Assembly (NCBI RefSeq): GCF_000422565.1
Contig: NZ_AUMA01000006.1
Location: 124,001 to 188,000 of the forward strand
Reading direction: 5' to 3'
From: Desulfovibrio aminophilus DSM 12254
GTDB lineage: Bacteria; Desulfobacterota; Desulfovibrionia; Desulfovibrionales; Desulfovibrionaceae
DNA length: 64,000 nucleotides
Shown: positions 1 through 64,000 of the stretch, one piece after another
How the letters are laid out: each line of letters begins with the position of its first letter
How positions within the stretch are numbered: the first letter of the stretch is position 1
Made by a program: the position numbers and the translations under genes
The notes under the pieces: model-generated
The model's input: only the letters and a program-made list of their open reading frames with translations
Database searches by the model: none
What the model was told of the DNA's origin: nothing

Positions 1-388
1 GGCCGATGGTCTCGCCCAGGGCCAACCCCGGGGCCACGGCGTCCAGCCAGGGCAGGACGGGCTGCTTCCGCCTGCGCGCCGCGCGCCAACCCAGCCAGCC
101 GCCCAGCATGGCGCCGCCGGAAAAGACCATGCCTCCCTCCCAAAACTGGAGGATTTCCAACGGATGTTCCAGGAAATAGGAGGGGTAGAGCAGGATGTAG
201 AGCACCCGCGCGCCGACCAATGCGCCCACGAATACCGCGAAGGCCACGTCCGGGATACAGTCCACCGGCAGTCCCCTGCGCCGGGCTTCCCGCCAGGTCC
301 AGCCGACGCCTCCGAGAAAGGCCAGGGCGATGAACACCCCGTATGTGTGAATGGTCACGAAACCCAGGTCAATGAGAACGGGATGCAT
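1..388 (-). CDS. lgt: Prolipoprotein diacylglyceryl transferase, N-terminal part
   Basis: Lgt transfers diacylglycerol from phosphatidylglycerol to the lipobox cysteine of prolipoproteins in the inner membrane. The protein starts MHPVLIDLGFVTIHTYG and continues with hydrophobic segments and the family-typical stretch around GARVLYILLYPSYF and GGMVFSGGAMLGG. About 129 residues are visible and the rest lies beyond the left edge. The ATG at 388 sits 20 nt inside the 3' end of lspA, so the two genes are translationally coupled. Lgt acts one step before LspA, which matches the shared operon. The family call is strong; catalytic residues further along cannot be checked. Confidence 0.93.
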   Translation of the reverse strand, partial: MHPVLIDLGFVTIHTYGVFIALAFLGGVGWTWREARRRGLPVDCIPDVAFAVFVGALVGARVLYILLYPSYFLEHPLEILQFWEGGMVFSGGAMLGGWLGWRAARRRKQPVLPWLDAVAPGLALGETIG

Positions 389-863
389 GCGGCTTTTTCC
401 GGTACAGCGAGATGAGCAGGCAGAAGGCGCCCAGGGTGATGGCGATGTCGGCCACGTTGAAGGCGGGCCAGTGCCAGTCGCCCACGTAGAAGTCCAGGAA
501 ATCGATGACCTCGCCGTAACGCACACGGTCCACCAGATTGCCCAGGGCCCCGCCCAGGATCAGGCCCAGACCGGTGATCAGGAAGGTTTCCTGGTCCGAG
601 GCTTGGCGCAGAAGATGGAGCATGACCCCGACAGCCAGCAGGGTCACGACCACCAGGAAGGTCGTCTGCCAAGTGATGTCCACCCGGTTCAGGAAGCCGA
701 AGGCCGATCCCTTGTTGGTCACATGAACCAAGTCGAAGAGGCCGGGGATCACGGTGCGTGACTCCCAAAGCTCCAATTTGGCCTGGACCAGGGCCTTGGT
801 GACCAAGTCCGGGATGAGGACCGCCAGGCTCAGAACCAGGGCGATGGCGTAGCGGCGTTTCAT
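369..863 (-). CDS. lspA: Signal peptidase II (lipoprotein signal peptidase)
   Basis: A 164-residue integral membrane aspartic peptidase that removes the signal peptide of diacylglyceryl-prolipoproteins. It has four hydrophobic segments and the two conserved blocks that carry the catalytic aspartates, GNLVDRV and FNVADIAI. I chose the ATG at 863, giving MKRRYAIALV, because it falls 2 nt after the ileS stop and gives the normal family length; an upstream in-frame extension would only overlap ileS. ileS-lspA is a widespread gene pair, and lgt follows here with an overlap, so the three genes form one operon. Confidence 0.96.
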   Translation of the reverse strand: MKRRYAIALVLSLAVLIPDLVTKALVQAKLELWESRTVIPGLFDLVHVTNKGSAFGFLNRVDITWQTTFLVVVTLLAVGVMLHLLRQASDQETFLITGLGLILGGALGNLVDRVRYGEVIDFLDFYVGDWHWPAFNVADIAITLGAFCLLISLYRKKPHASRSH

Positions 864-865
864 GG

Positions 866-3676
866 TCAGCCGATGGCCTTGAGCACGGCGGCGCAGCGCG
901 GGCAGACGTCCGCCGGGCCGGTCGCGCCGAGTTTCTCGGAGAACTTCCAGCAGCGTTCGCACTTGCCGCCGGGGGCCGCGTCCACGGACACCCGCAGCCC
1001 TTCCACCTCCGCGGAGACGAAGACTCCGGCCGGAGCCTCGCCGGAGTCGGCCAGAGTCACCTTGGAGACGATGAAGATTTCTTCAAGTTCTGCTTGAGAG
1101 AATCCGGACAGGGCCTTGCGGATCATCTCCGGGGCGTACAGGGTCAGGGCCGTGCTTAGGGAGTGGCCGACCTTGCCCGCCTGGCGCAACGGCTCCACGG
1201 CTTTGGACGCCTCGGCGCGAACCGCCAGGAGTGTTTCCCAGGCCGCCCGTTCCTCCGTGCCCAGCTTCGGGTCCAGGGGCTCATGGCGCAGGGCGAAGAC
1301 CGTGGGATTACCGGGGTGCAGGGCCTCGGGCAGGGCCAGGAAGGCCTCCTCGGCGGTGAAGGAGAGCACCGGAGCCATGTCGGTCAGCAGGAGCATGAGC
1401 GCCTGCCAGAGCACGGTCTGGGCCGAGCGCCGCGCTACTCCGTCGGGGGCGTCGACGTAGAGCCGGTCCTTGGTGATGTCCAGGTAGAAGGCCGAGAGGT
1501 CCGTGACGCAGAGGTTGTGCAGCGTGTGGTAGACCTTGTGGAATTCATAGTCCGCGTAAGCCTGCCGCATGGTCCGGTGGGCCTTGAGCACGAGGTCCAG
1601 GGCGTAGCGGTCCAGGGAGGGCATGTCCGCCGGGGCCACGGCCTTGGAGGGGTCGAAGTCCGCGAGGTTGCCGAGGATGAAGCGGCAGGTGTTGCGGATG
1701 CGACGATAGGCGTCCACCAAGCGGGAGAGGATTTCGTCCGAGACTCGCACATCCTCCTGATAGTTCACCGCCGAGGTCCACAAACGCAGGATCTCCGCGC
1801 CGAACTTGTCGATGATCTCCTGGGGCGCGATGGTGTTGCCGATGGACTTGGACATCTTGCGGCCCTCGCCGTCCACCACGTAGCCGTGGGTCAGCACGGC
1901 CTTGTAGGGCGGCACGCCGCGTGTGCCCACCGAGGCCAGCAGCGAGCTGTGGAACCAGCCGCGGTGCTGGTCCGAGCCCTCCAGGTAGAGGTCGGCCGGG
2001 AAGGAGGTGTCGTCCCGGGTCTCCAGCACGGCCGCGAAGCTCGTGCCGGAGTCGAACCAGACGTCCAGGATGTCGGTCTCGCGACGCCAGTGGGAGCCGC
2101 CGCACTTGGGGCATTTCAGATCCTGGGGGATGACCTCGGAGTCCGGGGCCTCGAACCACCAGTCGCAGCCCGTGGGATGGGCCTGGAAGTGCGCGACCAC
2201 CTTGTCCACCCATTCGGGGCCGAACCAAGCTTCGTCGCAGTCCTCGCAGATGAGGGCCATGATGGGCACACCCCAGTTGCGCTGGCGGGAGATGCACCAG
2301 TCGGGCCGGAATTCGATCATGTTCGAGATGCGTTCCTCACCCCAGGAGGGAACCCAGCGCACCCGCTTGTGGATGGCTTCCAGGGCCTTGGCGCGTAGAT
2401 CGTTGGCCTGCATGGAGATGAACCACTGGGTGGTGGCCCGGAAGATGACCGGCTCCTTGCAGCGCCAGCAGTGCGGATAGGAGTGGCGGATATTTTCCTG
2501 GAGCAGGAGGTGGCTGTTCTCCTTGAGTTTTTCGATGACCTTGGGATTGGCCTCCATGACCTGAAGCCCGGCGAAGAACTCCACCGTGGGCAGGAAGCGG
2601 CCGCTGTCGTCCAGGGGCGAAAGCACCTCCAGGCCCCGGCGCATGCCGGTCTCGTAGTCCTCGCGGCCGTGGCCCGGGGCGGTATGCACGAGGCCCGTGC
2701 CCGAGTCCAGGGTCACATAGTCGGCGGTCACGACCGGCGAGGGCCTGTCATAGAAGGGATGCCGAGCGACCAGACCGTCCAGGCGGCTGCCGGGAACCTC
2801 CGCCAGGACCGTGCGTTCGGTCCAGCCGAAGGCCTCGGCGCAGACCGGCACCAGACGCGAGGCCAGGACGTAGACATCGCCGCCGACCTTCACGAAGGAG
2901 TAGTCGAATTCCGGATGCACGGCCACGGCCATGTTCGACGGCAGGGTCCAGGGCGTGGTGGTCCAGATGGCGGCGTACGTCCGGGCCGGGTCGGCCTCGG
3001 GCAGGATATCGCGGACCTTGGGGTCGGTAAGCGGGAAGCGCACGAAGACCGAGGGCGAGGTGTGGTCCGCGTACTCGACCTCGGCCTCGGCCAGGGCGGT
3101 GTGGCAGGAGCAGCACCAGTGCACGGGCTTCTTGCCTCGGTAGACGGAGCCCTTGGCCATGAAGCGCCCCAGCTCGCGGGCCGTGGCGGCCTCGTAGACC
3201 GGGGCCATGGTCATGTAGGGCCGGTCCCAGACGCCGAACACGCCCAGGCGCTTGAACTCCCCGCGCTGCACCGAGAGCCACTTGGCGGCGTATTCGCGGC
3301 AAAGCTTGCGGATCACCGCCGCGGGCAGTTCCTTTTTCTTCTTCTTGAGTTCCAGCTCGACCTTGTGCTCGATGGGCAGGCCGTGGCAGTCCCAGCCGGG
3401 CACATAGCCCGCATGGAATCCCTGCATGTTGCGGGACTTGACCACCATATCCTTGAGGATCTTGTTCAGGGCGGTGCCCATGTGAATGTTGCCGTTGGCG
3501 TAGGGCGGACCGTCGTGGAGCACGTATTCCGGGCGGCCTTCGTTGGCGGCCAGCATGAGGGCGTAGGCGTCCAGCTCTTCCCAGCGCTTGAGCATCTCGG
3601 GCTCACGCTGTTTGAGGTTGGCCTTCATGGGGAAGGCGGTCTGGGGCAAACGCAGGGTCGCTTTATAGTCGCTCAT
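866..3676 (-). CDS. ileS: Isoleucyl-tRNA synthetase
   Basis: A 936-residue class I aminoacyl-tRNA synthetase that charges tRNA-Ile. The HIGH-type motif is [18 protein letters not shown] near the N-terminus, and the KMSKS loop appears as [10 protein letters not shown]. The editing domain includes the TTPWTLPSN stretch. The C-terminus has a four-cysteine zinc site (CERCW and CPRC). The start at 3676 gives [12 protein letters not shown]; an open extension upstream is arginine-rich and unlike the family. It is the first gene of the ileS-lspA-lgt operon, and a 415-nt divergent intergenic region separates it from the next gene. Confidence 0.98.
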
Positions 3677-3912
3677 GGCGAATCGTGCCTCCGTGGCAGG
3701 GAATGGCCCGGACGGGTCGGGCTTGGAGCGCGATAGATTGGAACAAGGCGCATCGGAAGTCAAGAATATGGAGCTGGTCGCCGATGTCGCGGAATGTCGT
3801 GGCCTTCTTTTTGTCCTGCAAAAAGGAAGGGATGCGCCGGGACGGCCTGCGCCCGGCAGACACAAGGCTTCGTCTTCACCGGAAAGAAAGGAGTTTTATC
3901 TGATTGGAGGTT

Positions 3913-3928
3913 TGGCACGGGTTCTGCT
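3913..3928 (+). promoter_or_regulatory. Candidate sigma54 (-24/-12) promoter
   Basis: The sequence TGGCACGGGTTCTGCT has GG and GC exactly 10 nt apart and matches the TGGCACG-N4-TTGCW consensus except for one T of the -12 element. It would start transcription near 3938, toward the c-di-GMP gene whose start codon is at 4092. This is a sequence match only. Confidence 0.5.
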
Positions 3929-3971
3929 TTTCCCTCAGCGATTCCTCCCGTGTTTCCTCTCTCCTCCGTGC

Positions 3972-3993
3972 AAAGGGGCCTTCGGGCCCCTTT
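3972..3993 (+). other. Stable UUCG-tetraloop hairpin in the 5' leader
   Basis: A 9-bp perfect stem (AAAGGGGCC with GGCCCCTTT) is closed by a C(TTCG)G tetraloop. It lies about 34 nt after the expected start site of the sigma54 promoter and about 100 nt before the next gene. There is no clear T-run on either strand, so it may be a leader structure or a weak terminator. Confidence 0.4.
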
Positions 3994-4091
3994 CATTCAT
4001 GCGGCGACAGTTTTTTCGAAAATCATTCCCCGATAGCCGCGAATCGTGTAAGACTGAAGCGGAAAAACCACGGACCCTGGGCGGCGCATTC

Positions 4092-6269
4092 ATGGGAAGC
4101 GGCAAGACTCCTATTCTGGCGGTCGATGATGAGCGTATGAACCTGCGTCTCCTGCAGGGGATGCTCAAACCTTTCGGCCTGGAGTTTCTTTCGGCCCAGT
4201 CAGGGCTGGAAGCCCTGAGCATCGCCAAAAGCAGGGATCTGGCCCTGATCCTTCTGGACGTCATGATGCCCGGCATGGACGGTTTCCAGGTGGCCGAGGC
4301 CCTGCGCGGCGACCCCGTCACGCGGCACATCCCGATCATCTTCGTCACGGCCATCAACAAGGAGCAGAAGCACGTCTTCCGGGGCTACGAGCTGGGGGCG
4401 GTGGATTACCTGTTCAAACCCGTGGAGGCCGAGGTGCTCTGCGGCAAGGTCAGGGTTTTCGTGGAACTGCATCGCCAGCGGCAGGCGCTGGAGGAGGCCT
4501 CCCGCCAATTGTTGCGGAGCGTGGAGGAATTGCGGGTTTCCAAGGCGGCCTTGGAGGAATCCGAACTGCGCTACCGCACGGTGGCGGACTACAACCACGA
4601 CTGGGAGTCCTGGATCGGCCCCGACGGCCGGGCGCTTTACGTGAGTCCGTCCTGCGAGAGAATTTCCGGCTACCCGCCCGGCGTGTTCCAGGAAGATCCC
4701 GAATTTCTGCATACCATCGTAACCCCTGACGATCGCGATACGATACGGCGTTTCCTGGGGGATTCCCGAGCCGAGACGCTGGACTTCCGGATCAGGAATC
4801 GAGACGGCGAACAGCGTTGGCTGAACGTGGTCCGTCGGGAGATTCCCGGTCGGGAGAACGGGGGCAGCCTGGGCTGGCGGCTGTCCATGCGCGACATTAC
4901 GGCCCGCAAGGAAGCGGAACTGCAGCTGCGGCATCTGGCCCTGCACGATCCGCTCACGGGACTGGCCAACCGAACCCTGCTTCTGGACCGTACGAGTCTG
5001 GCCTTGGAGCGCCTCAAGCGCGGGCGGAAAAACATGGCGGGCCTCGTCTTCCTGGACTTGGACCGGTTCAAGGTCGTCAACGATAGTCTGGGGCACGCTC
5101 GCGGCGACCTGCTGTTGGTGGAAGTGGCCCGGCGCATTCAAGCGTGTGTGCGCGGCGTGGATCTGGTGGCCCGCTTCGGCGGGGACGAATTTATTTTGCT
5201 GTTGGAGGAGTTGGAGTCGCCTCGGGAGGCCATCCACGTGGCCAAGCGGGTGCGCGACGCCATGCGCAAGCCCTTCGTGATCGACGGCCATGAGATCACC
5301 ACCTCCGCCAGCTTGGGACTTGTCCTGGCCGTCGATGGCGACGTCGGCGCCGAGGAGTTGATCCGCCACGCCAACATCGCCATGTACAAGGCCAAGGAGT
5401 CGGGCAAGAACCGTTTCCACGTCTTCAACGAGCGCATGCTGGAGCAGGCCGTGGCGGCCCTGCGGCTGGAGAATGATCTGCGGCGGGCCATCCGGCGCGG
5501 CGAATTTCATTTGGCGTTTCAGCCCATCGTCTCGCTTGGTGACGGTCGCCTGGGCGGCTTCGAGACCCTGCTGCGCTGGAATCATCCCCGCCGGGGGGCG
5601 GTGTCGCCGGCGGATTTCATCCCCGTGGCCGAGGAGACGGGCATGATCATCGAGTTGGGGCAGTGGGTTCTGGACCAAGCCTGCGGGGTCATGCGACGCT
5701 GGCAGCAAGCCAATTCCCATGCCGGGAATCTGAGCTTGGCGGTGAACGTCTCGGCGCGGCAGTTCGCCAAGTCCGGCCTGGCCGACGACGTGCTGCGGGC
5801 CGTGGGCGTCTCGGGACTCGCGCCGGAAAGCCTCAAGCTGGAGATTACCGAAACGGCCATCATGGACAATCCGCGCAACTCGGTGCAGAAGCTGCATCGG
5901 CTGCGTCAGGACGGCATCCGTTTCAGCATCGACGACTTCGGCACGGGATATTCCTCCCTGGGCTACCTGCAGAAGTTTCCCCTGGACGATCTGAAGATCG
6001 ACTTGTCTTTCGTGCGGGTCATGGAGTCCTCGGCGGAAAACCTGGAGATCGTGAGGACCATCATCGGCCTGGCCCACAACCTGGGGCTTTCGGTGGTGGC
6101 GGAAGGAATCGAGAGCGCGGCCCAGCGGAACATCCTGGCCGAACTCGGCTGTGAGTACGGTCAGGGCTATCTGTTCTCGCGGGCCGTGCCGGAAGCCGAG
6201 GCCGAGGCCTGGGTGCGCTCAGGGGAGCGGTTCAGCGAGGCTGGCCGTCCACGTACAGGTAACGCTTGA
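4092..6269 (+). CDS. REC-PAS-GGDEF-EAL cyclic-di-GMP signalling protein
   Basis: A 725-residue cytoplasmic protein with domains in this order: receiver (about 6-125, phospho-acceptor D56, K109), PAS (about 155-275), diguanylate cyclase GGDEF (about 280-445, GGDEF at 363-367) and EAL phosphodiesterase (about 465-715). An RxxD inhibitory site (R354-D357) lies five residues before GGDEF, and the cyclase signature is intact. The EAL motif reads ETL (491-493), a tolerated variant, and DDFGTGYSS and KIDLSFV are present, so both activities are possible. The start at 4092 places MGSGKTPILAVDDE at the receiver domain. The 3' end overlaps the convergent acyl-CoA synthetase by 38 nt. Its input kinase is unknown. 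Confidence 0.93.
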   Translation: MGSGKTPILAVDDERMNLRLLQGMLKPFGLEFLSAQSGLEALSIAKSRDLALILLDVMMPGMDGFQVAEALRGDPVTRHIPIIFVTAINKEQKHVFRGYELGAVDYLFKPVEAEVLCGKVRVFVELHRQRQALEEASRQLLRSVEELRVSKAALEESELRYRTVADYNHDWESWIGPDGRALYVSPSCERISGYPPGVFQEDPEFLHTIVTPDDRDTIRRFLGDSRAETLDFRIRNRDGEQRWLNVVRREIPGRENGGSLGWRLSMRDITARKEAELQLRHLALHDPLTGLANRTLLLDRTSLALERLKRGRKNMAGLVFLDLDRFKVVNDSLGHARGDLLLVEVARRIQACVRGVDLVARFGGDEFILLLEELESPREAIHVAKRVRDAMRKPFVIDGHEITTSASLGLVLAVDGDVGAEELIRHANIAMYKAKESGKNRFHVFNERMLEQAVAALRLENDLRRAIRRGEFHLAFQPIVSLGDGRLGGFETLLRWNHPRRGAVSPADFIPVAEETGMIIELGQWVLDQACGVMRRWQQANSHAGNLSLAVNVSARQFAKSGLADDVLRAVGVSGLAPESLKLEITETAIMDNPRNSVQKLHRLRQDGIRFSIDDFGTGYSSLGYLQKFPLDDLKIDLSFVRVMESSAENLEIVRTIIGLAHNLGLSVVAEGIESAAQRNILAELGCEYGQGYLFSRAVPEAEAEAWVRSGERFSEAGRPRTGNA

Positions 6270-8082
6270 TCTTCTGGGTCGGAGTCTTCTCGAAGGGCTC
6301 CGGCTGCTCGATGATCCGATGCAGGCGGCAGAAGGACGAGACCTTTTCGTTCACGCCCCGGCGCAGCTCTTCCAATAGTTCCCCGATGCGTTTTCCGGCC
6401 TCGGATTCGGTGAGGCCCCGCACCCCGAAGCGGGCGTCCAGGTAGTCGTAGTCCAGGTGGATGCGCGCCAGAAGCCGCTCGCCCTGGGAGAAGACCAGGG
6501 ATTCCAGGACATAGGGCCACTGGCAGAGTGTGCTCTCAATTTCTTCGGGGTAGATGTTCTCGCCGCTGGGGCCGAGAATGACGTTCTTGAGCCTTCCCCG
6601 GATGGAGAGATAGCCATCCTGGTCCAGCAGTCCCAGGTCGCCGGTGCGCAGCCAGCCGTCGGGCGTGAAGGTTTCCTCGGTGATGGCCGGGGCCTTGTAG
6701 TAGCCGCGCATGACGTTGGGCCCGCGCACGAGGATTTCTCCGACCTCGTCGGGCGAGGGCGCGTCAATGCGGATTTCCACGCCGGGCAGGGCCGTGCCGC
6801 AATGCCGGTAGCGGACCTTGTCGGGCATGACGCCCGAAACCAGGGGAGAGCATTCCGTGAGGCCGTAGCCCACGCTGTAGGGGAAGCGGGAATCGCGCAG
6901 GAAGGCCTCCACCTCGGGAGCCAGGGCCGCGCCGCCGATGCACATGCAGCGCAAGGCGCCGCCGAAGGTCTCGAACAGCTTGCGCCCGGCGGCCTGGAAG
7001 AGCTTTCGCCGGGTGAAGCCGATCTTGAGCAGGCCGCGCAGGGCCGCGTTCTTCAGCAGCGCGGGCAGGATGCGGTTGCGGTAGATCTTTTCGATCACCA
7101 GCGGCACGCAGAGCAGGAACGTTGGGCGGATTTTCTGCAGGGCCGGAAGCAGGATGGCCGGGGTCGGCGGCTTGGCCAGGTAGCTCACCGAGGCGCCGCA
7201 CGACAGCGGCAGGACCAGACCCAGGGTGCATTCGAAAGTGTGCGACAGCGGCAGGATGGAGAGCATGCGGTCCTGGTCCGTGATTCCCGCCAGGTCGGCG
7301 GAGCCCAGGGCGTTGGAGACGATGTTCCGGTGCGTGAGCATGACGCCCTTGGAGTTGCCCGTGGTGCCCGAGGTGTAGATGATCGCCGCCAACTCGTCGG
7401 CCGGAGAGCCCTCGTCTCCTGATTCACGGACGCGATTGGCGGCGCGCAACGCGGCATCCTTGATCTTGCCGAATTCCTTACGTCCGGCATTGATGACCTT
7501 GCGCAGCTTGTCGGCCGAATTGACGGGAACGTCTTCACCCGCTTCGGCGGAGTGCTCCTTCTCGCCGCGATCGATGCGGTTGTGGCGTGTATTTTCTTTT
7601 ATTCTGCCGATCTCCTTGGCCGCGCGCTTGACCAGTCCCTTGAGGGGACCGCTGCCGGGGTCGCTGATGAGCGAGAGGTCGTCCAGGAGGATGCGTACGC
7701 GCAAGGCCTCGAGCTCGCCGTCGTCCAGCTTGCAGGCCAGGCGTCTGGAGACGAAGACCGCCGAGCATTCGGCGTGGCGCAGGATGTGATGCACGGCGCT
7801 CTGGTGAAAATCCGGCAGAATGGGCACGGCCACCGCGCCGATCCGGGCGATGGCGAAGTAGGCCACGCCCCAGTTGGGCATGTTCTCGGCCAGAAGGGCC
7901 ACGCGGTCGCCGGTCCCGATGCCGTGAGCGTCCAGGAGTTCAGCCGTTTCGCGGACCCGTTCGCCCAGTTCGGCATAGGTCATGACCGGTCCGTCCACCA
8001 CGGACAGGGCGGGTCTGTCGGCGTGACGCTCCACGCTGCGTTCGAGAACCTGCTTCAGGGTCAGGGCTTCCGTGGCCTGCAC
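6232..8082 (-). CDS. AMP-dependent (long-chain acyl-CoA type) synthetase
   Basis: A 616-residue ANL-superfamily enzyme, probably activating fatty acids to acyl-CoA via acyl-AMP. The phosphate loop YTSGTTGNSKG lies at about 237-247. The family motifs YGLTECSPLV, GWLRTGDLG and ENIYPEEIE follow, and a C-terminal TQKIKRY supplies the catalytic lysine. A charged insertion at about 150-228 (many Lys, Arg and Glu) precedes the phosphate loop and is longer than in most homologues. It starts at a GTG preceded by AGGAGG. The substrate cannot be fixed from sequence. The ModE-like gene lies 103 nt upstream on the same strand. Confidence 0.9.
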   Translation of the reverse strand: MQATEALTLKQVLERSVERHADRPALSVVDGPVMTYAELGERVRETAELLDAHGIGTGDRVALLAENMPNWGVAYFAIARIGAVAVPILPDFHQSAVHHILRHAECSAVFVSRRLACKLDDGELEALRVRILLDDLSLISDPGSGPLKGLVKRAAKEIGRIKENTRHNRIDRGEKEHSAEAGEDVPVNSADKLRKVINAGRKEFGKIKDAALRAANRVRESGDEGSPADELAAIIYTSGTTGNSKGVMLTHRNIVSNALGSADLAGITDQDRMLSILPLSHTFECTLGLVLPLSCGASVSYLAKPPTPAILLPALQKIRPTFLLCVPLVIEKIYRNRILPALLKNAALRGLLKIGFTRRKLFQAAGRKLFETFGGALRCMCIGGAALAPEVEAFLRDSRFPYSVGYGLTECSPLVSGVMPDKVRYRHCGTALPGVEIRIDAPSPDEVGEILVRGPNVMRGYYKAPAITEETFTPDGWLRTGDLGLLDQDGYLSIRGRLKNVILGPSGENIYPEEIESTLCQWPYVLESLVFSQGERLLARIHLDYDYLDARFGVRGLTESEAGKRIGELLEELRRGVNEKVSSFCRLHRIIEQPEPFEKTPTQKIKRYLYVDGQPR

Positions 8083-8185
8083 TCGCTCCTCCTCACTCGA
8101 CGGGTCGGTGGGGTATAGCAGAGGAATTCCTTGAGCGGAACCCGTCGGCCGGGGCCTTGCCGGGCAGGGAAAAAAGGGCGGGGGA

Positions 8186-8560
8186 TCAGTCGGAGGGGGT
8201 GCCCCGGTAGGGCCTGGCCGGCCAAGGGAAGATTTCGCGGGCCTTCTCCAGCGCGGCTTGCTCCACGGAGTCGAACCAGCGGCGGAACATGTCCTTGAGC
8301 ATCCGGCCGTCCTCGGTGAGTTCGTAACCCGCCTTGTTGCTGCCTCGGGTCTGGACCAGGCGCACGCCGAGGACGTCCTCGCTTTGCTTCAGTTTCCCCC
8401 AGGCCGCGCGGTAGGAGATGCCCATGGCCTCGGCCGCGGCCTTGAGTGAGCCGTGCCGGTCGATCTGCTCCAGAAGCTGGGCCCGGCCGGAGCCGAAGAA
8501 GACGCCGTCGTCGGTGTCCAGCCAGAGGTGCAGGCGAATGGTGGGGATGTTTTCCTTCAT
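8186..8560 (-). CDS. ModE-type winged-helix regulator without molybdate-binding domain
   Basis: A 124-residue protein matching the N-terminal DNA-binding half of ModE/LysR-type winged helices: LLEQIDRHGSLKAAAEAMG followed by SYRAAWGKLKQ. The C-terminal molbindin (TOBE) domains of full ModE are absent, so it may not sense molybdate itself. Short ModE-like proteins are common in sulfate reducers, often near oxyanion or metal genes. It could be co-transcribed with the acyl-CoA synthetase downstream. The target is unknown. Confidence 0.85.
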   Translation of the reverse strand: MKENIPTIRLHLWLDTDDGVFFGSGRAQLLEQIDRHGSLKAAAEAMGISYRAAWGKLKQSEDVLGVRLVQTRGSNKAGYELTEDGRMLKDMFRRWFDSVEQAALEKAREIFPWPARPYRGTPSD

Positions 8561-8672
8561 GGTGTGCGGCGTCGGCTTGTTCCGTATTTTCTTATGTCAA
8601 TTTGGGCAGAATGATCAAGGCGGAAATATGCTCCCGCCGCCGCTCGGGCATGCATCGTCGCGTGTTTTCAGA

Positions 8673-10052
8673 TCAAGCCTTCCCTGACGTATCTTCCAGG
8701 TTGAATTTCTTGACCTTGCGCCAGAGCGAGGCCCGGTCGATGCCCAGGATGCGGGCCGCCTGGGTGCGGTTCCCCCCGGCCTGTTTCAGAACCCAGGCGA
8801 TGTATCGCTTCTCGTTCTCCTCCAGGGTCACGGGTTCGGAGAATCCGGGGCGGGCCACGCGCACCGCCGTCTCGCGCAGGTCTTCGGGCAGGTGTCTGGG
8901 CTCCACCACGCCGTCCTCGGCCAGAATCACGGCCCGCTCCAGGATGTTTTCCAGCTCTCTGACGTTGCCCGGAAAGGCATAGCGCGAGAGAATTTTCGGA
9001 ACATCCGGGGCCAGGGTCGGCTGGGGTTTGTCCATCATGCGCGCGGCCTTGGCCAGGAAGAACTGGCAGAGCAGGGGGATGTCCTCGAGACGCTCGGACA
9101 GCGGCGGCACGAGCAGGGTGATCACATTCAGCCGGTAATAAAGATCCTGACGGAACCGCCCGGCCTCGACCTCGTGTTTGAGGTCGCGGTTGGTGGCGGC
9201 CACGAGGCGCACGTCAACGGGCACGTCATCGGTGCCGCCCACGCGGCGGATGACGCGTTCCTGGATGGCCCGCAAGAGCTTGACCTGCATGGGCATGGAC
9301 ATCTCGCCCATCTCGTCCAGGAAAAGGGTGCCGCCGGGCGCGGACTCGAACAGGCCCTTCTTCATCCGTTGCGCTCCGGAGAAGGCTCCGGCCTCGTGTC
9401 CGAACAGCTCGTTTTCCAGGAGATCCTCGTTGAAGGCCCCGCAGTTGATGGCCAGGAAGCGGGCCTCGGCTCGGCGGCTCAAAAGATGCAGGGTGCGGGC
9501 CACCAGTTCTTTGCCCGTGCCGGTTTCGCCCAGGATGAGCACGGTGGAATCCGTGGGCGCCACCTGGGCGATGGCCTGCTTGAGCCGCCGCACGGGTGGG
9601 GAGTCGCCGATGATCGGCAGGGGCTCGGAGCGTTCGCGCATGCATTCGCGCAGTTCCCGGACCTCCTGGCGCAGACGCCGCTTCTCCAGGGCCTTCTGGA
9701 CCAGCAGGCGGGCCTCTTCGAGCTGGTAGGGCTTGGCCAGGTAATGATAGGCCCCCCGGCGCATGGCCTCAACGGCCGTCTCCACCGTGGGATAGCCGGT
9801 GACCACCAGGACTTCCGTGTCCGGCCAGAGCTCCTTGGTCCGTTTGAGTACGGCCAAACCGTCCACTCCTTCCATCATGAGATCCGTGAGCACCAGATCG
9901 AACTCGTTCTTCTCCAGTTCGGCCAGGGCCTGGCGGCCGTCGTCGGCCTGGCTCACTTGGCAGCCCATGCGGCCGAGCACATGGGCCAGATTCTTGCGGG
10001 CGATGGGTTCATCGTCCACCACCAGAACCAGGGAGGGAATATCTCGCATCAC
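8673..10052 (-). CDS. Sigma54-dependent NtrC-family response regulator
   Basis: A 459-residue activator with a receiver domain (phospho-acceptor D57), an AAA+ sigma54-interaction domain (Walker A GETGTGKE at about 175-182) and a C-terminal Fis-type helix-turn-helix ending NRTQAARILGIDRASLWRK. The sigma54-contact loop reads GAFSGA instead of GAFTGA, a conservative change. The start is GTG at 10052 or ATG at 10049; both overlap the kinase stop codon, so the genes are coupled. It is the output of the kinase and Lon genes before it. The sigma54 promoter and direct repeats at 13.5-13.74 kb are its likely target. Confidence 0.96.
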   Translation of the reverse strand: MMRDIPSLVLVVDDEPIARKNLAHVLGRMGCQVSQADDGRQALAELEKNEFDLVLTDLMMEGVDGLAVLKRTKELWPDTEVLVVTGYPTVETAVEAMRRGAYHYLAKPYQLEEARLLVQKALEKRRLRQEVRELRECMRERSEPLPIIGDSPPVRRLKQAIAQVAPTDSTVLILGETGTGKELVARTLHLLSRRAEARFLAINCGAFNEDLLENELFGHEAGAFSGAQRMKKGLFESAPGGTLFLDEMGEMSMPMQVKLLRAIQERVIRRVGGTDDVPVDVRLVAATNRDLKHEVEAGRFRQDLYYRLNVITLLVPPLSERLEDIPLLCQFFLAKAARMMDKPQPTLAPDVPKILSRYAFPGNVRELENILERAVILAEDGVVEPRHLPEDLRETAVRVARPGFSEPVTLEENEKRYIAWVLKQAGGNRTQAARILGIDRASLWRKVKKFNLEDTSGKA

Positions 10053-11503
10053 GCCTCCTCCAGTTCGGGCCGCTCCAGCGGCAGCCGGATGGTGAAGACC
10101 GCGCCCGTCTGACCGTCCTGGCGGTTCTCGGCCACGATGGTTCCGCCGTGTTTCTTGATGATCCCGAAGACGATGGACAGGCCCAGGCCTGTGCCCTTGC
10201 CCACCTCCTTGAGGGTGTAGAAAGGATCGAAGATGCGGCCCAGGTTTTCGGGTGCGATCCCCGTGCCCGTATCGGCCACGCGGATCACGGCCTGGTTGGC
10301 GGCCATATCGGCCTCGGCCTGGATGGTGATCCGGCCCGGCGAGGTCTTGATGGCCTGCATGGCGTTGATGAAAAGGTTCAGGAAGACCTCCTGCATGCGC
10401 TGGGCGTCCATGAGCACCATGAGTTCGGCCGGGATTTCGCGCGAGATGTCCACTCCGGCGGGGAGTTGGCTGGTCACCAGACGCATGGAGCGTTCCACCA
10501 CGGCGTCCAGGGGCACGGGCTTGAGCGAGAAGTCCGTGACCCGCGAAAATTCCAGCAGGCCTTTGACGATGTCTCGTGAGCGCAGAACCTCATGGTAGAT
10601 GTTGTCCAGGAGTTCCCTGGTGAATTCGTCCTCCCGGATGACGCCCTCCTCGCGCAGAATTTGGCAGGAGGTGGATATGTTGTTCAGGGGGTTGTTCAAC
10701 TGATGGGCGATCCCCGAGGTGAGCACCCCCAGAGAGGCCAGCTTTTTTTCCTGCACGAGTTGATTCTGGCGCTTCTCCAGTTCCACGATCATGCGGTTGA
10801 AGGCCTCGGCCACGTTGCGGGTTTCGTCTCGGGTGGCGGGCACCGGCAGGGGGCTGAAATCGCCTCGGGCGATGCGGGCCGTGGAGCGTCCGATGAGCTG
10901 CAAGGCCTGGATGATGCCCCGGCCAACGAACCAGACGAAGGCCAGACCCAGGCCCAGGGCCCCGAAGATGGACAACAGGAGCTGGCGCTTCAGGCTGTTG
11001 ACGATATTCAGGATCGTGATCCTCTGGGCGGCCACGAAGCGTTGGGAAGTCTCCACCAAGGCCTTGCCCTGTTCACGCAGGTCGTTGCGGGCGGCCTCGG
11101 CCAGGGCCTTGTCCCCGCCGTCGGAAGTCAGTCGGAGCACGCCGTCCTTGTAGCGCGTCAGCAGGTTGCGAAGGCCGGCGAAACCCATGGTCCCGGGCCG
11201 ACTCTCGGCCTCGGCCGAGGCGATGTGCTTGATGCGCTCAAGCCCCAGATCGGCGTAGCGCAGGCTTTCCCGACGGTCCTCCTCCTGGGCGTAAAGCAGA
11301 TAGTTCTTTTCGTAACGGCGGACTTCCAGGATGTCGTTGGCCAAGTCGTCGACCACCTCGGCCAGACGCAGGGCCTCGTCGATCTGCACGAGGTGATGGT
11401 AGGACAGCGCGCCCAGCAGCCCCAGGCCCAGCAAGGCCACGACGATGCCCAGGACGACTTTCTGGCGGATAGTCAGGGCGAAACGGCCGTCGGGCAGGAT
11501 CAT
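10049..11503 (-). CDS. Membrane sensor histidine kinase
   Basis: A 484-residue NtrB-like kinase. TM1 lies at about 15-36, a periplasmic helical sensor of about 137 residues follows, and TM2 is at about 174-195. Next come a HAMP linker, the H-box SGIAHQLNNPLNN with phospho-acceptor H267, and the ATPase domain (N-box FINAMQAI, DTGTGIAPENL, GKGTGLGLSI). The ATG at 11503 overlaps the stop of the REC-Lon gene as ATGA, and its own stop overlaps the next regulator. An open extension upstream lies inside the Lon gene and is rejected. The periplasmic domain gives no recognisable ligand. Confidence 0.95.
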   Translation of the reverse strand: MILPDGRFALTIRQKVVLGIVVALLGLGLLGALSYHHLVQIDEALRLAEVVDDLANDILEVRRYEKNYLLYAQEEDRRESLRYADLGLERIKHIASAEAESRPGTMGFAGLRNLLTRYKDGVLRLTSDGGDKALAEAARNDLREQGKALVETSQRFVAAQRITILNIVNSLKRQLLLSIFGALGLGLAFVWFVGRGIIQALQLIGRSTARIARGDFSPLPVPATRDETRNVAEAFNRMIVELEKRQNQLVQEKKLASLGVLTSGIAHQLNNPLNNISTSCQILREEGVIREDEFTRELLDNIYHEVLRSRDIVKGLLEFSRVTDFSLKPVPLDAVVERSMRLVTSQLPAGVDISREIPAELMVLMDAQRMQEVFLNLFINAMQAIKTSPGRITIQAEADMAANQAVIRVADTGTGIAPENLGRIFDPFYTLKEVGKGTGLGLSIVFGIIKKHGGTIVAENRQDGQTGAVFTIRLPLERPELEEA

Positions 11504-13518
11504 GACGAGACTCCTTGTTCCAAGGCCGAAACCAGGGCTTCGCCGATGTCCCGGGTCAGGATGATCTCGGGCAATCCAGGGGTGCTTCGGCGCAGCAATT
11601 CCACGTCGGCGGTGTTCTCGGCGGGCAGGATCACCTGCCGCACTCCGCCGCGCACGGCGGCCAGGAGTTTTTCCCGCACCCCGGCCACGCGCAGAACTCG
11701 GCCGGAGAGCGAGATTTCGCCGGAGAGGGCCACGTCGGCGCGGGCGGCGCGGCCGGTGAGCAGGGAGACCAGAGCCACGGCGATGGTCAGGCCCGCCGAG
11801 GGGCCGTCCTTGCTCACGGCCCCGGCCGGGATGTGGATGTGGATGTCCTGGGTGGAGAAGAAGTCGGGATCCACGCCCAGTTCCGGAGCCCGGCCCCGGA
11901 TGTGGCTCAGGGCGATCTGGGCAGATTCCTTGAGTATTTCGCCCAGGGAGCCGGTGAGAAGGAGTTGCCCGCTGCCGGGCATGCGTGAGGCTTCCACTGA
12001 GATCAGTTCCCCGCCCGCGTCGGACCAGACCAGACCGGTGGCCGCGCCCACGCGGGGCGTCGCGGCGGCCGCTTCGTGGCTGAAGCGCGCCGGGCCCAAC
12101 AGGGAGGCGGTCAGCTCCGGGTCGATATCGCCCTCGAAGCCTGGCTTGCCTTGTTCCAGGCAGGCTCGGGCCAATTTGCGGCATACCCGGCCGATCTCGC
12201 GGTCCAGGCCCCGCACCCCGGCCTCGTTGGTGTGCTCGCGGATGATCAGGGACAAGGCCCCGGTGGTGAAGGTGGGAAAGGGCTGGGTCAGGCCGTGTTC
12301 GCGCAGTTGCCGGGGCACGAGGAACCGCTCGGCGATTTGCAGCTTTTCAGCCTCGGAATAGCCCGAAAAGGAGACCACCTCCATGCGGTCCAGCACCGGA
12401 CCGGCCAGGCGGGCCGTGCCGTTGGCCGTGGCGATGAAGAGCACCGAGGAGAGGTCGAAGGGCACGTCCAGATAGCGGTCCAGGAAGCGGCCGTTCTGTT
12501 CCGGGTCGAGGATTTCCAGCAGAGCCGAGGCGGGGTCGCCTTTGGCGTCCTGGGCGATCTTGTCCATCTCGTCGAGCATGAACACGGGGTTCTTCACACC
12601 CACGGCGCGTATGGCCTGGATGATGCGGCCGGGCAGGGCGCCGACGTAAGTCCGGCGGTGGCCGCGCAATTCGGCCTCGTCGCGCAACTCGGCCAGGGAC
12701 AGGCGGCAGAACTTACGGCCCAGGGCCTCGGCCACGGCCATGCCCACAGAGGTCTTGCCAACGCCGGGAGGGCCCGTGAAGCAGAGGATGGGCGAACGGG
12801 AGCCATAGTGCCGCGCGGCGTCCTTGAGAATGTCGCGCACGGCCGAGCGCAGTTCGTCCAGTTCGATGGGCTTGGAGAGGTAGTGCACGGCGCCGGTCTT
12901 CATGGCCTGGACCGCCGTGTCCACGGTGGCGTAGCCGGTGACGATCATGATCTTCGTATTGGGTGAAACCTTGCGGGCCTCGGTCAGGAGGGTCATGCCG
13001 TCCATCCGGTCCATCTTGAGGTCCGTGACGATGCAGTCGAACTCCCAGCGCCGGACCTTTTCCAGGGCCCCCTCGCCGTTGGCCGCCACCTCGACCTGAT
13101 AACCCTCGCGACTGAGAATGTGACGGAGGTTGGAGCGGGCGATAGGTTCGTCATCGACCACCAGGATGGAGGCCGGGCGGCGCGCGATCATGGTCCGTTG
13201 CGCCAGATACTCCAGAACACGGTCCTTGACCTGGCCGAGCCCCGCATGGCTGCCGTCGAGCACAGCCTCGGCCCGTTTCAGGTCCAGGTTGTCCTGGGTC
13301 AATACGTTCCAGGGCAGGGAGAGCAGGTAGTCCAAGTAGTTGGAGCCGATGGCGTACTCGGCCACCGAGGGGTCCGTCTTGGCCAGGCGCTCCAGTTCGG
13401 CGTCCACGGCACACCGGGCGGCCTCCGGCAGGTCGGCCTTTCCGGCCTTGGCCTTGAGCCCCTCCAGCCCCTCGACCGCTTCGGGACGCTGCTCCTCGTT
13501 TTTGCGGAAGAAGATCAT
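11500..13518 (-). CDS. Lon-like ATP-dependent protease with an inserted receiver domain
   Basis: A 672-residue protein. Residues about 30-112 match only the last, helical part of the Lon N-terminal region (NYLDYLLSLPWN, GLGQVKDRVLEYLA). A complete receiver domain occupies about 116-235 (acidic pair D122/D123, phospho-acceptor D166, K216). The Lon AAA+ module follows (Walker A GPPGVGKT at 249-256), then the Lon protease domain with catalytic S574 in KDGPSAG and K617. Their spacing of 43 residues equals that of E. coli Lon. The substrate-binding N-domain of normal Lon is missing. It is the first gene of a coupled operon with a kinase and a sigma54 regulator, so phosphorylation may gate proteolysis; that is inference. 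Confidence 0.93.
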   Translation of the reverse strand: MIFFRKNEEQRPEAVEGLEGLKAKAGKADLPEAARCAVDAELERLAKTDPSVAEYAIGSNYLDYLLSLPWNVLTQDNLDLKRAEAVLDGSHAGLGQVKDRVLEYLAQRTMIARRPASILVVDDEPIARSNLRHILSREGYQVEVAANGEGALEKVRRWEFDCIVTDLKMDRMDGMTLLTEARKVSPNTKIMIVTGYATVDTAVQAMKTGAVHYLSKPIELDELRSAVRDILKDAARHYGSRSPILCFTGPPGVGKTSVGMAVAEALGRKFCRLSLAELRDEAELRGHRRTYVGALPGRIIQAIRAVGVKNPVFMLDEMDKIAQDAKGDPASALLEILDPEQNGRFLDRYLDVPFDLSSVLFIATANGTARLAGPVLDRMEVVSFSGYSEAEKLQIAERFLVPRQLREHGLTQPFPTFTTGALSLIIREHTNEAGVRGLDREIGRVCRKLARACLEQGKPGFEGDIDPELTASLLGPARFSHEAAAATPRVGAATGLVWSDAGGELISVEASRMPGSGQLLLTGSLGEILKESAQIALSHIRGRAPELGVDPDFFSTQDIHIHIPAGAVSKDGPSAGLTIAVALVSLLTGRAARADVALSGEISLSGRVLRVAGVREKLLAAVRGGVRQVILPAENTADVELLRRSTPGLPEIILTRDIGEALVSALEQGVSS

Positions 13519-13539
13519 CGGCCCCTCCCCGGAACGGTG

Positions 13540-13572
13540 TTGCGGAATCGAACTGTTGTTGCAGGATCGAAC
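13540..13572. promoter_or_regulatory. Two 14-nt direct repeats, candidate activator (UAS) sites
   Basis: TTGCGGAATCGAAC (13540-13553) and TTGCAGGATCGAAC (13559-13572) differ at two positions and are 19 bp apart. They lie about 155-185 bp upstream of the sigma54 promoter at 13726, a usual distance for NtrC-type enhancer sites, and just upstream of the divergent REC-Lon operon. Confidence 0.5.
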
Positions 13573-13725
13573 AGCCGCATTTTCTTGAAAAGAATCAAAA
13601 TATCAATGTGATACATATTTTTATACTCCTGATCGTTCGTTTTTGCAACGGGATTCGTTTCGCGCCTTGGTTCGCCTTTTTAAATAAAGTCATTCATTCA
13701 AAGCCATTATGACGAAAAATCGAGT

Positions 13726-13741
13726 TGGCACGTGAATTGTT
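13726..13741 (+). promoter_or_regulatory. Sigma54 (-24/-12) promoter of the TauE operon
   Basis: TGGCACGTGAATTGTT fits TGGCACG-N4-TTGCW with one change (TTGT for TTGC) and the correct 10-nt spacing. Transcription would start near 13752. This excludes the ATG at 13742 and supports the ATG at 13784 as the start of the first gene. Confidence 0.7.
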
Positions 13742-13783
13742 ATGGCTGGGACGGTTGCAACAATCAAACCGGGAGAAATCGGT

Positions 13784-13957
13784 ATGGCGACCATCCGTGA
13801 AAAAATGGAGCGCGTGTTCGTGGCGGTGGCCTTCGCCGAGCGCGACGATCGGGAAGAGGCCGTGCGGCTGGCCAAGACCGATGAGGAACGGCAGGAACGT
13901 CCCGCAGACTCCAAGCGCCGCGACAAGCGCCCCCGCGCCGTGATGCGGGCGGAGTAG
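13784..13957 (+). CDS. Small charged hypothetical protein, first gene of the TauE operon
   Basis: A 57-residue, very charged protein (MATIREKMERVFVAVAFAERDD...) with no membrane segment or recognised domain. The start was chosen from the sigma54 promoter position and the GGGAGA ribosome-binding site 8 nt upstream. The next gene begins 4 nt after its stop, so it is co-transcribed with the USP-like, small membrane and TauE genes. The arginine/lysine-rich tail (DSKRRDKRPRAVMR) may bind nucleic acid or a partner. The function is unknown. Confidence 0.7.
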   Translation: MATIREKMERVFVAVAFAERDDREEAVRLAKTDEERQERPADSKRRDKRPRAVMRAE

Positions 13958-13961
13958 CCGC

Positions 13962-14522
13962 ATGCCCCGGAACATCGCCAGGCGCATCTGGGCCGGATTG
14001 TCGCGGCCCAACGGCATCCGGGTCCGCAAGGGCCCCGGGGGCCGGGACCGCTTCGCGGACTACGCCGAAGCCCTGGCCCTGGCCGAGGCCGGCGAGCAGG
14101 CCCTGGCCGGAGGCGTCATTCGGCGCGGCGGTTCCGGCCGCAAGCGCATCCTGATCGTGGGCCATGGACACTCCTTTTCCCCCCGCCTGGCGGAATATGC
14201 CCTGGGGTTGGCCCAGCGTCTGGAATACGGCCTCGTCTTTCTGAACGTCGGCGACCCCGGGGCCGCCGCGTCCACCCCGCAGATGAACGCCTATCTGCGC
14301 GACGGCTTTGTCCGCCGTTCCGGCGAGGAGGTCCGCCCCTGGCTGCTGCTGGCCACGGGCCGGGGCCTGGAGGCAGGGCATGTGGTGCGTTTCGGCGATA
14401 CCGCCCGGGAGGTCGAGGGACTTTGCCGCGACCTGCATCGGGTCGAACTGATTCTGAGCGATCCGGAGGAGGGGGCCAAGCTGGAAGGCCGGGCGCCCTC
14501 GGCCCTGTTCACCGTGGATTGA
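13962..14522 (+). CDS. Hypothetical protein, universal-stress-like fold
   Basis: A 186-residue cytoplasmic protein. The N-terminal 55 residues are basic. From about 58 the sequence KRILIVGHGHSFSPRLAEYALGLAQRLEYGLVFLNV follows the strand-helix-strand pattern of a universal-stress/nucleotide-binding fold, and it ends with further alternating elements. No catalytic motif is visible. Its position between the 57-residue gene and a membrane protein in a sigma54-controlled transporter operon suggests a regulatory or accessory role for TauE. The fold assignment is tentative. Confidence 0.75.
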   Translation: MPRNIARRIWAGLSRPNGIRVRKGPGGRDRFADYAEALALAEAGEQALAGGVIRRGGSGRKRILIVGHGHSFSPRLAEYALGLAQRLEYGLVFLNVGDPGAAASTPQMNAYLRDGFVRRSGEEVRPWLLLATGRGLEAGHVVRFGDTAREVEGLCRDLHRVELILSDPEEGAKLEGRAPSALFTVD

Positions 14523-14579
14523 AGGAAACCATCCCGTTCCGGACGAACGGGTCACACAACCTGCAGGAGGAAGAAGATC

Positions 14580-14867
14580 ATGGCGCAGCCGACCGGGGGC
14601 AAGAAGCCCGTGCTCAAGACGATCATTTATGGTGTGGTGTCCGTGGCGTTGTATGCGGCGGCGTTCACCCACGCCAACACCTTGACGGAACTTTTTTCGC
14701 GAGGCTCTTTCTGGGCTGCCGGACCGATCCTCACGGTCTTCGTGTTTTCCTATGCCCACGGAACATTCGCCTCCAACCTTTGGTCCTGCCTCGGCGTCGT
14801 GGCTAGGCCGCGTGCCGCGAAGCGCTCCGCCGCCCGTCCCCAGGCCCGCGCCACCATCAACGCCTAG
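14580..14867 (+). CDS. Small two-helix membrane protein
   Basis: A 95-residue protein with two hydrophobic segments (about 12-30 and 42-66) and a basic, Ala/Arg-rich C-terminal tail that should be cytoplasmic. A GCAGGAGGAAGA ribosome-binding site precedes the ATG. It lies 27 nt upstream of the TauE/SafE transporter, so it is probably an accessory subunit. No domain is recognised. Confidence 0.8.
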   Translation: MAQPTGGKKPVLKTIIYGVVSVALYAAAFTHANTLTELFSRGSFWAAGPILTVFVFSYAHGTFASNLWSCLGVVARPRAAKRSAARPQARATINA

Positions 14868-14894
14868 AATCGGAACAATGAAAGGATCGATATC

Positions 14895-15944
14895 ATGGAA
14901 ACGTTGCTTCTCGACACCAGCAAGTTCATTGAATTGAACTTTCAGGCCGTGGGCTTCCTCTTCATCGTGGGCTTCATCGGCGGCTTGGTCAGCGGCTTCA
15001 TTGGCTCGGGCGGGGCCTTCGTGCTCACTCCCGGCATGATGAGCCTGGGCGTGCCCGGCACCGTGGCCGTGGCCAGCAACATGTGCCACAAGTTCCCCAA
15101 GGCCCTGGTCGGGGCCATCAAGCGCTTCCGCTACGGCCAAGTGGACATCAAGCTCGGTCTCATTACGGCCGCTTCGGCCGGAGTCGGCGTGCAGATCGGC
15201 ATCATGATCCAGCGAGCCATTCTCGACCGCTGGGGACAGGCCGGATCGGACCTCTATGTGAGCCTGTCTTTCGTGGCCGTTCTGGTCATCGTGGGCGGCT
15301 ACATCATGATGGACGCGGTGAAGTGTGCGCGCTGCGGTGGCGAGGAGAGGCCGAGTTCCCTGGCTCTGCGGCTCCAGAAGATCGAACTCTGGCCCATGAT
15401 CACCTTCAAGACCTCGGGCCTGCGCATCTCCCTGTGGTTCACCATTCCCGTGGGCTTGGCCACCGGCATGCTGGCCGCCACCATCGCCGTGGGCGGCTTC
15501 ATCGGCGTGCCCGGCATGATTTACGTGGTCGGCGCGTCCAGCCTTGTTGCCTCGGCCAGTGAACTGGTGGTGGCCTTCATCATGGGCATGGCCGGCACGG
15601 TCAACTGGGCCATGCACGGCATGGTCGACATCCGCCTCGTGCTCATCATCCTGGCCGGGTCGCTCCTGGGCGTGCAACTCGGCGCCATCGGCACCACCTA
15701 TGTGCGCGAGCACATGATCAAGTCCGTCATGGCCACCATCATGCTCATCGTGGCCGTGAGCCGGGCCATCGCCGTACCCAAGTACCTGGTGAAGCTGGGG
15801 ATCATGGACGTTTCCGAGGGCGCCCTCTCGATCATGGGCAGTGTGAGCTTCGCCTTCATGTGCCTGGCCCTGGGCGTCGGCTCGGTGATCATTCTGGGAG
15901 CCATGTGGAAGGGCCGCCGGGTCGAGGTTCCTTCCCGGGCCTAG
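14895..15944 (+). CDS. TauE/SafE-family sulfite/organosulfonate-type permease
   Basis: A 349-residue polytopic inner-membrane protein with about eight or nine hydrophobic segments and the family repeats GFIGGLVSGFIGSGGAFVLTPGMM and VGGFIGVPGMIYVVGASS. Members move sulfite, sulfoacetate or related anions. A central soluble loop contains CARCGG. It is the last gene of the sigma54-controlled operon and is followed by a 14-bp hairpin. In a sulfate reducer a sulfur oxyanion or organic acid is a plausible substrate, but the sequence does not decide it. Confidence 0.9.
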   Translation: METLLLDTSKFIELNFQAVGFLFIVGFIGGLVSGFIGSGGAFVLTPGMMSLGVPGTVAVASNMCHKFPKALVGAIKRFRYGQVDIKLGLITAASAGVGVQIGIMIQRAILDRWGQAGSDLYVSLSFVAVLVIVGGYIMMDAVKCARCGGEERPSSLALRLQKIELWPMITFKTSGLRISLWFTIPVGLATGMLAATIAVGGFIGVPGMIYVVGASSLVASASELVVAFIMGMAGTVNWAMHGMVDIRLVLIILAGSLLGVQLGAIGTTYVREHMIKSVMATIMLIVAVSRAIAVPKYLVKLGIMDVSEGALSIMGSVSFAFMCLALGVGSVIILGAMWKGRRVEVPSRA

Positions 15945-15970
15945 AATTCTTTCGCCTCATACCCTTGGCG

Positions 15971-16005
15971 AAGGCCCCGGCGGACTGCGATTCCGTCGGG
16001 GCCTT
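15971..16005. terminator. Hairpin ending the TauE operon
   Basis: A 14-bp stem (15971-15984 with 15992-16005, one G-T pair) lies 27 nt after the tauE stop and between convergent genes. No T-run follows on either strand, so it may stop transcription only weakly or protect 3' ends. Confidence 0.55.
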
Positions 16006-16014
16006 CCCATCATA

Positions 16015-16299
16015 TCACCCCTGGATGTCCTTCTTCATTCGTTCGAATTCCTCCCGGCTGATCTCCCCTCGGGCATAGCGGGTCTTGAGGATGGCCAGGG
16101 GCGTGTCGTCCGCGCCGTTTCCGGGGCGGTGCAGCAGCCAGACGGCCAGGATGATCACCAGGGCCAGGCCGAGGAGCATGACCAGCCCTCCGCCGAGCGG
16201 CGACATCATCTGGTAGCCCCCTCCGGGGCCGAAACCAGGGCCGGAGCCAGGACCATACTGGGCGAACAGACGGAGGCAGTCGAGGGAGTCCGCGCGCAT
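16015..16299 (-). CDS. SHOCT-domain single-pass membrane protein
   Basis: A 94-residue protein: a Gly/Pro-rich N-terminal part, one transmembrane helix (GLVMLLGLALVIILAVWLL), then a short SHOCT motif at the C-terminus (LAILKTRYARGEISREEFERMKKD). I chose the ATG at 16299 because GGAGGT lies 6 nt upstream; longer in-frame starts lack this. SHOCT segments are small oligomerisation modules in bacterial membrane proteins. It is downstream of glycerate kinase on the same strand. Confidence 0.8.
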   Translation of the reverse strand: MRADSLDCLRLFAQYGPGSGPGFGPGGGYQMMSPLGGGLVMLLGLALVIILAVWLLHRPGNGADDTPLAILKTRYARGEISREEFERMKKDIQG

Positions 16300-16445
16300 G
16301 ATGTACCTCCAGGGCATGAACGGACGTCGGATCTCCGCCCACGCTTCCGGATGGGGCGCGGGACGGTCTTGCGATCCTATCATACATCATCCGGCCGCCG
16401 GGTGCAGCAGGCGGTTCGGAGAAAAACACGCCTCCCGCGCGGCGC

Positions 16446-17822
16446 TCAGGGCACGAGCAGAATGTGCAGGTCGCAGACGTTGGTCATGGTCGGCCCGGTC
16501 TTGAACAGCCCGTCGATGCGTTCGAAGAAGTGATAGGAGTCGTTGTTGCGCAGGGAGTCGGCGAGGGACAGCCCCGCGCTCTTGGCTCGTTCCAGGATGT
16601 CGGTGGAGGCGAAGGCCCCGGCCGCGTCCGTGGGACCGTCGCTGCCGTCGGTGGAGGCCGAAAGAAAGTGGATGCCCCGGCCGCGTTCCTCGTCCAGGTC
16701 CATCTGGGCCAGGAAGGCCAGGGCCATCTCCTGGTTGCGGCCGCCCTTGCCCTCGCCGAAGAGCGTGACCACGGTCTCGCCGCCCAGGATGACGCAGGCC
16801 GGACGCTTCACGAGCATTTCCCGGCGGCGCACGTCCTGGGCGATGCCGGAGATGAACTTGGCGGCCTCGCGGGCCTCGCCGGTGAGCATGCAGGTCAGGG
16901 GAGCCACGTTGTAGCCCAGGGAGGCGGCGGTTTCGCAGGCCGCCAGCATGGCTGCGTGGTTCGTGCCGATGAGGATGTTTCGGGCCAGATCCAGGGCCGG
17001 GTCGCCGAGTTTCACCGTGTCCGGGATGCGCCCGGCCAAGCCCAGGCGCAGGACGTGCATGATCTTGGGCGAGACGCGCGCGTCCAGGCCGTACTTGTCG
17101 ATGACCGCCGCGGCCTGGGCGAAGGTGGAGCGGTCGTGGGCGGTGATGCCCGAGGCGATGGTGTCCAGGTGGTCGCCGACCACGTCGGAGAGGATGAAGT
17201 TGCAGCTTCGAGCCGGGAACAGACGCTGGAGCAGGCGGCCGCCCTTGAGGCCTGAGAGGTGTTTGCGCAGGCAGTTGATCTCCCCGATGTCCGCGCCGCA
17301 GGCCAGAAGTTCGCGGGTGGCCTGCTGCTTGTCCGCCAGGGTCAGGGCGATGCGCTCCCCGTCCACCTCGATCTCCAAGGGCGAGGGCAGGAGCGCCGAG
17401 CCGCCGCCGGAGATGAGCGCGAGCACCAGGGTGTCGGCCCCGGCCTGGTCGGCCAGGTCGGCGATCTTGCGGGCCGCGCGCACGCCGTTCTCGTCGGGCA
17501 CGGGATGCCCGGCCTCCAGCACCTCGATGCGCTCCAGGGGCTCGGCGTGGCCGTACTTGGTCACGATGCAGCCGCCGGAAACCCGGTCGCCGAGGATGTC
17601 CTCGATGGCCCGCCCCATGCGCGCCGAAGCCTTGCCCGCCCCCAGAACCAGGACGCGCCGGAAGGTCGAAAGGTCGATCTCGTGGCGTTCGTTCTCCATA
17701 TCCACCAGGAGCCGGTCGTCCGCCAGGCGTACGTGGTCGAGCAGCATGCGGTAGGGATCGATGCGCTGGAGCGCGGCGGAAAATATTTGGCGCAGGTGGT
17801 CGCGAATGATCTGCTCGGGCAT
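16446..17822 (-). CDS. Glycerate 2-kinase (MOFRL family)
   Basis: A 458-residue enzyme phosphorylating D-glycerate to 2-phosphoglycerate. The N-terminal Rossmann-like domain carries VLGAGKASARMG and LISGGGSALLPSP. The C-terminal MOFRL domain has VILGGETVVTLFGEGKGGRNQE and STDGSDGPTDAAGA. The start at 17822 (MPEQIIRDHL) has GGAG upstream; an open 64-codon extension to 18014 is not protein-like. The product 2-phosphoglycerate is also the substrate of enolase, a copy of which is on the neighbouring island, but the two genes come from different units. Confidence 0.93.
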   Translation of the reverse strand: MPEQIIRDHLRQIFSAALQRIDPYRMLLDHVRLADDRLLVDMENERHEIDLSTFRRVLVLGAGKASARMGRAIEDILGDRVSGGCIVTKYGHAEPLERIEVLEAGHPVPDENGVRAARKIADLADQAGADTLVLALISGGGSALLPSPLEIEVDGERIALTLADKQQATRELLACGADIGEINCLRKHLSGLKGGRLLQRLFPARSCNFILSDVVGDHLDTIASGITAHDRSTFAQAAAVIDKYGLDARVSPKIMHVLRLGLAGRIPDTVKLGDPALDLARNILIGTNHAAMLAACETAASLGYNVAPLTCMLTGEAREAAKFISGIAQDVRRREMLVKRPACVILGGETVVTLFGEGKGGRNQEMALAFLAQMDLDEERGRGIHFLSASTDGSDGPTDAAGAFASTDILERAKSAGLSLADSLRNNDSYHFFERIDGLFKTGPTMTNVCDLHILLVP

Positions 17823-17848
17823 GGACCGGTCTCCTTGGACTGGGGCTG

Positions 17849-18003
17849 TCATTTCGGGCGCGCGGTGTGCGTCGTCTCGAGGGCCGCGCGTGCCCGGGCC
17901 AGATTCTGGCGCAGCATGGGCAGATCCACAAGGGCCAGGGCCTGCTCGAAGGTCCGGGCGGCCTGTTAGAAGGCGGCCAGAGCGGTTTGGACGTCTGCCG
18001 TCC
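17849..18003 (-). pseudogene. Possible C-terminal remnant of a TPR-like protein
   Basis: One minus frame reads TADVQTALAAF, a TAA stop at 17966-17968, then QAARTFEQALALVDLPMLRQ and further Ala/Leu/Arg-rich residues to a stop at 17849. The pattern resembles a tetratricopeptide tail interrupted by a stop. No start codon or ribosome-binding site is present. It sits between the displaced tRNA-Pro terminator and glycerate kinase. The call is weak. Confidence 0.3.
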
Positions 18004-18014
18004 TGGAAATTCAT

Positions 18015-18052
18015 AAAGAAAAAGGGCCGGTCAGCTCATGGCTGACCGGCCC
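18015..18052 (-). terminator. Intrinsic terminator, probably the original tRNA-Pro terminator
   Basis: A perfect 12-bp GC-rich stem (18024-18035 with 18041-18052) is followed on the minus strand by CTTTTTCTTT. It lies just beyond the partial tRNA-Pro copy, in the direction tRNA-Pro is transcribed. It therefore probably ended tRNA-Pro transcription before the island split them. Confidence 0.8.
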
Positions 18053-18068
18053 CGGGGCAAGGTCTTCA

Positions 18069-18118
18069 TGGTCGGGATGAGAGGATTTGAACCTCCGACC
18101 CCTTGAACCCCATTCAAG
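18069..18118. repeat. Distal attachment site (partial tRNA-Pro copy) of the genomic island
   Basis: These 50 nt repeat the 3' half of the tRNA-Pro gene at 36294-36343 (CCA end, T-arm and anticodon arm) with a single mismatch. After position 18118 the similarity stops, so this is not a functional tRNA. It marks the left boundary of the island. Confidence 0.9.
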
Positions 18119-18367
18119 GCTCGGAGCTGTCAAGAATTGAATGTAACAACCTAAAAACAAAGAGCATCTCCCGTCGCATCCCGGCTGTGCAGGGTGTGCA
18201 GCGTGTGTCCAACGACGCGGGTTTCAGCAGGGCGCTGCTGGAAAAGGGGACACAAAGGGGACACGCGCCCAACTCCAGTATCTCTCCCGGGTTGTGCCGA
18301 GATATGAACGAGGCTGGATCAATGGACAGCCCCTTGTTTTATCGGTCCGCCGTGTTTTTTCTTCTGG
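18119..18367. other. Left end of the island, no gene
   Basis: No convincing gene is present. The stretch holds the tandem GGGGACAC repeat at 18246 (entered separately) and reaches to the mgtE remnant. Confidence 0.5.
18246..18264. repeat. Tandem GGGGACAC pair, candidate integrase arm site (left)
   Basis: GGGGACAC-AAA-GGGGACAC. The same arrangement, GGGGACAC-AAA-GGGAACAC, occurs at 36207-36225 near the other island end. Repeats flanking both attachment sites are what integrase or excisionase arm sites look like. An alternative is that this is the remnant 3' end of an older integrase gene, since the right copy lies inside one. Confidence 0.45.
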
Positions 18368-18449
18368 CTAGATTCCGAGAATAGCCTTTGCCGTCGAGAA
18401 GTAGAGGAGCAGTCCAGTGATGTCCACGATGGTGGTCAGGGCCGGGCTG
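18368..18449 (-). pseudogene. 3' remnant of a second mgtE gene
   Basis: The minus strand encodes SPALTTIVDITGLLLYF followed by STAKAILGI and a TAG stop, the conserved end of MgtE. The block 18398-18449 matches 21284-21335 in the intact mgtE at 51 of 52 positions. The last residues differ from the intact copy (GTAKMILGI), so it derives from a paralogue and not from a perfect duplication. Everything upstream is lost; it is joined directly to the outer-membrane-protein fragment. Confidence 0.85.
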
Positions 18450-18891
18450 CGCTACCTGAACAGCTACGACACCACGTTCATCTTTGAATACTACCGCAAC
18501 GGCCTGGGCTATTCGCAGACCGAAACCACCGAATACTACAGCTTCGTCGAGGATGCGCTGGCGGCCTACCAGACGGGCAACAAGCTGCCGCTCATGAAGA
18601 GCCGGAAATACAGCCAGGCATATTCCAGCCAGAACGCCATGGAGGACTATCTCTACCTGCGGATCGTGCAGAAGGACCCCTTTGACATCCTCTATTTCTC
18701 CCCGGCCTTGACCACCATCGCCAACCTGGACGACGGCAGTCTGTCCCTGTCCCCCGAACTTCTCTACGCCCCGGTCACGAATTGGGAATTTCGTCTCAAA
18801 TCCTGGTTCTTCCTGGGGGGACGACGACACCGAATACGGCGAGAAGCAGAACGATTACCGCGTCGAGGCCCGGATTCGTTATTATTTCTAG
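18447..18891 (+). pseudogene. C-terminal fragment of an outer-membrane beta-barrel protein, frameshifted
   Basis: Alternating aromatic and polar residues (LRYLNSYDTTFIFEYYRN, LLYAPVTNWEFRLKSWFFLG) are typical of beta-barrel strands. At a run of six G (18816-18821) the frame breaks. In the next frame the sequence continues DDDTEYGEKQNDYRVEARIRYYF and stops at 18891, ending in the C-terminal Phe expected of barrel proteins. The N-terminal part is missing and replaced by the mgtE remnant on the opposite strand. It is a truncated, frameshifted gene. Confidence 0.75.
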
Positions 18892-18968
18892 CAATGGGCC
18901 GAGTCGGTTGACTCCGGTTCTGGGCAGTATTAAAGTGTCCGCATTGATACTTAAAAACTAGGTGCGCC

Positions 18969-19301
18969 ATGTCCGATCATGAAAAGCTCGCCCGCATGTT
19001 CAAGGTGCTCTCCGTGGAGACCCGGCTGCGCATGATCGGTCTGCTCCAGGCCCACCCCTTGTGCGTGAACGCCCTGGCCCGGCGGCTGGGGATCACCCCG
19101 GCGGCCGTTTCCCAGCACCTGCGCGTGCTGCGGGACGCGGGCCTGGTGGCCGCCGACCGCCAGGGGAATTTCATGCACTACCGTGCCAATGCCGGAGTGC
19201 TGGAACTTTGGGACAAGGAGATGCGCGGCCTGCTGCGACCCGCGGCGCCGTGTTCCGGGTTGCTGGGCCGCTTCCATCCCGATCCGGAGCACAAGGAATG
19301 A
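18969..19301 (+). CDS. ArsR-family winged-helix repressor
   Basis: A 110-residue regulator with an ArsR/SmtB helix-turn-helix (CVNALARRLGITPAAVSQHLRVLRDAGLV, about 36-64). The usual metal-binding ELCVCDL motif is not present; isolated cysteines are at HPLC and APCSG, so the inducer is unclear. An AT-rich promoter region lies upstream. Its stop overlaps the start of the ABC ATPase gene as ATGA, so it probably autoregulates the exporter operon it heads. Confidence 0.9.
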   Translation: MSDHEKLARMFKVLSVETRLRMIGLLQAHPLCVNALARRLGITPAAVSQHLRVLRDAGLVAADRQGNFMHYRANAGVLELWDKEMRGLLRPAAPCSGLLGRFHPDPEHKE

Positions 19302-20275
19302 CGAACCAGGCCATTGCCGCCACGGACCTGCGGAAACGCTTCGACGATGTCCAGGCCGTGGATGGGGTCACGTTCCGCGTGGCTGAGGGCGAAATCTTCG
19401 GCTTCCTGGGCCCCAACGGGGCGGGGAAATCCACCACCATCAACATGCTCACCGGCCTGGCCCGGCCCGATTCCGGCGGCATCTGCGTGGGCGGAGTGGA
19501 CTGCGTGCGATCCCCCCGGATGGCCCAGGGCCTCATCGGCGTGGTGCCGGATGAAAGCAATCTCTATCCTGAACTGACCGGCTTCGAGAACCTTTGTTTC
19601 TGCGCAGCGCTCTATGGCCTGGGCAAAAAAGAGCGTCAGATGCGCGCCCGGGAACTGCTGGAGGCCTTCGCCCTGGCCAAGGCCGCTGACCGCAAGTTCG
19701 GCGGCTACTCCAAGGGCATGAAGCGCAAGCTGGCCATTGCCGCCGGAGTCATCCACCGGCCGCCCATCCTCTTCCTGGACGAACCCACCACGGGCATCGA
19801 CCTGGCCAGTGTGCGCCAGATCCGGCAGCTCATCGCGGACCTGAACCAGGGCGGCACGACCATTTTTCTGACCACTCATTATATCGAGGAGGCCGAGCGG
19901 CTCTGCGGCCGTATCGCCTTCATCGTCGCCGGGCGGATCATCCGCATGGACAGCGTGGAGAACCTGCTCCAGCCCGTGCGCGCCCGGCACGTGCTGCGGA
20001 TCACCGCCAATGGTCCGGCGGAAAGCGCTGCCGGAGAGATGGGCCGAGTGTTTCCGTATCTGACCGTCCATGTGGAGGGAGGAAACCTGCTCCGGGTGGA
20101 GGCGGGCGGCCCCGTGCCCGTGGGGCCCCTGGTGCGCTTCCTGGAGGATCACGGGGTGGAGGTGGCCGAGGCCCGGCGCATGCGTCCTTCCCTGGAGGAC
20201 GTCTTCGCCGAGGTCACGGGCATCGGGGCCGAAGTCCTGCATCAGGAAAAGGGCAGGAACGGAGGCCGCGCATGA
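19298..20275 (+). CDS. ABC-2 type exporter, ATP-binding subunit
   Basis: A 325-residue ATPase of the drug/Na+ export type. Walker A is GPNGAGKST, the signature is YSKGMKRKLAIA (a GG-to-KG variant of LSGGQ seen in this subfamily), and Walker B is ILFLDEPTTGID, followed by the H-loop TTHY. A C-terminal domain of about 90 residues follows, as in the DrrA/CcmA-like group. The ATG at 19298 overlaps the ArsR stop, and its own stop overlaps the permease start. The substrate is unknown. Confidence 0.93.
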   Translation: MTNQAIAATDLRKRFDDVQAVDGVTFRVAEGEIFGFLGPNGAGKSTTINMLTGLARPDSGGICVGGVDCVRSPRMAQGLIGVVPDESNLYPELTGFENLCFCAALYGLGKKERQMRARELLEAFALAKAADRKFGGYSKGMKRKLAIAAGVIHRPPILFLDEPTTGIDLASVRQIRQLIADLNQGGTTIFLTTHYIEEAERLCGRIAFIVAGRIIRMDSVENLLQPVRARHVLRITANGPAESAAGEMGRVFPYLTVHVEGGNLLRVEAGGPVPVGPLVRFLEDHGVEVAEARRMRPSLEDVFAEVTGIGAEVLHQEKGRNGGRA

Positions 20276-21009
20276 AGGGCTGGATCGCGTTCTGGAACAT
20301 TCTGCTCAAGGACATGCGGACTTATTACCTCAAGCCGCCGAACATCAGTTGGGGCCTGATCTTCCCCCTGGCCTGGACGAGCATGTTCTTCATCCGCTCC
20401 GGCACCGGGCTGGAGGGCATCCCGTCCCTGCTGCCCGGGGTTGTGGCCCTGTCCGTGCTTTTCGGGACGTCCTCCATGCTGGCCGTGACCGTGACCTTCG
20501 AGAAGAAGAACCGCTCCTTCGAGCGCCTGCTTCTGGCGCCCATCTCCCTGGAATTGCTCATGCTGGCCAAGACCTCCGGGGCCATCCTGTTCGGCGTGGC
20601 CAACGCCTTCGTGCCCGTGGCCCTGGCCGCCATGTTTTCCGAATTGCCGCCCCTGGCCTGGGCCCCGTTCCTCGCGGCCGTGGTCCTGGTGGCCGTGGTC
20701 TCGGCCTTCCTGGGGCTGTTCATCGCCGTGGCCGTGAGCGAGGTCTTTGAGGCCCAGACCTTTTCCAATTTCTTCCGCTTCCCCATGATTTTTCTCTGCG
20801 GCCTCTTTTTCCCCGTCGCCAAGCTTCCGCTCGCCCTGCAACCCCTGTCCTACATCCTGCCTCTGACCTACGGGGCCGACGCTTTGCACGGGGCCGTCCG
20901 CGGCGGGAACGTGCTGCCCTACGCCGTGGATCTGCCGGTCCTGGGAGCCTTCTGCCTCGCGCTGTTTCTGGGTAGCCTCTGGAACATCAAGCGCAAGTGG
21001 ATACAGTGA
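20272..21009 (+). CDS. ABC-2 type exporter, permease subunit
   Basis: A 245-residue polytopic membrane protein with about six hydrophobic segments and the ABC-2 pattern (FEKKNRSFERLLLAPISL in the coupling region, then PMIFLCGLFFPV near the end). The start codon overlaps the ATPase stop as ATGA. Together they make one exporter under the ArsR-type regulator. The cargo could be an ion, drug or lipid-like compound. Confidence 0.92.
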   Translation: MKGWIAFWNILLKDMRTYYLKPPNISWGLIFPLAWTSMFFIRSGTGLEGIPSLLPGVVALSVLFGTSSMLAVTVTFEKKNRSFERLLLAPISLELLMLAKTSGAILFGVANAFVPVALAAMFSELPPLAWAPFLAAVVLVAVVSAFLGLFIAVAVSEVFEAQTFSNFFRFPMIFLCGLFFPVAKLPLALQPLSYILPLTYGADALHGAVRGGNVLPYAVDLPVLGAFCLALFLGSLWNIKRKWIQ

Positions 21010-21253
21010 TGCGTTGATCTAGCATTCAGGTTTGTTGGCCTTTTCCCCATACCTGCGTGGATTGGTCCAATATTCACAAGTGGTTCCCGGAAATGTTCGC
21101 TGTACTACGGCGTATTTGTAAAGCTCCCTGTCCTAGGCCAGCTGAGAGTAGAGACTCTGGGTCATTTTCATGGACCAAAAGTCTCTACTTTGGCAATGGA
21201 CCCAGTTTGCGCCGATGTTACACGTTATTTTTCTTAAACTCATCAAGTGCACC
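21010..21253. other. Convergent intergenic region with an inverted repeat
   Basis: These 244 nt between the exporter operon and mgtE are AT-richer than the surroundings. A 10-bp perfect inverted repeat (AGTAGAGACT at 21147-21156, AGTCTCTACT at 21180-21189) forms a hairpin between the two convergent units and may end transcription, although no T-run follows. Confidence 0.5.
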
Positions 21254-22633
21254 TCATATTCCAAGGATCATTTTTGCCGTCCCGAAGTAGAGGAGCAGTC
21301 CGGTGATGTCCACGATGGTGGTCAGGGCCGGGCTGGCGATGACGGCGGGGTCCTTGCCCAGACGCGCGGCCGCCAGTGGCAGTACCGCTCCGATGAGGGT
21401 GGCGGTGACCACCTGGAGGGACAGGGCCAGGGCGATGGCCAGGCCGATGGGGCCCAGGTTGAAGCCCGGCGGGAGTTCCGAATCCGCCGAAAGGAAGAGG
21501 ACCTTGCCGTAGGACAGGACTCCCAGCACCAGGGCCAGGAGGATGGATATCTTCAGCTCCTTCCAGAGCACGGGCAGCACGTCGCGGGGGCTGATCTCCC
21601 CGAGGGCCAGGGCTCGGACCACCACCGTGGCCGACTGGCTGCCCGTGTTGCCGCCGGTGTCCGCCACCATGGGCATGTACAGGGCCAGGATGAGCAGGCT
21701 CGTCAGGGTGTCTTCGAAGCCGTGGATGATCATGCCCGAGACCAGTCCTAGAGCGGCCAAGCCCACGATCCAGGTGGCCCGGTTGGTGAAGTGCCGCCAG
21801 GAGGATGTCCGCAGGTAGGCCCCGGCCTCGTGGCGGCCGCCGATGGCCATGAGCTTCTCCATGTCCTCGGTGTGCTCCTGGTGCAGGACGTCGATGGCGT
21901 CGTCGTGGGTGATGATGCCCACCAGGCACCGGTTGGCATCCACCACGGGCAGGGCCAGCAGGTCGTACTTGGCGATTTTGCGCACCGCGGACTCCTGGTC
22001 CTCGTCCACCTGGGCCAGGATCACGTCCTTGTGCATGAACTGCCCGACCCGGCTTTCCGGCCGCGCCAGGATGAGGTCCTTGAGCGAGACGAACCCGGAG
22101 AGCCGCCGCTCGGTGTCCAGGACGTAGGCGTAGTAAATGGTTTCCTTGTCCGGAGCCGCGAGGCGGAGGGCGTCCAGGGCCTCCCGGGCAGTCATGTCCG
22201 GGGAGAGCGCGGCGTACTCCGAGGTCATGATGGCCCCTGCCGTGCCTTCGGGATAGGACGACAGCTTCAGAATGTCGTTGCGTTCGGCCTGGGCCAGGCC
22301 GGGCAGGATGGTCTCCCGCTCTTCCTCGGGAATGCGCTTGAGCAGGTCCACGCGATCGTCGGGGGACATCGCCGTGACGAGGGCGGCAAGGTCGCGGCGC
22401 TTGAGCCGGGCGGCCAGCTCCACTTGGCGGCCGGGCTCCAGATGGGCGAACACTTCCGCGCCCTTTTCCGGGTCGAGCAGCGGGAGGATCCGGGCGGCCT
22501 CTTCCTGGTGCAAAGAGTCCAGGTTTTCGGCCCCTAAGGTGGGGTGGATGGCGTTGAAAAATGCCTGCAGCCCGGTCCTGTCGGATTCGGCCAGCAGGGA
22601 GCGCAGCTTGGCGAGATCGATGTCGCGGATCAT
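21254..22633 (-). CDS. mgtE: MgtE-family magnesium transporter/channel
   Basis: A 459-residue Mg2+ channel: cytoplasmic N-domain (about 1-125, LPLLDPEKGAEVFAHLEP), paired CBS domains (about 130-255), then five hydrophobic segments with the signature GGNTGSQSATVVVRALAL and the C-terminal SPALTTIVDITGLLLYF. In the family the cytoplasmic domains sense Mg2+ and gate the pore. It is the last gene downstream of the fluoride operon, separated from uspA by 233 nt containing a small leader ORF. Mg2+ supply is relevant because fluoride inhibits enzymes as Mg-fluoride complexes. Confidence 0.95.
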   Translation of the reverse strand: MIRDIDLAKLRSLLAESDRTGLQAFFNAIHPTLGAENLDSLHQEEAARILPLLDPEKGAEVFAHLEPGRQVELAARLKRRDLAALVTAMSPDDRVDLLKRIPEEERETILPGLAQAERNDILKLSSYPEGTAGAIMTSEYAALSPDMTAREALDALRLAAPDKETIYYAYVLDTERRLSGFVSLKDLILARPESRVGQFMHKDVILAQVDEDQESAVRKIAKYDLLALPVVDANRCLVGIITHDDAIDVLHQEHTEDMEKLMAIGGRHEAGAYLRTSSWRHFTNRATWIVGLAALGLVSGMIIHGFEDTLTSLLILALYMPMVADTGGNTGSQSATVVVRALALGEISPRDVLPVLWKELKISILLALVLGVLSYGKVLFLSADSELPPGFNLGPIGLAIALALSLQVVTATLIGAVLPLAAARLGKDPAVIASPALTTIVDITGLLLYFGTAKMILGI

Positions 22634-22687
22634 GGGTCCGTCTCCTTGATGCGCCGGCGGCGCGCCAGCGGGGACGGACCAGAGGGA

Positions 22688-22774
22688 CTATGCCAGAGGT
22701 CGGGTCGTGGGCCGGGACGCGGGAGCCGGGTTATGGGTACTCGGTATCGGGCTACTGTCGCCGGATGCTGACAT
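22688..22774 (-). CDS. Proline-rich 28-residue leader peptide upstream of mgtE
   Basis: A 28-codon ORF, MSASGDSSPIPSTHNPAP and ten more residues, has an excellent AAAGGAGGT ribosome-binding site 6-7 nt before its ATG. It contains six prolines and ends 54 nt before mgtE. Proline-rich leader peptides (MgtL, MgtP) control Mg2+ transporter genes in enterobacteria. Whether this one does so is inference; no homology to MgtL is seen. A longer overlapping frame on the same strand lacks such a start signal. Confidence 0.55.
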   Translation of the reverse strand: MSASGDSSPIPSTHNPAPASRPTTRPLA

Positions 22775-22866
22775 CTCGGACCTCCTTTCTTTTTCTGGGC
22801 TGCAACTATCCCAAACAGGCGGCCGCTGCAACCAATGATTGCCGCCATGTAATAGCCGAATCCAGC

Positions 22867-23283
22867 TCAACGCACCACGGATACCGTGCAGTTGGCGTAG
22901 TTGATCACCCGTCGGCACACGGAGCCGAGCATCCATTTTTCGACGAGCGTGTTCCCTCGATGCCCCATGGCGATCATCTGCACCTTTTCCTCCTCGGCCA
23001 GAAGAATGATCTGCTCCGCGGGGTGGCCTACCTTCAGCTCGAAGCGGGGGGTGATGCCTTCAGCTGCGGCGCGGGCTGCCAGTTTGGTGAAATGCTTCGT
23101 ATAGAATTCTTCCGCGTGGTCCAACACGGCGGAGACCTCGACGCTCACTGGCGGCTCGGGCAGGGTCGCCACGGAGCAGACGATGAGTTTCGCGCCGTAC
23201 TTCGCGGCGATGCCCACTGCGAAGTCGAATGCCTTTTCTGACTGGGGCGAGGCGTCATAGGCGACAAGCAGCTTCCTGATCAT
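22867..23283 (-). CDS. Universal stress protein
   Basis: A 138-residue UspA-domain protein: KLLVAYDASPQSEKAFDFAV at the start and MGHRGNTLVEKWMLGSVCRRVI near the end. The latter is a G-x2-G-x9-G(S) type ATP-binding signature in slightly altered form. The start overlaps the stop of the antiporter gene as ATGA, so it is translated with it. UspA genes recur in fluoride-riboswitch regulons; the role there is unknown, possibly regulation of the coupled antiporter. Confidence 0.93.
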   Translation of the reverse strand: MIRKLLVAYDASPQSEKAFDFAVGIAAKYGAKLIVCSVATLPEPPVSVEVSAVLDHAEEFYTKHFTKLAARAAAEGITPRFELKVGHPAEQIILLAEEEKVQMIAMGHRGNTLVEKWMLGSVCRRVINYANCTVSVVR

Positions 23284-24491
23284 GGGGTGCCTCCTGGCGT
23301 TTGAACTGGTTGCTGCGGGGGGATGACAATCGTTCTGCCGGCACCGGAGCGAAGTAGGTGCCTCGGCAGGAAAAGCTTGTTGGCGATGAGCGTCGGCACC
23401 ACTGCGCTGGCGATGACGGCCGCCACAAGATAGGAATACTGGGCGTCGTCGACGATTCCCTTGTTCAGGCCGAAGAGGGCGGCGATGCTGCCGAAGGTCA
23501 GTCCGGTGGACATGAGCATCGTCGAGTACATGCCCTCCTGCCGGGGATTCTCAAAAAAGCGGGTGGCGGGGTACACGGCGATGAACTTGGCCGCCATCTT
23601 GACCAGCAACAACACCACGAAGACCATCGGCGCCGCGGCCAGGGCAGGCACGGACACGAGGGAACCGGCCCGGATGAAGTAGAAGGGCGTGAGCAGGCCG
23701 AAGGTCAGTGTGCGCAGCCGGCGGATGAGCGCGTGGTCCTTGCCCACGGTTCCGGCCAGGACCATGCCGATGAGATAGGCTGGAAGCACCGCCTCGCTTT
23801 CGGCCCAGGCGGCGAGACCGCCGAGGCCGAAGAGCAGCAGGAGCAGGTACTTGGCCTCCAATTCCGAAGGCCGTCCTCCGTATTTTCCGAAGAAACGGAC
23901 GGTGATCCACGGCAGCACCAGGAACGCCGCCGTGCCTACGCCCGCGAAGATGAGTGTGCGCAACGTGAAGGGGGCGAAGATCAGGCCCAGGGCCACCACG
24001 GTGCCGAGATCCGTGACAAAGCATGCGGCCAGAAGGGTTTTGCCGAATTCGGTCTTGTTCAGGCCGAACTCCAGCATGACCGCGTAAACCACGGCCACCG
24101 AGGTTGTGGACAGGGCCACGCCGGCGAGCCAGCTTGCCGTGGCGTTCCAGCCGAGAAGCCAGTGCGCAGCTGCAGCGCAACCGAAAAACGGCGCGAGAAA
24201 GCTCAAGAGCCCCACGGCCGTGGCCTCTTTCCATTTCTGGCGGAAGATGGTCGGATCAAGCTCGGCGCCTGCCAGGAAGGTCAGGAGAATGGCTCCGGTA
24301 CCGGAGAGGAACTTGATCCAGGAATCCCCGACCCCAAGCGAGGCGCCGAGCACGGCTCCCAGAACCATCTGCGCCACGGTGCCCACGACGATTTCCGAGA
24401 GCGCCGTGGCGATGCGAAACCAGATGGACAACAAGGTGGCGAGCAGGGCGAGTCCGATCCAGATCGTTGCGAGAAACCATGTTTCCGCCAT
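23280..24491 (-). CDS. Kef-type (CPA2) cation/proton antiporter
   Basis: A 403-residue membrane protein with about 12 hydrophobic segments, matching the Na+/H+ exchanger domain of the CPA2 family (LTFLAGAELDPTIFRQKWKEA; ALSTTSVAVVYAVMLE; LLAACFVTDLGTVVALGLI). The paired conserved acidic residues of the transport core appear in VTDLGTV. There is no C-terminal RCK/TrkA-N domain, so it is not a full KefB/C. In this fluoride operon it may restore pH or cation balance when HF entry acidifies the cytoplasm; the ion is not defined. Confidence 0.88.
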   Translation of the reverse strand: MAETWFLATIWIGLALLATLLSIWFRIATALSEIVVGTVAQMVLGAVLGASLGVGDSWIKFLSGTGAILLTFLAGAELDPTIFRQKWKEATAVGLLSFLAPFFGCAAAAHWLLGWNATASWLAGVALSTTSVAVVYAVMLEFGLNKTEFGKTLLAACFVTDLGTVVALGLIFAPFTLRTLIFAGVGTAAFLVLPWITVRFFGKYGGRPSELEAKYLLLLLFGLGGLAAWAESEAVLPAYLIGMVLAGTVGKDHALIRRLRTLTFGLLTPFYFIRAGSLVSVPALAAAPMVFVVLLLVKMAAKFIAVYPATRFFENPRQEGMYSTMLMSTGLTFGSIAALFGLNKGIVDDAQYSYLVAAVIASAVVPTLIANKLFLPRHLLRSGAGRTIVIPPQQPVQTPGGTP

Positions 24492-24536
24492 GACGTTTCT
24501 CCCGTTGTGACAAGGCGCCGTTGCGGGTCGGCTTCA

Positions 24537-25802
24537 CTACCGCCCAAACTTGGCCGCGGCTCCCAACCCTCGCTCGATCTCCAGGAAGCGGTTGTACTTG
24601 CACAGGCGCTCACTGCGGCAGACCGAGCCGGACTTGATTTGGCCGCCGTCCATGGCCACGGCGAAGTCGGCCAGGAAGGAATCCTCGGTTTCTCCGGAGC
24701 GATGGGACATGAGGAAGCTCCATCCGGCCTTGCGGCACAACTGCACCGCCTCCACGGTCTCGGTCACCGTGCCGATCTGGTTCAGCTTGATGAGCACCGA
24801 GTTGCTGCTTTTTTCGTGAATGCCGCGTTCAATGAAACGGGTGTTGGTGACGTAGATGTCGTCGCCCACGACCTGGATGCGGTCGCCGAGGACTTTGGTC
24901 AGGGCAGCGAAGCCCTCCCAGTCGTCCTCGGCCAGGCCATCCTCCAGGAGGATGATCGGATACTTATCCGTCCAGGCCTTCCACAGGGCGACCATTTCGG
25001 CGCTTGTTTTCCTGCCCTGTCCGGATTTTTTCAGGTCGTAGGCGCCGCCCACCCCGAAGGAGGAGGCGGCGGGGTCAAGGGCCAGGGCCACATCCTTGCC
25101 CGGGACGTAGCCCGCGACATCTATGGCCTCCAGAATGACCTCGCAGGCCTCCTCGTTGCTGCCCAGGTTGGGCGCAAAGCCGCCCTCGTCGCCCACTGAG
25201 GTGGCGAGACCCTTTTTCTTGAGAATGGCCTTGAGGGCATGAAACGTCTCCGAACCGTAGCGCAAGGCCTCGGCGAAGCAGGGCGCACCGATGGGCGCGA
25301 TCATGAATTCCTGGAAGTCCACACTGTTGTCCGCGTGTTTGCCCCCGTTGAGCACATTCATCATGGGCACGGGAATGCGCATGGCGTTCGATCCACCAAG
25401 ATAGGCGTAGAGAGGCAGGCCGCAAGCCTCTGCCGCAGCCCGGGCCACGGCCATGGACACGCCCAGGATGGCGTTGGCTCCGAGATTGGCCTTGGTGGGG
25501 GTGCCATCCAGTTCCCTCATGCGGCGGTCGATTTCGGCCTGCTGGGCGCAATCCAGGCCGACCAGGGCCGGGGCGATTTTGTCTCTGACATTGGCGGCGG
25601 CCTGAAGGACACCCTTGCCGCCGTAACGCTTGGGGTCACCGTCGCGGAGTTCCACGGCCTCGTTCTCGCCGGTGGAAGCTCCCGAGGGCACGGAGGCCGA
25701 GGCAGTGACCTCCCCCTCCAGTTCCACGAAGACACGGATTGTCGGGTTGCCCCGTGAATCAAGGATTTCCATGGCGTCCAATGCCCGGATTGTCCGTTTC
25801 AT
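24537..25802 (-). CDS. eno: Enolase, island-encoded copy in the fluoride operon
   Basis: A 421-residue phosphopyruvate hydratase (2-phosphoglycerate to PEP). The metal ligands are in [20 protein letters not shown] and VGDDIYVTN. The catalytic lysine region is [11 protein letters not shown], and the signature [19 protein letters not shown] is intact. Differences from usual enolases include SSF for SEF in the first metal motif and [15 protein letters not shown] for KTGAPCRSDRVAKYN. Enolase is a classic fluoride target and is a known fluoride-riboswitch associated gene, so this copy may be a less sensitive substitute or a higher dose. A housekeeping copy elsewhere is expected but is not in the window. 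Confidence 0.96.
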
Positions 25803-25811
25803 GCGGTCCTC

Positions 25812-26402
25812 CTAAGGCCGTTCGGCCTGTGTGGTGATGCCGCCCCGTGCGGCGACGTAGTCCCAGTAGCTGTGGTCCATGGCGTCTGTATCGCTCCAGA
25901 GCCAGGGGAAGTGCCCGTAGCGCAAAGAAAGCTGGCCAGCCGCGTCACTCGCCGGGAGATGCCTGCTGGCGAAAAGCCAGGCCGAAACCACGAGCCCGGT
26001 CCGGTCCGCGCCTCCCTCGCAGTGGATGAGCAGGGGCTTGGGCGTCCGGTCCACGCAGTCCATTATTTCGTCCAGGGTTCCTGGCGCGACAGGCTCCAGG
26101 GCCGAAAGCTTGCGGTCGTAGAGGACCACCCCGTGTTCCCGGGCCACGGCCGTTTCCTGCTGGTACCAATGGGAGTCCGGATGGCGTCCGCGCAGGTTCA
26201 GGATGGAGCGGATGCCGTGTTTTTCAATGAAGCGGCCCAGTGTTTCCGGGTCCAGCTGGGCCGAGCGGTAAATCCGCCCCTCCTCCACCACATGGATGTT
26301 GTTCCAGCCGCGTACGGCCAGGAACAGGGCGCCCAGGAACAGAAGCACGGCCAAGATGGCCGCGAGCCCGCGCGCCCATGACCGGATGCGGGATTGCGTC
26401 AC
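25812..26402 (-). CDS. Membrane-anchored tyrosine/dual-specificity-type phosphatase
   Basis: A 196-residue protein with one N-terminal transmembrane helix (about 12-30) and a phosphatase domain carrying the P-loop HCEGGADRTG (C128, R134). The general-acid region lies upstream around LNLRGRHPDSHWYQ. The domain is probably outside the membrane, so it may act on periplasmic phosphate compounds rather than phosphoproteins. The start is a GTG at 26402 overlapping the stop of the DUF190-CBS gene. The substrate is unknown. Confidence 0.88.
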   Translation of the reverse strand: MTQSRIRSWARGLAAILAVLLFLGALFLAVRGWNNIHVVEEGRIYRSAQLDPETLGRFIEKHGIRSILNLRGRHPDSHWYQQETAVAREHGVVLYDRKLSALEPVAPGTLDEIMDCVDRTPKPLLIHCEGGADRTGLVVSAWLFASRHLPASDAAGQLSLRYGHFPWLWSDTDAMDHSYWDYVAARGGITTQAERP

Positions 26403-27640
26403 TGCACGCCCCCGATGGCCTTGAGCATCTGGTCCCTGTCCACCATGCCGGACAGGTGGCCCTGCCCATCGGTCACCACAAGCCGCTTGGCCTTGCGTTG
26501 CACCATTTCCTGGAGCACAAGGGATACCGGCGTCTCCTCGGCGATGCTGAACACGGTCGTGCGCATGGCTTGGGCCGCGGTTCCTTCCAAACCGGAGGGT
26601 TCGGCAGGTTGCCGCGAGAAAAGCGCCGCCAGGGACTGTAGCGGCCCGGAGCGCGTCTTTTCCGCAAAGCGGCGGAACAGATCCCGGTCCAGGATGATGC
26701 CGAGCATCCGGCGGTCCTGGTCCACGACCACCACGCGCCGCAAAGGCGAGGACAGGATTTTCTTCAGCGCCTGGTCCAGCGGCGCGTCCGGGGCCACCGT
26801 GGGCACGTCGCGGAGCATGACATCCCGGGCCAGTCCGTCCAGGCGGCCAGGCAGACCGGGCAGGCTGTCGGCCACGGAGGCGGCGGTGGCGATGGTCCGC
26901 AGCACGTCGATGCGGCTGACGATGCCGGCCAGCTTGCCGCGCTCGTCCAGCACCGGCAGCCGTTTGATCTTCTTTTTGGCCATGAGCCGGGCCGCTTCAG
27001 GCACCTTGGCCCGGATGCCGATGGTCGCCACCGGGGCGGTCATCACGTCCCGGGCCGTCTTTCCCGAATGGTCCAGCGCCTTGACCTGCGCTTCGCGGAC
27101 AAGACCGGGCAGCTCCCGGTGCAGGCTGAGGCGCAGGGACATGCCGCCGCGTTCGAGAAGGTCTCCGCCTGTCACGATCCCGAGCACCGTCCCGTCCTGG
27201 ACCACAGGAACGGCCTTGATGTCCCGTTCGAGCATGGCGGCCAGGATCCGGGACAGGGGAGCGTCCGGCGGCACTGTGGCCACGTCCGCAGTCATGACGT
27301 CGCTGACCCGCATGGGATGGAAGAAGGTCGCCTGAACCTGCTGGCGAATCACCGCGCCCTCGCTGACGGTCTCCTCCAGCCAGGGCAGGAAGGCTGTGAT
27401 GCGCTCGGGGCGGTCCACAATCTCCACCACCATGGGCAGATCCTCGGACAATCGGAGGATCTTGGCGGTATGCACTAGGCTGTTGGCCCCGAAGCCGAGA
27501 ACGCCCCGGAGCACTGTTGCCCCGGCCAGCCCGCGTTTCCTGGCCTCCTCGGCCACGATTTCGAAAAGCGGGCGGCCCTTGATCTGGTCGCTTTCCCCCA
27601 CGTAGACGCGCAGGATTTCCGCATCGATCTTGATATGCAT
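26399..27640 (-). CDS. DUF190 plus four-CBS-domain regulatory protein
   Basis: A 413-residue cytoplasmic protein. Residues about 1-105 are a DUF190 domain (LFEIVAEEARKRGLAGATVLRGVLGFG), a PII-like fold often encoded next to crcB. Four CBS modules follow (around VSDVMTADVATV, ARDVMTAPVATI, ARDVMLRDVPTV and AQAMRTTVFSI), which usually bind adenosine nucleotides. The start at 27640 gives MHIKIDAEILRVYVGE; an upstream extension is not supported. The fusion suggests a sensor that couples energy or nucleotide state to the CrcB channel encoded 14 nt upstream. That coupling is inference. Confidence 0.92.
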   Translation of the reverse strand: MHIKIDAEILRVYVGESDQIKGRPLFEIVAEEARKRGLAGATVLRGVLGFGANSLVHTAKILRLSEDLPMVVEIVDRPERITAFLPWLEETVSEGAVIRQQVQATFFHPMRVSDVMTADVATVPPDAPLSRILAAMLERDIKAVPVVQDGTVLGIVTGGDLLERGGMSLRLSLHRELPGLVREAQVKALDHSGKTARDVMTAPVATIGIRAKVPEAARLMAKKKIKRLPVLDERGKLAGIVSRIDVLRTIATAASVADSLPGLPGRLDGLARDVMLRDVPTVAPDAPLDQALKKILSSPLRRVVVVDQDRRMLGIILDRDLFRRFAEKTRSGPLQSLAALFSRQPAEPSGLEGTAAQAMRTTVFSIAEETPVSLVLQEMVQRKAKRLVVTDGQGHLSGMVDRDQMLKAIGGVQ

Positions 27641-27654
27641 CGTGTCGCTCCTTG

Positions 27655-28029
27655 TCAGATCAGCCTGCCGAGCAGCATGCCCGCCGCCAGGCAGGACAGG
27701 CCGAGCAGGCCCTGTCCCAGGAAGTTGAGTCCGGCGAGGAGCCATTGGGCCGAGCGGATCAACTCGCCGGTTTCGAACATGAAGGTGGAAAAGGTGGTGA
27801 AGGCCCCCATGAAGCCGACCAGGATGACCATCCGGGCTGGGCCGCCAAGGAGCAGCCGCTCCTCGGACAGGACCCAGACCAGGCCGAACAGGAACGACCC
27901 GAGGATGTTCACCGCTGTCGTGCCCCAGGGGAAATCCCGGCCCATGACGCCGTAGACCGCGCCGGACAGCCAGTACCGGGCCAGGGTTCCGGCGGCCCCG
28001 GCCAGGGCCATGAGAAGCATCTTGCTCAC
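27655..28029 (-). CDS. crcB: CrcB/Fluc fluoride channel
   Basis: A 124-residue, four-helix membrane protein of the Fluc family that exports fluoride as a dual-topology dimer. The key features are present: R18 in GTLARYW, N41 in TTAVNILGSF, and the phenylalanine-box stretch GFMGAFTTFSTF (72-83). A single copy is enough for a homodimer. It starts at a GTG that overlaps the stop of the AAA+ ATPase gene (GTGA). The fluoride riboswitch at 29571 controls the transcript. Confidence 0.97.
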   Translation of the reverse strand: MSKMLLMALAGAAGTLARYWLSGAVYGVMGRDFPWGTTAVNILGSFLFGLVWVLSEERLLLGGPARMVILVGFMGAFTTFSTFMFETGELIRSAQWLLAGLNFLGQGLLGLSCLAAGMLLGRLI

Positions 28030-29477
28030 AGGTTCAGATTCTCCGTTCTTTTGCGCACCGAGGCAAGGGCTTGGCGGAAGTCCCTGGCCGTCACACGTAG
28101 ATTCTTGAGCCGGTCCTCGGGCAGCGCCGCCGGTTCACGCAGCAGATCGTCCAGGTCGAAACGCCTGCGCAGGCAGGCATAGGCCGCCTCGCGCACCAGG
28201 CAGGCGATGTCCGCCCCCGTGAGTCCGTCCATGTCCCCGGCCAGGGCGGCCAGGTCCACGTTGCGTTCTAGAGGCAGGCCCCGGGTATGGATTCCCAGGA
28301 TTTTCCGCCGTCCGTCCAGGTCCGGCAGCGGAATCTCGATGAGCCGGTCGAAGCGGCCGGGCCGGAGCAGGGCCCGGTCCAGGAGGTCGGGCCGGTTGGT
28401 GGCGGCCAGGACAAAGACCCGGCCCAGGTCGTACACTCCGTCCAGCAAAGTCAGGAGCTGGGTGGTGAAGCGACTGTCCAGGCGCAGGCTCTCGTCCGAG
28501 GAGCGCGACTGGGCGATGGCGTCGATCTCGTCGAAGAAGACGATGGCCGGCTGGCGTTTCTGGGCCTCGTCGAAAAGTTCACGCAGCTTTTCCTCGGATT
28601 CGCCGTGCCACTTGGTGATGAGCTCTGGCCCGCTCACCGGCAGGAAGGCGGCTCCGGACTCGTGGGCCAGAGCCCGGGCCAGCAGTGTCTTGCCGCAGCC
28701 CGGCGGGCCGAAGAGGAGCACACCGCGATGATGCGCGATGCCCAGACGGCGCAGGACTTCCGGGTGTTTCAACGGCAATTCCACAGTCTCGCGCAGGGTG
28801 CGCACGGCCTGATCCAGCCCGCCCACGTCGGTATAGCTGGTCCTGGGAATCAGGCGTCCGGGTTGCGCGCCGGAGATGTCCGCGGACGCCCCGCCTGCCG
28901 GGGGCTTGGCGCGACCCGGATCAACCACGGGCCGGGCCTCGGGCGGCGCGCAGTCCCGCGGCAGGGCGTCCGCCAGGGCTTCGGCCTGCGTCGCGTCGAA
29001 ATGCGGACACAGCTCCAGCCGTTTCCGGGCGGTCTCGTCCCGGAGTCGTTGCTTGAGTGCCGTCTTGTCCGTTTCTCCCGCCCCGTCCCAGGGTGGCACA
29101 TGGGCAAGGCGACGGCAGCCCCAGTTCCAGCCACCTTGGCCCGGCACGCAGTATTTCCGGCCCTCCCGGGCCGCATCCCGAGCCCCGGCGCAGTCCAGCA
29201 CCGCCAGGACCTCCTTGAGGCCCTCCAGGTCCAAGTCCCGCCCATCCAGGCGCAGGAACGAGCCCGGGTGGCCCTTGGCCTCTTTCCAGAGGTCCAGGAG
29301 CACGTCCCGCAGGACCCCGGCCTGGCCCAGGCCCAGGCGCACGCGGCCGCCTTCGCCCGTCCTCTCGAAGCCCGGCAGCAGGGCCGCGCGGCGCAGGCAC
29401 GGGTCGTCCTCCCCGGTGTGGCGCACGGGAAATTCCAGATGGAGTATCACGTCCCGGAGGGAGGTGGGCTGTCTCAT
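28026..29477 (-). CDS. AAA+ ATPase (Cdc48/FtsH-like module) with unrecognised N-domain, first gene of the fluoride operon
   Basis: A 483-residue protein. Residues about 215-450 form a classic AAA module: YTDVGGLDQAVRTLRE, Walker A GPPGCGKT (257-264), pore-loop region ITKWHGESEEKLRE, Walker B IVFFDEID (to 319), sensor AATNRPDLLD and arginine fingers in LRPGRFDR. The first 200 residues match no domain I recognise; they contain a Cys/Trp patch (YCVPGQGGWNWGC, 109-121) and a proline-rich linker. The start at 29477 follows the riboswitch terminator; upstream in-frame codons are riboswitch RNA. It could be an unfoldase or a remodeller of fluoride-damaged metal enzymes, but this is speculation. Confidence 0.9.
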   Translation of the reverse strand: MRQPTSLRDVILHLEFPVRHTGEDDPCLRRAALLPGFERTGEGGRVRLGLGQAGVLRDVLLDLWKEAKGHPGSFLRLDGRDLDLEGLKEVLAVLDCAGARDAAREGRKYCVPGQGGWNWGCRRLAHVPPWDGAGETDKTALKQRLRDETARKRLELCPHFDATQAEALADALPRDCAPPEARPVVDPGRAKPPAGGASADISGAQPGRLIPRTSYTDVGGLDQAVRTLRETVELPLKHPEVLRRLGIAHHRGVLLFGPPGCGKTLLARALAHESGAAFLPVSGPELITKWHGESEEKLRELFDEAQKRQPAIVFFDEIDAIAQSRSSDESLRLDSRFTTQLLTLLDGVYDLGRVFVLAATNRPDLLDRALLRPGRFDRLIEIPLPDLDGRRKILGIHTRGLPLERNVDLAALAGDMDGLTGADIACLVREAAYACLRRRFDLDDLLREPAALPEDRLKNLRVTARDFRQALASVRKRTENLNL

Positions 29478-29510
29478 AGTCGTTGTCCTTTGCTCCGTGC
29501 GGGGCCCAAC

Positions 29511-29536
29511 AAAAAAACCACGCCTCGCGGCGTGGT
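29511..29536 (-). terminator. Riboswitch expression-platform terminator
   Basis: An 8-bp stem (ACCACGCC with GGCGTGGT) with a four-base loop is followed on the minus strand by seven T. It lies between the fluoride aptamer and the AAA+ gene, so it is the likely regulated stop. Confidence 0.88.
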
Positions 29537-29549
29537 CGGTTGCTGCACA

Positions 29550-29621
29550 GACTCCTGCCGCATCATTTTCGGCAGGAGTCATCGGCTTCACAAGCGGATC
29601 AAGGGGGACCCCATCCCCTGG
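29550..29621 (-). ncRNA. Fluoride (crcB-motif) riboswitch
   Basis: The minus strand reads GGGGATGGGGTCCCCC, then ATCCGCTTGTGAAGCCGATG, then ACTCCTGC. This matches the crcB-motif consensus GG-GATGG-TTCC-CC, ACCGC...GCTGATGACTCCTRC at nearly all conserved positions. A GCTT/AAGC hairpin lies where the variable stem belongs. The aptamer core is 29571-29619. Its 3' end (GACTCCTGCCG) is also one arm of a perfect 11-bp hairpin (29550-29560 with 29570-29580), so aptamer and hairpin compete. Fluoride binding is expected to favour read-through of the terminator at 29511 into the AAA+-crcB operon. Confidence 0.93.
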
Positions 29622-29643
29622 AGGGAAGAAGGGAAGGCCGTGC

Positions 29644-30210
29644 CTAGTCCTTCTTCCCGTGGACCCTATCATAAACAGCGCGCGAAAAGTCGTCCAGCGC
29701 CTTTTCGCAGCGCTTGATTTTTTTCAGAACGTCTTTGCGCAAGGGCGAGTTGACGGGGTTTCTTTTTTCAATTTTATTCAACCATTTTTTAAGCTTGTCC
29801 AGTTCTTCCTCGTTTTCCTCCACCTCGCCGAAGATGAAGTTCTGTTTCTTCGTCTCCATTTCAATTTCCAACAGGAAATCGTCGCACTTGTGCAGGAGTT
29901 CGCCGTATTCCTCGTTGCCGGACTCCATGAGCGCGGATTTGATACGCGCCTCGTCCTCCGGGCCCAAGGTTTTGCCTTCGATCAGCATGCTTTCGCCCTT
30001 GCAGGCGGCGATTTCGGTGGAAAGCCTTTCCAAGGCGGCGATCCTGTCCACATGGTGCGGCAGGATCCAGAAGGACAGGCAGTTCACCGCCCCCATCTTC
30101 TTGAGCTGCCGCCAGACGCTGACGCGGGCCCGGGACGGCTGCGTCGGCACCGTGTAGGAGAAAAAGAGCCACTTCACGTCGTTGCCACCCCCGTCGTTGA
30201 GTCCGGTCAT
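29644..30210 (-). CDS. ChrB-N-domain protein (chromate-resistance-regulator like)
   Basis: A 188-residue protein whose N-terminal half matches ChrB-type proteins (KWLFFSYTVPTQPSRARVSVWRQLKKMGA, then LPHHVDRIAALERLS). The C-terminal half is highly charged and helical (EVEENEEELDKLKKWLNKIEKR). Full-length ChrB has an extra C-terminal domain that is absent here. Its stop lies 23 nt upstream of the riboswitch, and the promoter for the fluoride operon lies inside its 3' end. An MFS gene precedes it. A role in sensing or resisting oxyanions is plausible but unproven. Confidence 0.8.
   Translation of the reverse strand: MTGLNDGGGNDVKWLFFSYTVPTQPSRARVSVWRQLKKMGAVNCLSFWILPHHVDRIAALERLSTEIAACKGESMLIEGKTLGPEDEARIKSALMESGNEEYGELLHKCDDFLLEIEMETKKQNFIFGEVEENEEELDKLKKWLNKIEKRNPVNSPLRKDVLKKIKRCEKALDDFSRAVYDRVHGKKD
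29668..29696 (-). promoter_or_regulatory. Candidate sigma70 promoter of the fluoride operon
   Basis: On the minus strand TGGACG (29696-29691), a 17-nt spacer and TATGAT (29673-29668) place a start site near 29661, about 40 nt before the aptamer. The promoter lies within the last codons of the chrB-like gene. Confidence 0.5.
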
Positions 30211-30313
30211 TCCGGCGTGTGGCTTCCTTGTATGATTCGGGGCGAATCGTGTAAAGCCGGAACCGGTCCGCCTGGGAAGATGGCGGAAGTCGGCGCGGTT
30301 TTTTCTTCTCCGG

Positions 30314-31561
30314 TCACTTCACATCGTGCCCCGCGCTGGTTGAGGCCCGATGACGGCGCATGACGAGAAGCATCAGCGGGATGGCCAGGAACTGGACGAC
30401 CACGGAAAAGCTCACCAGCGCCGGGATCGACATGTCGTACAGGACGCCCATGAGGGCGCTGCCCGCGAACCAGAACACTCCGAAGCTCATGTTGAAGACG
30501 CCGAAGGCCGAGCCGCGGCGGGCGGCCGGGGACATGGCGGCAACCACGGCCTTCATGACCGACTCCTGGGCGCCCATTCCCACGCCCCAGAGGACGACAC
30601 CGCAGATAGCGCCGGCGAATCCTCCGAGGAACAGAAGCGGCGCGGCCAGGACGCCCGCCAGCATGGCCGCGATGAGGACGCCCATGCCTCTGCGGTCGTA
30701 AACTGCGCCGAAGACGAGGGCGGCGGCGCCGTCCACGGCCATGGCCAGGGCGTAGAAGAAGGGGATCCAGCCTCCGTCGACCACAGCCCGAGCCTGGAAG
30801 TGATAGGCGATGAGGGGGTAGTCGGCGAATCCGGCGGCGACGCAGGCCGTTGCCGCAAGATAGAGCCAGAAAGGCTCGGCAAAACCGTGGGTGTCCAGCT
30901 CCGGCGTGCGCCGCTCCAGGTCGCGGGGATTGGGGAACAGGACGCGCGCCAGTCCCAGGGTCCCCAAGGACAGCAGGGCGGGGATCAGCAGAAGGCCGAA
31001 GCCGAATTGGTAGTCTTGGAGGATCTGGCCGTTTTTCCAGGCGATGACACCGGCCATGAGCAGAGGGCCAATGGTGGCTCCGGTCTGGTCCATGGCCTCG
31101 TGCAGGGCGAACCCCCAGCCCCGGCCCATGGTTTTTCCGGCGAAGGAAAGCATGGCGTCCCGGGGTGGGGAGCGCAGAGCCTTGCCGACGCGTTCCGCGA
31201 ACATGAGCAGCACCGCGTACTGCCAATGCCCGGTGATGGCCAAGAGCGGCACGGCCAGGAGATTGACCAGATAACCGCAGATGGTCACCAGCCAGTACCG
31301 TCCCGTCCGGTCCGCCAAGCGGCCGGAGACCAGCCGCAGAGCGTATCCGAGCAGTTCCCCGAGTCCGGCGACCACGCCCACCACGGTGGCGCTGGCGCCG
31401 AGCAGCGCCAGATATGGGCCGATGATGCCGCGCGCCCCTTCGTAGGTCATGTCCGCAAAGAGGCTGACAATGCCGAGGAGCACCACGAACCATGTGGCGC
31501 GCCTGGCCGTGATGGTGTTGGCCGGAGTCTGGCCGGCAGGGACGGTGTTTTCTCTTTTCAC
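30314..31561 (-). CDS. Major facilitator superfamily transporter
   Basis: A 415-residue membrane protein with about 12 hydrophobic segments. The MFS loop 2-3 motif appears as SGRLADRTGRYW, and the TYEGARGIIGPYLALLGAS region resembles the fosmidomycin-resistance/UMF1-like group. It starts at a GTG (31561) preceded by TGGAG; the frame remains open far upstream, but that part is antisense to the PiT gene. It lies between the PiT-like transporter and the chrB-like gene on the same strand. The substrate is not predictable; export of an anion or metal is reasonable in this context. Confidence 0.88.
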   Translation of the reverse strand: MKRENTVPAGQTPANTITARRATWFVVLLGIVSLFADMTYEGARGIIGPYLALLGASATVVGVVAGLGELLGYALRLVSGRLADRTGRYWLVTICGYLVNLLAVPLLAITGHWQYAVLLMFAERVGKALRSPPRDAMLSFAGKTMGRGWGFALHEAMDQTGATIGPLLMAGVIAWKNGQILQDYQFGFGLLLIPALLSLGTLGLARVLFPNPRDLERRTPELDTHGFAEPFWLYLAATACVAAGFADYPLIAYHFQARAVVDGGWIPFFYALAMAVDGAAALVFGAVYDRRGMGVLIAAMLAGVLAAPLLFLGGFAGAICGVVLWGVGMGAQESVMKAVVAAMSPAARRGSAFGVFNMSFGVFWFAGSALMGVLYDMSIPALVSFSVVVQFLAIPLMLLVMRRHRASTSAGHDVK

Positions 31562-31626
31562 CGGGGGACTCCACGGCAAAAGGTTGGAACAGGGACCAGT
31601 CGGAGGAAGACGTCCATTCCCTTCTC

Positions 31627-32598
31627 TCACTGCACCTTGAGAATGAAGTGCAGCAGCTTGTAGAGACAGAAGGACACGATTCCGGCCAGCACCGGCGTGA
31701 AGAACCAGGAGAAGACGATCTCGGCCAGTGCCTTGCGATTCAGAGTCTTGAGCCCGCGAGCCCCACCCGCCCCGGCCACCCCGCCGATGAGCGCCTGGTT
31801 CATGGACGTGGGGTAGCCGATGAACGCCGCAGTGTGGGCCGTGATGCTCTGGGCCAGCTTGGCTCCGACTCCCATGTTCAGGTCCAGTTGGACGATGCCC
31901 TTGCCGACCTTTTCCAGAATGGGCTTGCCCCAGGTCAGGGCGCCGATGGCCATGACGATGCCGCCGATGAACCCGGCCTTCATGGGCGTCAGGAGCTTGA
32001 GGCCGTAGAACACGCCCACGGCGTTGCCGGTGTTGTTGGCTCCCAGGGTGTAGGCCGCGTAGCAGCAGCCCGCCAGCAGCGCCCACTGAAGACACTTGGT
32101 GCCCCGGGCGGAGCAGTTCTTCATCACCCGGTCGGTCAGCCGGGTGAGCAGGAAACCGAGCAGGGCGCTCATGATGGGGGTGCCGATCCAGGTCACGAAG
32201 AGGAAGACGATGGTCGTCTTCCAGAAGACCGGCGCGCCCATGGCCAGGGCCGAGCCCACCACCGAGAAGCAGGCCAGCTGCGAGGTGGACACGGGCCACT
32301 TGAACCAGGTGTTGGCCGCGGTCACCATGGCCGCGGTAAACATCATGACCATGGCCCCCAGCGGGGTCATGTCCTCGCCCCGGATGATGCCGGTGCCCAC
32401 GGTCTGCACCACGTTGTGGCTTTCGAACGTGGCCCCCAGGATGACGAAGAAGGCGATGAGCAGACAGGCGGTGATGGGCTTCTTGATGACCCCAGCTCCG
32501 TAGGCCATGCCCATGGTGGCCCCGGTGTAGTGCGAGCCGATGGTCCAGCCGAAGAACAGTCCCGAGAGGACCATGCCTATGGTGAGTGCGTGTTCCAT
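31627..32598 (-). CDS. PiT-family (phosphate/sulfate permease type) transporter
   Basis: A 323-residue polytopic membrane protein of the PiT/PHO4 family. The duplicated signature is divergent: GWTIGSHYTGATMG near the N-terminus and GANNTGNAVGVFYG in the second half, instead of GANDVANA. PiT relatives carry phosphate or, as CysP, sulfate. The altered motif makes the substrate uncertain, and a tetrahedral oxyanion is the best guess. A strong AGGGGGAAT ribosome-binding site precedes the ATG. It heads the PiT-MFS-ChrB set behind an AT-rich promoter with inverted repeats. Confidence 0.88.
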   Translation of the reverse strand: MEHALTIGMVLSGLFFGWTIGSHYTGATMGMAYGAGVIKKPITACLLIAFFVILGATFESHNVVQTVGTGIIRGEDMTPLGAMVMMFTAAMVTAANTWFKWPVSTSQLACFSVVGSALAMGAPVFWKTTIVFLFVTWIGTPIMSALLGFLLTRLTDRVMKNCSARGTKCLQWALLAGCCYAAYTLGANNTGNAVGVFYGLKLLTPMKAGFIGGIVMAIGALTWGKPILEKVGKGIVQLDLNMGVGAKLAQSITAHTAAFIGYPTSMNQALIGGVAGAGGARGLKTLNRKALAEIVFSWFFTPVLAGIVSFCLYKLLHFILKVQ

Positions 32599-32638
32599 GT
32601 ATTCCCCCTATGCGCCTATTTGCGTTTTCTTGTAACTG

Positions 32639-32680
32639 TTGATACAAGTATACATTGATAGTGTCAAGTTAAATGTATCA
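32639..32680 (-). promoter_or_regulatory. Sigma70-type promoter with nested inverted repeats upstream of the PiT gene
   Basis: On the minus strand TTGACA (32667-32662), 17 nt, TATCAA (32644-32639). Over it lie two nested inverted repeats: ATACATT (32650-32656) with AATGTAT (32672-32678), and TGATACA (32640-32646) with TGTATCA (32674-32680). This geometry suits a dimeric repressor covering the promoter. Confidence 0.55.
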
Positions 32681-33026
32681 TGCGTTACAACGGACGGCCC
32701 GCGGTATTGTTTCTAAGAAGAGGGCCCTCGAACTCGAAAGTGAGCCAACCTGCCTCTCAAACCGTTTTCAACCGTAGCCAACATGTCAGAATTCTAAGGG
32801 ACAACGTTTCAAAGAACACCACAACGCGTTTTCCGGTGGGACTTTTTTCAGAATTTGGAATTATCGGGGGCTCGGTCAGTTTGAATGTACGACCGGCGAC
32901 TGTAGGTTTCTGGCAGGGTTTATGGTTTCCTGGTAGGCGCTTGCGCGTTTTCTTTGGGGCGTGGTATGCTTAAGGAAACCATTGGTTTCTTCAACCCCAA
33001 GGAGGTCAGACAGCACACCGGAAGTC

Positions 33027-33063
33027 GCGTCATCGGTTTTGATGGAATCAAAACTGATGACGC
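33027..33063. repeat. 17-bp near-perfect inverted repeat with 3-nt loop
   Basis: The arms 33027-33043 and 33047-33063 pair over 17 positions (one G-T in RNA) around a GGA loop. No T-run follows and no gene ends here, so it is not a normal terminator. Confidence 0.7.
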
Positions 33064-33345
33064 TGTGAAATTAAGAAACTGCAAGACTTCGCACACCGTT
33101 TTCCGACCAAACGACCCTGGTTACAATCCAAACGCATCCTTCAGGCCACACTGCGCACCCGTTGCTGGATGAATGGCGAGGGCTCCCTCGTCATTGCCGC
33201 CTTCCCCCATGGCTGCCATATCAAACGCTGGACATAGCGCCAGCGGGGCAGCATCCGCTATTGACTGAATTCGCGGGACCATTCCCAGTGGGAAAAGGGC
33301 ATTTGTTCATCCCGTAGCTGCTGTGTGTGGTGGATTCCGCCACAG

Positions 33346-33362
33346 GCGACCCTTTGGGTCGC
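33346..33362 (+). other. Short hairpin followed by TTT
   Basis: GCGACCC-TTT-GGGTCGC followed by TTT, and a second small hairpin CTGGGG-CTT-CCCCAG at 33369-33383. No upstream gene is recognised. Confidence 0.4.
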
Positions 33363-33474
33363 TTTGCCCTGGGGCTTCCCCAGAATATGGCGAATGGATC
33401 CCGACAGCCAGCCTGATAGGGAACGCAAAATGACGCGGCCTATGTTCCGCGTTTGCCATTCCACGAGATCGAAC

Positions 33475-33494
33475 ACCCCGCCTGTCGGGGTTTT
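33475..33494 (+). terminator. Terminator-like hairpin upstream of the integrase-like gene
   Basis: CCCCG-CCTGT-CGGGG followed by TTTT on the plus strand. It would end a transcript coming from the 33.0-33.4 kb non-coding stretch, hinting at a small RNA there. Confidence 0.5.
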
Positions 33495-33594
33495 CGTGTT
33501 TCAAAAAAGTATCCATTCCCCCCTTACCGCTCTTGCGCTCCGAGTCATCGGTGGTGTTCCCTGAAGGAGTACCAGGGCAACCGGGAGGGAACAC

Positions 33595-34557
33595 ATGGCC
33601 GGGAAATCTGACAGTTTGGTCTTTGGGGTGAACCGCGGCACCTTGTCGGGCCCGAGAAGTAAGCAGGAAAGAATTCGGGAAACCGCGCGATTCTTTGCCC
33701 AAACGCTCCGCGCGGCGCGCATGGGTGCCCAGAAATGGAGCAACCTGAACAATAAGCATTTCCAACGCGTTGTGGACCAGATGCGCGGGCGAGGGGCTGG
33801 AGACGGGAGAATCGCTGAAGTCCTTTCAGCCGCCAGGCATGTGTGTAGGGCTTACGGCAACGAATGCGTAAGCCGGGACAACAGTACCTTCGGCGTGCAT
33901 CGGGGCACCATCGCCAACCCGACAACCAAGGCAGCCGATCCGGACAAGGTTGCACAGGTGCTGCACGCACTTCGGATGGATACAAGCTATGTTCATGCTC
34001 CCCGGGCAGCAGCACAAATCGAGCTGATGTACCAACTGGGCTTGCGGCGGGAAGAAGCGGCCAAGGTCGATTTGGTTAATGACTGGAACCGGATTGAGCA
34101 CACACTATTGATACAGCATGGCACAAAAGGCGGCCGCCCGCGGGTCATTGAGGCTCTGTCTGAACAACAAGAAACCGCCCTGAAGCGGGCTGAGGCTTTC
34201 GTCAGCCCATCGAACCGGAAAGGAATCTATAATCTGATGCCCCAAGGAATGGGCGACGAGTGGCTACACCGCGTCGACTATGCGGCCAGGACACATGGTA
34301 TGACGAAAAAAGAAATGGGGTGCACCCTTCATGGGTGCCGTCATGAGCGATTTCGCAAAATGTACAAGGACCATTGCGGATTTTTACCGCCCAATTGTCA
34401 TTCATCACTGGATGCGTTCCAGGAAGCGGCCCAAAATGTAGCGGGAACGGGTTGGATGCAACGTGATGCTGAGGTGCGCGATCAAATTGAAGCCACGGCA
34501 GGACATTCGCCAGGGCGGCGCGACATATCGAATGCCTATTTGGGAAGCAGCAAATAG
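33595..34557 (+). CDS. Integrase-domain protein (second tyrosine recombinase)
   Basis: A 320-residue protein resembling phage-integrase-like proteins of plasmids and islands (Integrase_1 type). Likely catalytic positions: Arg in LGLRREEAAKVDL, HxxR in LHGCRHERFRK, His in TAGHSPGRRD and Tyr in ISNAYLGSS. It is distinct from the classical integrase at 35085. It starts at an ATG with GGGAGG upstream and is followed by a strong terminator. It may act in island excision, mobilisation or resolution; its role is not known. Confidence 0.8.
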   Translation: MAGKSDSLVFGVNRGTLSGPRSKQERIRETARFFAQTLRAARMGAQKWSNLNNKHFQRVVDQMRGRGAGDGRIAEVLSAARHVCRAYGNECVSRDNSTFGVHRGTIANPTTKAADPDKVAQVLHALRMDTSYVHAPRAAAQIELMYQLGLRREEAAKVDLVNDWNRIEHTLLIQHGTKGGRPRVIEALSEQQETALKRAEAFVSPSNRKGIYNLMPQGMGDEWLHRVDYAARTHGMTKKEMGCTLHGCRHERFRKMYKDHCGFLPPNCHSSLDAFQEAAQNVAGTGWMQRDAEVRDQIEATAGHSPGRRDISNAYLGSSK

Positions 34558-34871
34558 GCCTACGCTGCAACCTGGGACGACGTACTTCTGATTTCTCACC
34601 CCGCCATCGGCCTTCGGGGGGGACCAGCCCCCCCCGTGACCCCTCCCGCAGGGGCCTGAGGCCCCTGTCCCCCCCTTTTTCCGCCCAGGGCTCCAAGCCT
34701 GCCCTAGGCGGAAAAAGGTTTTTTTAAAATTTCCCCCCTCAAGGTCTTGTCCGCTAGGGCGGCCCGGTGGTTTGCTTGGGTCATCAGAGGCAATGAGGAA
34801 CCAACGCCAACCGGCTGCGGGCGAGCGCGCAACAGCATGGATAGCCGTTCGTACCGCCCAGGAGCCAAGGG
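34558..34871. other. Non-coding stretch with hairpins between the recombinase genes
   Basis: It contains C/G homopolymer runs, a hairpin at 34649-34667 (CAGGGGCC-TGA-GGCCCCTG) and the terminator at 34674. No gene is recognised. Confidence 0.5.
34674..34725 (+). terminator. Strong intrinsic terminator after the integrase-like gene
   Basis: A long stem: 12 bp (CCTTTTTCCGCC with GGCGGAAAAAGG), one mismatch, then 5 bp (AGGGC with GCCCT), followed by seven T. Confidence 0.88.
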
Positions 34872-35081
34872 ATGATGTGCACCGAACTGAAACTGCTGAC
34901 CATGGAAGAAGTCGCCCGAATCTTGAGGGTCCACCGTTCCACAATCTCGCGGCTGATCGCCTCTGGCGCTTTGCCAGCGCTCGCGATACGGTCCTGTACG
35001 CGGGTCAGGGGAACCGACCTGCGCAAGTTCATTGACAGCCAAATAGGGATGTCGACGGGAGAAAGCTCGATGGAGCGATGA
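34872..35081 (+). CDS. xis: Excisionase-like small helix-turn-helix protein
   Basis: A 69-residue winged-helix protein of the MerR-like/excisionase type (LLTMEEVARILRVHRSTISRLIASGALPALAIRS, then GTDLRKFIDSQ). It ends 3 nt before the integrase start, the standard Xis-Int arrangement. It would direct excision of the island and possibly repress int. The start could be either of the two adjacent ATG codons (34872 or 34875). Confidence 0.85.
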   Translation: MMCTELKLLTMEEVARILRVHRSTISRLIASGALPALAIRSCTRVRGTDLRKFIDSQIGMSTGESSMER

Positions 35082-35084
35082 CCT

Positions 35085-36266
35085 ATGGCAACTGTTACTA
35101 TTGTTGCGCGGAAGCGCACCAAAGGCAAAAGCTACATCGTGCAGTACAAGGTGCCGGGAACCGGCGAGAAGAAACACCACGCCACGTACCGCACCTGGCA
35201 TGAAGCCGATGCCGAACGGACGAAGCTGAAGCAGCTGCTATCCGGCGGCCAGGCCCCGGAAGACCGGGCCACAGCCGTGAAAAGCCGGAGCACGACCTTC
35301 GGGCAGGTTGCCGAGCAATGTTTGGCGGAATGGCGACGCAGGGTGAAGGAAGGGAGCATGAGCGCCGTCACCCTGGCAGGCTACCAAACCTTCCTGGCTC
35401 CCTTGGTGAAAGTATGGGGGAAGCGTCTGATTTCCAGCCTCACGCAGCAGGTCCTGCTGGATTATCGGGCAGACGTGTCGGATAGTTTTTCGCCCGCCTT
35501 GGCGAACAGGCGACTGTTCATCGCCAAGCAGGTCCTGTCCAAAGCGCTGCATGATGGCGTGATCCGACAGGACCCTTCGGCCAAAATCCGGTATCTGAGC
35601 GAGAAAGAGCACGAACGCAAAGCGTTCCTGTTACCGGAGCATGTGGATCGTCTGTTGGAGGAGGCGGCTCGGTCGTCCGCTAAGCATTATCTGCCGCTGA
35701 TAATATTGCTGGCGGTTGAGCATGGCTGTAGCCGTCAGGAAATCCTTGATTTGAAGTGGACGGACATCGACTTCTCATTTCGAAATGAAGGGATGATTCG
35801 GTTCTATCGAACCAAGAACCAGCAAGAGCGGCTGCAACTGCTGATGCCCCGCACCAGGGCCGCATTGCTGGAAAGGAAGGAACATCTTCAAGAACGCCGG
35901 GAGCGGCGGCATATCACGGTGCGCGGGGACCACGTGCTTGGTCATTTGGACGGCACCAGAAAGAAGGAGTTTCGAAAGGCGTGGGCAGCTGTTTGTGCGG
36001 AACTCGGGATCGACGATTACCATTTTCACGATAACCGGCATACCTTTTGTACCAACATCCTGCTTGTTGGCGGGACCATGAAACACGCTGCCGTCATGAT
36101 CGGGCACAAAGACGTGAGGATGACAGACCGGTATTGTAACCTGGAAGGGCTCATGGACAATGCCGTGCAACTAAAGCTGGCCAAGCACTACGCTGGTCCG
36201 CCCGAAGGGGACACAAAGGGAACACAACCCTTAATTCCCCTTCGGAAAACGAAAAACGGCAGGTGA
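35085..36266 (+). CDS. int: Tyrosine-type site-specific integrase of the island
   Basis: A 393-residue phage-type integrase: an N-terminal arm-binding/SAM-like part, then the catalytic domain with Arg in EHGCSRQEILDLKWTDIDF, HxxR in FHDNRHTFCTNIL, His in IGHKDV and nucleophile Tyr in TDRYCNLEG. It sits 28 nt from the 3' end of tRNA-Pro, its integration target, and its last codons form a hairpin shared with the tRNA. All catalytic residues are present, so the enzyme looks functional. Confidence 0.95.
   Translation: MATVTIVARKRTKGKSYIVQYKVPGTGEKKHHATYRTWHEADAERTKLKQLLSGGQAPEDRATAVKSRSTTFGQVAEQCLAEWRRRVKEGSMSAVTLAGYQTFLAPLVKVWGKRLISSLTQQVLLDYRADVSDSFSPALANRRLFIAKQVLSKALHDGVIRQDPSAKIRYLSEKEHERKAFLLPEHVDRLLEEAARSSAKHYLPLIILLAVEHGCSRQEILDLKWTDIDFSFRNEGMIRFYRTKNQQERLQLLMPRTRAALLERKEHLQERRERRHITVRGDHVLGHLDGTRKKEFRKAWAAVCAELGIDDYHFHDNRHTFCTNILLVGGTMKHAAVMIGHKDVRMTDRYCNLEGLMDNAVQLKLAKHYAGPPEGDTKGTQPLIPLRKTKNGR
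36207..36225. repeat. Tandem GGGGACAC-like pair, candidate integrase arm site (right)
   Basis: GGGGACAC-AAA-GGGAACAC, inside the 3' end of int, matches the pair at 18246-18264 near the left boundary. Confidence 0.45.
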
Positions 36267-36280
36267 TAACCTGCCGTTTT
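36253..36280. terminator. Bidirectional terminator between int and tRNA-Pro
   Basis: A perfect 12-bp stem AAAACGGCAGGT/ACCTGCCGTTTT with a GATA loop containing the int stop codon; T-runs flank it on both strands. It ends int on the plus strand and now serves tRNA-Pro on the minus strand. Confidence 0.85.
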
Positions 36281-36293
36281 CATTGTCGCATCG

Positions 36294-36343
36294 TGGTCGG
36301 GATGAGAGGATTTGAACCTCCGGCCCCTTGAACCCCATTCAAG
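36294..36343. repeat. Proximal attachment site (3' half of tRNA-Pro)
   Basis: The 50-nt sequence repeated at 18069-18118 with one mismatch. It is part of the intact tRNA gene and marks the right island boundary. Confidence 0.9.
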
Positions 36344-36370
36344 TGCGCTTCCAGGCTGCGCTACATCCCG
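36294..36370 (-). tRNA. tRNA-Pro (anticodon GGG)
   Basis: A complete cloverleaf: acceptor CGGGATG with CATCCCG, D-arm, anticodon stem CTTGA/TCAAG with loop ATGGGGT (anticodon GGG), T-arm with GGTTCAAATCC, and encoded CCA (77 nt). Its 3' half is the island attachment site; the island restores a functional gene. Confidence 0.96.
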
Positions 36371-36543
36371 ACATCGTCGCGAGGGAAGGTTGATACCCTT
36401 CGCCCCGTGGATTGTCAACAGGGAAAGCCGCAAGGCTCCCTTTATAATCTCGGCCTTTTCATTGACAGCGCGGCCCGCCGGAGGCACCTTCGTTTCAGGC
36501 GAGAAGAATCCGGCAATCACGGGCCCCCGGGCTGGGAGGACGC

Positions 36544-37059
36544 ATGGACGAGAACGCCGCCAAAGACATCAACCAGTTTCTGACCTTCACCTTGGGCAAG
36601 GAGATCTTCGCCCTGGACATCGGCACCGTGCGCGAGGTGTTGGAGCTGACGACCATCACGAAGATTCCCCGCACCCCGGCTTACATGCGCGGGGTCATCA
36701 ACCTGCGCGGCCACGCGGTGCCAGTGGTGGACATGCGCCTCAAGCTCGGCATGTCCAAGGGCTCGGACACGGTGGACACCTGCATCATCATCGTGGAGAT
36801 CGACTTCGACGGCGAGCGCACGGTCATGGGCGCGCTGGTCGATTCGGTGCGCGAGGTCTTCGAGATGGCTCCCGAGGCCATCGAACCCGCCCCCAGGATG
36901 GGCGCGGCCGTGAACGCCGAGTATATCCGGGGCATGGGCCGCCAGGACGAGAACTTCATCATCATCCTGGACATCGGCCGCATCTTCTCGGCCGAGGAGC
37001 TGGCCCTGGTGCGGGGCATGGGACAGAAGGACGCCGCGCCCCGCGAAGCCGCGGCCTAG
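36544..37059 (+). CDS. cheW: CheW-type chemotaxis coupling protein
   Basis: A 171-residue CheW-domain protein linking chemoreceptors to the CheA kinase at the inner membrane. It shows FLTFTLGKEIFALDIGTVREVLE, PAYMRGVINLRGHAVPVVDMRLKLG and the closing YIRGMGRQDENFIIILDIGRIF. No other chemotaxis gene is nearby, so it is a solitary copy. Its stop overlaps the convergent Smr gene by a few bases. Confidence 0.95.
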   Translation: MDENAAKDINQFLTFTLGKEIFALDIGTVREVLELTTITKIPRTPAYMRGVINLRGHAVPVVDMRLKLGMSKGSDTVDTCIIIVEIDFDGERTVMGALVDSVREVFEMAPEAIEPAPRMGAAVNAEYIRGMGRQDENFIIILDIGRIFSAEELALVRGMGQKDAAPREAAA

Positions 37060-37835
37060 AAGTCCTCCGTCTCCCAGTTGGTCAGCGTGTCCCAGCGCAC
37101 CTTGCCCTGGCTCTTCTTCACCTTGCGCAGGAGCACGTAGAGCGCTCCCGCGCCGCCGTCCTTGGGCTGGGCCGTGCAGAAGGCCAGCACCGCACGGCGC
37201 AGGGGTTCGCGGGTGAGCCAGGTCTGAATCTCCCGCTTGAGGATGCTCTGGCCGCCCGGGGAGTTCTTGCCCCGTCCGGTGATGAGCAGCACACAACGTC
37301 GCCCCTGAAGATAACTCTCGCGCAGGAAGAAGAGCAGGCCGTCATATGCTTGGTCCGCGTTGAGCCCGTGCATGTCCAGATGGGCTTCGTGCGAGAGTCG
37401 CCCGCTCTTGAGCATCTGGAATATCTTCCGGTCCAACCCGCGCACGACGCCGTGCATGTATTCCTCGGAAAACTCCAGTTCGAAGTCGATCTCGCCGCGC
37501 AGGAAACGGGCCAGGGCCTGGGCCTCGTCGTTGGCGGCCGGAGGGGCCGCCGGCTCGGGCGCGGCGGGGCGGGCCGTGACCTGACGGCCCTGGTCCTCGT
37601 GGATGCGGTCCACCCCCTGCATGGCGTTCAGGAAAAGATCCTCCTCGTCGCCGCCGGGGTCGGGAGCGGGCGTCGGCGGCTCCTTGGGCTTCGCGGGCGT
37701 GACATGGAACGGCTTGCCGCCGGCCGCCTTGAGAGCCGCCTTGACGGAGCGGGCGGTGATGGGCGCGGGTTTGTCGTCCGTGGCTTCGAGGGTCAGGGAC
37801 TTGAGGTCGGAGAGGGACTTCATGCGTTTGGTCAT
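37056..37835 (-). CDS. Smr-domain protein
   Basis: A 259-residue cytoplasmic protein. The N-terminal 100 residues are low-complexity and proline-rich; the C-terminal part is an Smr domain (LDMHGLNADQAYDGLLFFL, then LLITGRGKNSPGGQSILKREI), a nuclease/RNA- or DNA-branch-binding fold. It is the stand-alone type, not fused to MutS2. The start at 37835 (MTKRMKSLSDL) is preferred over a longer in-frame start. Neighbours give no clue to its target. Confidence 0.9.
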   Translation of the reverse strand: MTKRMKSLSDLKSLTLEATDDKPAPITARSVKAALKAAGGKPFHVTPAKPKEPPTPAPDPGGDEEDLFLNAMQGVDRIHEDQGRQVTARPAAPEPAAPPAANDEAQALARFLRGEIDFELEFSEEYMHGVVRGLDRKIFQMLKSGRLSHEAHLDMHGLNADQAYDGLLFFLRESYLQGRRCVLLITGRGKNSPGGQSILKREIQTWLTREPLRRAVLAFCTAQPKDGGAGALYVLLRKVKKSQGKVRWDTLTNWETEDF

Positions 37836-38047
37836 GGCGGCTCCGGACGTTTCGTTGGCCCAGATGATGGGGCCGCCGGGCCCCGGCGTCAAGGGGGGCG
37901 ACCCTTGACATCGCCGCCTTGTGACTCATCTTAGAACTCTGCGCCGTCCGGGATTTCCTGGACTTCACGCCCGGGCTTCTGTACAACCGGCAGGCCGCGC
38001 GGACTTGTTCCGCTTCCGGCCATCTTGACTTCAGAGCGAGGAACGGC

Positions 38048-38806
38048 ATGCTCAAGATCGAAGACTTGCGCGTCTCAATCGGCGAGCGGGAGGTCCTCAA
38101 GGGGATCAACCTGCATATCCAGGAAGGGGAGACCTTCATCCTGTTCGGCCCCAACGGCTCGGGCAAGACCTCCCTGCTCATGACCCTGATGGGTTTTTCC
38201 GGCTACACCGTGACCGGCGGCCGGATCATCTTCCGAGGCCAGGATGTGACGCACGCCCCGTCCTACGAGCGCGCGCGCCTCGGCTTGGGCATGTCCTTCC
38301 AGCGCCCGCCGACCATCCACGGCCTGAAGACCCGCCATCTCGTGCAGATGTGCGGACAGGGGCGTCCGGTGGACGTCGAGGCCTTGGCCGAGAAGGTCAA
38401 CTTTACGGACTTCCTGGAGCGCGACATCAACGCCGGCTTCTCCGGCGGCGAGATCAAGCGTTCGGAACTCCTCCAACTCATGGCCCAAAACCCCAAGCTC
38501 GTGCTTTTCGACGAGCCCGAGTCCGGGGTGGACCTGGAGAACATGCAGCTCATCGGCAAGGTGGTCCGCTCCCTGCTCTCCGGGGAGCTTTCGCCCCGGG
38601 CCCCGCTGTCCATGAAGGAGCAGAAGTCGCGCACCGCCCGCTCCGGGCTCATCATCACCCACACCGGCTACATCCTGGACTACGTCAACGCCGACCGGGG
38701 ACAGGTGCTCTACAACGGGCACCTCTGCTGCGAGGCCCGGCCCCGGGACATTCTGGAGCACATCCGCTCCTACGGCTACCAGGAATGCGTGCGCTGCCTG
38801 CACTGA
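38048..38806 (+). CDS. sufC: SufC-type Fe-S assembly ATPase
   Basis: A 252-residue ABC ATPase of the SUF system: Walker A GPNGSGKTS, Q-loop MSFQRPPTI, signature FSGGEIKRSELLQL, Walker B LVLFDEPESGVDLEN and H-loop ITHTG. The ESGVD stretch is typical of SufC (E-SGLD). It lies 10 nt before the single SufB/D-like gene. No SufS, SufU, SufE or SufD gene is adjacent, so this is the reduced two-gene SUF form found in many anaerobes. Confidence 0.94.
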   Translation: MLKIEDLRVSIGEREVLKGINLHIQEGETFILFGPNGSGKTSLLMTLMGFSGYTVTGGRIIFRGQDVTHAPSYERARLGLGMSFQRPPTIHGLKTRHLVQMCGQGRPVDVEALAEKVNFTDFLERDINAGFSGGEIKRSELLQLMAQNPKLVLFDEPESGVDLENMQLIGKVVRSLLSGELSPRAPLSMKEQKSRTARSGLIITHTGYILDYVNADRGQVLYNGHLCCEARPRDILEHIRSYGYQECVRCLH

Positions 38807-38816
38807 GGAGCAAGCC

Positions 38817-39974
38817 ATGAGCAAAGTCGATCTTTCGAACTTCACCTTCCAGGGACTGGATCACGAGGCCATTCCCGACCTGCGCGTCCTCTCCGAGGCC
38901 GACAAGGAACAGCTCGTCATGACCGGCGTGGACGTGGAGGAGAAGGAGCGCAGCGCCTCCTTCCTGCACATGGACCACTCCAACGTCCACTGCGAGTCCA
39001 ACGACCCGGCCGTGGAGATCATGGACATCAAGAAGGCCCTGGCCAAGTATGACGGGCTGCCCGAATACTTCTGGAAGCTCATCGACAAGAACCAGGACGA
39101 GTTCACCCGCGCGGCGGCCGAAAACCTCCACGGCGGCTACTTCATCCGCACGCGGAAGGGGGCCAAGATCGAAAAGCCGGTGCAGTCCTGTCTGCTCATC
39201 AAGGCCGACAAGGCCGGGCAGAACGTGCACAACATCGTGGTGGTGGAGGAGGATTCCGAGGTCCACATCATCACCGGCTGCCTCGTCTCGGATCAGCACA
39301 CCGAGGGCGCGCACCTCGGCATCTCCGAATTCTACGTCAAGAAGGGCGGCAAGCTGACCTTCACCATGATCCACAATTGGGGCGAGAAGGTCACCGTGCG
39401 ACCGCGCTCCTACGGTCTGGTGGAGGAGGGCGGCGTGTACCTGAGCAACTACGTGCTCATGAAGCCGGTGCACGACCTCCAGATGTATCCCACCATCCGC
39501 CTGGCCGGACGCGGGGCCGTGGCCCGCTTCAACTCCGTGGTCGTGGCCCCGGAGGGCTCCCTGCTCAACATGGGCAACCGGGTGATCATGGACGCGCCCG
39601 AGACCAGGGCCGAGATCATCTCGCGGACCATCACCACCGGCGGCACCATGATCGTGCCCGCCATGATCGAGGCCAACGCCGTGCCCGCGCGCGGACACCT
39701 GGAATGCAAGGGCCTCATCCTGGGCAAGGGCGTGATCCACGCCATCCCCGAGCTGAAGGGCACGGTGGCCGGAGTGGAGCTGTCCCACGAGGCCGCCGTG
39801 GGCAAGATCGCCCAGGAAGAGATCGAGTACCTCATGGCCCGGGGCATGGACGAGGAGGAGGCCACCTCGACCATCGTGCGCGGCTTCCTGAACGTGGAGA
39901 TCATGGGCCTGCCCAAGAAGCTCCAGGACACCATCCAGAAGACCATCGCCGAGTCCGAGAAGGACATGTTCTAG
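38817..39974 (+). CDS. sufB: SufB/SufD-family Fe-S scaffold protein
   Basis: A 385-residue protein with the beta-helix SufB/D core (HNIVVVEEDSEVHIITGC, then NWGEKVTVRPRSYGLVEEGG and GRGAVARFNSVVVAPEGS) and the C-terminal SHEAAVGKIAQEEIEYLMARGMDEEEA, the SufB/D signature. It partners SufC encoded 10 nt upstream. Because only one scaffold gene is present it may form a homodimeric (SufB)2(SufC)2 complex. The B versus D label is by convention. Confidence 0.93.
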   Translation: MSKVDLSNFTFQGLDHEAIPDLRVLSEADKEQLVMTGVDVEEKERSASFLHMDHSNVHCESNDPAVEIMDIKKALAKYDGLPEYFWKLIDKNQDEFTRAAAENLHGGYFIRTRKGAKIEKPVQSCLLIKADKAGQNVHNIVVVEEDSEVHIITGCLVSDQHTEGAHLGISEFYVKKGGKLTFTMIHNWGEKVTVRPRSYGLVEEGGVYLSNYVLMKPVHDLQMYPTIRLAGRGAVARFNSVVVAPEGSLLNMGNRVIMDAPETRAEIISRTITTGGTMIVPAMIEANAVPARGHLECKGLILGKGVIHAIPELKGTVAGVELSHEAAVGKIAQEEIEYLMARGMDEEEATSTIVRGFLNVEIMGLPKKLQDTIQKTIAESEKDMF

Positions 39975-40001
39975 GCCCCAGCGGGCCTTCGGAAACGCGG
40001 A

Positions 40002-40033
40002 CGGCCCGGGCGAGAGTCCGGGCCGTTTTTTTC
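40002..40033 (+). terminator. Intrinsic terminator of the suf operon
   Basis: A 9-bp stem ACGGCCCGG/CCGGGCCGT followed by seven T. Confidence 0.92.
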
Positions 40034-40043
40034 AGGTGACGCC

Positions 40044-40520
40044 ATGCCGGGGTACAAGGGACACATCGCCGGGGCGCTCTGCGCCGCCGGGCTGCTGGGG
40101 CTGGGGCTCTGGCTCCTGGGCCTGCTGCCGCGGGACTGGCTGACCCTGGCTGGGCTCACTGGTTTCTGCCTCGTGGGGGCCCTGTTCCCGGATATCGACA
40201 CCAAGTCCAAGGGCCAGTATCTGTTCTATGCCGCGCTGCTGGCCCTGGACGCGGGTCTGTTGTTCCAGAAGCGCTACGAATGGGCCGCCTACCTCGGGCT
40301 GGCCGCGATCATTCCGGGCGTGACCCCGCATCGGGGCTGGACCCACTCGGTCTGGTCCATGCTGCTCATCCCCCAGGCGGTCTGGGCCGTGCCGGTCTTC
40401 CTCTACGACCGCCCGGCCGCCGACTTCCTGCCCTACGCCCTGGCACTGGGCCTGGGTTACCTCTCCCATCTGCTCCTGGACGGCGAACTTTTCGGCCGAG
40501 GCGGACGCCGCATGAGATGA
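40044..40520 (+). CDS. YdjM-like (DUF457) membrane-bound metal-dependent hydrolase family
   Basis: A 158-residue membrane protein with about four hydrophobic segments and the family motifs HIAGAL near the start, FPDIDTKSK, THSVWSM (from TPHRGWTHSVWSM) and GYLSHLLLDG. The conserved His and Asp residues suggest a metal site at the membrane face. The biological substrate of this family is unknown. Its start overlaps the end of the suf terminator region, so it needs its own promoter or read-through. Confidence 0.88.
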   Translation: MPGYKGHIAGALCAAGLLGLGLWLLGLLPRDWLTLAGLTGFCLVGALFPDIDTKSKGQYLFYAALLALDAGLLFQKRYEWAAYLGLAAIIPGVTPHRGWTHSVWSMLLIPQAVWAVPVFLYDRPAADFLPYALALGLGYLSHLLLDGELFGRGGRRMR

Positions 40521-40548
40521 AAAAGGCCCCCGGCGGAAACCGGGGGCC
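40520..40548 (-). terminator. Terminator of the symporter gene
   Basis: A 9-bp stem GGCCCCCGG/CCGGGGGCC with a 6-nt loop; on the minus strand it is followed by TTTTT. Confidence 0.85.
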
Positions 40549-40578
40549 GTGCGAGGCGTGCGACGTGGGGGGCGGGTA

Positions 40579-41823
40579 TCAGGCGTTTTCCGTCGCGGCG
40601 GCCTCGTCTCCATTGGTCAGATCGCCTTCGAGGCGGGAGACCACCACCGCGCCGGTGGCGTCGCCCAGGACGTTCAGAGTGGTGCGGGCCATATCCATGA
40701 CGCGGTCCACGCCTGCCACCAGGGCGATGCCCTCAAGCGGGATGCCCACCTGGGTGAAGACCATGGTGATCATGATCAGGGCCGCGCCGGGCACGCCCAC
40801 CGAGCCCACGGAGGCCAGCATGGCCATGAGCAGGACGGTGATCTGCTTGTCCAGGGGCATGGGGATGCCGTAGACCTCGGCCACGAAGACCGCAGCCACG
40901 CCCATGTAGATGGCCGCGCCGTCCATGTTCACCGTGTTGCCCAGGGGGATGGAGAAGCTGGATACGGACTTGGAGGCCCCGAGCTTCTGCACCGAGCGCA
41001 GGTTGGAGGGCAGGGCGGCGGCGCTGGAGCAGGTGGTGAAGGCCACCAGGACCGGTTCGATCACGCCGCGCAGGAACTTCAGCGGCGACATGCCGCCGAT
41101 GAAGCGCACGCTTGGCAGGTAGGTGATGCAGACGTGCGCCAGACTGGCGGCGTACATGACCACGATGATCTTGCCGAGCGGCAGCAGAACCTTGAGGCCG
41201 TGCAGGCTCACGGCGTAGGCCATGAGGCCGAACACGCCGATGGGGGCGTAGATCATGACGAGGTTGGTGACGCGGACCATGACGTCCGCCACCTGCTCGA
41301 AGAAGCGCAGCAGGGGGCGTCCGGTCTCGCCCATGGAACTCAGAGCGAAGCCGAAGACCACCGCGAAGAAGATGACCTGGAGCATGTTGCCCTTGGCCAT
41401 GGCCTCCACGGGGTTGATGGGCACGATGTTGAGCAAGGTGTCGACCATGCTCGGCGGCGTGACCTCCTTGGCCTTCAGGCCGGTGGTGGCGAGGCTCAGA
41501 CCTGTTCCGGGCTCGACCATGTTGGCCATGAACAGGCCGATGGCCACGGCGATGCCGGTGGTGGCGAAGTAATAGATGAGGGTTTTGGTGGCCACGCGGC
41601 CCAGCTTGCGGGCGTCATCGATGCCCGCCGCTCCGGCCACCAGGGTGGCGAAGACCAAAGGTACGACCACCATGCGTACCAGGTTGATGAACAGCTGGCC
41701 CAGGGGCTTGAAGAACGCTGCCTCCAGGTGTAAGGACGGGGCCACCATGCCGGCCAACAGGCCGGCGGCCATTCCGATGGCCATTTGCGTCGGGAGACTG
41801 AGCTTGCGGACTCCTCTCGACAT
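40579..41823 (-). CDS. Dicarboxylate/amino acid:cation symporter (DAACS family)
   Basis: A 414-residue GltP/DctA-type transporter with eight transmembrane segments and two re-entrant loops. Signatures: FTTCSSAAALPSNLR (serine-rich HP1), SIPLGNTVNMDGAA (NMDGT-type TM7, Ala for the final Thr) and DRVMDMARTTLNVLGDA (TM8, substrate-binding Asp/Arg/Asn). It follows the threonine-synthase-like gene on the same strand after 156 nt and probably imports the substrate of that cluster, an acidic or small neutral amino acid. Confidence 0.94.
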   Translation of the reverse strand: MSRGVRKLSLPTQMAIGMAAGLLAGMVAPSLHLEAAFFKPLGQLFINLVRMVVVPLVFATLVAGAAGIDDARKLGRVATKTLIYYFATTGIAVAIGLFMANMVEPGTGLSLATTGLKAKEVTPPSMVDTLLNIVPINPVEAMAKGNMLQVIFFAVVFGFALSSMGETGRPLLRFFEQVADVMVRVTNLVMIYAPIGVFGLMAYAVSLHGLKVLLPLGKIIVVMYAASLAHVCITYLPSVRFIGGMSPLKFLRGVIEPVLVAFTTCSSAAALPSNLRSVQKLGASKSVSSFSIPLGNTVNMDGAAIYMGVAAVFVAEVYGIPMPLDKQITVLLMAMLASVGSVGVPGAALIMITMVFTQVGIPLEGIALVAGVDRVMDMARTTLNVLGDATGAVVVSRLEGDLTNGDEAAATENA

Positions 41824-41979
41824 GGGGATGCTCCTCTGGCTTCAGTGTGATGGGGGTTTCGGTCCCCATTACGCCGGGCGGCGCACGGTGGCAGCCGCGG
41901 CCGCCCGGTCCGGGGCACATGCCTCTCACGGACTCCTGCGGTTCGTGTCTTTGATTCTCCTTCCCGTCTTCTCCGCGCC

Positions 41980-43179
41980 CTAGTCGATGTCTTGATCCGG
42001 CTGGAGCAGCGGCGGGTTGCAGTCCACGGTTTCGGGGTACTTCAGGCCCGTGCCCGTGTTCAGCAGGACGACCTTGTCCGAGCGGGAGATCCAGCCCTTG
42101 CGGCGCAGTTCCATGGCCGCGGCCAGGGTGGTGGCGCCCTCGGGGCAGATGAACGCGCCCTCGCGCTTGGCGATCATCTTCTGGGCCTTGAGGGTTTCGG
42201 CGTCGTCGACGGCGATGGCGCAGCCTTTGGTCTTGGCGATGGCGTCCAGGACCAGGAAGTCGCCCAGGGCCTTGGGCACGGTGATGCCGAAGGCGCAGGT
42301 CTTGGCGTTCTCCCAGAAGGCCGATTCCTTCTTTCCTTCCTCGAAGGCCTTGACGATGGGCGCGCAGCCCGTGGCCTGCACCGCCACCAGTCTGGGCAGC
42401 TTCTCGCCGATCCAACCCATGGCCTGGAGTTCGCGCAGACCCTTGTAGATGCCGATGAGGCCCACGCCGCCGCCAGTGGGATAGAGGATCACGTCCGGAA
42501 CCTCCCAGCCGAACTGCTCGGCCAGCTCCAGTCCCATGGTCTTCTTGCCCTCGATGCGGTACGGCTCCTTGAGTGTGGAGGCGTCGAACCAGCCGTGCTT
42601 TTTGACCGCCCGGGCCACGATCTTGCCCGCGTCGGAGATGAGGCCGTTGACCAGGAACAGCGAGGCTCCGGTGACGGCGATCTCCTTGCGGTTCATCTCC
42701 GGGGCGTCCTTGGGCATGACGATGACCGCACGGATGCCCGCCGGGGCGCAGTAGGCGGACCAGGCGCCGCCCGCGTTGCCGTTGGTGGGCATGGCCAGGG
42801 TTTTGATGCCCAGTTCCTTGGCGCGGGAGACGCCCACGGCCGCGCCGCGCGCCTTGAAGGTGCCGGTGGGGATGATGCCCTCGTCCTTCATGTACAGCTC
42901 CGGCATGTCCACGTCCGCGCCCAGGCGCTCGAAGCGGACCAGCGGGGTCATTCCCTCGCCGAGGCTGACGATGTTGCGCTCGTCGCGCACGGGCAGCAGT
43001 TCACGGTAGCGCCAGAGGGTAGCCGGGCGCTTGGCCAGTTCGTCCTTGGTCAGGGTCTTGGCGACCTTATCCAGTTCATAGGTCACGAGCAGGGGCGCGC
43101 CGCACTCGCAGAGCTGGATGACCTTTTCGCTGTCGTAGGTGGCCCGGCACTTGGGACAAAGCAGATTCTTCACGAACAT
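41980..43179 (-). CDS. Threonine-synthase-like PLP enzyme
   Basis: A 399-residue fold-type II PLP enzyme. An N-terminal zinc-ribbon-like segment (CPKC, then CEC) is followed by SLGEGMTPLV, the PLP lysine in PTGTFKARGA, NGNAGGAWSAYCA and the phosphate-binding loop PTGGGVGLIGI. It resembles threonine synthase, but its partners (RidA, YheO-type regulator, amino-acid symporter) suggest a catabolic ammonia-lyase that releases an enamine/imine for RidA. The start at 43179 has a GGAGGT site 6 nt upstream. I leave the symbol open because the reaction is not settled. Confidence 0.85.
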   Translation of the reverse strand: MFVKNLLCPKCRATYDSEKVIQLCECGAPLLVTYELDKVAKTLTKDELAKRPATLWRYRELLPVRDERNIVSLGEGMTPLVRFERLGADVDMPELYMKDEGIIPTGTFKARGAAVGVSRAKELGIKTLAMPTNGNAGGAWSAYCAPAGIRAVIVMPKDAPEMNRKEIAVTGASLFLVNGLISDAGKIVARAVKKHGWFDASTLKEPYRIEGKKTMGLELAEQFGWEVPDVILYPTGGGVGLIGIYKGLRELQAMGWIGEKLPRLVAVQATGCAPIVKAFEEGKKESAFWENAKTCAFGITVPKALGDFLVLDAIAKTKGCAIAVDDAETLKAQKMIAKREGAFICPEGATTLAAAMELRRKGWISRSDKVVLLNTGTGLKYPETVDCNPPLLQPDQDID

Positions 43180-43190
43180 CTCGTACCTCC

Positions 43191-43574
43191 TCAGGATTTC
43201 AACTGGGCGATGGCTTCGACCTCGACCTTGACCCCGCGCGGCAGGGCGGCCACGGCCACGCAGGAACGGGCCGGGGCATTGGCCGGGAAGTAGGTGGCGT
43301 ACACCTCGTTCACGGCCGGGAACTCGGCCATGTCCGTGATGAAGACGGTGGTCTTGACCACGTCCTCAAGGGAGGCTCCGGCGGCCTTGAGCACGGCGGT
43401 CAGGTTCTCCAGGCTGCGGCGGGCCTGGGTCTTCACGTCCGCGCCGTCCACTTCCCCGGACTCGGGGATGAGCGGGATCTGGCCCGAGGCGAAGACGAAC
43501 CCGCCGGCCTTGATGGCCTGGGAGTAGGGGCCGATGGCGGCGGGAGCCTGTTTGGTGACGACGATTTCCTTCAT
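43191..43574 (-). CDS. ridA: RidA-family enamine/imine deaminase
   Basis: A 127-residue trimeric RidA/YjgF protein that hydrolyses reactive enamine/imine intermediates formed by PLP dehydratases. Signatures: GPYSQAIKAGGFVFASGQIPL and the C-terminal ARSCVAVAALPRGVKVEVEAIA with the catalytic arginine. AAAAGGAGC precedes the ATG. It lies 11 nt upstream of the threonine-synthase-like gene, so the two enzymes are probably made together and act in sequence. Confidence 0.95.
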   Translation of the reverse strand: MKEIVVTKQAPAAIGPYSQAIKAGGFVFASGQIPLIPESGEVDGADVKTQARRSLENLTAVLKAAGASLEDVVKTTVFITDMAEFPAVNEVYATYFPANAPARSCVAVAALPRGVKVEVEAIAQLKS

Positions 43575-43605
43575 CTGAATGCTCCTTTTGTTTTCGGCGG
43601 CGGCG

Positions 43606-44310
43606 TCAGCGCTGGCCGCTCTTGATTTGGCGCATGTAGTTGTAGACCGTGTAGATGGACACGTTCATGACCTGGGCCACGTAGCCGACCATGCCCTTGA
43701 TGAGGAACGCGCCCTCTTCGTCCAGGATGCGGATGAACTCGAGCTTCTCCTCCCGGTTCATGCCCGAGGGATGCTTGCCCGCCTTGCGGATCGCCGCCTC
43801 CATGACCGCGTCGTTGGTTTCGTTGATATAGGCCGCGAACGTTTCGCCCACACCTTTGTCCTCGGAGGTGTCCACGCGGGTGAGATCCTCGATGGCGCTC
43901 TGCATTGCCTCGAATTCGGAGAGGTCGAAATTGAGGCAGAACGCGCCGATGACCCGGCCCGCGCCGTCGCGGATGAAACTGGTGGAGGACTTGAGATGGT
44001 GGCCGCCGCGCGAGGTGCTCGGATAGTTCACGAGGTCGCGCACCGCATCGCCGTCCTTGCGCCAGGCCTTGATGACCAGGTTGGTGATGGGCGCGCCGAG
44101 CTTGCGGCCCGTGACCGTGCCCTCCAGGTGGACGAGGGAGTGCTCCAGATCCTGGAAGTCGTGCAGGGCGATCTCGCAGTTGCGGCCGAAGGTGCGCACC
44201 ACGGTGCGGGCCACCCCCTTCAAGTTCTCGAAGATGGCCGCGCGTTCTGCGGGATCGACCGTCGTTTCGGCGACGGTTGCCAGGATCTGCTTCTCTTTCT
44301 TCGTGGCCAT
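43606..44310 (-). CDS. YheO/DauR-type PAS-like HTH regulator
   Basis: A 234-residue regulator with an N-terminal YheO PAS-like domain (FGRNCEIALHDFQDLEHSLVHLEGTVTGRKLGAPITN and following) and a C-terminal helix-turn-helix (EEGAFLIKGMVGYVAQVMNVSIYTVYNYMRQI). Relatives such as DauR control D-amino-acid catabolism. The ATG at 44310 follows AAGGAGC. It heads the cluster RidA-PLP enzyme-symporter. The perfect palindrome 62 nt upstream is the likely binding site. Confidence 0.9.
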   Translation of the reverse strand: MATKKEKQILATVAETTVDPAERAAIFENLKGVARTVVRTFGRNCEIALHDFQDLEHSLVHLEGTVTGRKLGAPITNLVIKAWRKDGDAVRDLVNYPSTSRGGHHLKSSTSFIRDGAGRVIGAFCLNFDLSEFEAMQSAIEDLTRVDTSEDKGVGETFAAYINETNDAVMEAAIRKAGKHPSGMNREEKLEFIRILDEEGAFLIKGMVGYVAQVMNVSIYTVYNYMRQIKSGQR

Positions 44311-44371
44311 GGGGTGCTCCTTGTGACCGTTTGCACAAGCAGTATGGCTCAGCCCGAGCCTTCGCGTCAAC

Positions 44372-44396
44372 AATTTTTTGTAAATTACAAAAAATT
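44372..44396. promoter_or_regulatory. Perfect 25-bp palindrome, candidate operator of the YheO-type regulator
   Basis: AATTTTTTGTAA, a central A, then TTACAAAAAATT: 12-bp arms without mismatch, in a GC-rich genome. It lies 62 nt upstream of the regulator's start codon. Confidence 0.7.
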
Positions 44397-44737
44397 TTAA
44401 AAAGGAGACGAGGGGAGAAGGTCCAGGGCGCGGTGAAAAAAAGAAGGATCGGAGTCGAACAATGGGACGGCGGACAGCCTCTTTAGGGAACGGTGCGAGT
44501 GAATTTTCAGGACAGTCGCAGTCTTGGGACCGTGAAAAACCCCATAATCCGGACTGTAAAAGAATATATCAATAAAATAAATGGATTAATTGTAATTCTA
44601 GATAAAATCTAAAGTAATTCTAGAAGAAATGAAATAATCGTAACAAGCTGATTTTATGAGGAACAGTATTCGGCCCTTGTGAAGGAAAAAAGCGGGCGAG
44701 GGACAGGGTAGCCTGTTCGTTGCGGCCCAGGCACGGA
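44397..44737. other. AT-rich intergenic region with direct repeats
   Basis: There is no gene in this stretch. It holds GTAATTCTAGA twice (44592-44602 and 44614-44624), 22 bp apart, i.e. two helical turns, in a block of low GC from about 44540 to 44665. This is a candidate regulator-binding region; it lies between the YheO-type regulator and the end of the glycosyltransferase gene. Confidence 0.5.
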
Positions 44738-45829
44738 TCAGGAAAGCAGCAGCCGTTCGAGATCGAGGATCGTGCGCTCCAAGGTGAAGCGTTCCTCCAC
44801 GCGTCGCCGGCCGGCGGCGCCCATGCGGTGGCGCAGATCCGGATCCCGTACCAGGAGTTCCAGATCGGCGGTCAGGGCTTCCGCGTCGCGGACCGGGCTC
44901 AGCAGACCGGTTTCACCGTGGACGACCACCTCCGGGATGTTGCTCGTGTCGAAGGCGGCCACGGGGAGCCCCATGCTCATGGCCTCCGTGAGCACGTAGC
45001 CGAAGCCCTCCCAGAGCGAGGGCAGGGCCAAAATATCGATGGATGCGTAGAACCGCTTCATTTCCTTGACGAAACCAAGAAAGCGCACGTTCTGATCCAG
45101 GCCCAGGGCCGTGGTCCGGGCGCGCAGGTCGCGCTCCAGTTCGCCGGCACCGGCCAGGAGCACGGTCACGTCCAGCCCACGCTGACGAAGCAAGGCCGAG
45201 GCCTTGAGGAGGTAGACGTGCCCCTTCTGCTCCGTGAGTCGCCCGGCGCAGCCGATGACCACTCGGCCGGGAGTCCTGGGAACCAGGGGCTCGGTGGACA
45301 GGGCGTCGAAGGCGGGCAGGTCCAGGCCGTTGTGGACCACTGCGGTCCGTTCCAGGGGGATGAGGTCCGGGTTCTCGGCCAGGACCATGCGCCGGGTGTG
45401 TTCGGAATTGCAGAGCAGATTGGTCAGCACATGTTGGAAATACAATCGGTTGAGAAACGTATTCCTGGTGGGTAGGGCGATGCCCCGGCGGAAGACGATC
45501 CGGCGTACGCCTGCAAGCTTGGCGGCCAGTCCCCCAGCCTTGACGTCCGAGGGAAGAGCCAGGATCACCGTGTCCACCGCGTTGTGGCGGAAGAAACCGC
45601 CCAATCGGCGTAGGACCGCCGGGTTGAGAAAGCTCAGATTGCCCAGGGGCAGGCGCAGGAGCGGGATGCTCGGTTCACTGGACAGGCGCTCGCCCAATTC
45701 GGAGGGGGCGTTGGTCACGGCGCAGACGCGCCAGCCGCGCCGGGCCAGGAGCAGGGCGTGGGTATGGAACCACTGCTCCCCTCCGCCCCAGGCCCGATTG
45801 GAGTCGAACAGGCAGAGGGATCGCGTCAT
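44738..45829 (-). CDS. GT4-family glycosyltransferase
   Basis: A 363-residue retaining glycosyltransferase with two Rossmann domains. N-terminal: DSNRAWGGGEQWFHTHAL with the Gly-rich loop. C-terminal: IGCAGRLTEQKGHVYLLKA, then LALPSLWEGFGYVLTEAMSMGLPVAA with the E-x7-E motif and NIPEVVVHGETGLL. It probably adds a sugar to lipopolysaccharide or another glycan in the cytoplasm. The ATG at 45829 overlaps the sucCD stop as ATGA, an odd pairing with a metabolic enzyme. Confidence 0.93.
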   Translation of the reverse strand: MTRSLCLFDSNRAWGGGEQWFHTHALLLARRGWRVCAVTNAPSELGERLSSEPSIPLLRLPLGNLSFLNPAVLRRLGGFFRHNAVDTVILALPSDVKAGGLAAKLAGVRRIVFRRGIALPTRNTFLNRLYFQHVLTNLLCNSEHTRRMVLAENPDLIPLERTAVVHNGLDLPAFDALSTEPLVPRTPGRVVIGCAGRLTEQKGHVYLLKASALLRQRGLDVTVLLAGAGELERDLRARTTALGLDQNVRFLGFVKEMKRFYASIDILALPSLWEGFGYVLTEAMSMGLPVAAFDTSNIPEVVVHGETGLLSPVRDAEALTADLELLVRDPDLRHRMGAAGRRRVEERFTLERTILDLERLLLS

Positions 45830-47907
45830 GCGTCCGCTTCCTGGGCCAGGACCGCGGCTGTTAGCGGCGCGATGGCCCGCAGGCTCGGGCAGATGGTGAT
45901 TCCGGCCGATTCCAGGGCCGCCAGCTTGTCGGCCACGCCGCCCTCCCGTTCCAGGATTGCGCCCGCGTGGCCCAGGCGGCGGCCCGGAGGGGCGGTGCGC
46001 CCGGCGATGAAGCAGAGCACGGGCTTGGGATAGGCCGTGGCCGTGACGTATGCGGCCAGTTCCTCCTCGGCGCTGCCGCCGATCTCCCCGAGCACGAGCA
46101 CGGCCCGGGTGGGCTCGTGTCCGGCCAGCAGGTCCAGGGCCTGGACAAAGGACGTGCCCACGAAGGGGTCGCCGCCGATGCCCAGGCAGGCCGACTGGCC
46201 GATGCCCGCCGCGCTGAGCCGGGCGGCGGCCTCGTAGGTCAGGGTGCCGCTGCGCGAGAGCAGGGCCACCGGACCGGGGGTGAAGGGGTCGGCCGGGAGG
46301 ATGCCGAGCTTGATCTGGTTCGGCACGAGCAGGCCTGGGGTGTTCGGGCCCACCAGGCGGGTGCCGCCGCCGCGCAGGCGGTCCAGGACCCGGAGCATGT
46401 CCCGCTGGGGGACGCCCTCGGTGATGCAGACCACCCACGGGATTCCGGCCTGGGCCGCCTCCAGGACGGCGTCCGCCGCGCCGCACGCGGGCACGAAGAT
46501 CACCGAGGCGTCGATGCGCTGGTCCCGCGCGGCCTGGGCCACGGAGTCGTAGACCGGCAAGCTGTGGACCTCCTGACCGCCCTTGAAGGGCGTGACCCCG
46601 GCCACGACGCGCGTGCCATAGTCGAGCATGAGCTTGGTGTGCAGCTGGCCTTCGCGGCCGGTGATGCCCTGGACGAGCACCCGGCTTTCGGCGTTCAGCC
46701 CCAGCCCGTCGGAGAGCGGAACCGCCCGGCCGGCGCGGCGCTGGGCCGGGGAATACTCCTGGGGCGCATTGGGGGGCGTGCCCGGCTTGAGCTCGGCCAG
46801 GGCCCGGATCGCTCCGGCCATGTCCCGGACCAGGATGATGCCCGGCAGCTTCAGGGCCTCCAGGATGGCCAGCCCGGCGGTCGCGCCGTTGCCGGACATG
46901 CGCACCACCACCGGCTTGGTGGGCTTCCGCCCGTGCAGGGCCTGGCGCAGGGCCAAGGCCACCTTCTCGCAGGAGAGGATGCCGCCGAATAGGTTGATGA
47001 ACACGGCCTCCACGCGGGAGTCGCCGAAGAGCAGGGCCAGGGCGGTTTCCATGCGCTCCTGGTCCGCGCCGCCGCCCAGGTCCAGGAAGTTGGCCGCGGG
47101 CAGGCCCGCCAGGTTGAGCAGGTCCATGCTGGCCATGGCCAGGCCCGCGCCGTTGCCCATGAGGCCGACCCAGCCGCCGAGCTTGACGAAGGCCAGGCCC
47201 GCCTCGCGGGCCGCGTTCTCCTCGGGCTCGTGGTGGTCGGCGCGGCGGTAGGCCGCCAGGTCCGGCCGCAGATCGACCACGTTGTCGTCGATCTCGACCT
47301 TGCCGTCCAGGGCTAGCAGGCGACCGTCGGCCGTCAAGGCCAGGGGGTTGATCTCGGCCAGGAGCAGGCCGTCCTCGCGCGTGGCCTTGGAAAGCGAGGC
47401 CAGGAGGGACTCGAACGCGGGCCAATGGTCACGGGAAAGCCCCAGGTGGAAGAAGGCCGCACGTACTTGATGGGGGGTCGGGCCCTCGGTTGCGTCTACA
47501 ATCTGGTGCAGGAGGTTGTCGCCGGCCTGGGACTCGATTTCAACCCCGCCCTGTCGGCCCGCACTGAGCACCAGCCCCCGGGCCGCTCGGGAGACGGACA
47601 AGGAGAGATAGAACTCCCGCGTTACGGCGACGGCGGGCTCCAGCCGCAGAAAGGGTGGGCGGCGGCCCTTGATGGGCAGATCGAAAAGCGCGCGGGCGGT
47701 TTCCGCCAGGTCTTCGAGCCGTTCCACCCGGCGGATGCCGCTGGCCTTGCCTCGTCCGCCGGCGAGAACCTGGGTCTTGAGACACCAGGGCGCGGGGAAG
47801 GGGGGATTCACGGATTCCGCTTGGCCTGGTTCCAGGGCCAGGCCCGGTGGCACGGGCAGACCGTGCCGGGCGAAGAGAAGCTTGCTGTGATGTTCGTCGA
47901 GGAGCAT
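45826..47907 (-). CDS. Fused succinyl-CoA synthetase-type ligase (SucC-SucD)
   Basis: A 693-residue fusion. Residues about 1-385 are the beta subunit: ATP-grasp (CLKTQVLAGGRGKASGI) and ligase part (NFLDLGGGADQ, INLFGGILSCE). Residues about 400-690 are the alpha subunit: CoA-binding GITGREGQLHTKLMLDYGT and the phosphohistidine loop APPGRRLGHAGAI with H647. It would interconvert an acyl-CoA, usually succinyl-CoA, and the free acid with ATP/ADP. Subunits are normally separate genes. The order beta-alpha is opposite to ADP-forming acetyl-CoA synthetases of the alpha-beta type. The acyl specificity is not certain. Confidence 0.9.
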   Translation of the reverse strand: MLLDEHHSKLLFARHGLPVPPGLALEPGQAESVNPPFPAPWCLKTQVLAGGRGKASGIRRVERLEDLAETARALFDLPIKGRRPPFLRLEPAVAVTREFYLSLSVSRAARGLVLSAGRQGGVEIESQAGDNLLHQIVDATEGPTPHQVRAAFFHLGLSRDHWPAFESLLASLSKATREDGLLLAEINPLALTADGRLLALDGKVEIDDNVVDLRPDLAAYRRADHHEPEENAAREAGLAFVKLGGWVGLMGNGAGLAMASMDLLNLAGLPAANFLDLGGGADQERMETALALLFGDSRVEAVFINLFGGILSCEKVALALRQALHGRKPTKPVVVRMSGNGATAGLAILEALKLPGIILVRDMAGAIRALAELKPGTPPNAPQEYSPAQRRAGRAVPLSDGLGLNAESRVLVQGITGREGQLHTKLMLDYGTRVVAGVTPFKGGQEVHSLPVYDSVAQAARDQRIDASVIFVPACGAADAVLEAAQAGIPWVVCITEGVPQRDMLRVLDRLRGGGTRLVGPNTPGLLVPNQIKLGILPADPFTPGPVALLSRSGTLTYEAAARLSAAGIGQSACLGIGGDPFVGTSFVQALDLLAGHEPTRAVLVLGEIGGSAEEELAAYVTATAYPKPVLCFIAGRTAPPGRRLGHAGAILEREGGVADKLAALESAGITICPSLRAIAPLTAAVLAQEADA

Positions 47908-48042
47908 GATCTTCCGGTGGTCCGCCGGGTCGCATCCGGCGCGGGCGGCGGCTGTCCCGCGACGGTCTGTACGGCATTGCTCTCATAGGGAGAATTTCAT
48001 ACAAGCGCAAGAAGGGTCACGAAAACGGGAAGCATAGGCGCG

Positions 48043-48855
48043 ATGAACGGATTTGACGAATTGGCCAATACATTGTCTCAGGAAGTGCTCGCCGAAATGG
48101 CCGAGAACTTTTTCGGGGCGCGCAGCCGTCTGGATGCCCTGCTGGAAGGGTTCCAGGCCTTGGCTGCACAGTTGCGCGCCATCCAGACCCAGGTGCGGAC
48201 GCGGTTTTCCGTGCTCCACCACCTGCTGCTCCGGGGACGGGAGGCGCGGGCTTTTTATCTGGCCATCGGCGCGGACCCCGAACTGGCCGGGTTCGCCGAG
48301 CCGTCTCCGGCCTTGTCCGTGGAGGGACCGGCCTTCGCCCTGACCCTTTCCGGCCGCTATGCCAAGACAGTGCTCGCGGCTTACGCCGAGGTCCGCTCCG
48401 AAGCCCACGACTTCATGCAGGGCCGTATTTACGTGGATGCTCATGATCGTGGCCGCCGCAGGCTCACGGTGCATTATTCCCAGGTCGTGGCCCTGCACGC
48501 CCAGGTCAATGAGACGATCCGCAAGGTCAACGAGAATCTGAAGCCGTCCAGCGTGATGCAGTATGTGAAGACGTTCAATCCGGAGAAGGAATCCCGGGAA
48601 CGGGTGGCGGGCGTGCCGAGCAACGGCTACTCCGAGAGCATGGACTCGGAATTGCGCTATCAGCCTGTGGATTTCGACTCCCTCGGCCTGCGCGCCATGC
48701 CGGAACTGCCCGAAGCCGGGGAAGCCGCCCCGGCCGTGCGCGCGTTCTGCGCCCGCGTATGCAGGGAAAACGAGGCCGAGGTGCGGGCGGTGCTCGCCGA
48801 GTTGGAGGCCGCCGCGGCCTTGGCTCGCCAGTCTGGAAAAAAGGAGAGAAAATGA
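48043..48855 (+). CDS. Conserved hypothetical protein
   Basis: A 270-residue soluble, mainly helical protein without a signal peptide or membrane helix. It starts MNGFDELANTLSQEVLAEMAE and has long amphipathic helices, a central part with SSVMQYVKTFNPEKESRERV, and an Ala-rich helical end. No domain is recognised. The stop overlaps the start of the next gene as ATGA, so the two are coupled. It is divergent from the sucCD-glycosyltransferase pair. Confidence 0.8.
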   Translation: MNGFDELANTLSQEVLAEMAENFFGARSRLDALLEGFQALAAQLRAIQTQVRTRFSVLHHLLLRGREARAFYLAIGADPELAGFAEPSPALSVEGPAFALTLSGRYAKTVLAAYAEVRSEAHDFMQGRIYVDAHDRGRRRLTVHYSQVVALHAQVNETIRKVNENLKPSSVMQYVKTFNPEKESRERVAGVPSNGYSESMDSELRYQPVDFDSLGLRAMPELPEAGEAAPAVRAFCARVCRENEAEVRAVLAELEAAAALARQSGKKERK

Positions 48856-49454
48856 ATCCGTTGCGTCGATTCGTCGTCGTGGTGGTCGTGATGACGCTGC
48901 TTGCTCCGGCTTTGGCTTTGGCTCAGCAGACCGCGCCCAAGGCGGAACAGAAGGCCCCTGAAGCCCAGGTGGAGAAGAAGGCCGAACCCAAGGCGGAACA
49001 GAAGGCGGAAGCCAAGACGGAGCAGAAGGCGGAAGCCAAGCCCGAACACAAGGCGGGCAAGGCCGAGCACAAGGCCGAAAAGAAGCAGGATCCCGCGAAC
49101 AAGGGGCGTGTGCCGGTGGTGGTGGATTATGAGGGCGAGGACGCCCTGGGCCAGAGGTTGGCTTTCGAACTGCGCGAGGCCTTCCGCGCCTCGGCCGGGT
49201 TCCGGTTGGCCGGTGCCGGGGACAAGGGGTTGCGGCTGCGGTTGCGGGCTGTCCCCGAGTTCAAGGACCGGCCCGGGCTGGGTTCGATCTACGCCGTGTC
49301 CTGGCTCTTCTCCGAGGGCGGCAACGTACTCTCCTATTTTCTGGATTCCGGGCTTGGCATGATCGACGAAGGCTCACTCAAGCGGGAGGCCCAGTCCCTC
49401 ACCGCCCGCACCGACGAGCTTTCCGGCCGTTTCGCCTATCTCCTCTCGGAGTGA
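48852..49454 (+). CDS. Exported protein with a Lys/Ala/Glu repeat linker
   Basis: A 200-residue protein with a signal peptide (MNPLRRFVVVVVVMTLLAPALALA, cleavage after ALA), a repetitive linker of about 60 residues built from KAEQKAE/EHKAE units, and a C-terminal domain of about 110 residues (VPVVVDYEGEDALGQRLAFELREAFRAS and following). The DNA repeats AAGGCGGAA-type units in the linker. The domain is not identified but its pattern suggests a periplasmic alpha/beta fold. The linker could span periplasm or peptidoglycan, similar to TonB/TolA-like spacers. Confidence 0.85.
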   Translation: MNPLRRFVVVVVVMTLLAPALALAQQTAPKAEQKAPEAQVEKKAEPKAEQKAEAKTEQKAEAKPEHKAGKAEHKAEKKQDPANKGRVPVVVDYEGEDALGQRLAFELREAFRASAGFRLAGAGDKGLRLRLRAVPEFKDRPGLGSIYAVSWLFSEGGNVLSYFLDSGLGMIDEGSLKREAQSLTARTDELSGRFAYLLSE

Positions 49455-49458
49455 GGCG

Positions 49459-49854
49459 TCAGATGAGTTTGATGGCCTTCAATTCGGGAACGAGACGATT
49501 CTTGATTTCGGCTTTGGCCACGAAGGCGTCCGCCTGACCGCCGAAGAAGGATTTGCAGACGTTTTTGGTGTCCGAGAAGGCCGAAATCATCACGAGCTTG
49601 AAGCTCTCCAGCACGTCGTTCCGCCGTTCGGCTTCGATTTCGCGCATGCGGCGGACCACCTCGTGGCCGTCCATGCCGGGCATTTTGATGTCCATGAACA
49701 CGGCCTGGAACGGCTCGCCGTTGTCATACTGTTCGGCGAACAAGGACAGAGCGCGCTCTCCGTCCGTGGCGATCCGGCATGCGCCGTAGGGCGCGAGCTT
49801 CTTGCTCAAGAGGTGCGCCACGCGCTCGTCGTCGTCCACCACGAGAAAGTTCAT
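49459..49854 (-). CDS. Single-domain response regulator
   Basis: A 131-residue stand-alone receiver domain: VVDDDERVAHLL with the acidic cluster, FMDIKMPGMDGHEVV with the phospho-acceptor Asp, MISAFSD with the conserved Ser, and VAKAEIKNRL with the Lys. No output domain is present, so it works by protein contact, as CheY-like proteins do. The ATG at 49854 follows AGGAGAG. It lies 62 nt downstream of the nucleotidyltransferase gene on the same strand. The cognate kinase is unknown. Confidence 0.92.
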   Translation of the reverse strand: MNFLVVDDDERVAHLLSKKLAPYGACRIATDGERALSLFAEQYDNGEPFQAVFMDIKMPGMDGHEVVRRMREIEAERRNDVLESFKLVMISAFSDTKNVCKSFFGGQADAFVAKAEIKNRLVPELKAIKLI

Positions 49855-49916
49855 ATTCTCCTCTCCTGTTGTGCGAAGCTCGATACTCAATGGTATGCCC
49901 GGGGGAGAAAAAGCTG

Positions 49917-51020
49917 TCAATGATTCCGTCGGGACAGGGCCTGCGCACGCAGTTCGCGCAACCGTCGGCCCGATTCCGGACCGAGATCGCGGAGCGCCTC
50001 GGGCAGGCGCACTGCGCGGATGACATGACGGTCGGCCAGGGCGTCGGCTCGGAAGTCCAGCCCCTGATCGGCCTTGGCCAGTTCCAGAAGCGGCTCCAGC
50101 AGATCACGGGCGGCCTCCAGGAGGTCCACCCGGGAGCCCGGGCGCAGTTCGTCGTAGCGGGCCGCCTTCATGTGCAGCAGGGCCGCGATCTCCCCGGCGC
50201 GGATGAACGCCTCGGGCAGACGCAGGCGTGATCCCAGGGCCCGGGCGGGAGGCGCTCCGAGAGCCTCATGGCCGATGTGTCGGGGCCATTTTTCCGGCGG
50301 GGTCAAAGCCTTCCCCAGGTCATGACAGATCGCCATCCAACCGGGAAGAGGCGCTCCCGCCAGTCGGTCGAGCACGGCCAGGGTGTGCGCGAAGACGTCG
50401 GAATCGTGGAATGGCCGCGGCCCGGCCGGCACATCGCGGCACCGCTCCAGTTCCGTGAGCCAGGGCTTGAGACAGCCGGTGTCGGCCAGACTGCGGAAAA
50501 AGAGCGCCGGGCGGGCTCCGGCCAGGGCCTTGAGCACCTCGCGGCCCACGCGCTCGGCGGCCAAGTCGGCGAGAAGACCGGCCTCGGCGGCGCGGCGCAT
50601 GGCCGCGAGCAATTCACCGTGGGGCGTGAAGCCCGGCAATACGGCCAAGAAGCGCGCGGCCCGGTAGGCCCGTAGCGGGTCTACTTCCAGGGCGTCCGGG
50701 GAGCAGGGCCGCAGAACGCGGTGGCGCAGATCCTCCAGGGCCAGGGGATGGCAATGCAGTTCGCCGTCTTCGTCCAGAGCCAGGGAGTTGACCGTGAAGT
50801 CGCGGGCCTCCAAGTCGGACTTCAGCGTACCGCCACGGGGGAAGGCGTACTCCGAACCGTCCAGCCAGAACACGGGGAAGGCCTTGCCAACTTTGAACGC
50901 CTTCGGAAAGCGCCGCTGGAATTCCTCCTCGTCGGCCTCGGTCACGAGAAAGTCCTTGTCGGTCTGGGGCTCACCGAGTAAGAGATTGCGGACGGAGCCG
51001 CCCACGAGCAGGATGCGCAT
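49917..51020 (-). CDS. CCA-adding/poly(A) polymerase-family tRNA nucleotidyltransferase with HD domain
   Basis: A 367-residue class II nucleotidyltransferase: catalytic GGSVRNLLLGEPQTDKDFLV with the metal-binding DxD (DKD), ARDFTVNSLALDEDG, the RAYRAARFLA helix, and a C-terminal HD-type phosphohydrolase segment (HDSDVFAHTLAVLDRLA, MAICHDLGK). It repairs or adds the tRNA 3' CCA. The HD domain resembles the E. coli Cca multifunctional type. Since tRNA-Pro here already encodes CCA, its main role may be repair. Confidence 0.9.
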   Translation of the reverse strand: MRILLVGGSVRNLLLGEPQTDKDFLVTEADEEEFQRRFPKAFKVGKAFPVFWLDGSEYAFPRGGTLKSDLEARDFTVNSLALDEDGELHCHPLALEDLRHRVLRPCSPDALEVDPLRAYRAARFLAVLPGFTPHGELLAAMRRAAEAGLLADLAAERVGREVLKALAGARPALFFRSLADTGCLKPWLTELERCRDVPAGPRPFHDSDVFAHTLAVLDRLAGAPLPGWMAICHDLGKALTPPEKWPRHIGHEALGAPPARALGSRLRLPEAFIRAGEIAALLHMKAARYDELRPGSRVDLLEAARDLLEPLLELAKADQGLDFRADALADRHVIRAVRLPEALRDLGPESGRRLRELRAQALSRRNH

Positions 51021-51069
51021 GCGTCAAAGGTAGCACGGGGCCGCGCTCCACGCCAGGACCGAATCTTCA

Positions 51070-51975
51070 ATGACCGCGGACATTCTCCTCTGGGCCGGAG
51101 GTGATGCGGCGACCGGGCCGTTGACCCCGGACACGCTCGCCTCGGCTCACGCCCTCTGGGCCAGGGATGCGGTCTCCTTCGGCCGCTGGCTTCCGGGCGA
51201 CTTCGTGTTGCCGCCAGGCGGTTCCCGTCCGGTCTGGCGTTCCGCCCGCGCGGCGATCTCTCCTGTTTTTCTCGTGGGCCATTGTTTCTCGACCATGGAT
51301 TTGACTTGGAAATTGTTGGACGCGGGCGTCCTGCCGGAGTGGGGGAGCGTGCTGGCCGTGAGCCAAGAACGTGGCCGAGGACAGTTGCGCCGCCACTGGG
51401 TTTCCCCGCCTGGCAATCTCTACGCCAGCCTTGTCCTGCCGCCGCCGCGCGCGGGTTGGGGTGAGCTGCTGCCGCTCCTGGCGGGATGGTGCTTCAGTCT
51501 GGCCCTGGAGGGACTGGGTGTGCCGACGCGCCTCAAGTGGCCCAACGATTTTCTTCTCCTTGACCAGAAGGTCGCCGGGATGCTCATCGAGGAGCGTGGC
51601 GGCAGACTGGTGCTGGGATTCGGCCTGAATCTGGCCGAGGTTCCGGCTGCGGGAGACTTGCGCCGGGATCGCGCGATTCCGGCCACGGCGCTGCTCCGGG
51701 AGGGGTATTCGCTGACCCCCCTGGAGGCCTGGAATACGCTTGTAAACGCCGTGAGAAAGGTCTATACGGACACTTCCGATGTCGTTGACCCCTCTCGTTT
51801 TCCTCCCCTCGTCACGGAGCGTCTCGCCTGGATGGGCCGGCGGGTGCTCGTCCTTGAGGGGGGAGAGGTCGCCTATCAGGCGAGAATAGCTGGACTTTCA
51901 TCCTCCGGCGGGCTTCTGGTCGAGCACGACGGCAGGCTGGACGTCTTGTATTCCGGGAGTGTGGCCCCGTTGTAG
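51070..51975 (+). CDS. birA: Biotin--[carboxylase] ligase
   Basis: A 301-residue enzyme that activates biotin and attaches it to a carboxylase lysine. The catalytic core shows STMDLTWKLLD, SQERGRGQLRRHW (the GRGRR/Q-type biotinyl-5'-AMP loop), LKWPNDFLL and KVAGMLIEE, then GFGLNLAE. The C-terminal small domain follows. No N-terminal DNA-binding domain like that of E. coli BirA is seen; the first 75 residues are different. It is 48 nt upstream of the pyruvate carboxylase, its likely target. Confidence 0.93.
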   Translation: MTADILLWAGGDAATGPLTPDTLASAHALWARDAVSFGRWLPGDFVLPPGGSRPVWRSARAAISPVFLVGHCFSTMDLTWKLLDAGVLPEWGSVLAVSQERGRGQLRRHWVSPPGNLYASLVLPPPRAGWGELLPLLAGWCFSLALEGLGVPTRLKWPNDFLLLDQKVAGMLIEERGGRLVLGFGLNLAEVPAAGDLRRDRAIPATALLREGYSLTPLEAWNTLVNAVRKVYTDTSDVVDPSRFPPLVTERLAWMGRRVLVLEGGEVAYQARIAGLSSSGGLLVEHDGRLDVLYSGSVAPL

Positions 51976-52023
51976 GGGGCGCGGTCGCGGCGCGGATCAA
52001 CCGTGCATGGGGGAATGCGGGCC

Positions 52024-55000
52024 ATGAGAGTCAAGTCGTTCGAAGAGGTGCTCAAGGAACTCCGGGGAAAGCCCATTGTTGTGGCCAACCGGGGCATCCC
52101 CGCCCGGCGCATCTGCCGGTCGATCACCGAGATGTTCGAGGGCGTGGCCGTGATGACGGCCACCGACACGGACAAGACGTCGCCCGCCACGACCGGCGCA
52201 CATGAACTCCTCCTTCTAGGGGAAGATCCGCGCTCCTATCTGAATCTCGACCTGATCATCAAGCTGGCGCGCGACCGGGGCGCGATCGCCATCCATCCGG
52301 GCTGGGGCTTCGCGGCCGAGGACGACACCTTTCCGGCCAAGTGCGCCGAGGCGGGCATCGCCTTCATCGGCCCCACTCGCGAGGCCATGCACACCCTGGG
52401 CAACAAGGTGGCCGTGCGCAAGCTGGCAGAAGAACTGGGCATCCCGGTAGTGCCTGGGTCGCCCGAAGCGGTGAGCGTGCCCGAGGCCCGCGAGATAGCC
52501 AAGAAGATCGGCTTCCCGATCATGCTCAAGGCCGAGGGCGGCGGCGGCGGACGCGGCATCTACGAGGTCTTTTCCGAGGACCAGCTGGAGTCGGCCTTCT
52601 CCAAGGCTTCGGCGCTGGCCCAGGCGTCCTTCGGCAACCCGCGCCTGTACGTGGAAAAGCTGCTCACCTCGGTGCGCCACATCGAGATTCAGGTGGCCGC
52701 CGACAAGCACGGCAATGTCTTCGCCTTCGACGAACGCGACTGCACGGTGCAGCGCAACCACCAGAAGCTCATCGAGATCACGCCCTCGCCCTGGTCCAAG
52801 ATGACCCCGGAACTGCGGGAGCGACTCAAGGAGTACTCCCGCCGCCTGGTCTCCGCCGTGGGCTACTATTCTTTGTGCACCGTGGAGTTCCTGGTGGACA
52901 AGGACGCCACGCCGTATCTCATCGAGGTCAACACCCGCCTCCAGGTGGAGCACGGCATCACCGAATGTCGCTACGGCATCGACCTGGTGGAGGAGCAGAT
53001 CGCCATCGCCTTCGGGGCGAAACTGCGGTTCACCGAGGAGAACACCAAGCCCTTCCAGTGGGCCATGCAGGTGCGCGTGAACTGCGAGGATCCGCAGAAG
53101 GACTTCTCGCCCAACGCGGGCCGCATCGCCCGCTACGTCTCTCCGGGCGGCCAGGGCGTGCGCATCGACTCCTGCATCTGCGCGGGCTACAACTTCCCGG
53201 CCCAGTACGACTCGGCGGCCTCGCTGCTGATCACCTATGGCCGCACCTGGATCAAGGTCGTCCAGCTCATGCGCCGTGCCCTGCGCGAGTACATGATCGG
53301 CGGGCTCAAGACGACCATCACCTTCCATCGCCAGGTGATCAAGAATCCCGACTTCATCAGCGGCGACTACGACACGAATTTCGTGCGCGACAAGCGTCAC
53401 GAACTCATGGCTTACCGGGACAAGGAGCCGGATTCCCTTCGCCTGTCCCGTCTGGTCTGCGAGATTTCGGCCAGGGGATACAATCCCTTCGTCCAACTCG
53501 GGGAGTATCGCGGCCGCGAGGACCGGCGCCTGGGAACCTTCAAGTTCGTGCGTCCGCCGGAGACCTCCTCTTGGTTCGAGCCCCGCGTCACCCGGGGCAT
53601 GAGCCGCGACGCCATCCTGAACGCCCTGCGCGAGGACCGGGAGCAGGGCATCGTGCATTTCACGGACACGACCACCCGCGACATCACCCAGTCCAACAGC
53701 GGCAACCGGTTCCGTCTGGCCGAGGATCGGCTCGTGGGCCCCTATCTGGACCGCTGCGGTTTCTTCTCCCTGGAGAACGGCGGAGGCGCGCATTTCCACG
53801 TGGCCATGCTGGCCAACATGACCTACCCCTTCTCCGAGGCGGCGGAGTGGAACAAATTCGCGCCCAAGACGTTGAAGCAGATCCTCATCCGCTCCACCAA
53901 CGTTCTGGGCTACAAGCCGCAGCCCAGAAACCTGATGCGCCTCACCGGCGAGATGGTCTGCGAACACTACGACGTCATCCGCTGCTTCGACTTCCTGAAT
54001 CACGTGGAGAACATGCGGCCCTTCGCCGAGGTGGTCCTGGCCTCCAAGCGGCACATCTTCGAGCCCGCGTTGTCCATGTCCTGGGCCAAGGGCTTCGACG
54101 CCAAGTACTACCTGGAAGTCACCGACGAGATCCTGGCCATGTGCGCCGACGTGGCCGGCGTGAGCAGGAAGAAGGCCCAGCGCCTGATCATGCTCGGGCT
54201 CAAGGACATGGGCGGCGTCTGCCCGCCCCGGTTCATGCGCGAGATCATCGCCGCCATCCGCAAGAAGTACCCCGAACTGGTGCTGCATTCCCACCGGCAC
54301 TATACGGACGGCCTGTTCGTGCCGACCATGGGCGCGGCCGCCGAGGCCGGTGCCCACGTGGTGGACGTGGCCATCGGCGCGGCCGTGCGCTGGTACGGCC
54401 AGGGCGAGGTGCTCTCCACGGCGGCCTACATTGAGGACGAACTGGGCCTCAAGAGCCACCTGGACAAGGACATGATCCGGGCCACGGGCTTCGCCCTGAA
54501 GCAGATCATGCCTTACTACGACCGCTATACCGCGCCGTACTTCCAGGGCATCGATCACGACGTGGTCCAGCACGGCATGCCCGGCGGCGCCACCTCCTCC
54601 TCGCAGGAGGGCGCGCTCAAGCAGGGCTACATCCATCTGTTGCCCTACATGCTCAAGTTCCTGGCGGGCACACGCAAGATCGTGCGCTATCATGACGTGA
54701 CCCCCGGCTCGCAGATCACCTGGAACACGGCCTTCCTGGCCGTGACCGGGGCCTACAAACGCGGCGGCAACATCGAAGTGCGCCGTTTGCTGAACATCCT
54801 GGACATCGTCAACCTGGCCCCGGCGAAGGATCTGACGAGCCTGGAGAAGGAGGCCCGCCTGGACCTCTACCGCGACAGCAACGACGCCTTCCGCAACCTG
54901 CTTCTGGGAAAGTTCGGCAAGCTGCCCCTGGGGTTCCCGGAAGACTGGGTCTACCAGAGCGCCTTCGGCAAGGACTGGGAAAAGGCCCTTGCCGAGCGCA

Positions 55001-55746
55001 CCGAGGAGTCGCCCTTGGCCAGCCTCTCGGACGTGGATCTGGACGCCGAGCACCGTGTCATCTCCCAGCGCATCGGCCGTGAGCCCTCGGCCGAGGAGTT
55101 CGTGCTCTACCTGAACCACCCGGCCGACGCCATCAAGACCATCGACTTCTACGAGAAGTACGGCAACCCCAACAACCTGCCGCTGGACGTCTGGTTCGAG
55201 GGATTGGAGAAAAACCGGCCGTTGCACTTCCAGGGCGATTGCGGCAAGCCGCACACCATGCGCATCCTGGACATCTCCGAGCCCGACGAGCACGGCATGA
55301 GCACGGTGCGTTACGTCATGGACTCCGAGATCATGAGCCACATGGTCAAGGTGCGTGAGCCCCTGCATGTGGACAAGGACGCCGAGGAGATGGCTGATCC
55401 GGGCAACCCGTATCATGTTGGTTCGCCCTCCAACGGCGACCTCTGGGTCATGCACGTGCGCCCCGGCGATGTGGTCAGAAAGGGCGAAGAGATCTTCAAC
55501 ATCTCCATCATGAAGCAGGAGAAGGCGATCATCGCGCCCGTGGACGGCGTGGTGCGTCGCGTGCTCAAAGTCGCCAACTTCCAGGAGGACCGCAAGATGG
55601 TCCCGGTGAAGGAAGGGGAACTTCTCGTGGAGCTGGGGCCCAGCCCCCGCACCTGTCCCACCTGCAAGGGGTTCATCCCCCTGGAAGATTGCAAATATTG
55701 CCCGAGATGCGGGCAGAAGTTGGAGGTCGCCGCCCGCAAGGGGTGA
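52024..55746 (+). CDS. pyc: Pyruvate carboxylase with variant carboxyltransferase domain and C-terminal zinc ribbon
   Basis: A 1240-residue single-chain carboxylase making oxaloacetate from pyruvate. The biotin carboxylase domain comes first (GIPARRICRSITEMFEG, AEGGGGGRGIYEV, VEKLLTSVRHIEIQVAADKHG). The carboxyltransferase domain is divergent: TRDITQS replaces RDAHQS, keeping Asp and Gln; LGLKDMGGVCPP keeps the carbamylated Lys; HSHRHYTDG keeps the HxH metal ligands. The biotin Lys is K1164 in IMKQEK, not AMKM. After it come CPTC and DCKYCPRC (1211-1229), a zinc-ribbon tail not found in standard PC. Starts at 52003 or 52015 are also possible. Confidence 0.9.
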   Translation: MRVKSFEEVLKELRGKPIVVANRGIPARRICRSITEMFEGVAVMTATDTDKTSPATTGAHELLLLGEDPRSYLNLDLIIKLARDRGAIAIHPGWGFAAEDDTFPAKCAEAGIAFIGPTREAMHTLGNKVAVRKLAEELGIPVVPGSPEAVSVPEAREIAKKIGFPIMLKAEGGGGGRGIYEVFSEDQLESAFSKASALAQASFGNPRLYVEKLLTSVRHIEIQVAADKHGNVFAFDERDCTVQRNHQKLIEITPSPWSKMTPELRERLKEYSRRLVSAVGYYSLCTVEFLVDKDATPYLIEVNTRLQVEHGITECRYGIDLVEEQIAIAFGAKLRFTEENTKPFQWAMQVRVNCEDPQKDFSPNAGRIARYVSPGGQGVRIDSCICAGYNFPAQYDSAASLLITYGRTWIKVVQLMRRALREYMIGGLKTTITFHRQVIKNPDFISGDYDTNFVRDKRHELMAYRDKEPDSLRLSRLVCEISARGYNPFVQLGEYRGREDRRLGTFKFVRPPETSSWFEPRVTRGMSRDAILNALREDREQGIVHFTDTTTRDITQSNSGNRFRLAEDRLVGPYLDRCGFFSLENGGGAHFHVAMLANMTYPFSEAAEWNKFAPKTLKQILIRSTNVLGYKPQPRNLMRLTGEMVCEHYDVIRCFDFLNHVENMRPFAEVVLASKRHIFEPALSMSWAKGFDAKYYLEVTDEILAMCADVAGVSRKKAQRLIMLGLKDMGGVCPPRFMREIIAAIRKKYPELVLHSHRHYTDGLFVPTMGAAAEAGAHVVDVAIGAAVRWYGQGEVLSTAAYIEDELGLKSHLDKDMIRATGFALKQIMPYYDRYTAPYFQGIDHDVVQHGMPGGATSSSQEGALKQGYIHLLPYMLKFLAGTRKIVRYHDVTPGSQITWNTAFLAVTGAYKRGGNIEVRRLLNILDIVNLAPAKDLTSLEKEARLDLYRDSNDAFRNLLLGKFGKLPLGFPEDWVYQSAFGKDWEKALAERTEESPLASLSDVDLDAEHRVISQRIGREPSAEEFVLYLNHPADAIKTIDFYEKYGNPNNLPLDVWFEGLEKNRPLHFQGDCGKPHTMRILDISEPDEHGMSTVRYVMDSEIMSHMVKVREPLHVDKDAEEMADPGNPYHVGSPSNGDLWVMHVRPGDVVRKGEEIFNISIMKQEKAIIAPVDGVVRRVLKVANFQEDRKMVPVKEGELLVELGPSPRTCPTCKGFIPLEDCKYCPRCGQKLEVAARKG

Positions 55747-55793
55747 ATGCGTCCAATCATTGACGAAAACGGGTTTGAAGGGATAAATTAACT

Positions 55794-55814
55794 ACCCCTC
55801 GGCCAGGGGTTTTT
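55794..55814 (+). terminator. Terminator between pyc and pps
   Basis: A 6-bp stem ACCCCT/AGGGGT with loop CGGCC and five T. It lies 48 nt after the pyc stop and 49 nt before pps. A possible promoter (TTGACG at 55760, TAAATT at 55784) overlaps this region. Confidence 0.75.
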
Positions 55815-55862
55815 GCTCCGGCACGACCGGGCACCGACATCGACCACGTCAAGGAGGAGTGC

Positions 55863-58800
55863 ATGGCCACGGTACAAAAGAAGGCGGCCGCCAGGAAGGA
55901 CGCCCCCAAGGACGCCGCAGCGCCCGCCAAACCGGTTGCCCAGAAGGACGAGCTCTTGCAGCGAATGGTCCTGACCGGCCCCGACATCGTGGCCATCGGC
56001 GAAGAGGCCGAACTGCTCGTCGGGGGAAAGAACTACAACACCGCCATCATCAGTCAGGTGGGGTACATCCGCGCCCCCCAGTTCCGCGCCATCTCCTCCA
56101 TCGCCTTCCATAAGATTCTCGACGAAACCCGGGTGAACGCCTCGGTGGTCCGCTCCCTGGTCGACAAGGAGTACAACTCCACCGACTGGAGCAACGACGA
56201 GATCAACAAGGATCCTGAATATCTGCGCAAATTCGTGCGCGCCGTGGCCCTGAAGATCCGCGCCGAGTCCGTGAAGCAGAAGGGCACGCCGATCAAGCTG
56301 CGGACCTTCATCAACAACGTGGTCGAGGGCTTCGCCACCTCGCCAGAGGGCATCGACCAACTGCGGAAGCGCTCCGTTCTCGTGCAGGCGGCCATTCTTT
56401 CCGTGGAACTGCCCAAGGACGTGGCCGACGCCGTGCGTCAGGCCTACCAGGCCATCTGCAAGGAAGCGGCCATGGAGAACGAGCCCGTGGCCGTGCGCTC
56501 CTCGGCGGCGGGCGAAGACAGCCGCAAGAAGGCCTTCGCCGGGCTTCAGGACACCTACCTGAACATCGTGGGCGAAGACCAGGTGGTCGAAGCCTATCAC
56601 TGGGACTGTTCCTCGGCCTACAACCTGCGCAGCATGACCTACCGCCGCGAGGCCATTCTGGACGCCGTGATCCAGGCCGAGGCCACCGGCAACGACGAAC
56701 TGGCGGAGCAGGCCAAGAAGGAATGGGCCATCGAGGGCACCTCGCTCTCGGTCTGCATCATGCGCATGATCAATCCGGTGATCTCGGGTACGGCGTTCTC
56801 CGCCGATACGGCCACCGGTTGCCGGGGCACCGACCGCAACGATTTGGTCTCCATCGACGCCAGCTACGGCCTCGGCGAGGCCGTGGTGGGCGGCATGGTC
56901 ACCCCGGACAAATTCTACGTCTTCCAGCGCGACGACGGCTCGGAGGTGGTCATCCGCTTCATGGGCTGCAAGGAGCGCAAGATCGTCTACGAGGACGACC
57001 GCTCGGGCACCAAACTGGTCAAGGTGGATGAGAACCTCGTCTACCGCTGGTCCCTGTCCCTGGCCCAGGCGGAAGAGGTGGCGCGCGGCGTGCGGGCCAT
57101 CTCCAAGGCCTACGGCGGGATCATCATGGACACCGAGTTCTGCATCGACTCCTCGGATCGTCTCTGGTTCGTACAGGCCCGGCCGGAGACCCGCTGGAAC
57201 GAGGAGTTGGAGAACCACCCCCATACGATTTTCATGCGCCGCCGCGAGGTGGAGCCCAAGCATGTGGCGGACGCCGAGATCATTGTCGAGGGCAACGGCG
57301 CCTCCCGCGGCGCGGGGCAGGGCACGGTGCGCTTCCTGCGTTCGGCCCTGGAGCTGAACAAGGTCAACAAGGGCGACATCCTGGCCGCCGACCGCACCGA
57401 CCCGGACATGGTTCCGGGCATGCGCATCGCCTCGGCCATTCTGGCCGACGTGGGCGGCGACACGAGCCACGCGGCCATCACCTCCCGCGAACTGGGCATC
57501 CCGGCGGTCATCGGCATCCAGCGGATGGAGGCCCTGCGCTCCCTGGACGGCTGCGAGGTCACGGTGGACGGCTCGCGGGGTCGGGTCTACCGGGGCCTGC
57601 TCCCGCTCATCGAGGTGGGCGGCGAGATCGACGTGAGCCAACTGCCGACCACCAAGACCAAGGTCGGCCTGATTCTGGCCGACGTGGGCCAGGCCCTGTT
57701 CCTCTCGCGGCTGCGCAATGTGCCGGACTTCGAGGTGGGACTGCTGCGCGCCGAGTTCATGCTCGGCAACATCAGCGTCCATCCGTTGGCCTTGGAGGCC
57801 TACGACAACGGCACCCTGGACCGGCTCGTGCAGGAGAAGCTCAAGGAGCTGGATTCTCACCTGACCAAGGTGATGAAGGACCAGCTGGCCTCCGGCCTGA
57901 TCACCATGCATCTCTCGTTGCGGTCCTACGTGGGACGGCTCACAGGCCTGTCCCGCGAGATGGAGGCCCTGTCCGAGGGATCCGGTGCCAGGGGCACCGA
58001 CGAGGTTCTGGCCCAGCATCGCCGCATGCGTGAACTGGAGAAGCGCCTCGACGAATGCATCGAGCACGCCACCGAGCGCCTGGACAGCCTGAAGACCTCC
58101 GTGGACCTGGGAGCCCACTTGGCCGTGGTCCTTGGGCACTTCGATCTGCTGGAGCCCGCTCCGCTCAATGATCCCGAGGCGCTCAAGCTGCGCCAGGACC
58201 ACGAGCGCGACGTGCAGGCCCACATGGCCCGGGTCAAGGACGATCCCAAGGTTCTCGAAGTGCTGGACCGCATCCGCGCCCTGCGCGAGGAAGTGGCCCT
58301 GAAGATGGGCCTTGAGTCCGAGATGGACGAGGCCCGCACGCTCTCCTACCGGATCAAGAAGCTTCTGGACTCGCGCGGTTTCCGCACCGGCAAGGAAAAC
58401 TACATCCAGACCCTGTCCCAGGGCTTGGCCCTGTTCGCCATGGCCTTCTACGGCAAGGACATCGTCTACCGGACCACGGACTTCAAGTCCAACGAGTACC
58501 GCAACCTCCTGGGCGGTTCCTTGTTCGAGAATCACGAGGACAACCCCATGCTCGGCTACCGGGGCGTGTCCCGCAACATCCACGACTGGGAACTGGAAGC
58601 CTTCAAGCTGGCCCGGGGCATCTTCGGCGGCAAGAACCTCTGCCTCATGCTGCCCTTCGTGCGCACTCTGGAAGAAGCCCGCAGCATGAAGCGTTACCTG
58701 AAGCAGGTGCACAATCTTCAGTCCGGCAAGGACGGGCTCAAGCTCATCCTCATGTCCGAGATTCCGTCCAACGCCATCCTCTGCAAGGAGTTCCTCCAGG

Positions 58801-59465
58801 AGGTGGACGGCTTCTCCCTGGGGTCCAACGACATGACCCAGATGGTCCTGGCCACGGACCGCGACAACGCCCGGCTCCAGCACATCTATGACGAGGAGGA
58901 TCCGGCGGTGGTCTGGGCCATCCTGGTCACGATCTTCGCCGGCCAGAAGTACGGCAAGAAGGTCGGCTTCTGTGGTCAGGGCGTGTCCAACAGCGTCATC
59001 CTGCGCGGCCTGGTGGCCATCGCGGGCATCGTCTCGGCCTCGGTGGTCCCGGACACCTACCACCAGACCAAGATGGACATGGGCGCGGTGGAGGCCGAGA
59101 ACATCGCCTGTTCCGAGCTGGGATCCTGGATCAAGCTCCAGCACTTCAATCGCCTCAAGAAGCTTTTGGAGGACAACGGTTACGGCCACATCCTCAAGAA
59201 GTACAAGAGCCCCGAGGATCTCATGGAATGGTACGAGGGTGAGCTGGACCGCTTCGCCGAACAGCTCCGCGACCACATGGAGACCGCCAAGGAGCAGTTC
59301 TATCGCCAGGAGATGGACCAATACCGGGCCACGTTCCACAAGCCCGTGATCTACGCCAGCTGGGATTGGGACCAGACCGTGCGCAATGCCCTGCACCACG
59401 CCGGGTTCGCCGACTTCGCGGAGCAGGCAAAGGCCCTGGAGGCCCAGCGTGCCAAGACCTTCTGA
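55863..59465 (+). CDS. ppsA: Phosphoenolpyruvate synthase, long form
   Basis: A 1200-residue enzyme converting pyruvate, ATP and water to PEP, AMP and Pi. The N-terminal ATP-grasp part (VAVRSSAAGEDSRKKAFAGLQDTYLN) is followed by the phosphohistidine domain with H536 in GGDTSHAAITSRELGIPAVIG. The C-terminal PEP-binding barrel shows SLGSNDMTQMVLATDRDN and the catalytic Cys1037 in GFCGQGVSN. E. coli PpsA has about 792 residues; the extra length is a helical middle section (about 600-900) and about 130 residues after the barrel. AAGGAGG precedes the ATG. Next to pyc it forms a pyruvate-to-PEP/oxaloacetate branch point. Confidence 0.93.
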   Translation: MATVQKKAAARKDAPKDAAAPAKPVAQKDELLQRMVLTGPDIVAIGEEAELLVGGKNYNTAIISQVGYIRAPQFRAISSIAFHKILDETRVNASVVRSLVDKEYNSTDWSNDEINKDPEYLRKFVRAVALKIRAESVKQKGTPIKLRTFINNVVEGFATSPEGIDQLRKRSVLVQAAILSVELPKDVADAVRQAYQAICKEAAMENEPVAVRSSAAGEDSRKKAFAGLQDTYLNIVGEDQVVEAYHWDCSSAYNLRSMTYRREAILDAVIQAEATGNDELAEQAKKEWAIEGTSLSVCIMRMINPVISGTAFSADTATGCRGTDRNDLVSIDASYGLGEAVVGGMVTPDKFYVFQRDDGSEVVIRFMGCKERKIVYEDDRSGTKLVKVDENLVYRWSLSLAQAEEVARGVRAISKAYGGIIMDTEFCIDSSDRLWFVQARPETRWNEELENHPHTIFMRRREVEPKHVADAEIIVEGNGASRGAGQGTVRFLRSALELNKVNKGDILAADRTDPDMVPGMRIASAILADVGGDTSHAAITSRELGIPAVIGIQRMEALRSLDGCEVTVDGSRGRVYRGLLPLIEVGGEIDVSQLPTTKTKVGLILADVGQALFLSRLRNVPDFEVGLLRAEFMLGNISVHPLALEAYDNGTLDRLVQEKLKELDSHLTKVMKDQLASGLITMHLSLRSYVGRLTGLSREMEALSEGSGARGTDEVLAQHRRMRELEKRLDECIEHATERLDSLKTSVDLGAHLAVVLGHFDLLEPAPLNDPEALKLRQDHERDVQAHMARVKDDPKVLEVLDRIRALREEVALKMGLESEMDEARTLSYRIKKLLDSRGFRTGKENYIQTLSQGLALFAMAFYGKDIVYRTTDFKSNEYRNLLGGSLFENHEDNPMLGYRGVSRNIHDWELEAFKLARGIFGGKNLCLMLPFVRTLEEARSMKRYLKQVHNLQSGKDGLKLILMSEIPSNAILCKEFLQEVDGFSLGSNDMTQMVLATDRDNARLQHIYDEEDPAVVWAILVTIFAGQKYGKKVGFCGQGVSNSVILRGLVAIAGIVSASVVPDTYHQTKMDMGAVEAENIACSELGSWIKLQHFNRLKKLLEDNGYGHILKKYKSPEDLMEWYEGELDRFAEQLRDHMETAKEQFYRQEMDQYRATFHKPVIYASWDWDQTVRNALHHAGFADFAEQAKALEAQRAKTF

Positions 59466-59485
59466 GTCTGAAGGCACATGAAATG

Positions 59486-59522
59486 AAAAGCCCCGGTCCG
59501 CGCGCGGATCGGGGCTTTTTTT
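59486..59522. terminator. Bidirectional terminator between pps and the DUF748 gene
   Basis: A 14-bp stem AAAGCCCCGGTCCG/CGGATCGGGGCTTT (one mismatch or wobble) with T-runs on both strands, between convergent genes. Confidence 0.92.
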
Positions 59523-59536
59523 CATCGCGTCCGGGT

Positions 59537-62500
59537 TCAGTCGCCGGAGCCGAGGAGTACGCGCGGTCCCGCGCCGGGGACTTCCGTGGGCCGGATGGTG
59601 ATGCGCGGGGTCAGATCCGGGTCGATCGCCACCAGGGCGTCGCGGACCGCCTCGGCCCGCGTCCGGCCCAGCGCCCGGAGGGCCGCGTCGTCCTTGGGCC
59701 GGGAGTCGGCAACGGCCTTGAACATGTCCTGATAGGGGAGTTCCTTGATCATGCCGATGAGGTTGCGCGGCTTGTCGATGGGCTCCTCCTTGTAGACCTG
59801 GAAGAGCAGGTCGGTGGCCTCCTCGCTGCCGGGTTTCCAGCGCATTTCGTCCACGCTGGTGGCGGCCTGTTCCTTGCGCGAGAGGTCGTTGAAGCGTTCT
59901 TCGCGCATGCGGCGGCGGACGTAAGCCTCGCCCAGGCTTTCCCGGTCGTTCTCGTCTGCCTGGGGCACGAGGCCCAGGGTCAACGAACGGCGCGACTTCA
60001 TGAGGTCCGCCACCTGCTTGAGGGCTTCCCGATTGGCTTGGCTCAGGCGGTCGTCGCCGGGAGTGAAGGCCACGTATTCCAGGTTGCTGCCGCTGGAGCC
60101 GCCCAGGAGGCCGCCGATGATGGCGAAGGGCGAGGTCACCACTGAGAGCAGCAGATTGCCGAAGGCCGTGCGGATGATGCTGCCCGTGCCGAATTCCGGG
60201 TTGTCCAGGTTGCCGCTGATGGGCAGTTGGATGTCGATGTCGTTCTTGCTGTCCTTGAGCAGCGCCAGGCCCAGCTTCACCGGAGCGTCGATGGCGTCCG
60301 GCGAGGGCGTCTGTTCACCCAGGTCGAAGTTCAGCAACCGGATGCGTTGGGCCAAGTCGATATTCCGGTCTTTGAGTTTCAGTGTGCTGTCCAGGCTCAG
60401 ACGGCCGTGGGCGATGGCGTAGCCCAGATACCGCTGGGCCAGGGGGGAGAAGGGCGCGAGATCCAGGGCGTTCAATCCGGCCCGGGCCTCCACGTCCGCG
60501 CCCTTGGGCGTGAGCATGAGCGTTCCCTCGCCCGTGAGCGGGGAACCGTTGACCAGGGCCTCCAGGCGCACCGGGCTCGGGGTCGTACTCGTGGTGTCCA
60601 GGTTCCGGGCCTGCACGGCGATGTTGTCCAAGCGGGCTTTCACCCCCAGTGCGTCGCTCAGGAACACGCGGCCGCGTTTGATCTCCAGTAGGTCCAGCCG
60701 GATGCGCGGCTGCTCAGAGGCGGTTGTCTTGGGTGCGGCCTCCGGTTTCTTTCCTTCCTCTTTCTTCTCCGTGGGGCCGACGAGTTTGTCGATCAGCTGG
60801 AGCAGGCTGATCCGACCCTCGGCGTCACGTCTGACGCCCAGCACGGGCTGGCTCAAGACCAGGGATTTCGCGGAGTAGCCCTCGCCGCCTGGGTTGATTC
60901 GGCAGTCCGTCAGGGACAGGGAGGCCAGTTTCGCCGCAGGCCGTCCCTGATCCGTGACGAGCAAGTCGGTCAGGCCGACTTCGGCGGCGTCCTGTTTGTC
61001 AGGCGTGGCGTTGATGGCTTTGACCCGCAACGCGCCCAGACTGATGAGCACGTCCTTTACGTTTTTCAGGCTCAGAGCCAGGGAGGAGATTTCGAGGCCG
61101 CCGTTTTCCAGGCTGAAGCCGGAGCCCGAGTCCTTCGGATTGACCCGCAAATGAGCCTCCGTCTTCAGTCGGCCGTCCTCCAGGAGTATCAATTGGGGCA
61201 GCAGAGGGGTCAGGGGTTTGAGCGCCAGATCGTCCAGCGCGACATGCATATCCAGGGACAGGGGGCTTGGGACGACGCCTCCCTTGAGACTCAGATAGCC
61301 ACCTCCGGCCAGGGAGCAGGACATTTCCAGGGCGCCGGGCTTGGAGGAGGCGGGATTCAGGTCCGTGAGCGAGACGGCGATGTCCTTGGCCTCCGCCGTG
61401 AAGGGACCGGGCAGGGAGCGATCGGTCCAGGCCACGCGGCCGCCCGTGAGCGTCAGGCGCTTCAGCAGCATGGCCATGGGTTTGGCGGCCTTGTCCTTCG
61501 CGTCGTTCTGGCGCGGGAGCCAGTCCAGCAGTTCCAGGCCGCCGTCCTCCTTGCGCGTCAGGCTCAGGGCGGGGTTGGTGATGACCGCCTCGGAAAGGAC
61601 GAGCCCGGTTTCGCCGAAGATGTCCCAATTCAGGCCGATGTCGGCCCCGGCCAGACGCAAAAGCTCCCCCTTGGCCGGAGCCCGAAGGTCGATGTCCTTC
61701 AGCCGCAGCCCGGCATTGAGCAGCATGGTCGTGCCGCCGTCGGCCGCCTTTTCGATGCCGAGGCCCACATCCAGGGACAGGTCGCCGCCGGCCAGGGTCA
61801 GCGGTGCCACCCGCTGGAGATAGGGTGTGAGCCGGGTCAGCGAAAGTTCGGCGAGGTTCGCGCTGATGATGTTGCGGCCGCGCGCGGCGAAGGGCGTGAG
61901 GTTCGCGTCGGCCCGCAGGGGTTTGCCGTCGGCCAGGGCGGTCAGGCGGGGAGCGATGGGCTGTTCTCGGTCCTGTTCCAGGGTGGAGGCCACGGGAATG
62001 TAGAGGTTCAGTTCCGAAATTTCATGTTCGGCCTTGAAAAGCTGGTCGTTGAAGACGATGCGCCCGTCCACGAGTTCGAACTCGGTCAGCTTGATCTCAA
62101 CAGGGTCTTTCGGCCCGGCCGGGGGGGGAGACGCGGGGGGAGGCGCCGACGGGAGGAAGTCCATCGGGGACAGCTTCCCGTCCGGGCGCAGAATCAGCGA
62201 GATCTCAGGGCGGACCAGGCGGACGCCGCTCAGGACCGGGGCCAGCTTGAGGAGGCTTTCGGGGCTCAGGCGCAGTTCCAGAAGGTCGGCCCTGGCGAAC
62301 GGGGAGCCGTCCGGCAGGGGGACGGCGATTTCCTTCAGGCTGATTCGCAGAGTGTACGGGTTGAAGCCCAGCCGACCCAGGGTTGTTCGGTTGCCCAGGG
62401 CCGAACTCAGTTCCTTTTCCAACACCGAGCACAGGATGGGCGGCGCGATCAACCCGGCCAGTGCGCCCCAGGTCAGGATCGCGACGATGAACCAGAGCCC

Positions 62501-62554
62501 GGCCCGAACCAAACGCTTGCCGAGCAGGGCGCGGAGAGAAGAGGGCAGCTGCAT
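59537..62554 (-). CDS. DUF748/AsmA-like large exported protein
   Basis: A 1005-residue protein with an N-terminal transmembrane anchor (about 18-42) and a long, repetitive periplasmic part of the DUF748 type (IRPEISLILRPDGKLSPMDFL-like and later SRLDNIAVQARNLDTT-like segments). Its C-terminus resembles an OmpA-like peptidoglycan-binding stretch (FTPGDDRLSQANREALKQVADLMKSRRS, then AYVRRRMREERFNDL). It is related to AsmA/TamB-type bridge proteins that may move lipids between membranes. The function in this organism is unknown. Confidence 0.85.
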   Translation of the reverse strand: MQLPSSLRALLGKRLVRAGLWFIVAILTWGALAGLIAPPILCSVLEKELSSALGNRTTLGRLGFNPYTLRISLKEIAVPLPDGSPFARADLLELRLSPESLLKLAPVLSGVRLVRPEISLILRPDGKLSPMDFLPSAPPPASPPPAGPKDPVEIKLTEFELVDGRIVFNDQLFKAEHEISELNLYIPVASTLEQDREQPIAPRLTALADGKPLRADANLTPFAARGRNIISANLAELSLTRLTPYLQRVAPLTLAGGDLSLDVGLGIEKAADGGTTMLLNAGLRLKDIDLRAPAKGELLRLAGADIGLNWDIFGETGLVLSEAVITNPALSLTRKEDGGLELLDWLPRQNDAKDKAAKPMAMLLKRLTLTGGRVAWTDRSLPGPFTAEAKDIAVSLTDLNPASSKPGALEMSCSLAGGGYLSLKGGVVPSPLSLDMHVALDDLALKPLTPLLPQLILLEDGRLKTEAHLRVNPKDSGSGFSLENGGLEISSLALSLKNVKDVLISLGALRVKAINATPDKQDAAEVGLTDLLVTDQGRPAAKLASLSLTDCRINPGGEGYSAKSLVLSQPVLGVRRDAEGRISLLQLIDKLVGPTEKKEEGKKPEAAPKTTASEQPRIRLDLLEIKRGRVFLSDALGVKARLDNIAVQARNLDTTSTTPSPVRLEALVNGSPLTGEGTLMLTPKGADVEARAGLNALDLAPFSPLAQRYLGYAIAHGRLSLDSTLKLKDRNIDLAQRIRLLNFDLGEQTPSPDAIDAPVKLGLALLKDSKNDIDIQLPISGNLDNPEFGTGSIIRTAFGNLLLSVVTSPFAIIGGLLGGSSGSNLEYVAFTPGDDRLSQANREALKQVADLMKSRRSLTLGLVPQADENDRESLGEAYVRRRMREERFNDLSRKEQAATSVDEMRWKPGSEEATDLLFQVYKEEPIDKPRNLIGMIKELPYQDMFKAVADSRPKDDAALRALGRTRAEAVRDALVAIDPDLTPRITIRPTEVPGAGPRVLLGSGD

Positions 62555-62600
62555 GCGCGCGTTCCGTGGTTATGCGGCCGGGCGGCTTCGATGGTCCGGC

Positions 62601-63227
62601 TTAGAAGGTCGTGACGATTTCTTTGGCCTGTTTCAGGGCCGCCGCCTTGGACTTGTCCCGGACCTCGGGTTCGCGCAGGGTGGGTTGGACGATGACGCTT
62701 TGGATGTCCGTGATGCCCAGGAAGCGCAGCTGGAACTCCAAATAGGTGGACTGGAAATTGTAAATGTCCTGGGCCGCGCCCATGGCCGGATATTCGCCAC
62801 CCCGGGCGTAGGCTATGAAGACCCGGGCCGAGCAGAGGCCCTTGTAGCCTTCGGGGCCGGCGGCGAAAGTGTAGGACGGCTGGCAGATCACATCCAGATA
62901 GTGCTTGAGGACATACGGAATGTTGAAGTTCCACATGGGCACGGCGAAGACCAACTTGTCCGCGCTCTTGAAGTCTTCGATGACATCCTCCACGGCCTTC
63001 CAGCGACTTTTTTCCTCGGCCGTGCTCTCCCGGCCGTGCATGATGTTGTATTTGACCCGCAGGACTTCGCCGTCCAGGGCGGGCAGCGCCATTTGGAACA
63101 GGTCGCGCGTCTCCACGACGTCGCCGGGATGCAACGCCGCATAAGTCCGCACGAATTCCCGGGCCACGGACAGAGAGTGCGAACGCTCCCCTCGGGGCGA
63201 GGCGTTGATGAACAGCAGCTTGCTCAC
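62601..63227 (-). CDS. azoR: FMN-dependent NADH-azoreductase family protein
   Basis: A 208-residue flavodoxin-like reductase: LLFINASPRGERSHSLSVAREF binds the FMN phosphate, and VFAVPMWNFNIPYVLKHYLDVICQPSYTF is the family signature. Such enzymes use NAD(P)H to reduce quinones and azo or nitro compounds in the cytoplasm. It begins at a GTG with AAGGAGG upstream. The next gene upstream on the strand is rubredoxin, separated by a hairpin. Confidence 0.93.
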   Translation of the reverse strand: MSKLLFINASPRGERSHSLSVAREFVRTYAALHPGDVVETRDLFQMALPALDGEVLRVKYNIMHGRESTAEEKSRWKAVEDVIEDFKSADKLVFAVPMWNFNIPYVLKHYLDVICQPSYTFAAGPEGYKGLCSARVFIAYARGGEYPAMGAAQDIYNFQSTYLEFQLRFLGITDIQSVIVQPTLREPEVRDKSKAAALKQAKEIVTTF

Positions 63228-63301
63228 CGCAGTGTCCTCCTTGGATCGGGTTCTTGTTGAAATATGGAATCAGGCGGGCAAAAAGGCAAGACCAAAGACA
63301 G

Positions 63302-63323
63302 GCCCCTCCCGGAGGGGAGGGGC
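63302..63323 (-). terminator. Hairpin downstream of rubredoxin
   Basis: A 9-bp stem GCCCCTCCC/GGGAGGGGC with a 4-nt loop, followed on the minus strand by a T-rich stretch. It lies between rubredoxin and the azoreductase. Confidence 0.65.
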
Positions 63324-63349
63324 TGCGTACGTCCGGCTGAGCCGTCCGT

Positions 63350-63517
63350 TCAGTCTTCTTTCTCGAAGTATTCCTTTTCCGCGCCGCACTTGGGGCAGAC
63401 CCAATCCTCGGGCAGATCCTCGAAGGGAGTGCCGGGCTTGACGCCATGTTCGTAGTCGCCTACCTCGGGGTCGTAGACGTATCCACAGGGGCAGGCGTAC
63501 TTGCTCGCCTTGGTCAT
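63350..63517 (-). CDS. Rubredoxin with a CXC first iron motif
   Basis: A 55-residue small redox protein: [11 protein letters not shown] at the start, [21 protein letters not shown] later. The second motif CPKC is standard, but the first is CPC (CXC), one residue shorter than the usual CXXC. The ATG at 63517 has AAGGAGGACTC upstream. It could carry electrons to oxygen-detoxifying enzymes such as rubredoxin:oxygen oxidoreductase or rubrerythrin, but no partner is encoded nearby. The geometry at the shortened site is not certain from sequence. Confidence 0.92.
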
Positions 63518-63535
63518 GAGTCCTCCTTGTATGGG

Positions 63536-63823
63536 CTAGAATTTGTCCAGGGCTCCGTTGACGGCCTTTTTCAGTTCGTTCGCGGCCTTTTCGATTCCCG
63601 CGCGCATTTCGGTCCAGGCCTCGCCGCTGCTCATGCGCAGGAGCTTCAGGCGGTAACGCACGTCTTCATACAGAGATGTCAGCTTTTCCGTTTCCGCGTT
63701 GTAGCGCGCGAGGAAATCCGCCCCCTTTTGCTCGGCGCGGGTTTTCGACTCGTCGAGCTTGCGCTGCCAATCCTTGAGTTGTTGTTCAAGGTTCACGCCG
63801 AATTTTTCCTTGTCCTCGTTCAT
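63536..63823 (-). CDS. Small coiled-coil hypothetical protein
   Basis: A 95-residue, highly charged, all-helical protein (LEQQLKDWQRKLDESKTRAEQKGADFL and a second helix EAWTEMRAGIEKAANELKKAVNGALDKF). No membrane segment or catalytic motif. A GGAGGAATC ribosome-binding site precedes the ATG. It lies 18 nt upstream of rubredoxin on the same strand, so the two may be co-transcribed. It resembles small helical stress or periplasmic-type proteins only in composition. Confidence 0.75.
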   Translation of the reverse strand: MNEDKEKFGVNLEQQLKDWQRKLDESKTRAEQKGADFLARYNAETEKLTSLYEDVRYRLKLLRMSSGEAWTEMRAGIEKAANELKKAVNGALDKF

Positions 63824-64000
63824 GATTCCTCCGGCATTTCTTCGTGTCCGGCCGCTTCGCGACGGTCGCGGACCTTGACTAGGAGAATAGCCAGCCTGGG
63901 AAAAAAGTCCAGCGGAACGAGGAGATGGAGGCGCGTCCTTGATCGTGTTCGGAGATTGGTTCTCGGACGTTTGACATGCCTCACGGATCGGATAGGTAGG

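Follow-up and report, generated by a model that had tools for sequence, protein, structure and literature searches.

We found that a gene for a classic AAA ATPase stands behind a fluoride riboswitch in Desulfovibrio aminophilus DSM 12254, and that this arrangement recurs in most members of the protein's family, which occurs in some sulfate-reducing bacteria. The protein joins an intact Cdc48-like motor to an N-domain that is previously undescribed and makes up a new family for classic AAA proteins. We tentatively propose that it is a fluoride-induced remodeller, which would rescue client proteins that have been locked or damaged by fluoride. Our rough probability for this reading, the client of which we infer, is 0.42.

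The fluoride locus

All positions refer to the window, the whole stretch of 64,000 nucleotides of contig NZ_AUMA01000006.1 that was analysed, and all genes and elements of the locus described here lie on its minus strand. A fluoride riboswitch aptamer (RF01734, the crcB RNA motif; 29566..29627) matched the Rfam model over positions 1-64 of 64 with 45.5 bits (gathering threshold 34). Between this aptamer and the ATG of the AAA gene lies a terminator-like hairpin (29516..29537), a stem of 9 pairs with a run of T after it, which is presumably the expression platform of the riboswitch; two overlapping matches were found there vs. a mean of 0.4 in shuffled sequences. The AAA gene (28026..29477) is an open reading frame of 483 codons without internal stop. 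A start at the upstream ATG 29672, as given in the ORF list, was rejected: this frame would cross the riboswitch, and the ATG at 29477 comes after the terminator.

The crcB gene (27655..28029) encodes a Fluc-type fluoride channel of 124 residues (PF02537, 1.8e-23), and its GTG start (28029) lies inside the stop of the AAA gene (28026), an overlap of 4 nt. The initial annotation had named the AAA gene as the first gene of a fluoride operon and had coupled its translation to that of crcB, and both statements agree with the order of aptamer, hairpin, and overlapping genes found here. The genes that follow encode a DUF190 protein with four CBS stretches (26399..27640, 413 residues; PF02641 at 1e-35, CBS x4), a dual-specificity/tyrosine phosphatase-like protein (25812..26402, 196 residues; PF13350 at 9.6e-08), a second enolase copy of this genome (24537..25802; TIGR01060 at 1.2e-187), and a CPA2-type transporter of the Na+/H+ exchanger family (23280..24491; PF00999 at 4e-38). 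A similar phosphatase-like protein is present in the related loci L099-L101, and a counterpart of the antiporter, 92% identical, occupies the equivalent position in L100. The long conserved blocks of the operon enolase are intact, as judged by eye with regard to changes in the active site; the other enolase copy of the genome is found at G000:C23:47908-49155. No fluoride riboswitch was found at the other crcB of the genome (L001, 3.3 kb), so not all crcB genes are linked to a riboswitch. Upstream of the riboswitch operon, on the same strand, lie genes for a ChrB_N protein, an MFS transporter, and a PHO4 (PiT) phosphate transporter.

The AAA motor module

The initial annotation had described a complete AAA module, and the profile searches bear this out. 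PF00004 covered residues 253-384 over profile positions 1-131 of 131 (4.7e-42), and its score of 144 bits (gathering threshold 21.2) places the protein among the AAA ATPases. AAA_lid_3 follows at residues 406-441. With the motif blocks and the sequence matches in the PDB, these delimit a module of residues 211-475 (28053..28847). In the protein of the window we take the blocks GPPGCGKT, KWHGESEE, FFDEID, ATNR, RPGR, and GLTGAD to be, in this order, Walker A, the pore loop, Walker B, sensor 1, the arginine fingers, and the sensor 2 region. All ten members of the family retain Walker A GPPGCGKT, Walker B FFDEIDA, sensor 1 TNR, the fingers RPGR[FL]D, and the sensor 2 region, and the aromatic pore loop KWHGESEE is invariant among them.

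For comparison we took archaeal two-ring proteins from the loci of the species scan, namely the first 14 that were usable. A D1 pore loop K[YF]YGESE was present in 9/14 (the other five were unmatched by this pattern) and a D2 pore loop KWVGESE in 12/14. In a tree that held no other bacterial AAA proteins, the ten modules formed a single clade (100/100) apart from archaeal D1 and D2. The best PDB sequence matches of the module were an archaeal VCP-like ATPase and Cdc48/p97. The full-length model, which is less sure (mean pLDDT 76.5, pTM 0.51), had p97 N-D1 as its best fold match, with 45% identity over about 263 columns. Membrane-like stretches are absent from 10/10 members, the peak 19-residue hydropathy being 1.03-1.74 and always located within the AAA module. 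No M41 protease model was present among the best 25 of the 27 Pfam families matched.

The N-domain

Residues 1-176 (28950..29477) make up the N-domain, as delimited by the ten-member alignment and an AlphaFold2 model. About 200 N-terminal residues had matched nothing recognisable in the initial annotation, and the profile searches gave the same picture: residues 1-208 lie outside all Pfam and NCBIfam matches listed (the best 25 of 27 and the best 25 of 41, respectively), and no Pfam family matched any of the ten N-domains at E<=5. NCBIfam yielded just two single-member matches to the N-domains (E 0.05-0.07), and the only PDB match in a profile search was interleukin-10 (E 0.5-0.6). No relatives of the N-domain were found in IMG/VR or, at E<=1, in plasmids. 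The whole protein matched 1255 plasmid records, none of them across 80% of its length. A match on a Rhizobium plasmid (41%, from residue 114 onward, in an unannotated region) was set aside, the N-domain alone having no plasmid match at E<=1.

Nine of the N-domains are 29-42% identical to that of the window, and the alignment of all ten has 14 invariant columns. Four of these are cysteines (C96, C110, C121, and C157; 10/10 members), for which chance placement gives P = 1.6e-4, a value that is a guide only since the rows are related. Their spacing is C-x9 or 13-C-x9 or 10-C-x33 to 37-C. The third cysteine sits in G[WY][DN]W[GA]C, a GWxWGC motif, and closes the Cys/Trp patch at residues 109-121 that had been pointed out initially and that is indeed present (Y109 and C110, then W117-N-W119-G-C121). 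At the level of sequence, four invariant cysteines suggest a metal site for zinc or another metal, and residues 84-170 would then be a metal-held lobe.

AlphaFold2 modelled the N-domain well up to residue 175 (pLDDT >=90 for 123/214, pTM 0.72). The model predicts a beta-alpha-beta-beta-alpha-beta order at about residues 11-77, followed by helices and coil around the cysteines. Over residues 9-80 the predicted order of elements fits a ferredoxin-like fold, and the structural matches are weak. Foldseek against solved structures gave a best E of 0.1, for the first part only, and a viral structure library a best E of 0.17. In VIA-align the best match had Z 5.3 (rmsd 3.2, 66 aligned), and no known family was prominent: the rows were tied near Z 4-5, mostly at residues 2-80, with the cysteine part barely covered. 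The predicted structure thus has no convincing match among solved folds.

Distribution of the family

The full-length gene was found in 10/348 genomes of the order Desulfovibrionales, from seven genera (G000, which is the genome of the window, G079, G082, G115, G124, G200, G228, G231, G233, and G324). N-domain profiles built from two and from ten members each matched 11/348 genomes, including all ten carriers in both cases; the eleventh match was a weak one in G309 with the two-member profile and a decayed copy in G122 with the ten-member profile. Matches in G043 (E 7.8e-4) and G309 (E 5.6e-4) were rejected as weak and missing from the ten-member profile matches. In a scan of species genomes, one other full-length relative was present among the best 80 matches; it lies on L005, a contig of Desulfonatronospira, and its best segment is 51% identical. 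The layout of contig G082:C31 matches that of L005, and the two appear to be the same contig, which places the order as Desulfovibrionales. A phylum sample of 395 genomes yielded two N-domain matches, both within the window's family, and neither of the two same-genus relatives examined with the N-domain profiles carried the AAA gene. The gene is therefore patchy, and confined to this order as far as sampled.

Two further loci hold decayed remnants of the N-domain, G228:C2 (E 1.4e-23, three in-frame TGA codons) and G122:C5 (E 2.9e-6, one TGA). These lie 1.3 and 1.5 kb downstream of fluoride riboswitches, on the same strand. The AAA gene seems to have been gained and lost inside fluoride loci.

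Linkage to the fluoride riboswitch

Eight of the ten family members lie downstream of a fluoride riboswitch and share its strand, at distances of 89 to 2567 bases. In an order-wide Rfam scan, run with strict filters that weak riboswitches could escape, a fluoride riboswitch was matched in 54/348 genomes (49 genomes and 59 places above the cut-off). Under independent placement the chance of linkage in 8/10 is about 2e-25, and about 2e-16 when each genus is counted once (6/7 genera); both are rough estimates. The link between AAA gene and riboswitch is not due to chance. An unfoldase-type protein, which the initial annotation had regarded as no standard part of fluoride resistance, is recurrent in the fluoride loci of this order. 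Of the two findings that would have refuted the initial annotation, neither was made: the N-domain fell into no known family in the searches above, and homologues share a cluster with crcB in 8/10 loci.

The gene orders differ. In the window the order is riboswitch-AAA-crcB-DUF190CBS-phosphatase-eno-antiporter, and in L099 and L101 it is riboswitch-MFS-AAA-crcB-DUF190CBS-phosphatase-eno. L100 is arranged like these two, with a second MFS gene, an unannotated stretch of 1.3 kb before eno, and the antiporter in addition. The remaining orders are riboswitch-MFS-AAA-crcB-DUF190CBS (L103), riboswitch-eno-crcB-DUF190-AAA (L105), the same order preceded by an MFS gene and a second riboswitch (L104), crcB-DUF190CBS-AAA (L097), and riboswitch-AAA alone (L102). 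MFS genes were identified by Pfam and with the L100 MFS protein as query. At least five gene orders keep the fluoride link, which speaks against a simply inherited neighbourhood.

Two genomes are exceptions. The contig of G082 breaks off close to the expected riboswitch site; a terminator-like hairpin is left at L005:16-39, as seen by eye, with no Rfam match there, and an interrupted crcB lies behind this hairpin. In G079 the AAA gene lies beside a DUF190-CBS gene without crcB, and no riboswitch was found at the locus; crcB and the riboswitch of this genome are on a different contig from the AAA gene.

The AAA gene of G324 is the only gene behind its riboswitch and terminator-like hairpin, the next long open reading frame being on the other strand. 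This riboswitch is the only one that the order-wide scan detected in G324. The crcB and DUF190-CBS genes of this genome are on contig C7, where a direct scan of 5.5 kb found no riboswitch. Standing alone behind the sole riboswitch detected, the AAA gene of G324 looks like a fluoride-response gene in its own right.

Fluoride loci elsewhere in the phylum

A fluoride riboswitch was found in 158/395 genomes of the phylum sample, 10 of these in the window's family. Outside the family we surveyed 60 riboswitch neighbourhoods from 59 genomes, taken by hand from the top of a ranked list of 148 genomes; second riboswitches of several genomes were passed over, as were G487, G689, G590, G604, and G630, and 14/60 neighbourhoods were under 5 kb owing to contig ends. 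Queries were the proteins of the window, which diverged homologues escape, and they recovered a crcB-like gene in 11, a DUF190-CBS-like gene in 12, an enolase in 12, and a CPA2-like antiporter in 22 of the neighbourhoods. With this AAA module as query, which other AAA types may escape, an AAA-like protein was found in 1/60 (33% identity); it lies on the strand opposite to the riboswitch, and we did not score it as linked. To judge from this survey, the AAA protein appears to be an addition of this lineage to a fluoride response that is widespread.

Proposed function and alternatives

The known means of fluoride resistance are to export the ion (CrcB, CLC-F), to keep extra copies of enzymes that it inhibits, and to control ions or pH. 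Fluoride is described as inhibiting enolase, pyrophosphatase, and enzymes that use metal-ATP (PMC11139923), and known fluoride operons as responding with export and spare enzymes (PMC5533749). Our literature search, which covered titles and the starts of abstracts and had the gene-association survey of Baker et al. 2012 outside its scope, returned no paper describing a part for an AAA protein in resistance to fluoride. One paper mentions AAA+ proteins and fluoride riboswitches, but in separate contexts of the text consulted.

The initial annotation had offered two possible mechanisms, the remodelling of enzymes locked by Mg- or Al-fluoride complexes and action on the membrane channel, and both are proposals here as well. 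In the reading that we prefer, fluoride itself would bind the riboswitch and lift the terminator, and the AAA protein would then be made together with the CrcB fluoride channel and with spare or regulatory proteins. Six subunits would probably form one ring, with the Trp of KWHGESEE as the aromatic residue of the pore loop, and this ring would spend ATP to grip and pull a client polypeptide, as other classic AAA proteins do. The N-domain would select the client through its ferredoxin-like part and a Cys4 part, the latter probably binding a metal such as zinc. By analogy with rubisco activases, which open inhibited rubisco, the likeliest clients may be enzymes of the cytosol that fluoride-metal complexes have locked or damaged. 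Such remodelling of fluoride-locked or damaged proteins is the best fit to an AAA ring that is competent for threading, has a recognition domain of its own, and is linked to fluoride operons, in one genome standing alone behind the riboswitch. A specific form of it, a 'fluoride activase' whose metal-binding N-domain would recognise enzymes frozen by fluoride-magnesium-phosphate or by AlFx/BeFx and whose AAA ring would pull them open, we consider doubtful.

Several observations count against repair. Enolase, the obvious locked enzyme, is clustered with the AAA gene in 6/10 genomes, fewer than DUF190 (9/10) and crcB (8/10). The gene is rare, and most relatives therefore manage without it; riboswitch and crcB are both missing beside it in G079. 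A small fluoride complex may also dissociate without a machine.

The main rival, which we hold to be unlikely while taking it seriously, is that the AAA protein serves the CrcB-DUF190 module, where it would assemble, activate, unlock, or remove the channel or the PII-like regulator. DUF190 and crcB are indeed its most constant neighbours, and the spacing is tight, from the 4-nt overlap up to about 28 nt between the AAA gene and crcB or DUF190 in 9/10 members; all ten carrier genomes moreover hold crcB and DUF190 somewhere, with the crcB of G082 interrupted. However, DUF190 is common without the AAA gene, being present in 33/59 relatives (own genome included), among which the full AAA gene occurs in the genome of the window alone, and in G324 the AAA gene is linked to the riboswitch apart from both crcB and DUF190. 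A kinship of the N-domain with DUF190 was considered and found no support in a profile comparison (hhalign probability 0.6%).

The four cysteines with their GWxWGC motif also allow a role in the maintenance of metal centres, in which the Cys4 domain would carry or sense zinc or an Fe-S cluster, and the motor would insert or remove metal where fluoride has captured the ion of an enzyme. Fluoride is reported to disturb divalent ions (PMC11139923), and NorQD provides a precedent for an AAA metal inserter (PMC13036017), the MoxR-type NorQ inserting iron. We judge this role improbable: structural zinc sites are common and make a metal-transfer role unnecessary, and NorQ, a MoxR-type protein, acts together with a VWA partner.

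Somewhat lower still we place the view that the AAA protein is a protease unfoldase, handing proteins damaged by fluoride over to a peptidase such as HslV. Within this clade, PAN and Mpa are unfoldases that serve proteasomes, and 9/10 carrier genomes hold one copy each of a PF00227 protein. This single protein is, however, most likely HslV, as we presume, and HslV is partnered by HslU; the tenth genome, the draft G233, has the full cluster and no PF00227 match. The C-termini are not conserved among the members, and an HbYX end is present in 0/10.

That the AAA gene has an unrelated function and is a passenger riding a mobile fluoride cassette, for which its patchy occurrence, the decayed copies in G122 and G228, and group II intron matches close to two clusters could be cited, is highly improbable given that the fluoride link is retained across gene orders, that the unit of riboswitch and AAA gene stands alone in G324, and that motor motifs and cysteines are strongly conserved.

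With an AAA motor linked to the riboswitch, protein remodelling becomes a possible further arm of fluoride resistance, which may include a repair step beside the export of fluoride. If the protein were the fluoride activase described above, bacteria would resist fluoride by ATP-driven repair in addition to export and spare enzymes. The stand-alone unit of G324 makes the function of the AAA protein testable apart from the rest of the operon.

Comparison with known systems

By the membership features tested, the family falls outside Cdc48, FtsH, and the proteasome activators. The closest likeness is to Cdc48/VAT/p97: the AAA module averages 53% identity to the 14 archaeal D1 rings and 49% to D2, and the motor motifs, the aromatic pore loop, and the fold of the full-length model agree with this. 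In contrast to the two rings of the CDC48 family, the protein of the window has a single ring, with one PF00004 stretch and an end soon after one lid. The N-domain of the CDC48 family is a double-psi-barrel, covered by the CDC48_N models of Pfam, whereas none of our ten members matches a Pfam N-domain model, and their modules form their own clade relative to D1 and D2. The score with the family model TIGR01243 was 310.5 bits, below the cut-off of 802.65. PAN has a related AAA module and likewise one ring; the protein of the window scored 287.4 bits against a cut-off of 500 and lacks the C-terminal HbYX motif of these activators, as do all ten members. FtsH also has a related AAA module, but the score here was 236.8 bits against a cut-off of 600, and the protein of the window has neither the M41 domain, among the families considered above, nor the membrane-like stretch.

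Among fluoride loci, the FRM of Enterobacter cloacae (ppaC, uspA, eno, gpmA, crcB, and orf5249) shares the fluoride riboswitch, crcB, and a spare enolase (PMC5533749), and differs in that the term 'AAA' is absent from the main text of that paper. Models of the rubisco activases (Rca, CbbX, and CbbQ) were not among the best 25 of 27 Pfam and the best 25 of 41 NCBIfam matches, and the protein of the window has an N-domain of its own. The likeness to these activases is one of proposed principle only, that of an AAA ring opening a tightly inhibited enzyme: in red-type rubisco activase the pore loops are thought to pull on the tail of the inhibited enzyme, whereupon the active site opens (PMC5385338).

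Gene content of the fluoride clusters

The fluoride operon of the window carries a second enolase gene of this genome (24537-25802), which differs from the copy at G000:C23:47908-49155 and whose conserved blocks were found intact when checked by eye. Among the loci of genomes with the AAA gene, the fluoride-linked AAA ATPase with its own N-domain, 6/10 fluoride clusters contain an enolase gene. A further full-length enolase is present outside the cluster in five of these six genomes; in the remaining one, G231, the further copy is fragmented. Group II intron matches were located ~1.6 kb behind the cluster enolase in the loci L099 (13149-13247) and L101 (12794-12892).

Upstream of the window's riboswitch, a PHO4/PiT phosphate transporter, an MFS transporter and a ChrB_N protein are grouped at 29644-32598. 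This group, complete or partial, also adjoins the fluoride loci in L099-L101, L105 and L151, and a fluoride riboswitch is followed by an MFS gene in L099, L100, L101, L103, L104 and L107. The window's genome has its second fluoride riboswitch on contig G000:C25. The stretch that follows it there (L156:4012-5293) displays 30% similarity to the MFS transporter of L100, although the longest ORF of this stretch had no Pfam match.

Remnants and a stand-alone unit

Decayed remnants of the AAA-gene N-domain lie behind fluoride riboswitches in G228 (L107:4748-6403) and G122 (L151:3651-5380). The order-wide riboswitch scan revealed four fluoride riboswitches in the G228 genome, three of them inside ~21 kb of contig C8 (G228:C8:20850-42168). 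In G324, a tRNA-like fragment (L102:8500-8540) was seen by eye immediately 5' of the stand-alone riboswitch-AAA unit. ARAGORN found no tRNA in L102, and the fragment may be a trace of island insertion.

The DUF190-CBS protein

DUF190 lies close to crcB in most of the fluoride loci compared. In the window it is fused to four CBS domains in one protein (26399-27640); in L104 and L105 it is free-standing. The DUF190-CBS protein is a possible candidate for a nucleotide-sensing regulator of the fluoride channel.
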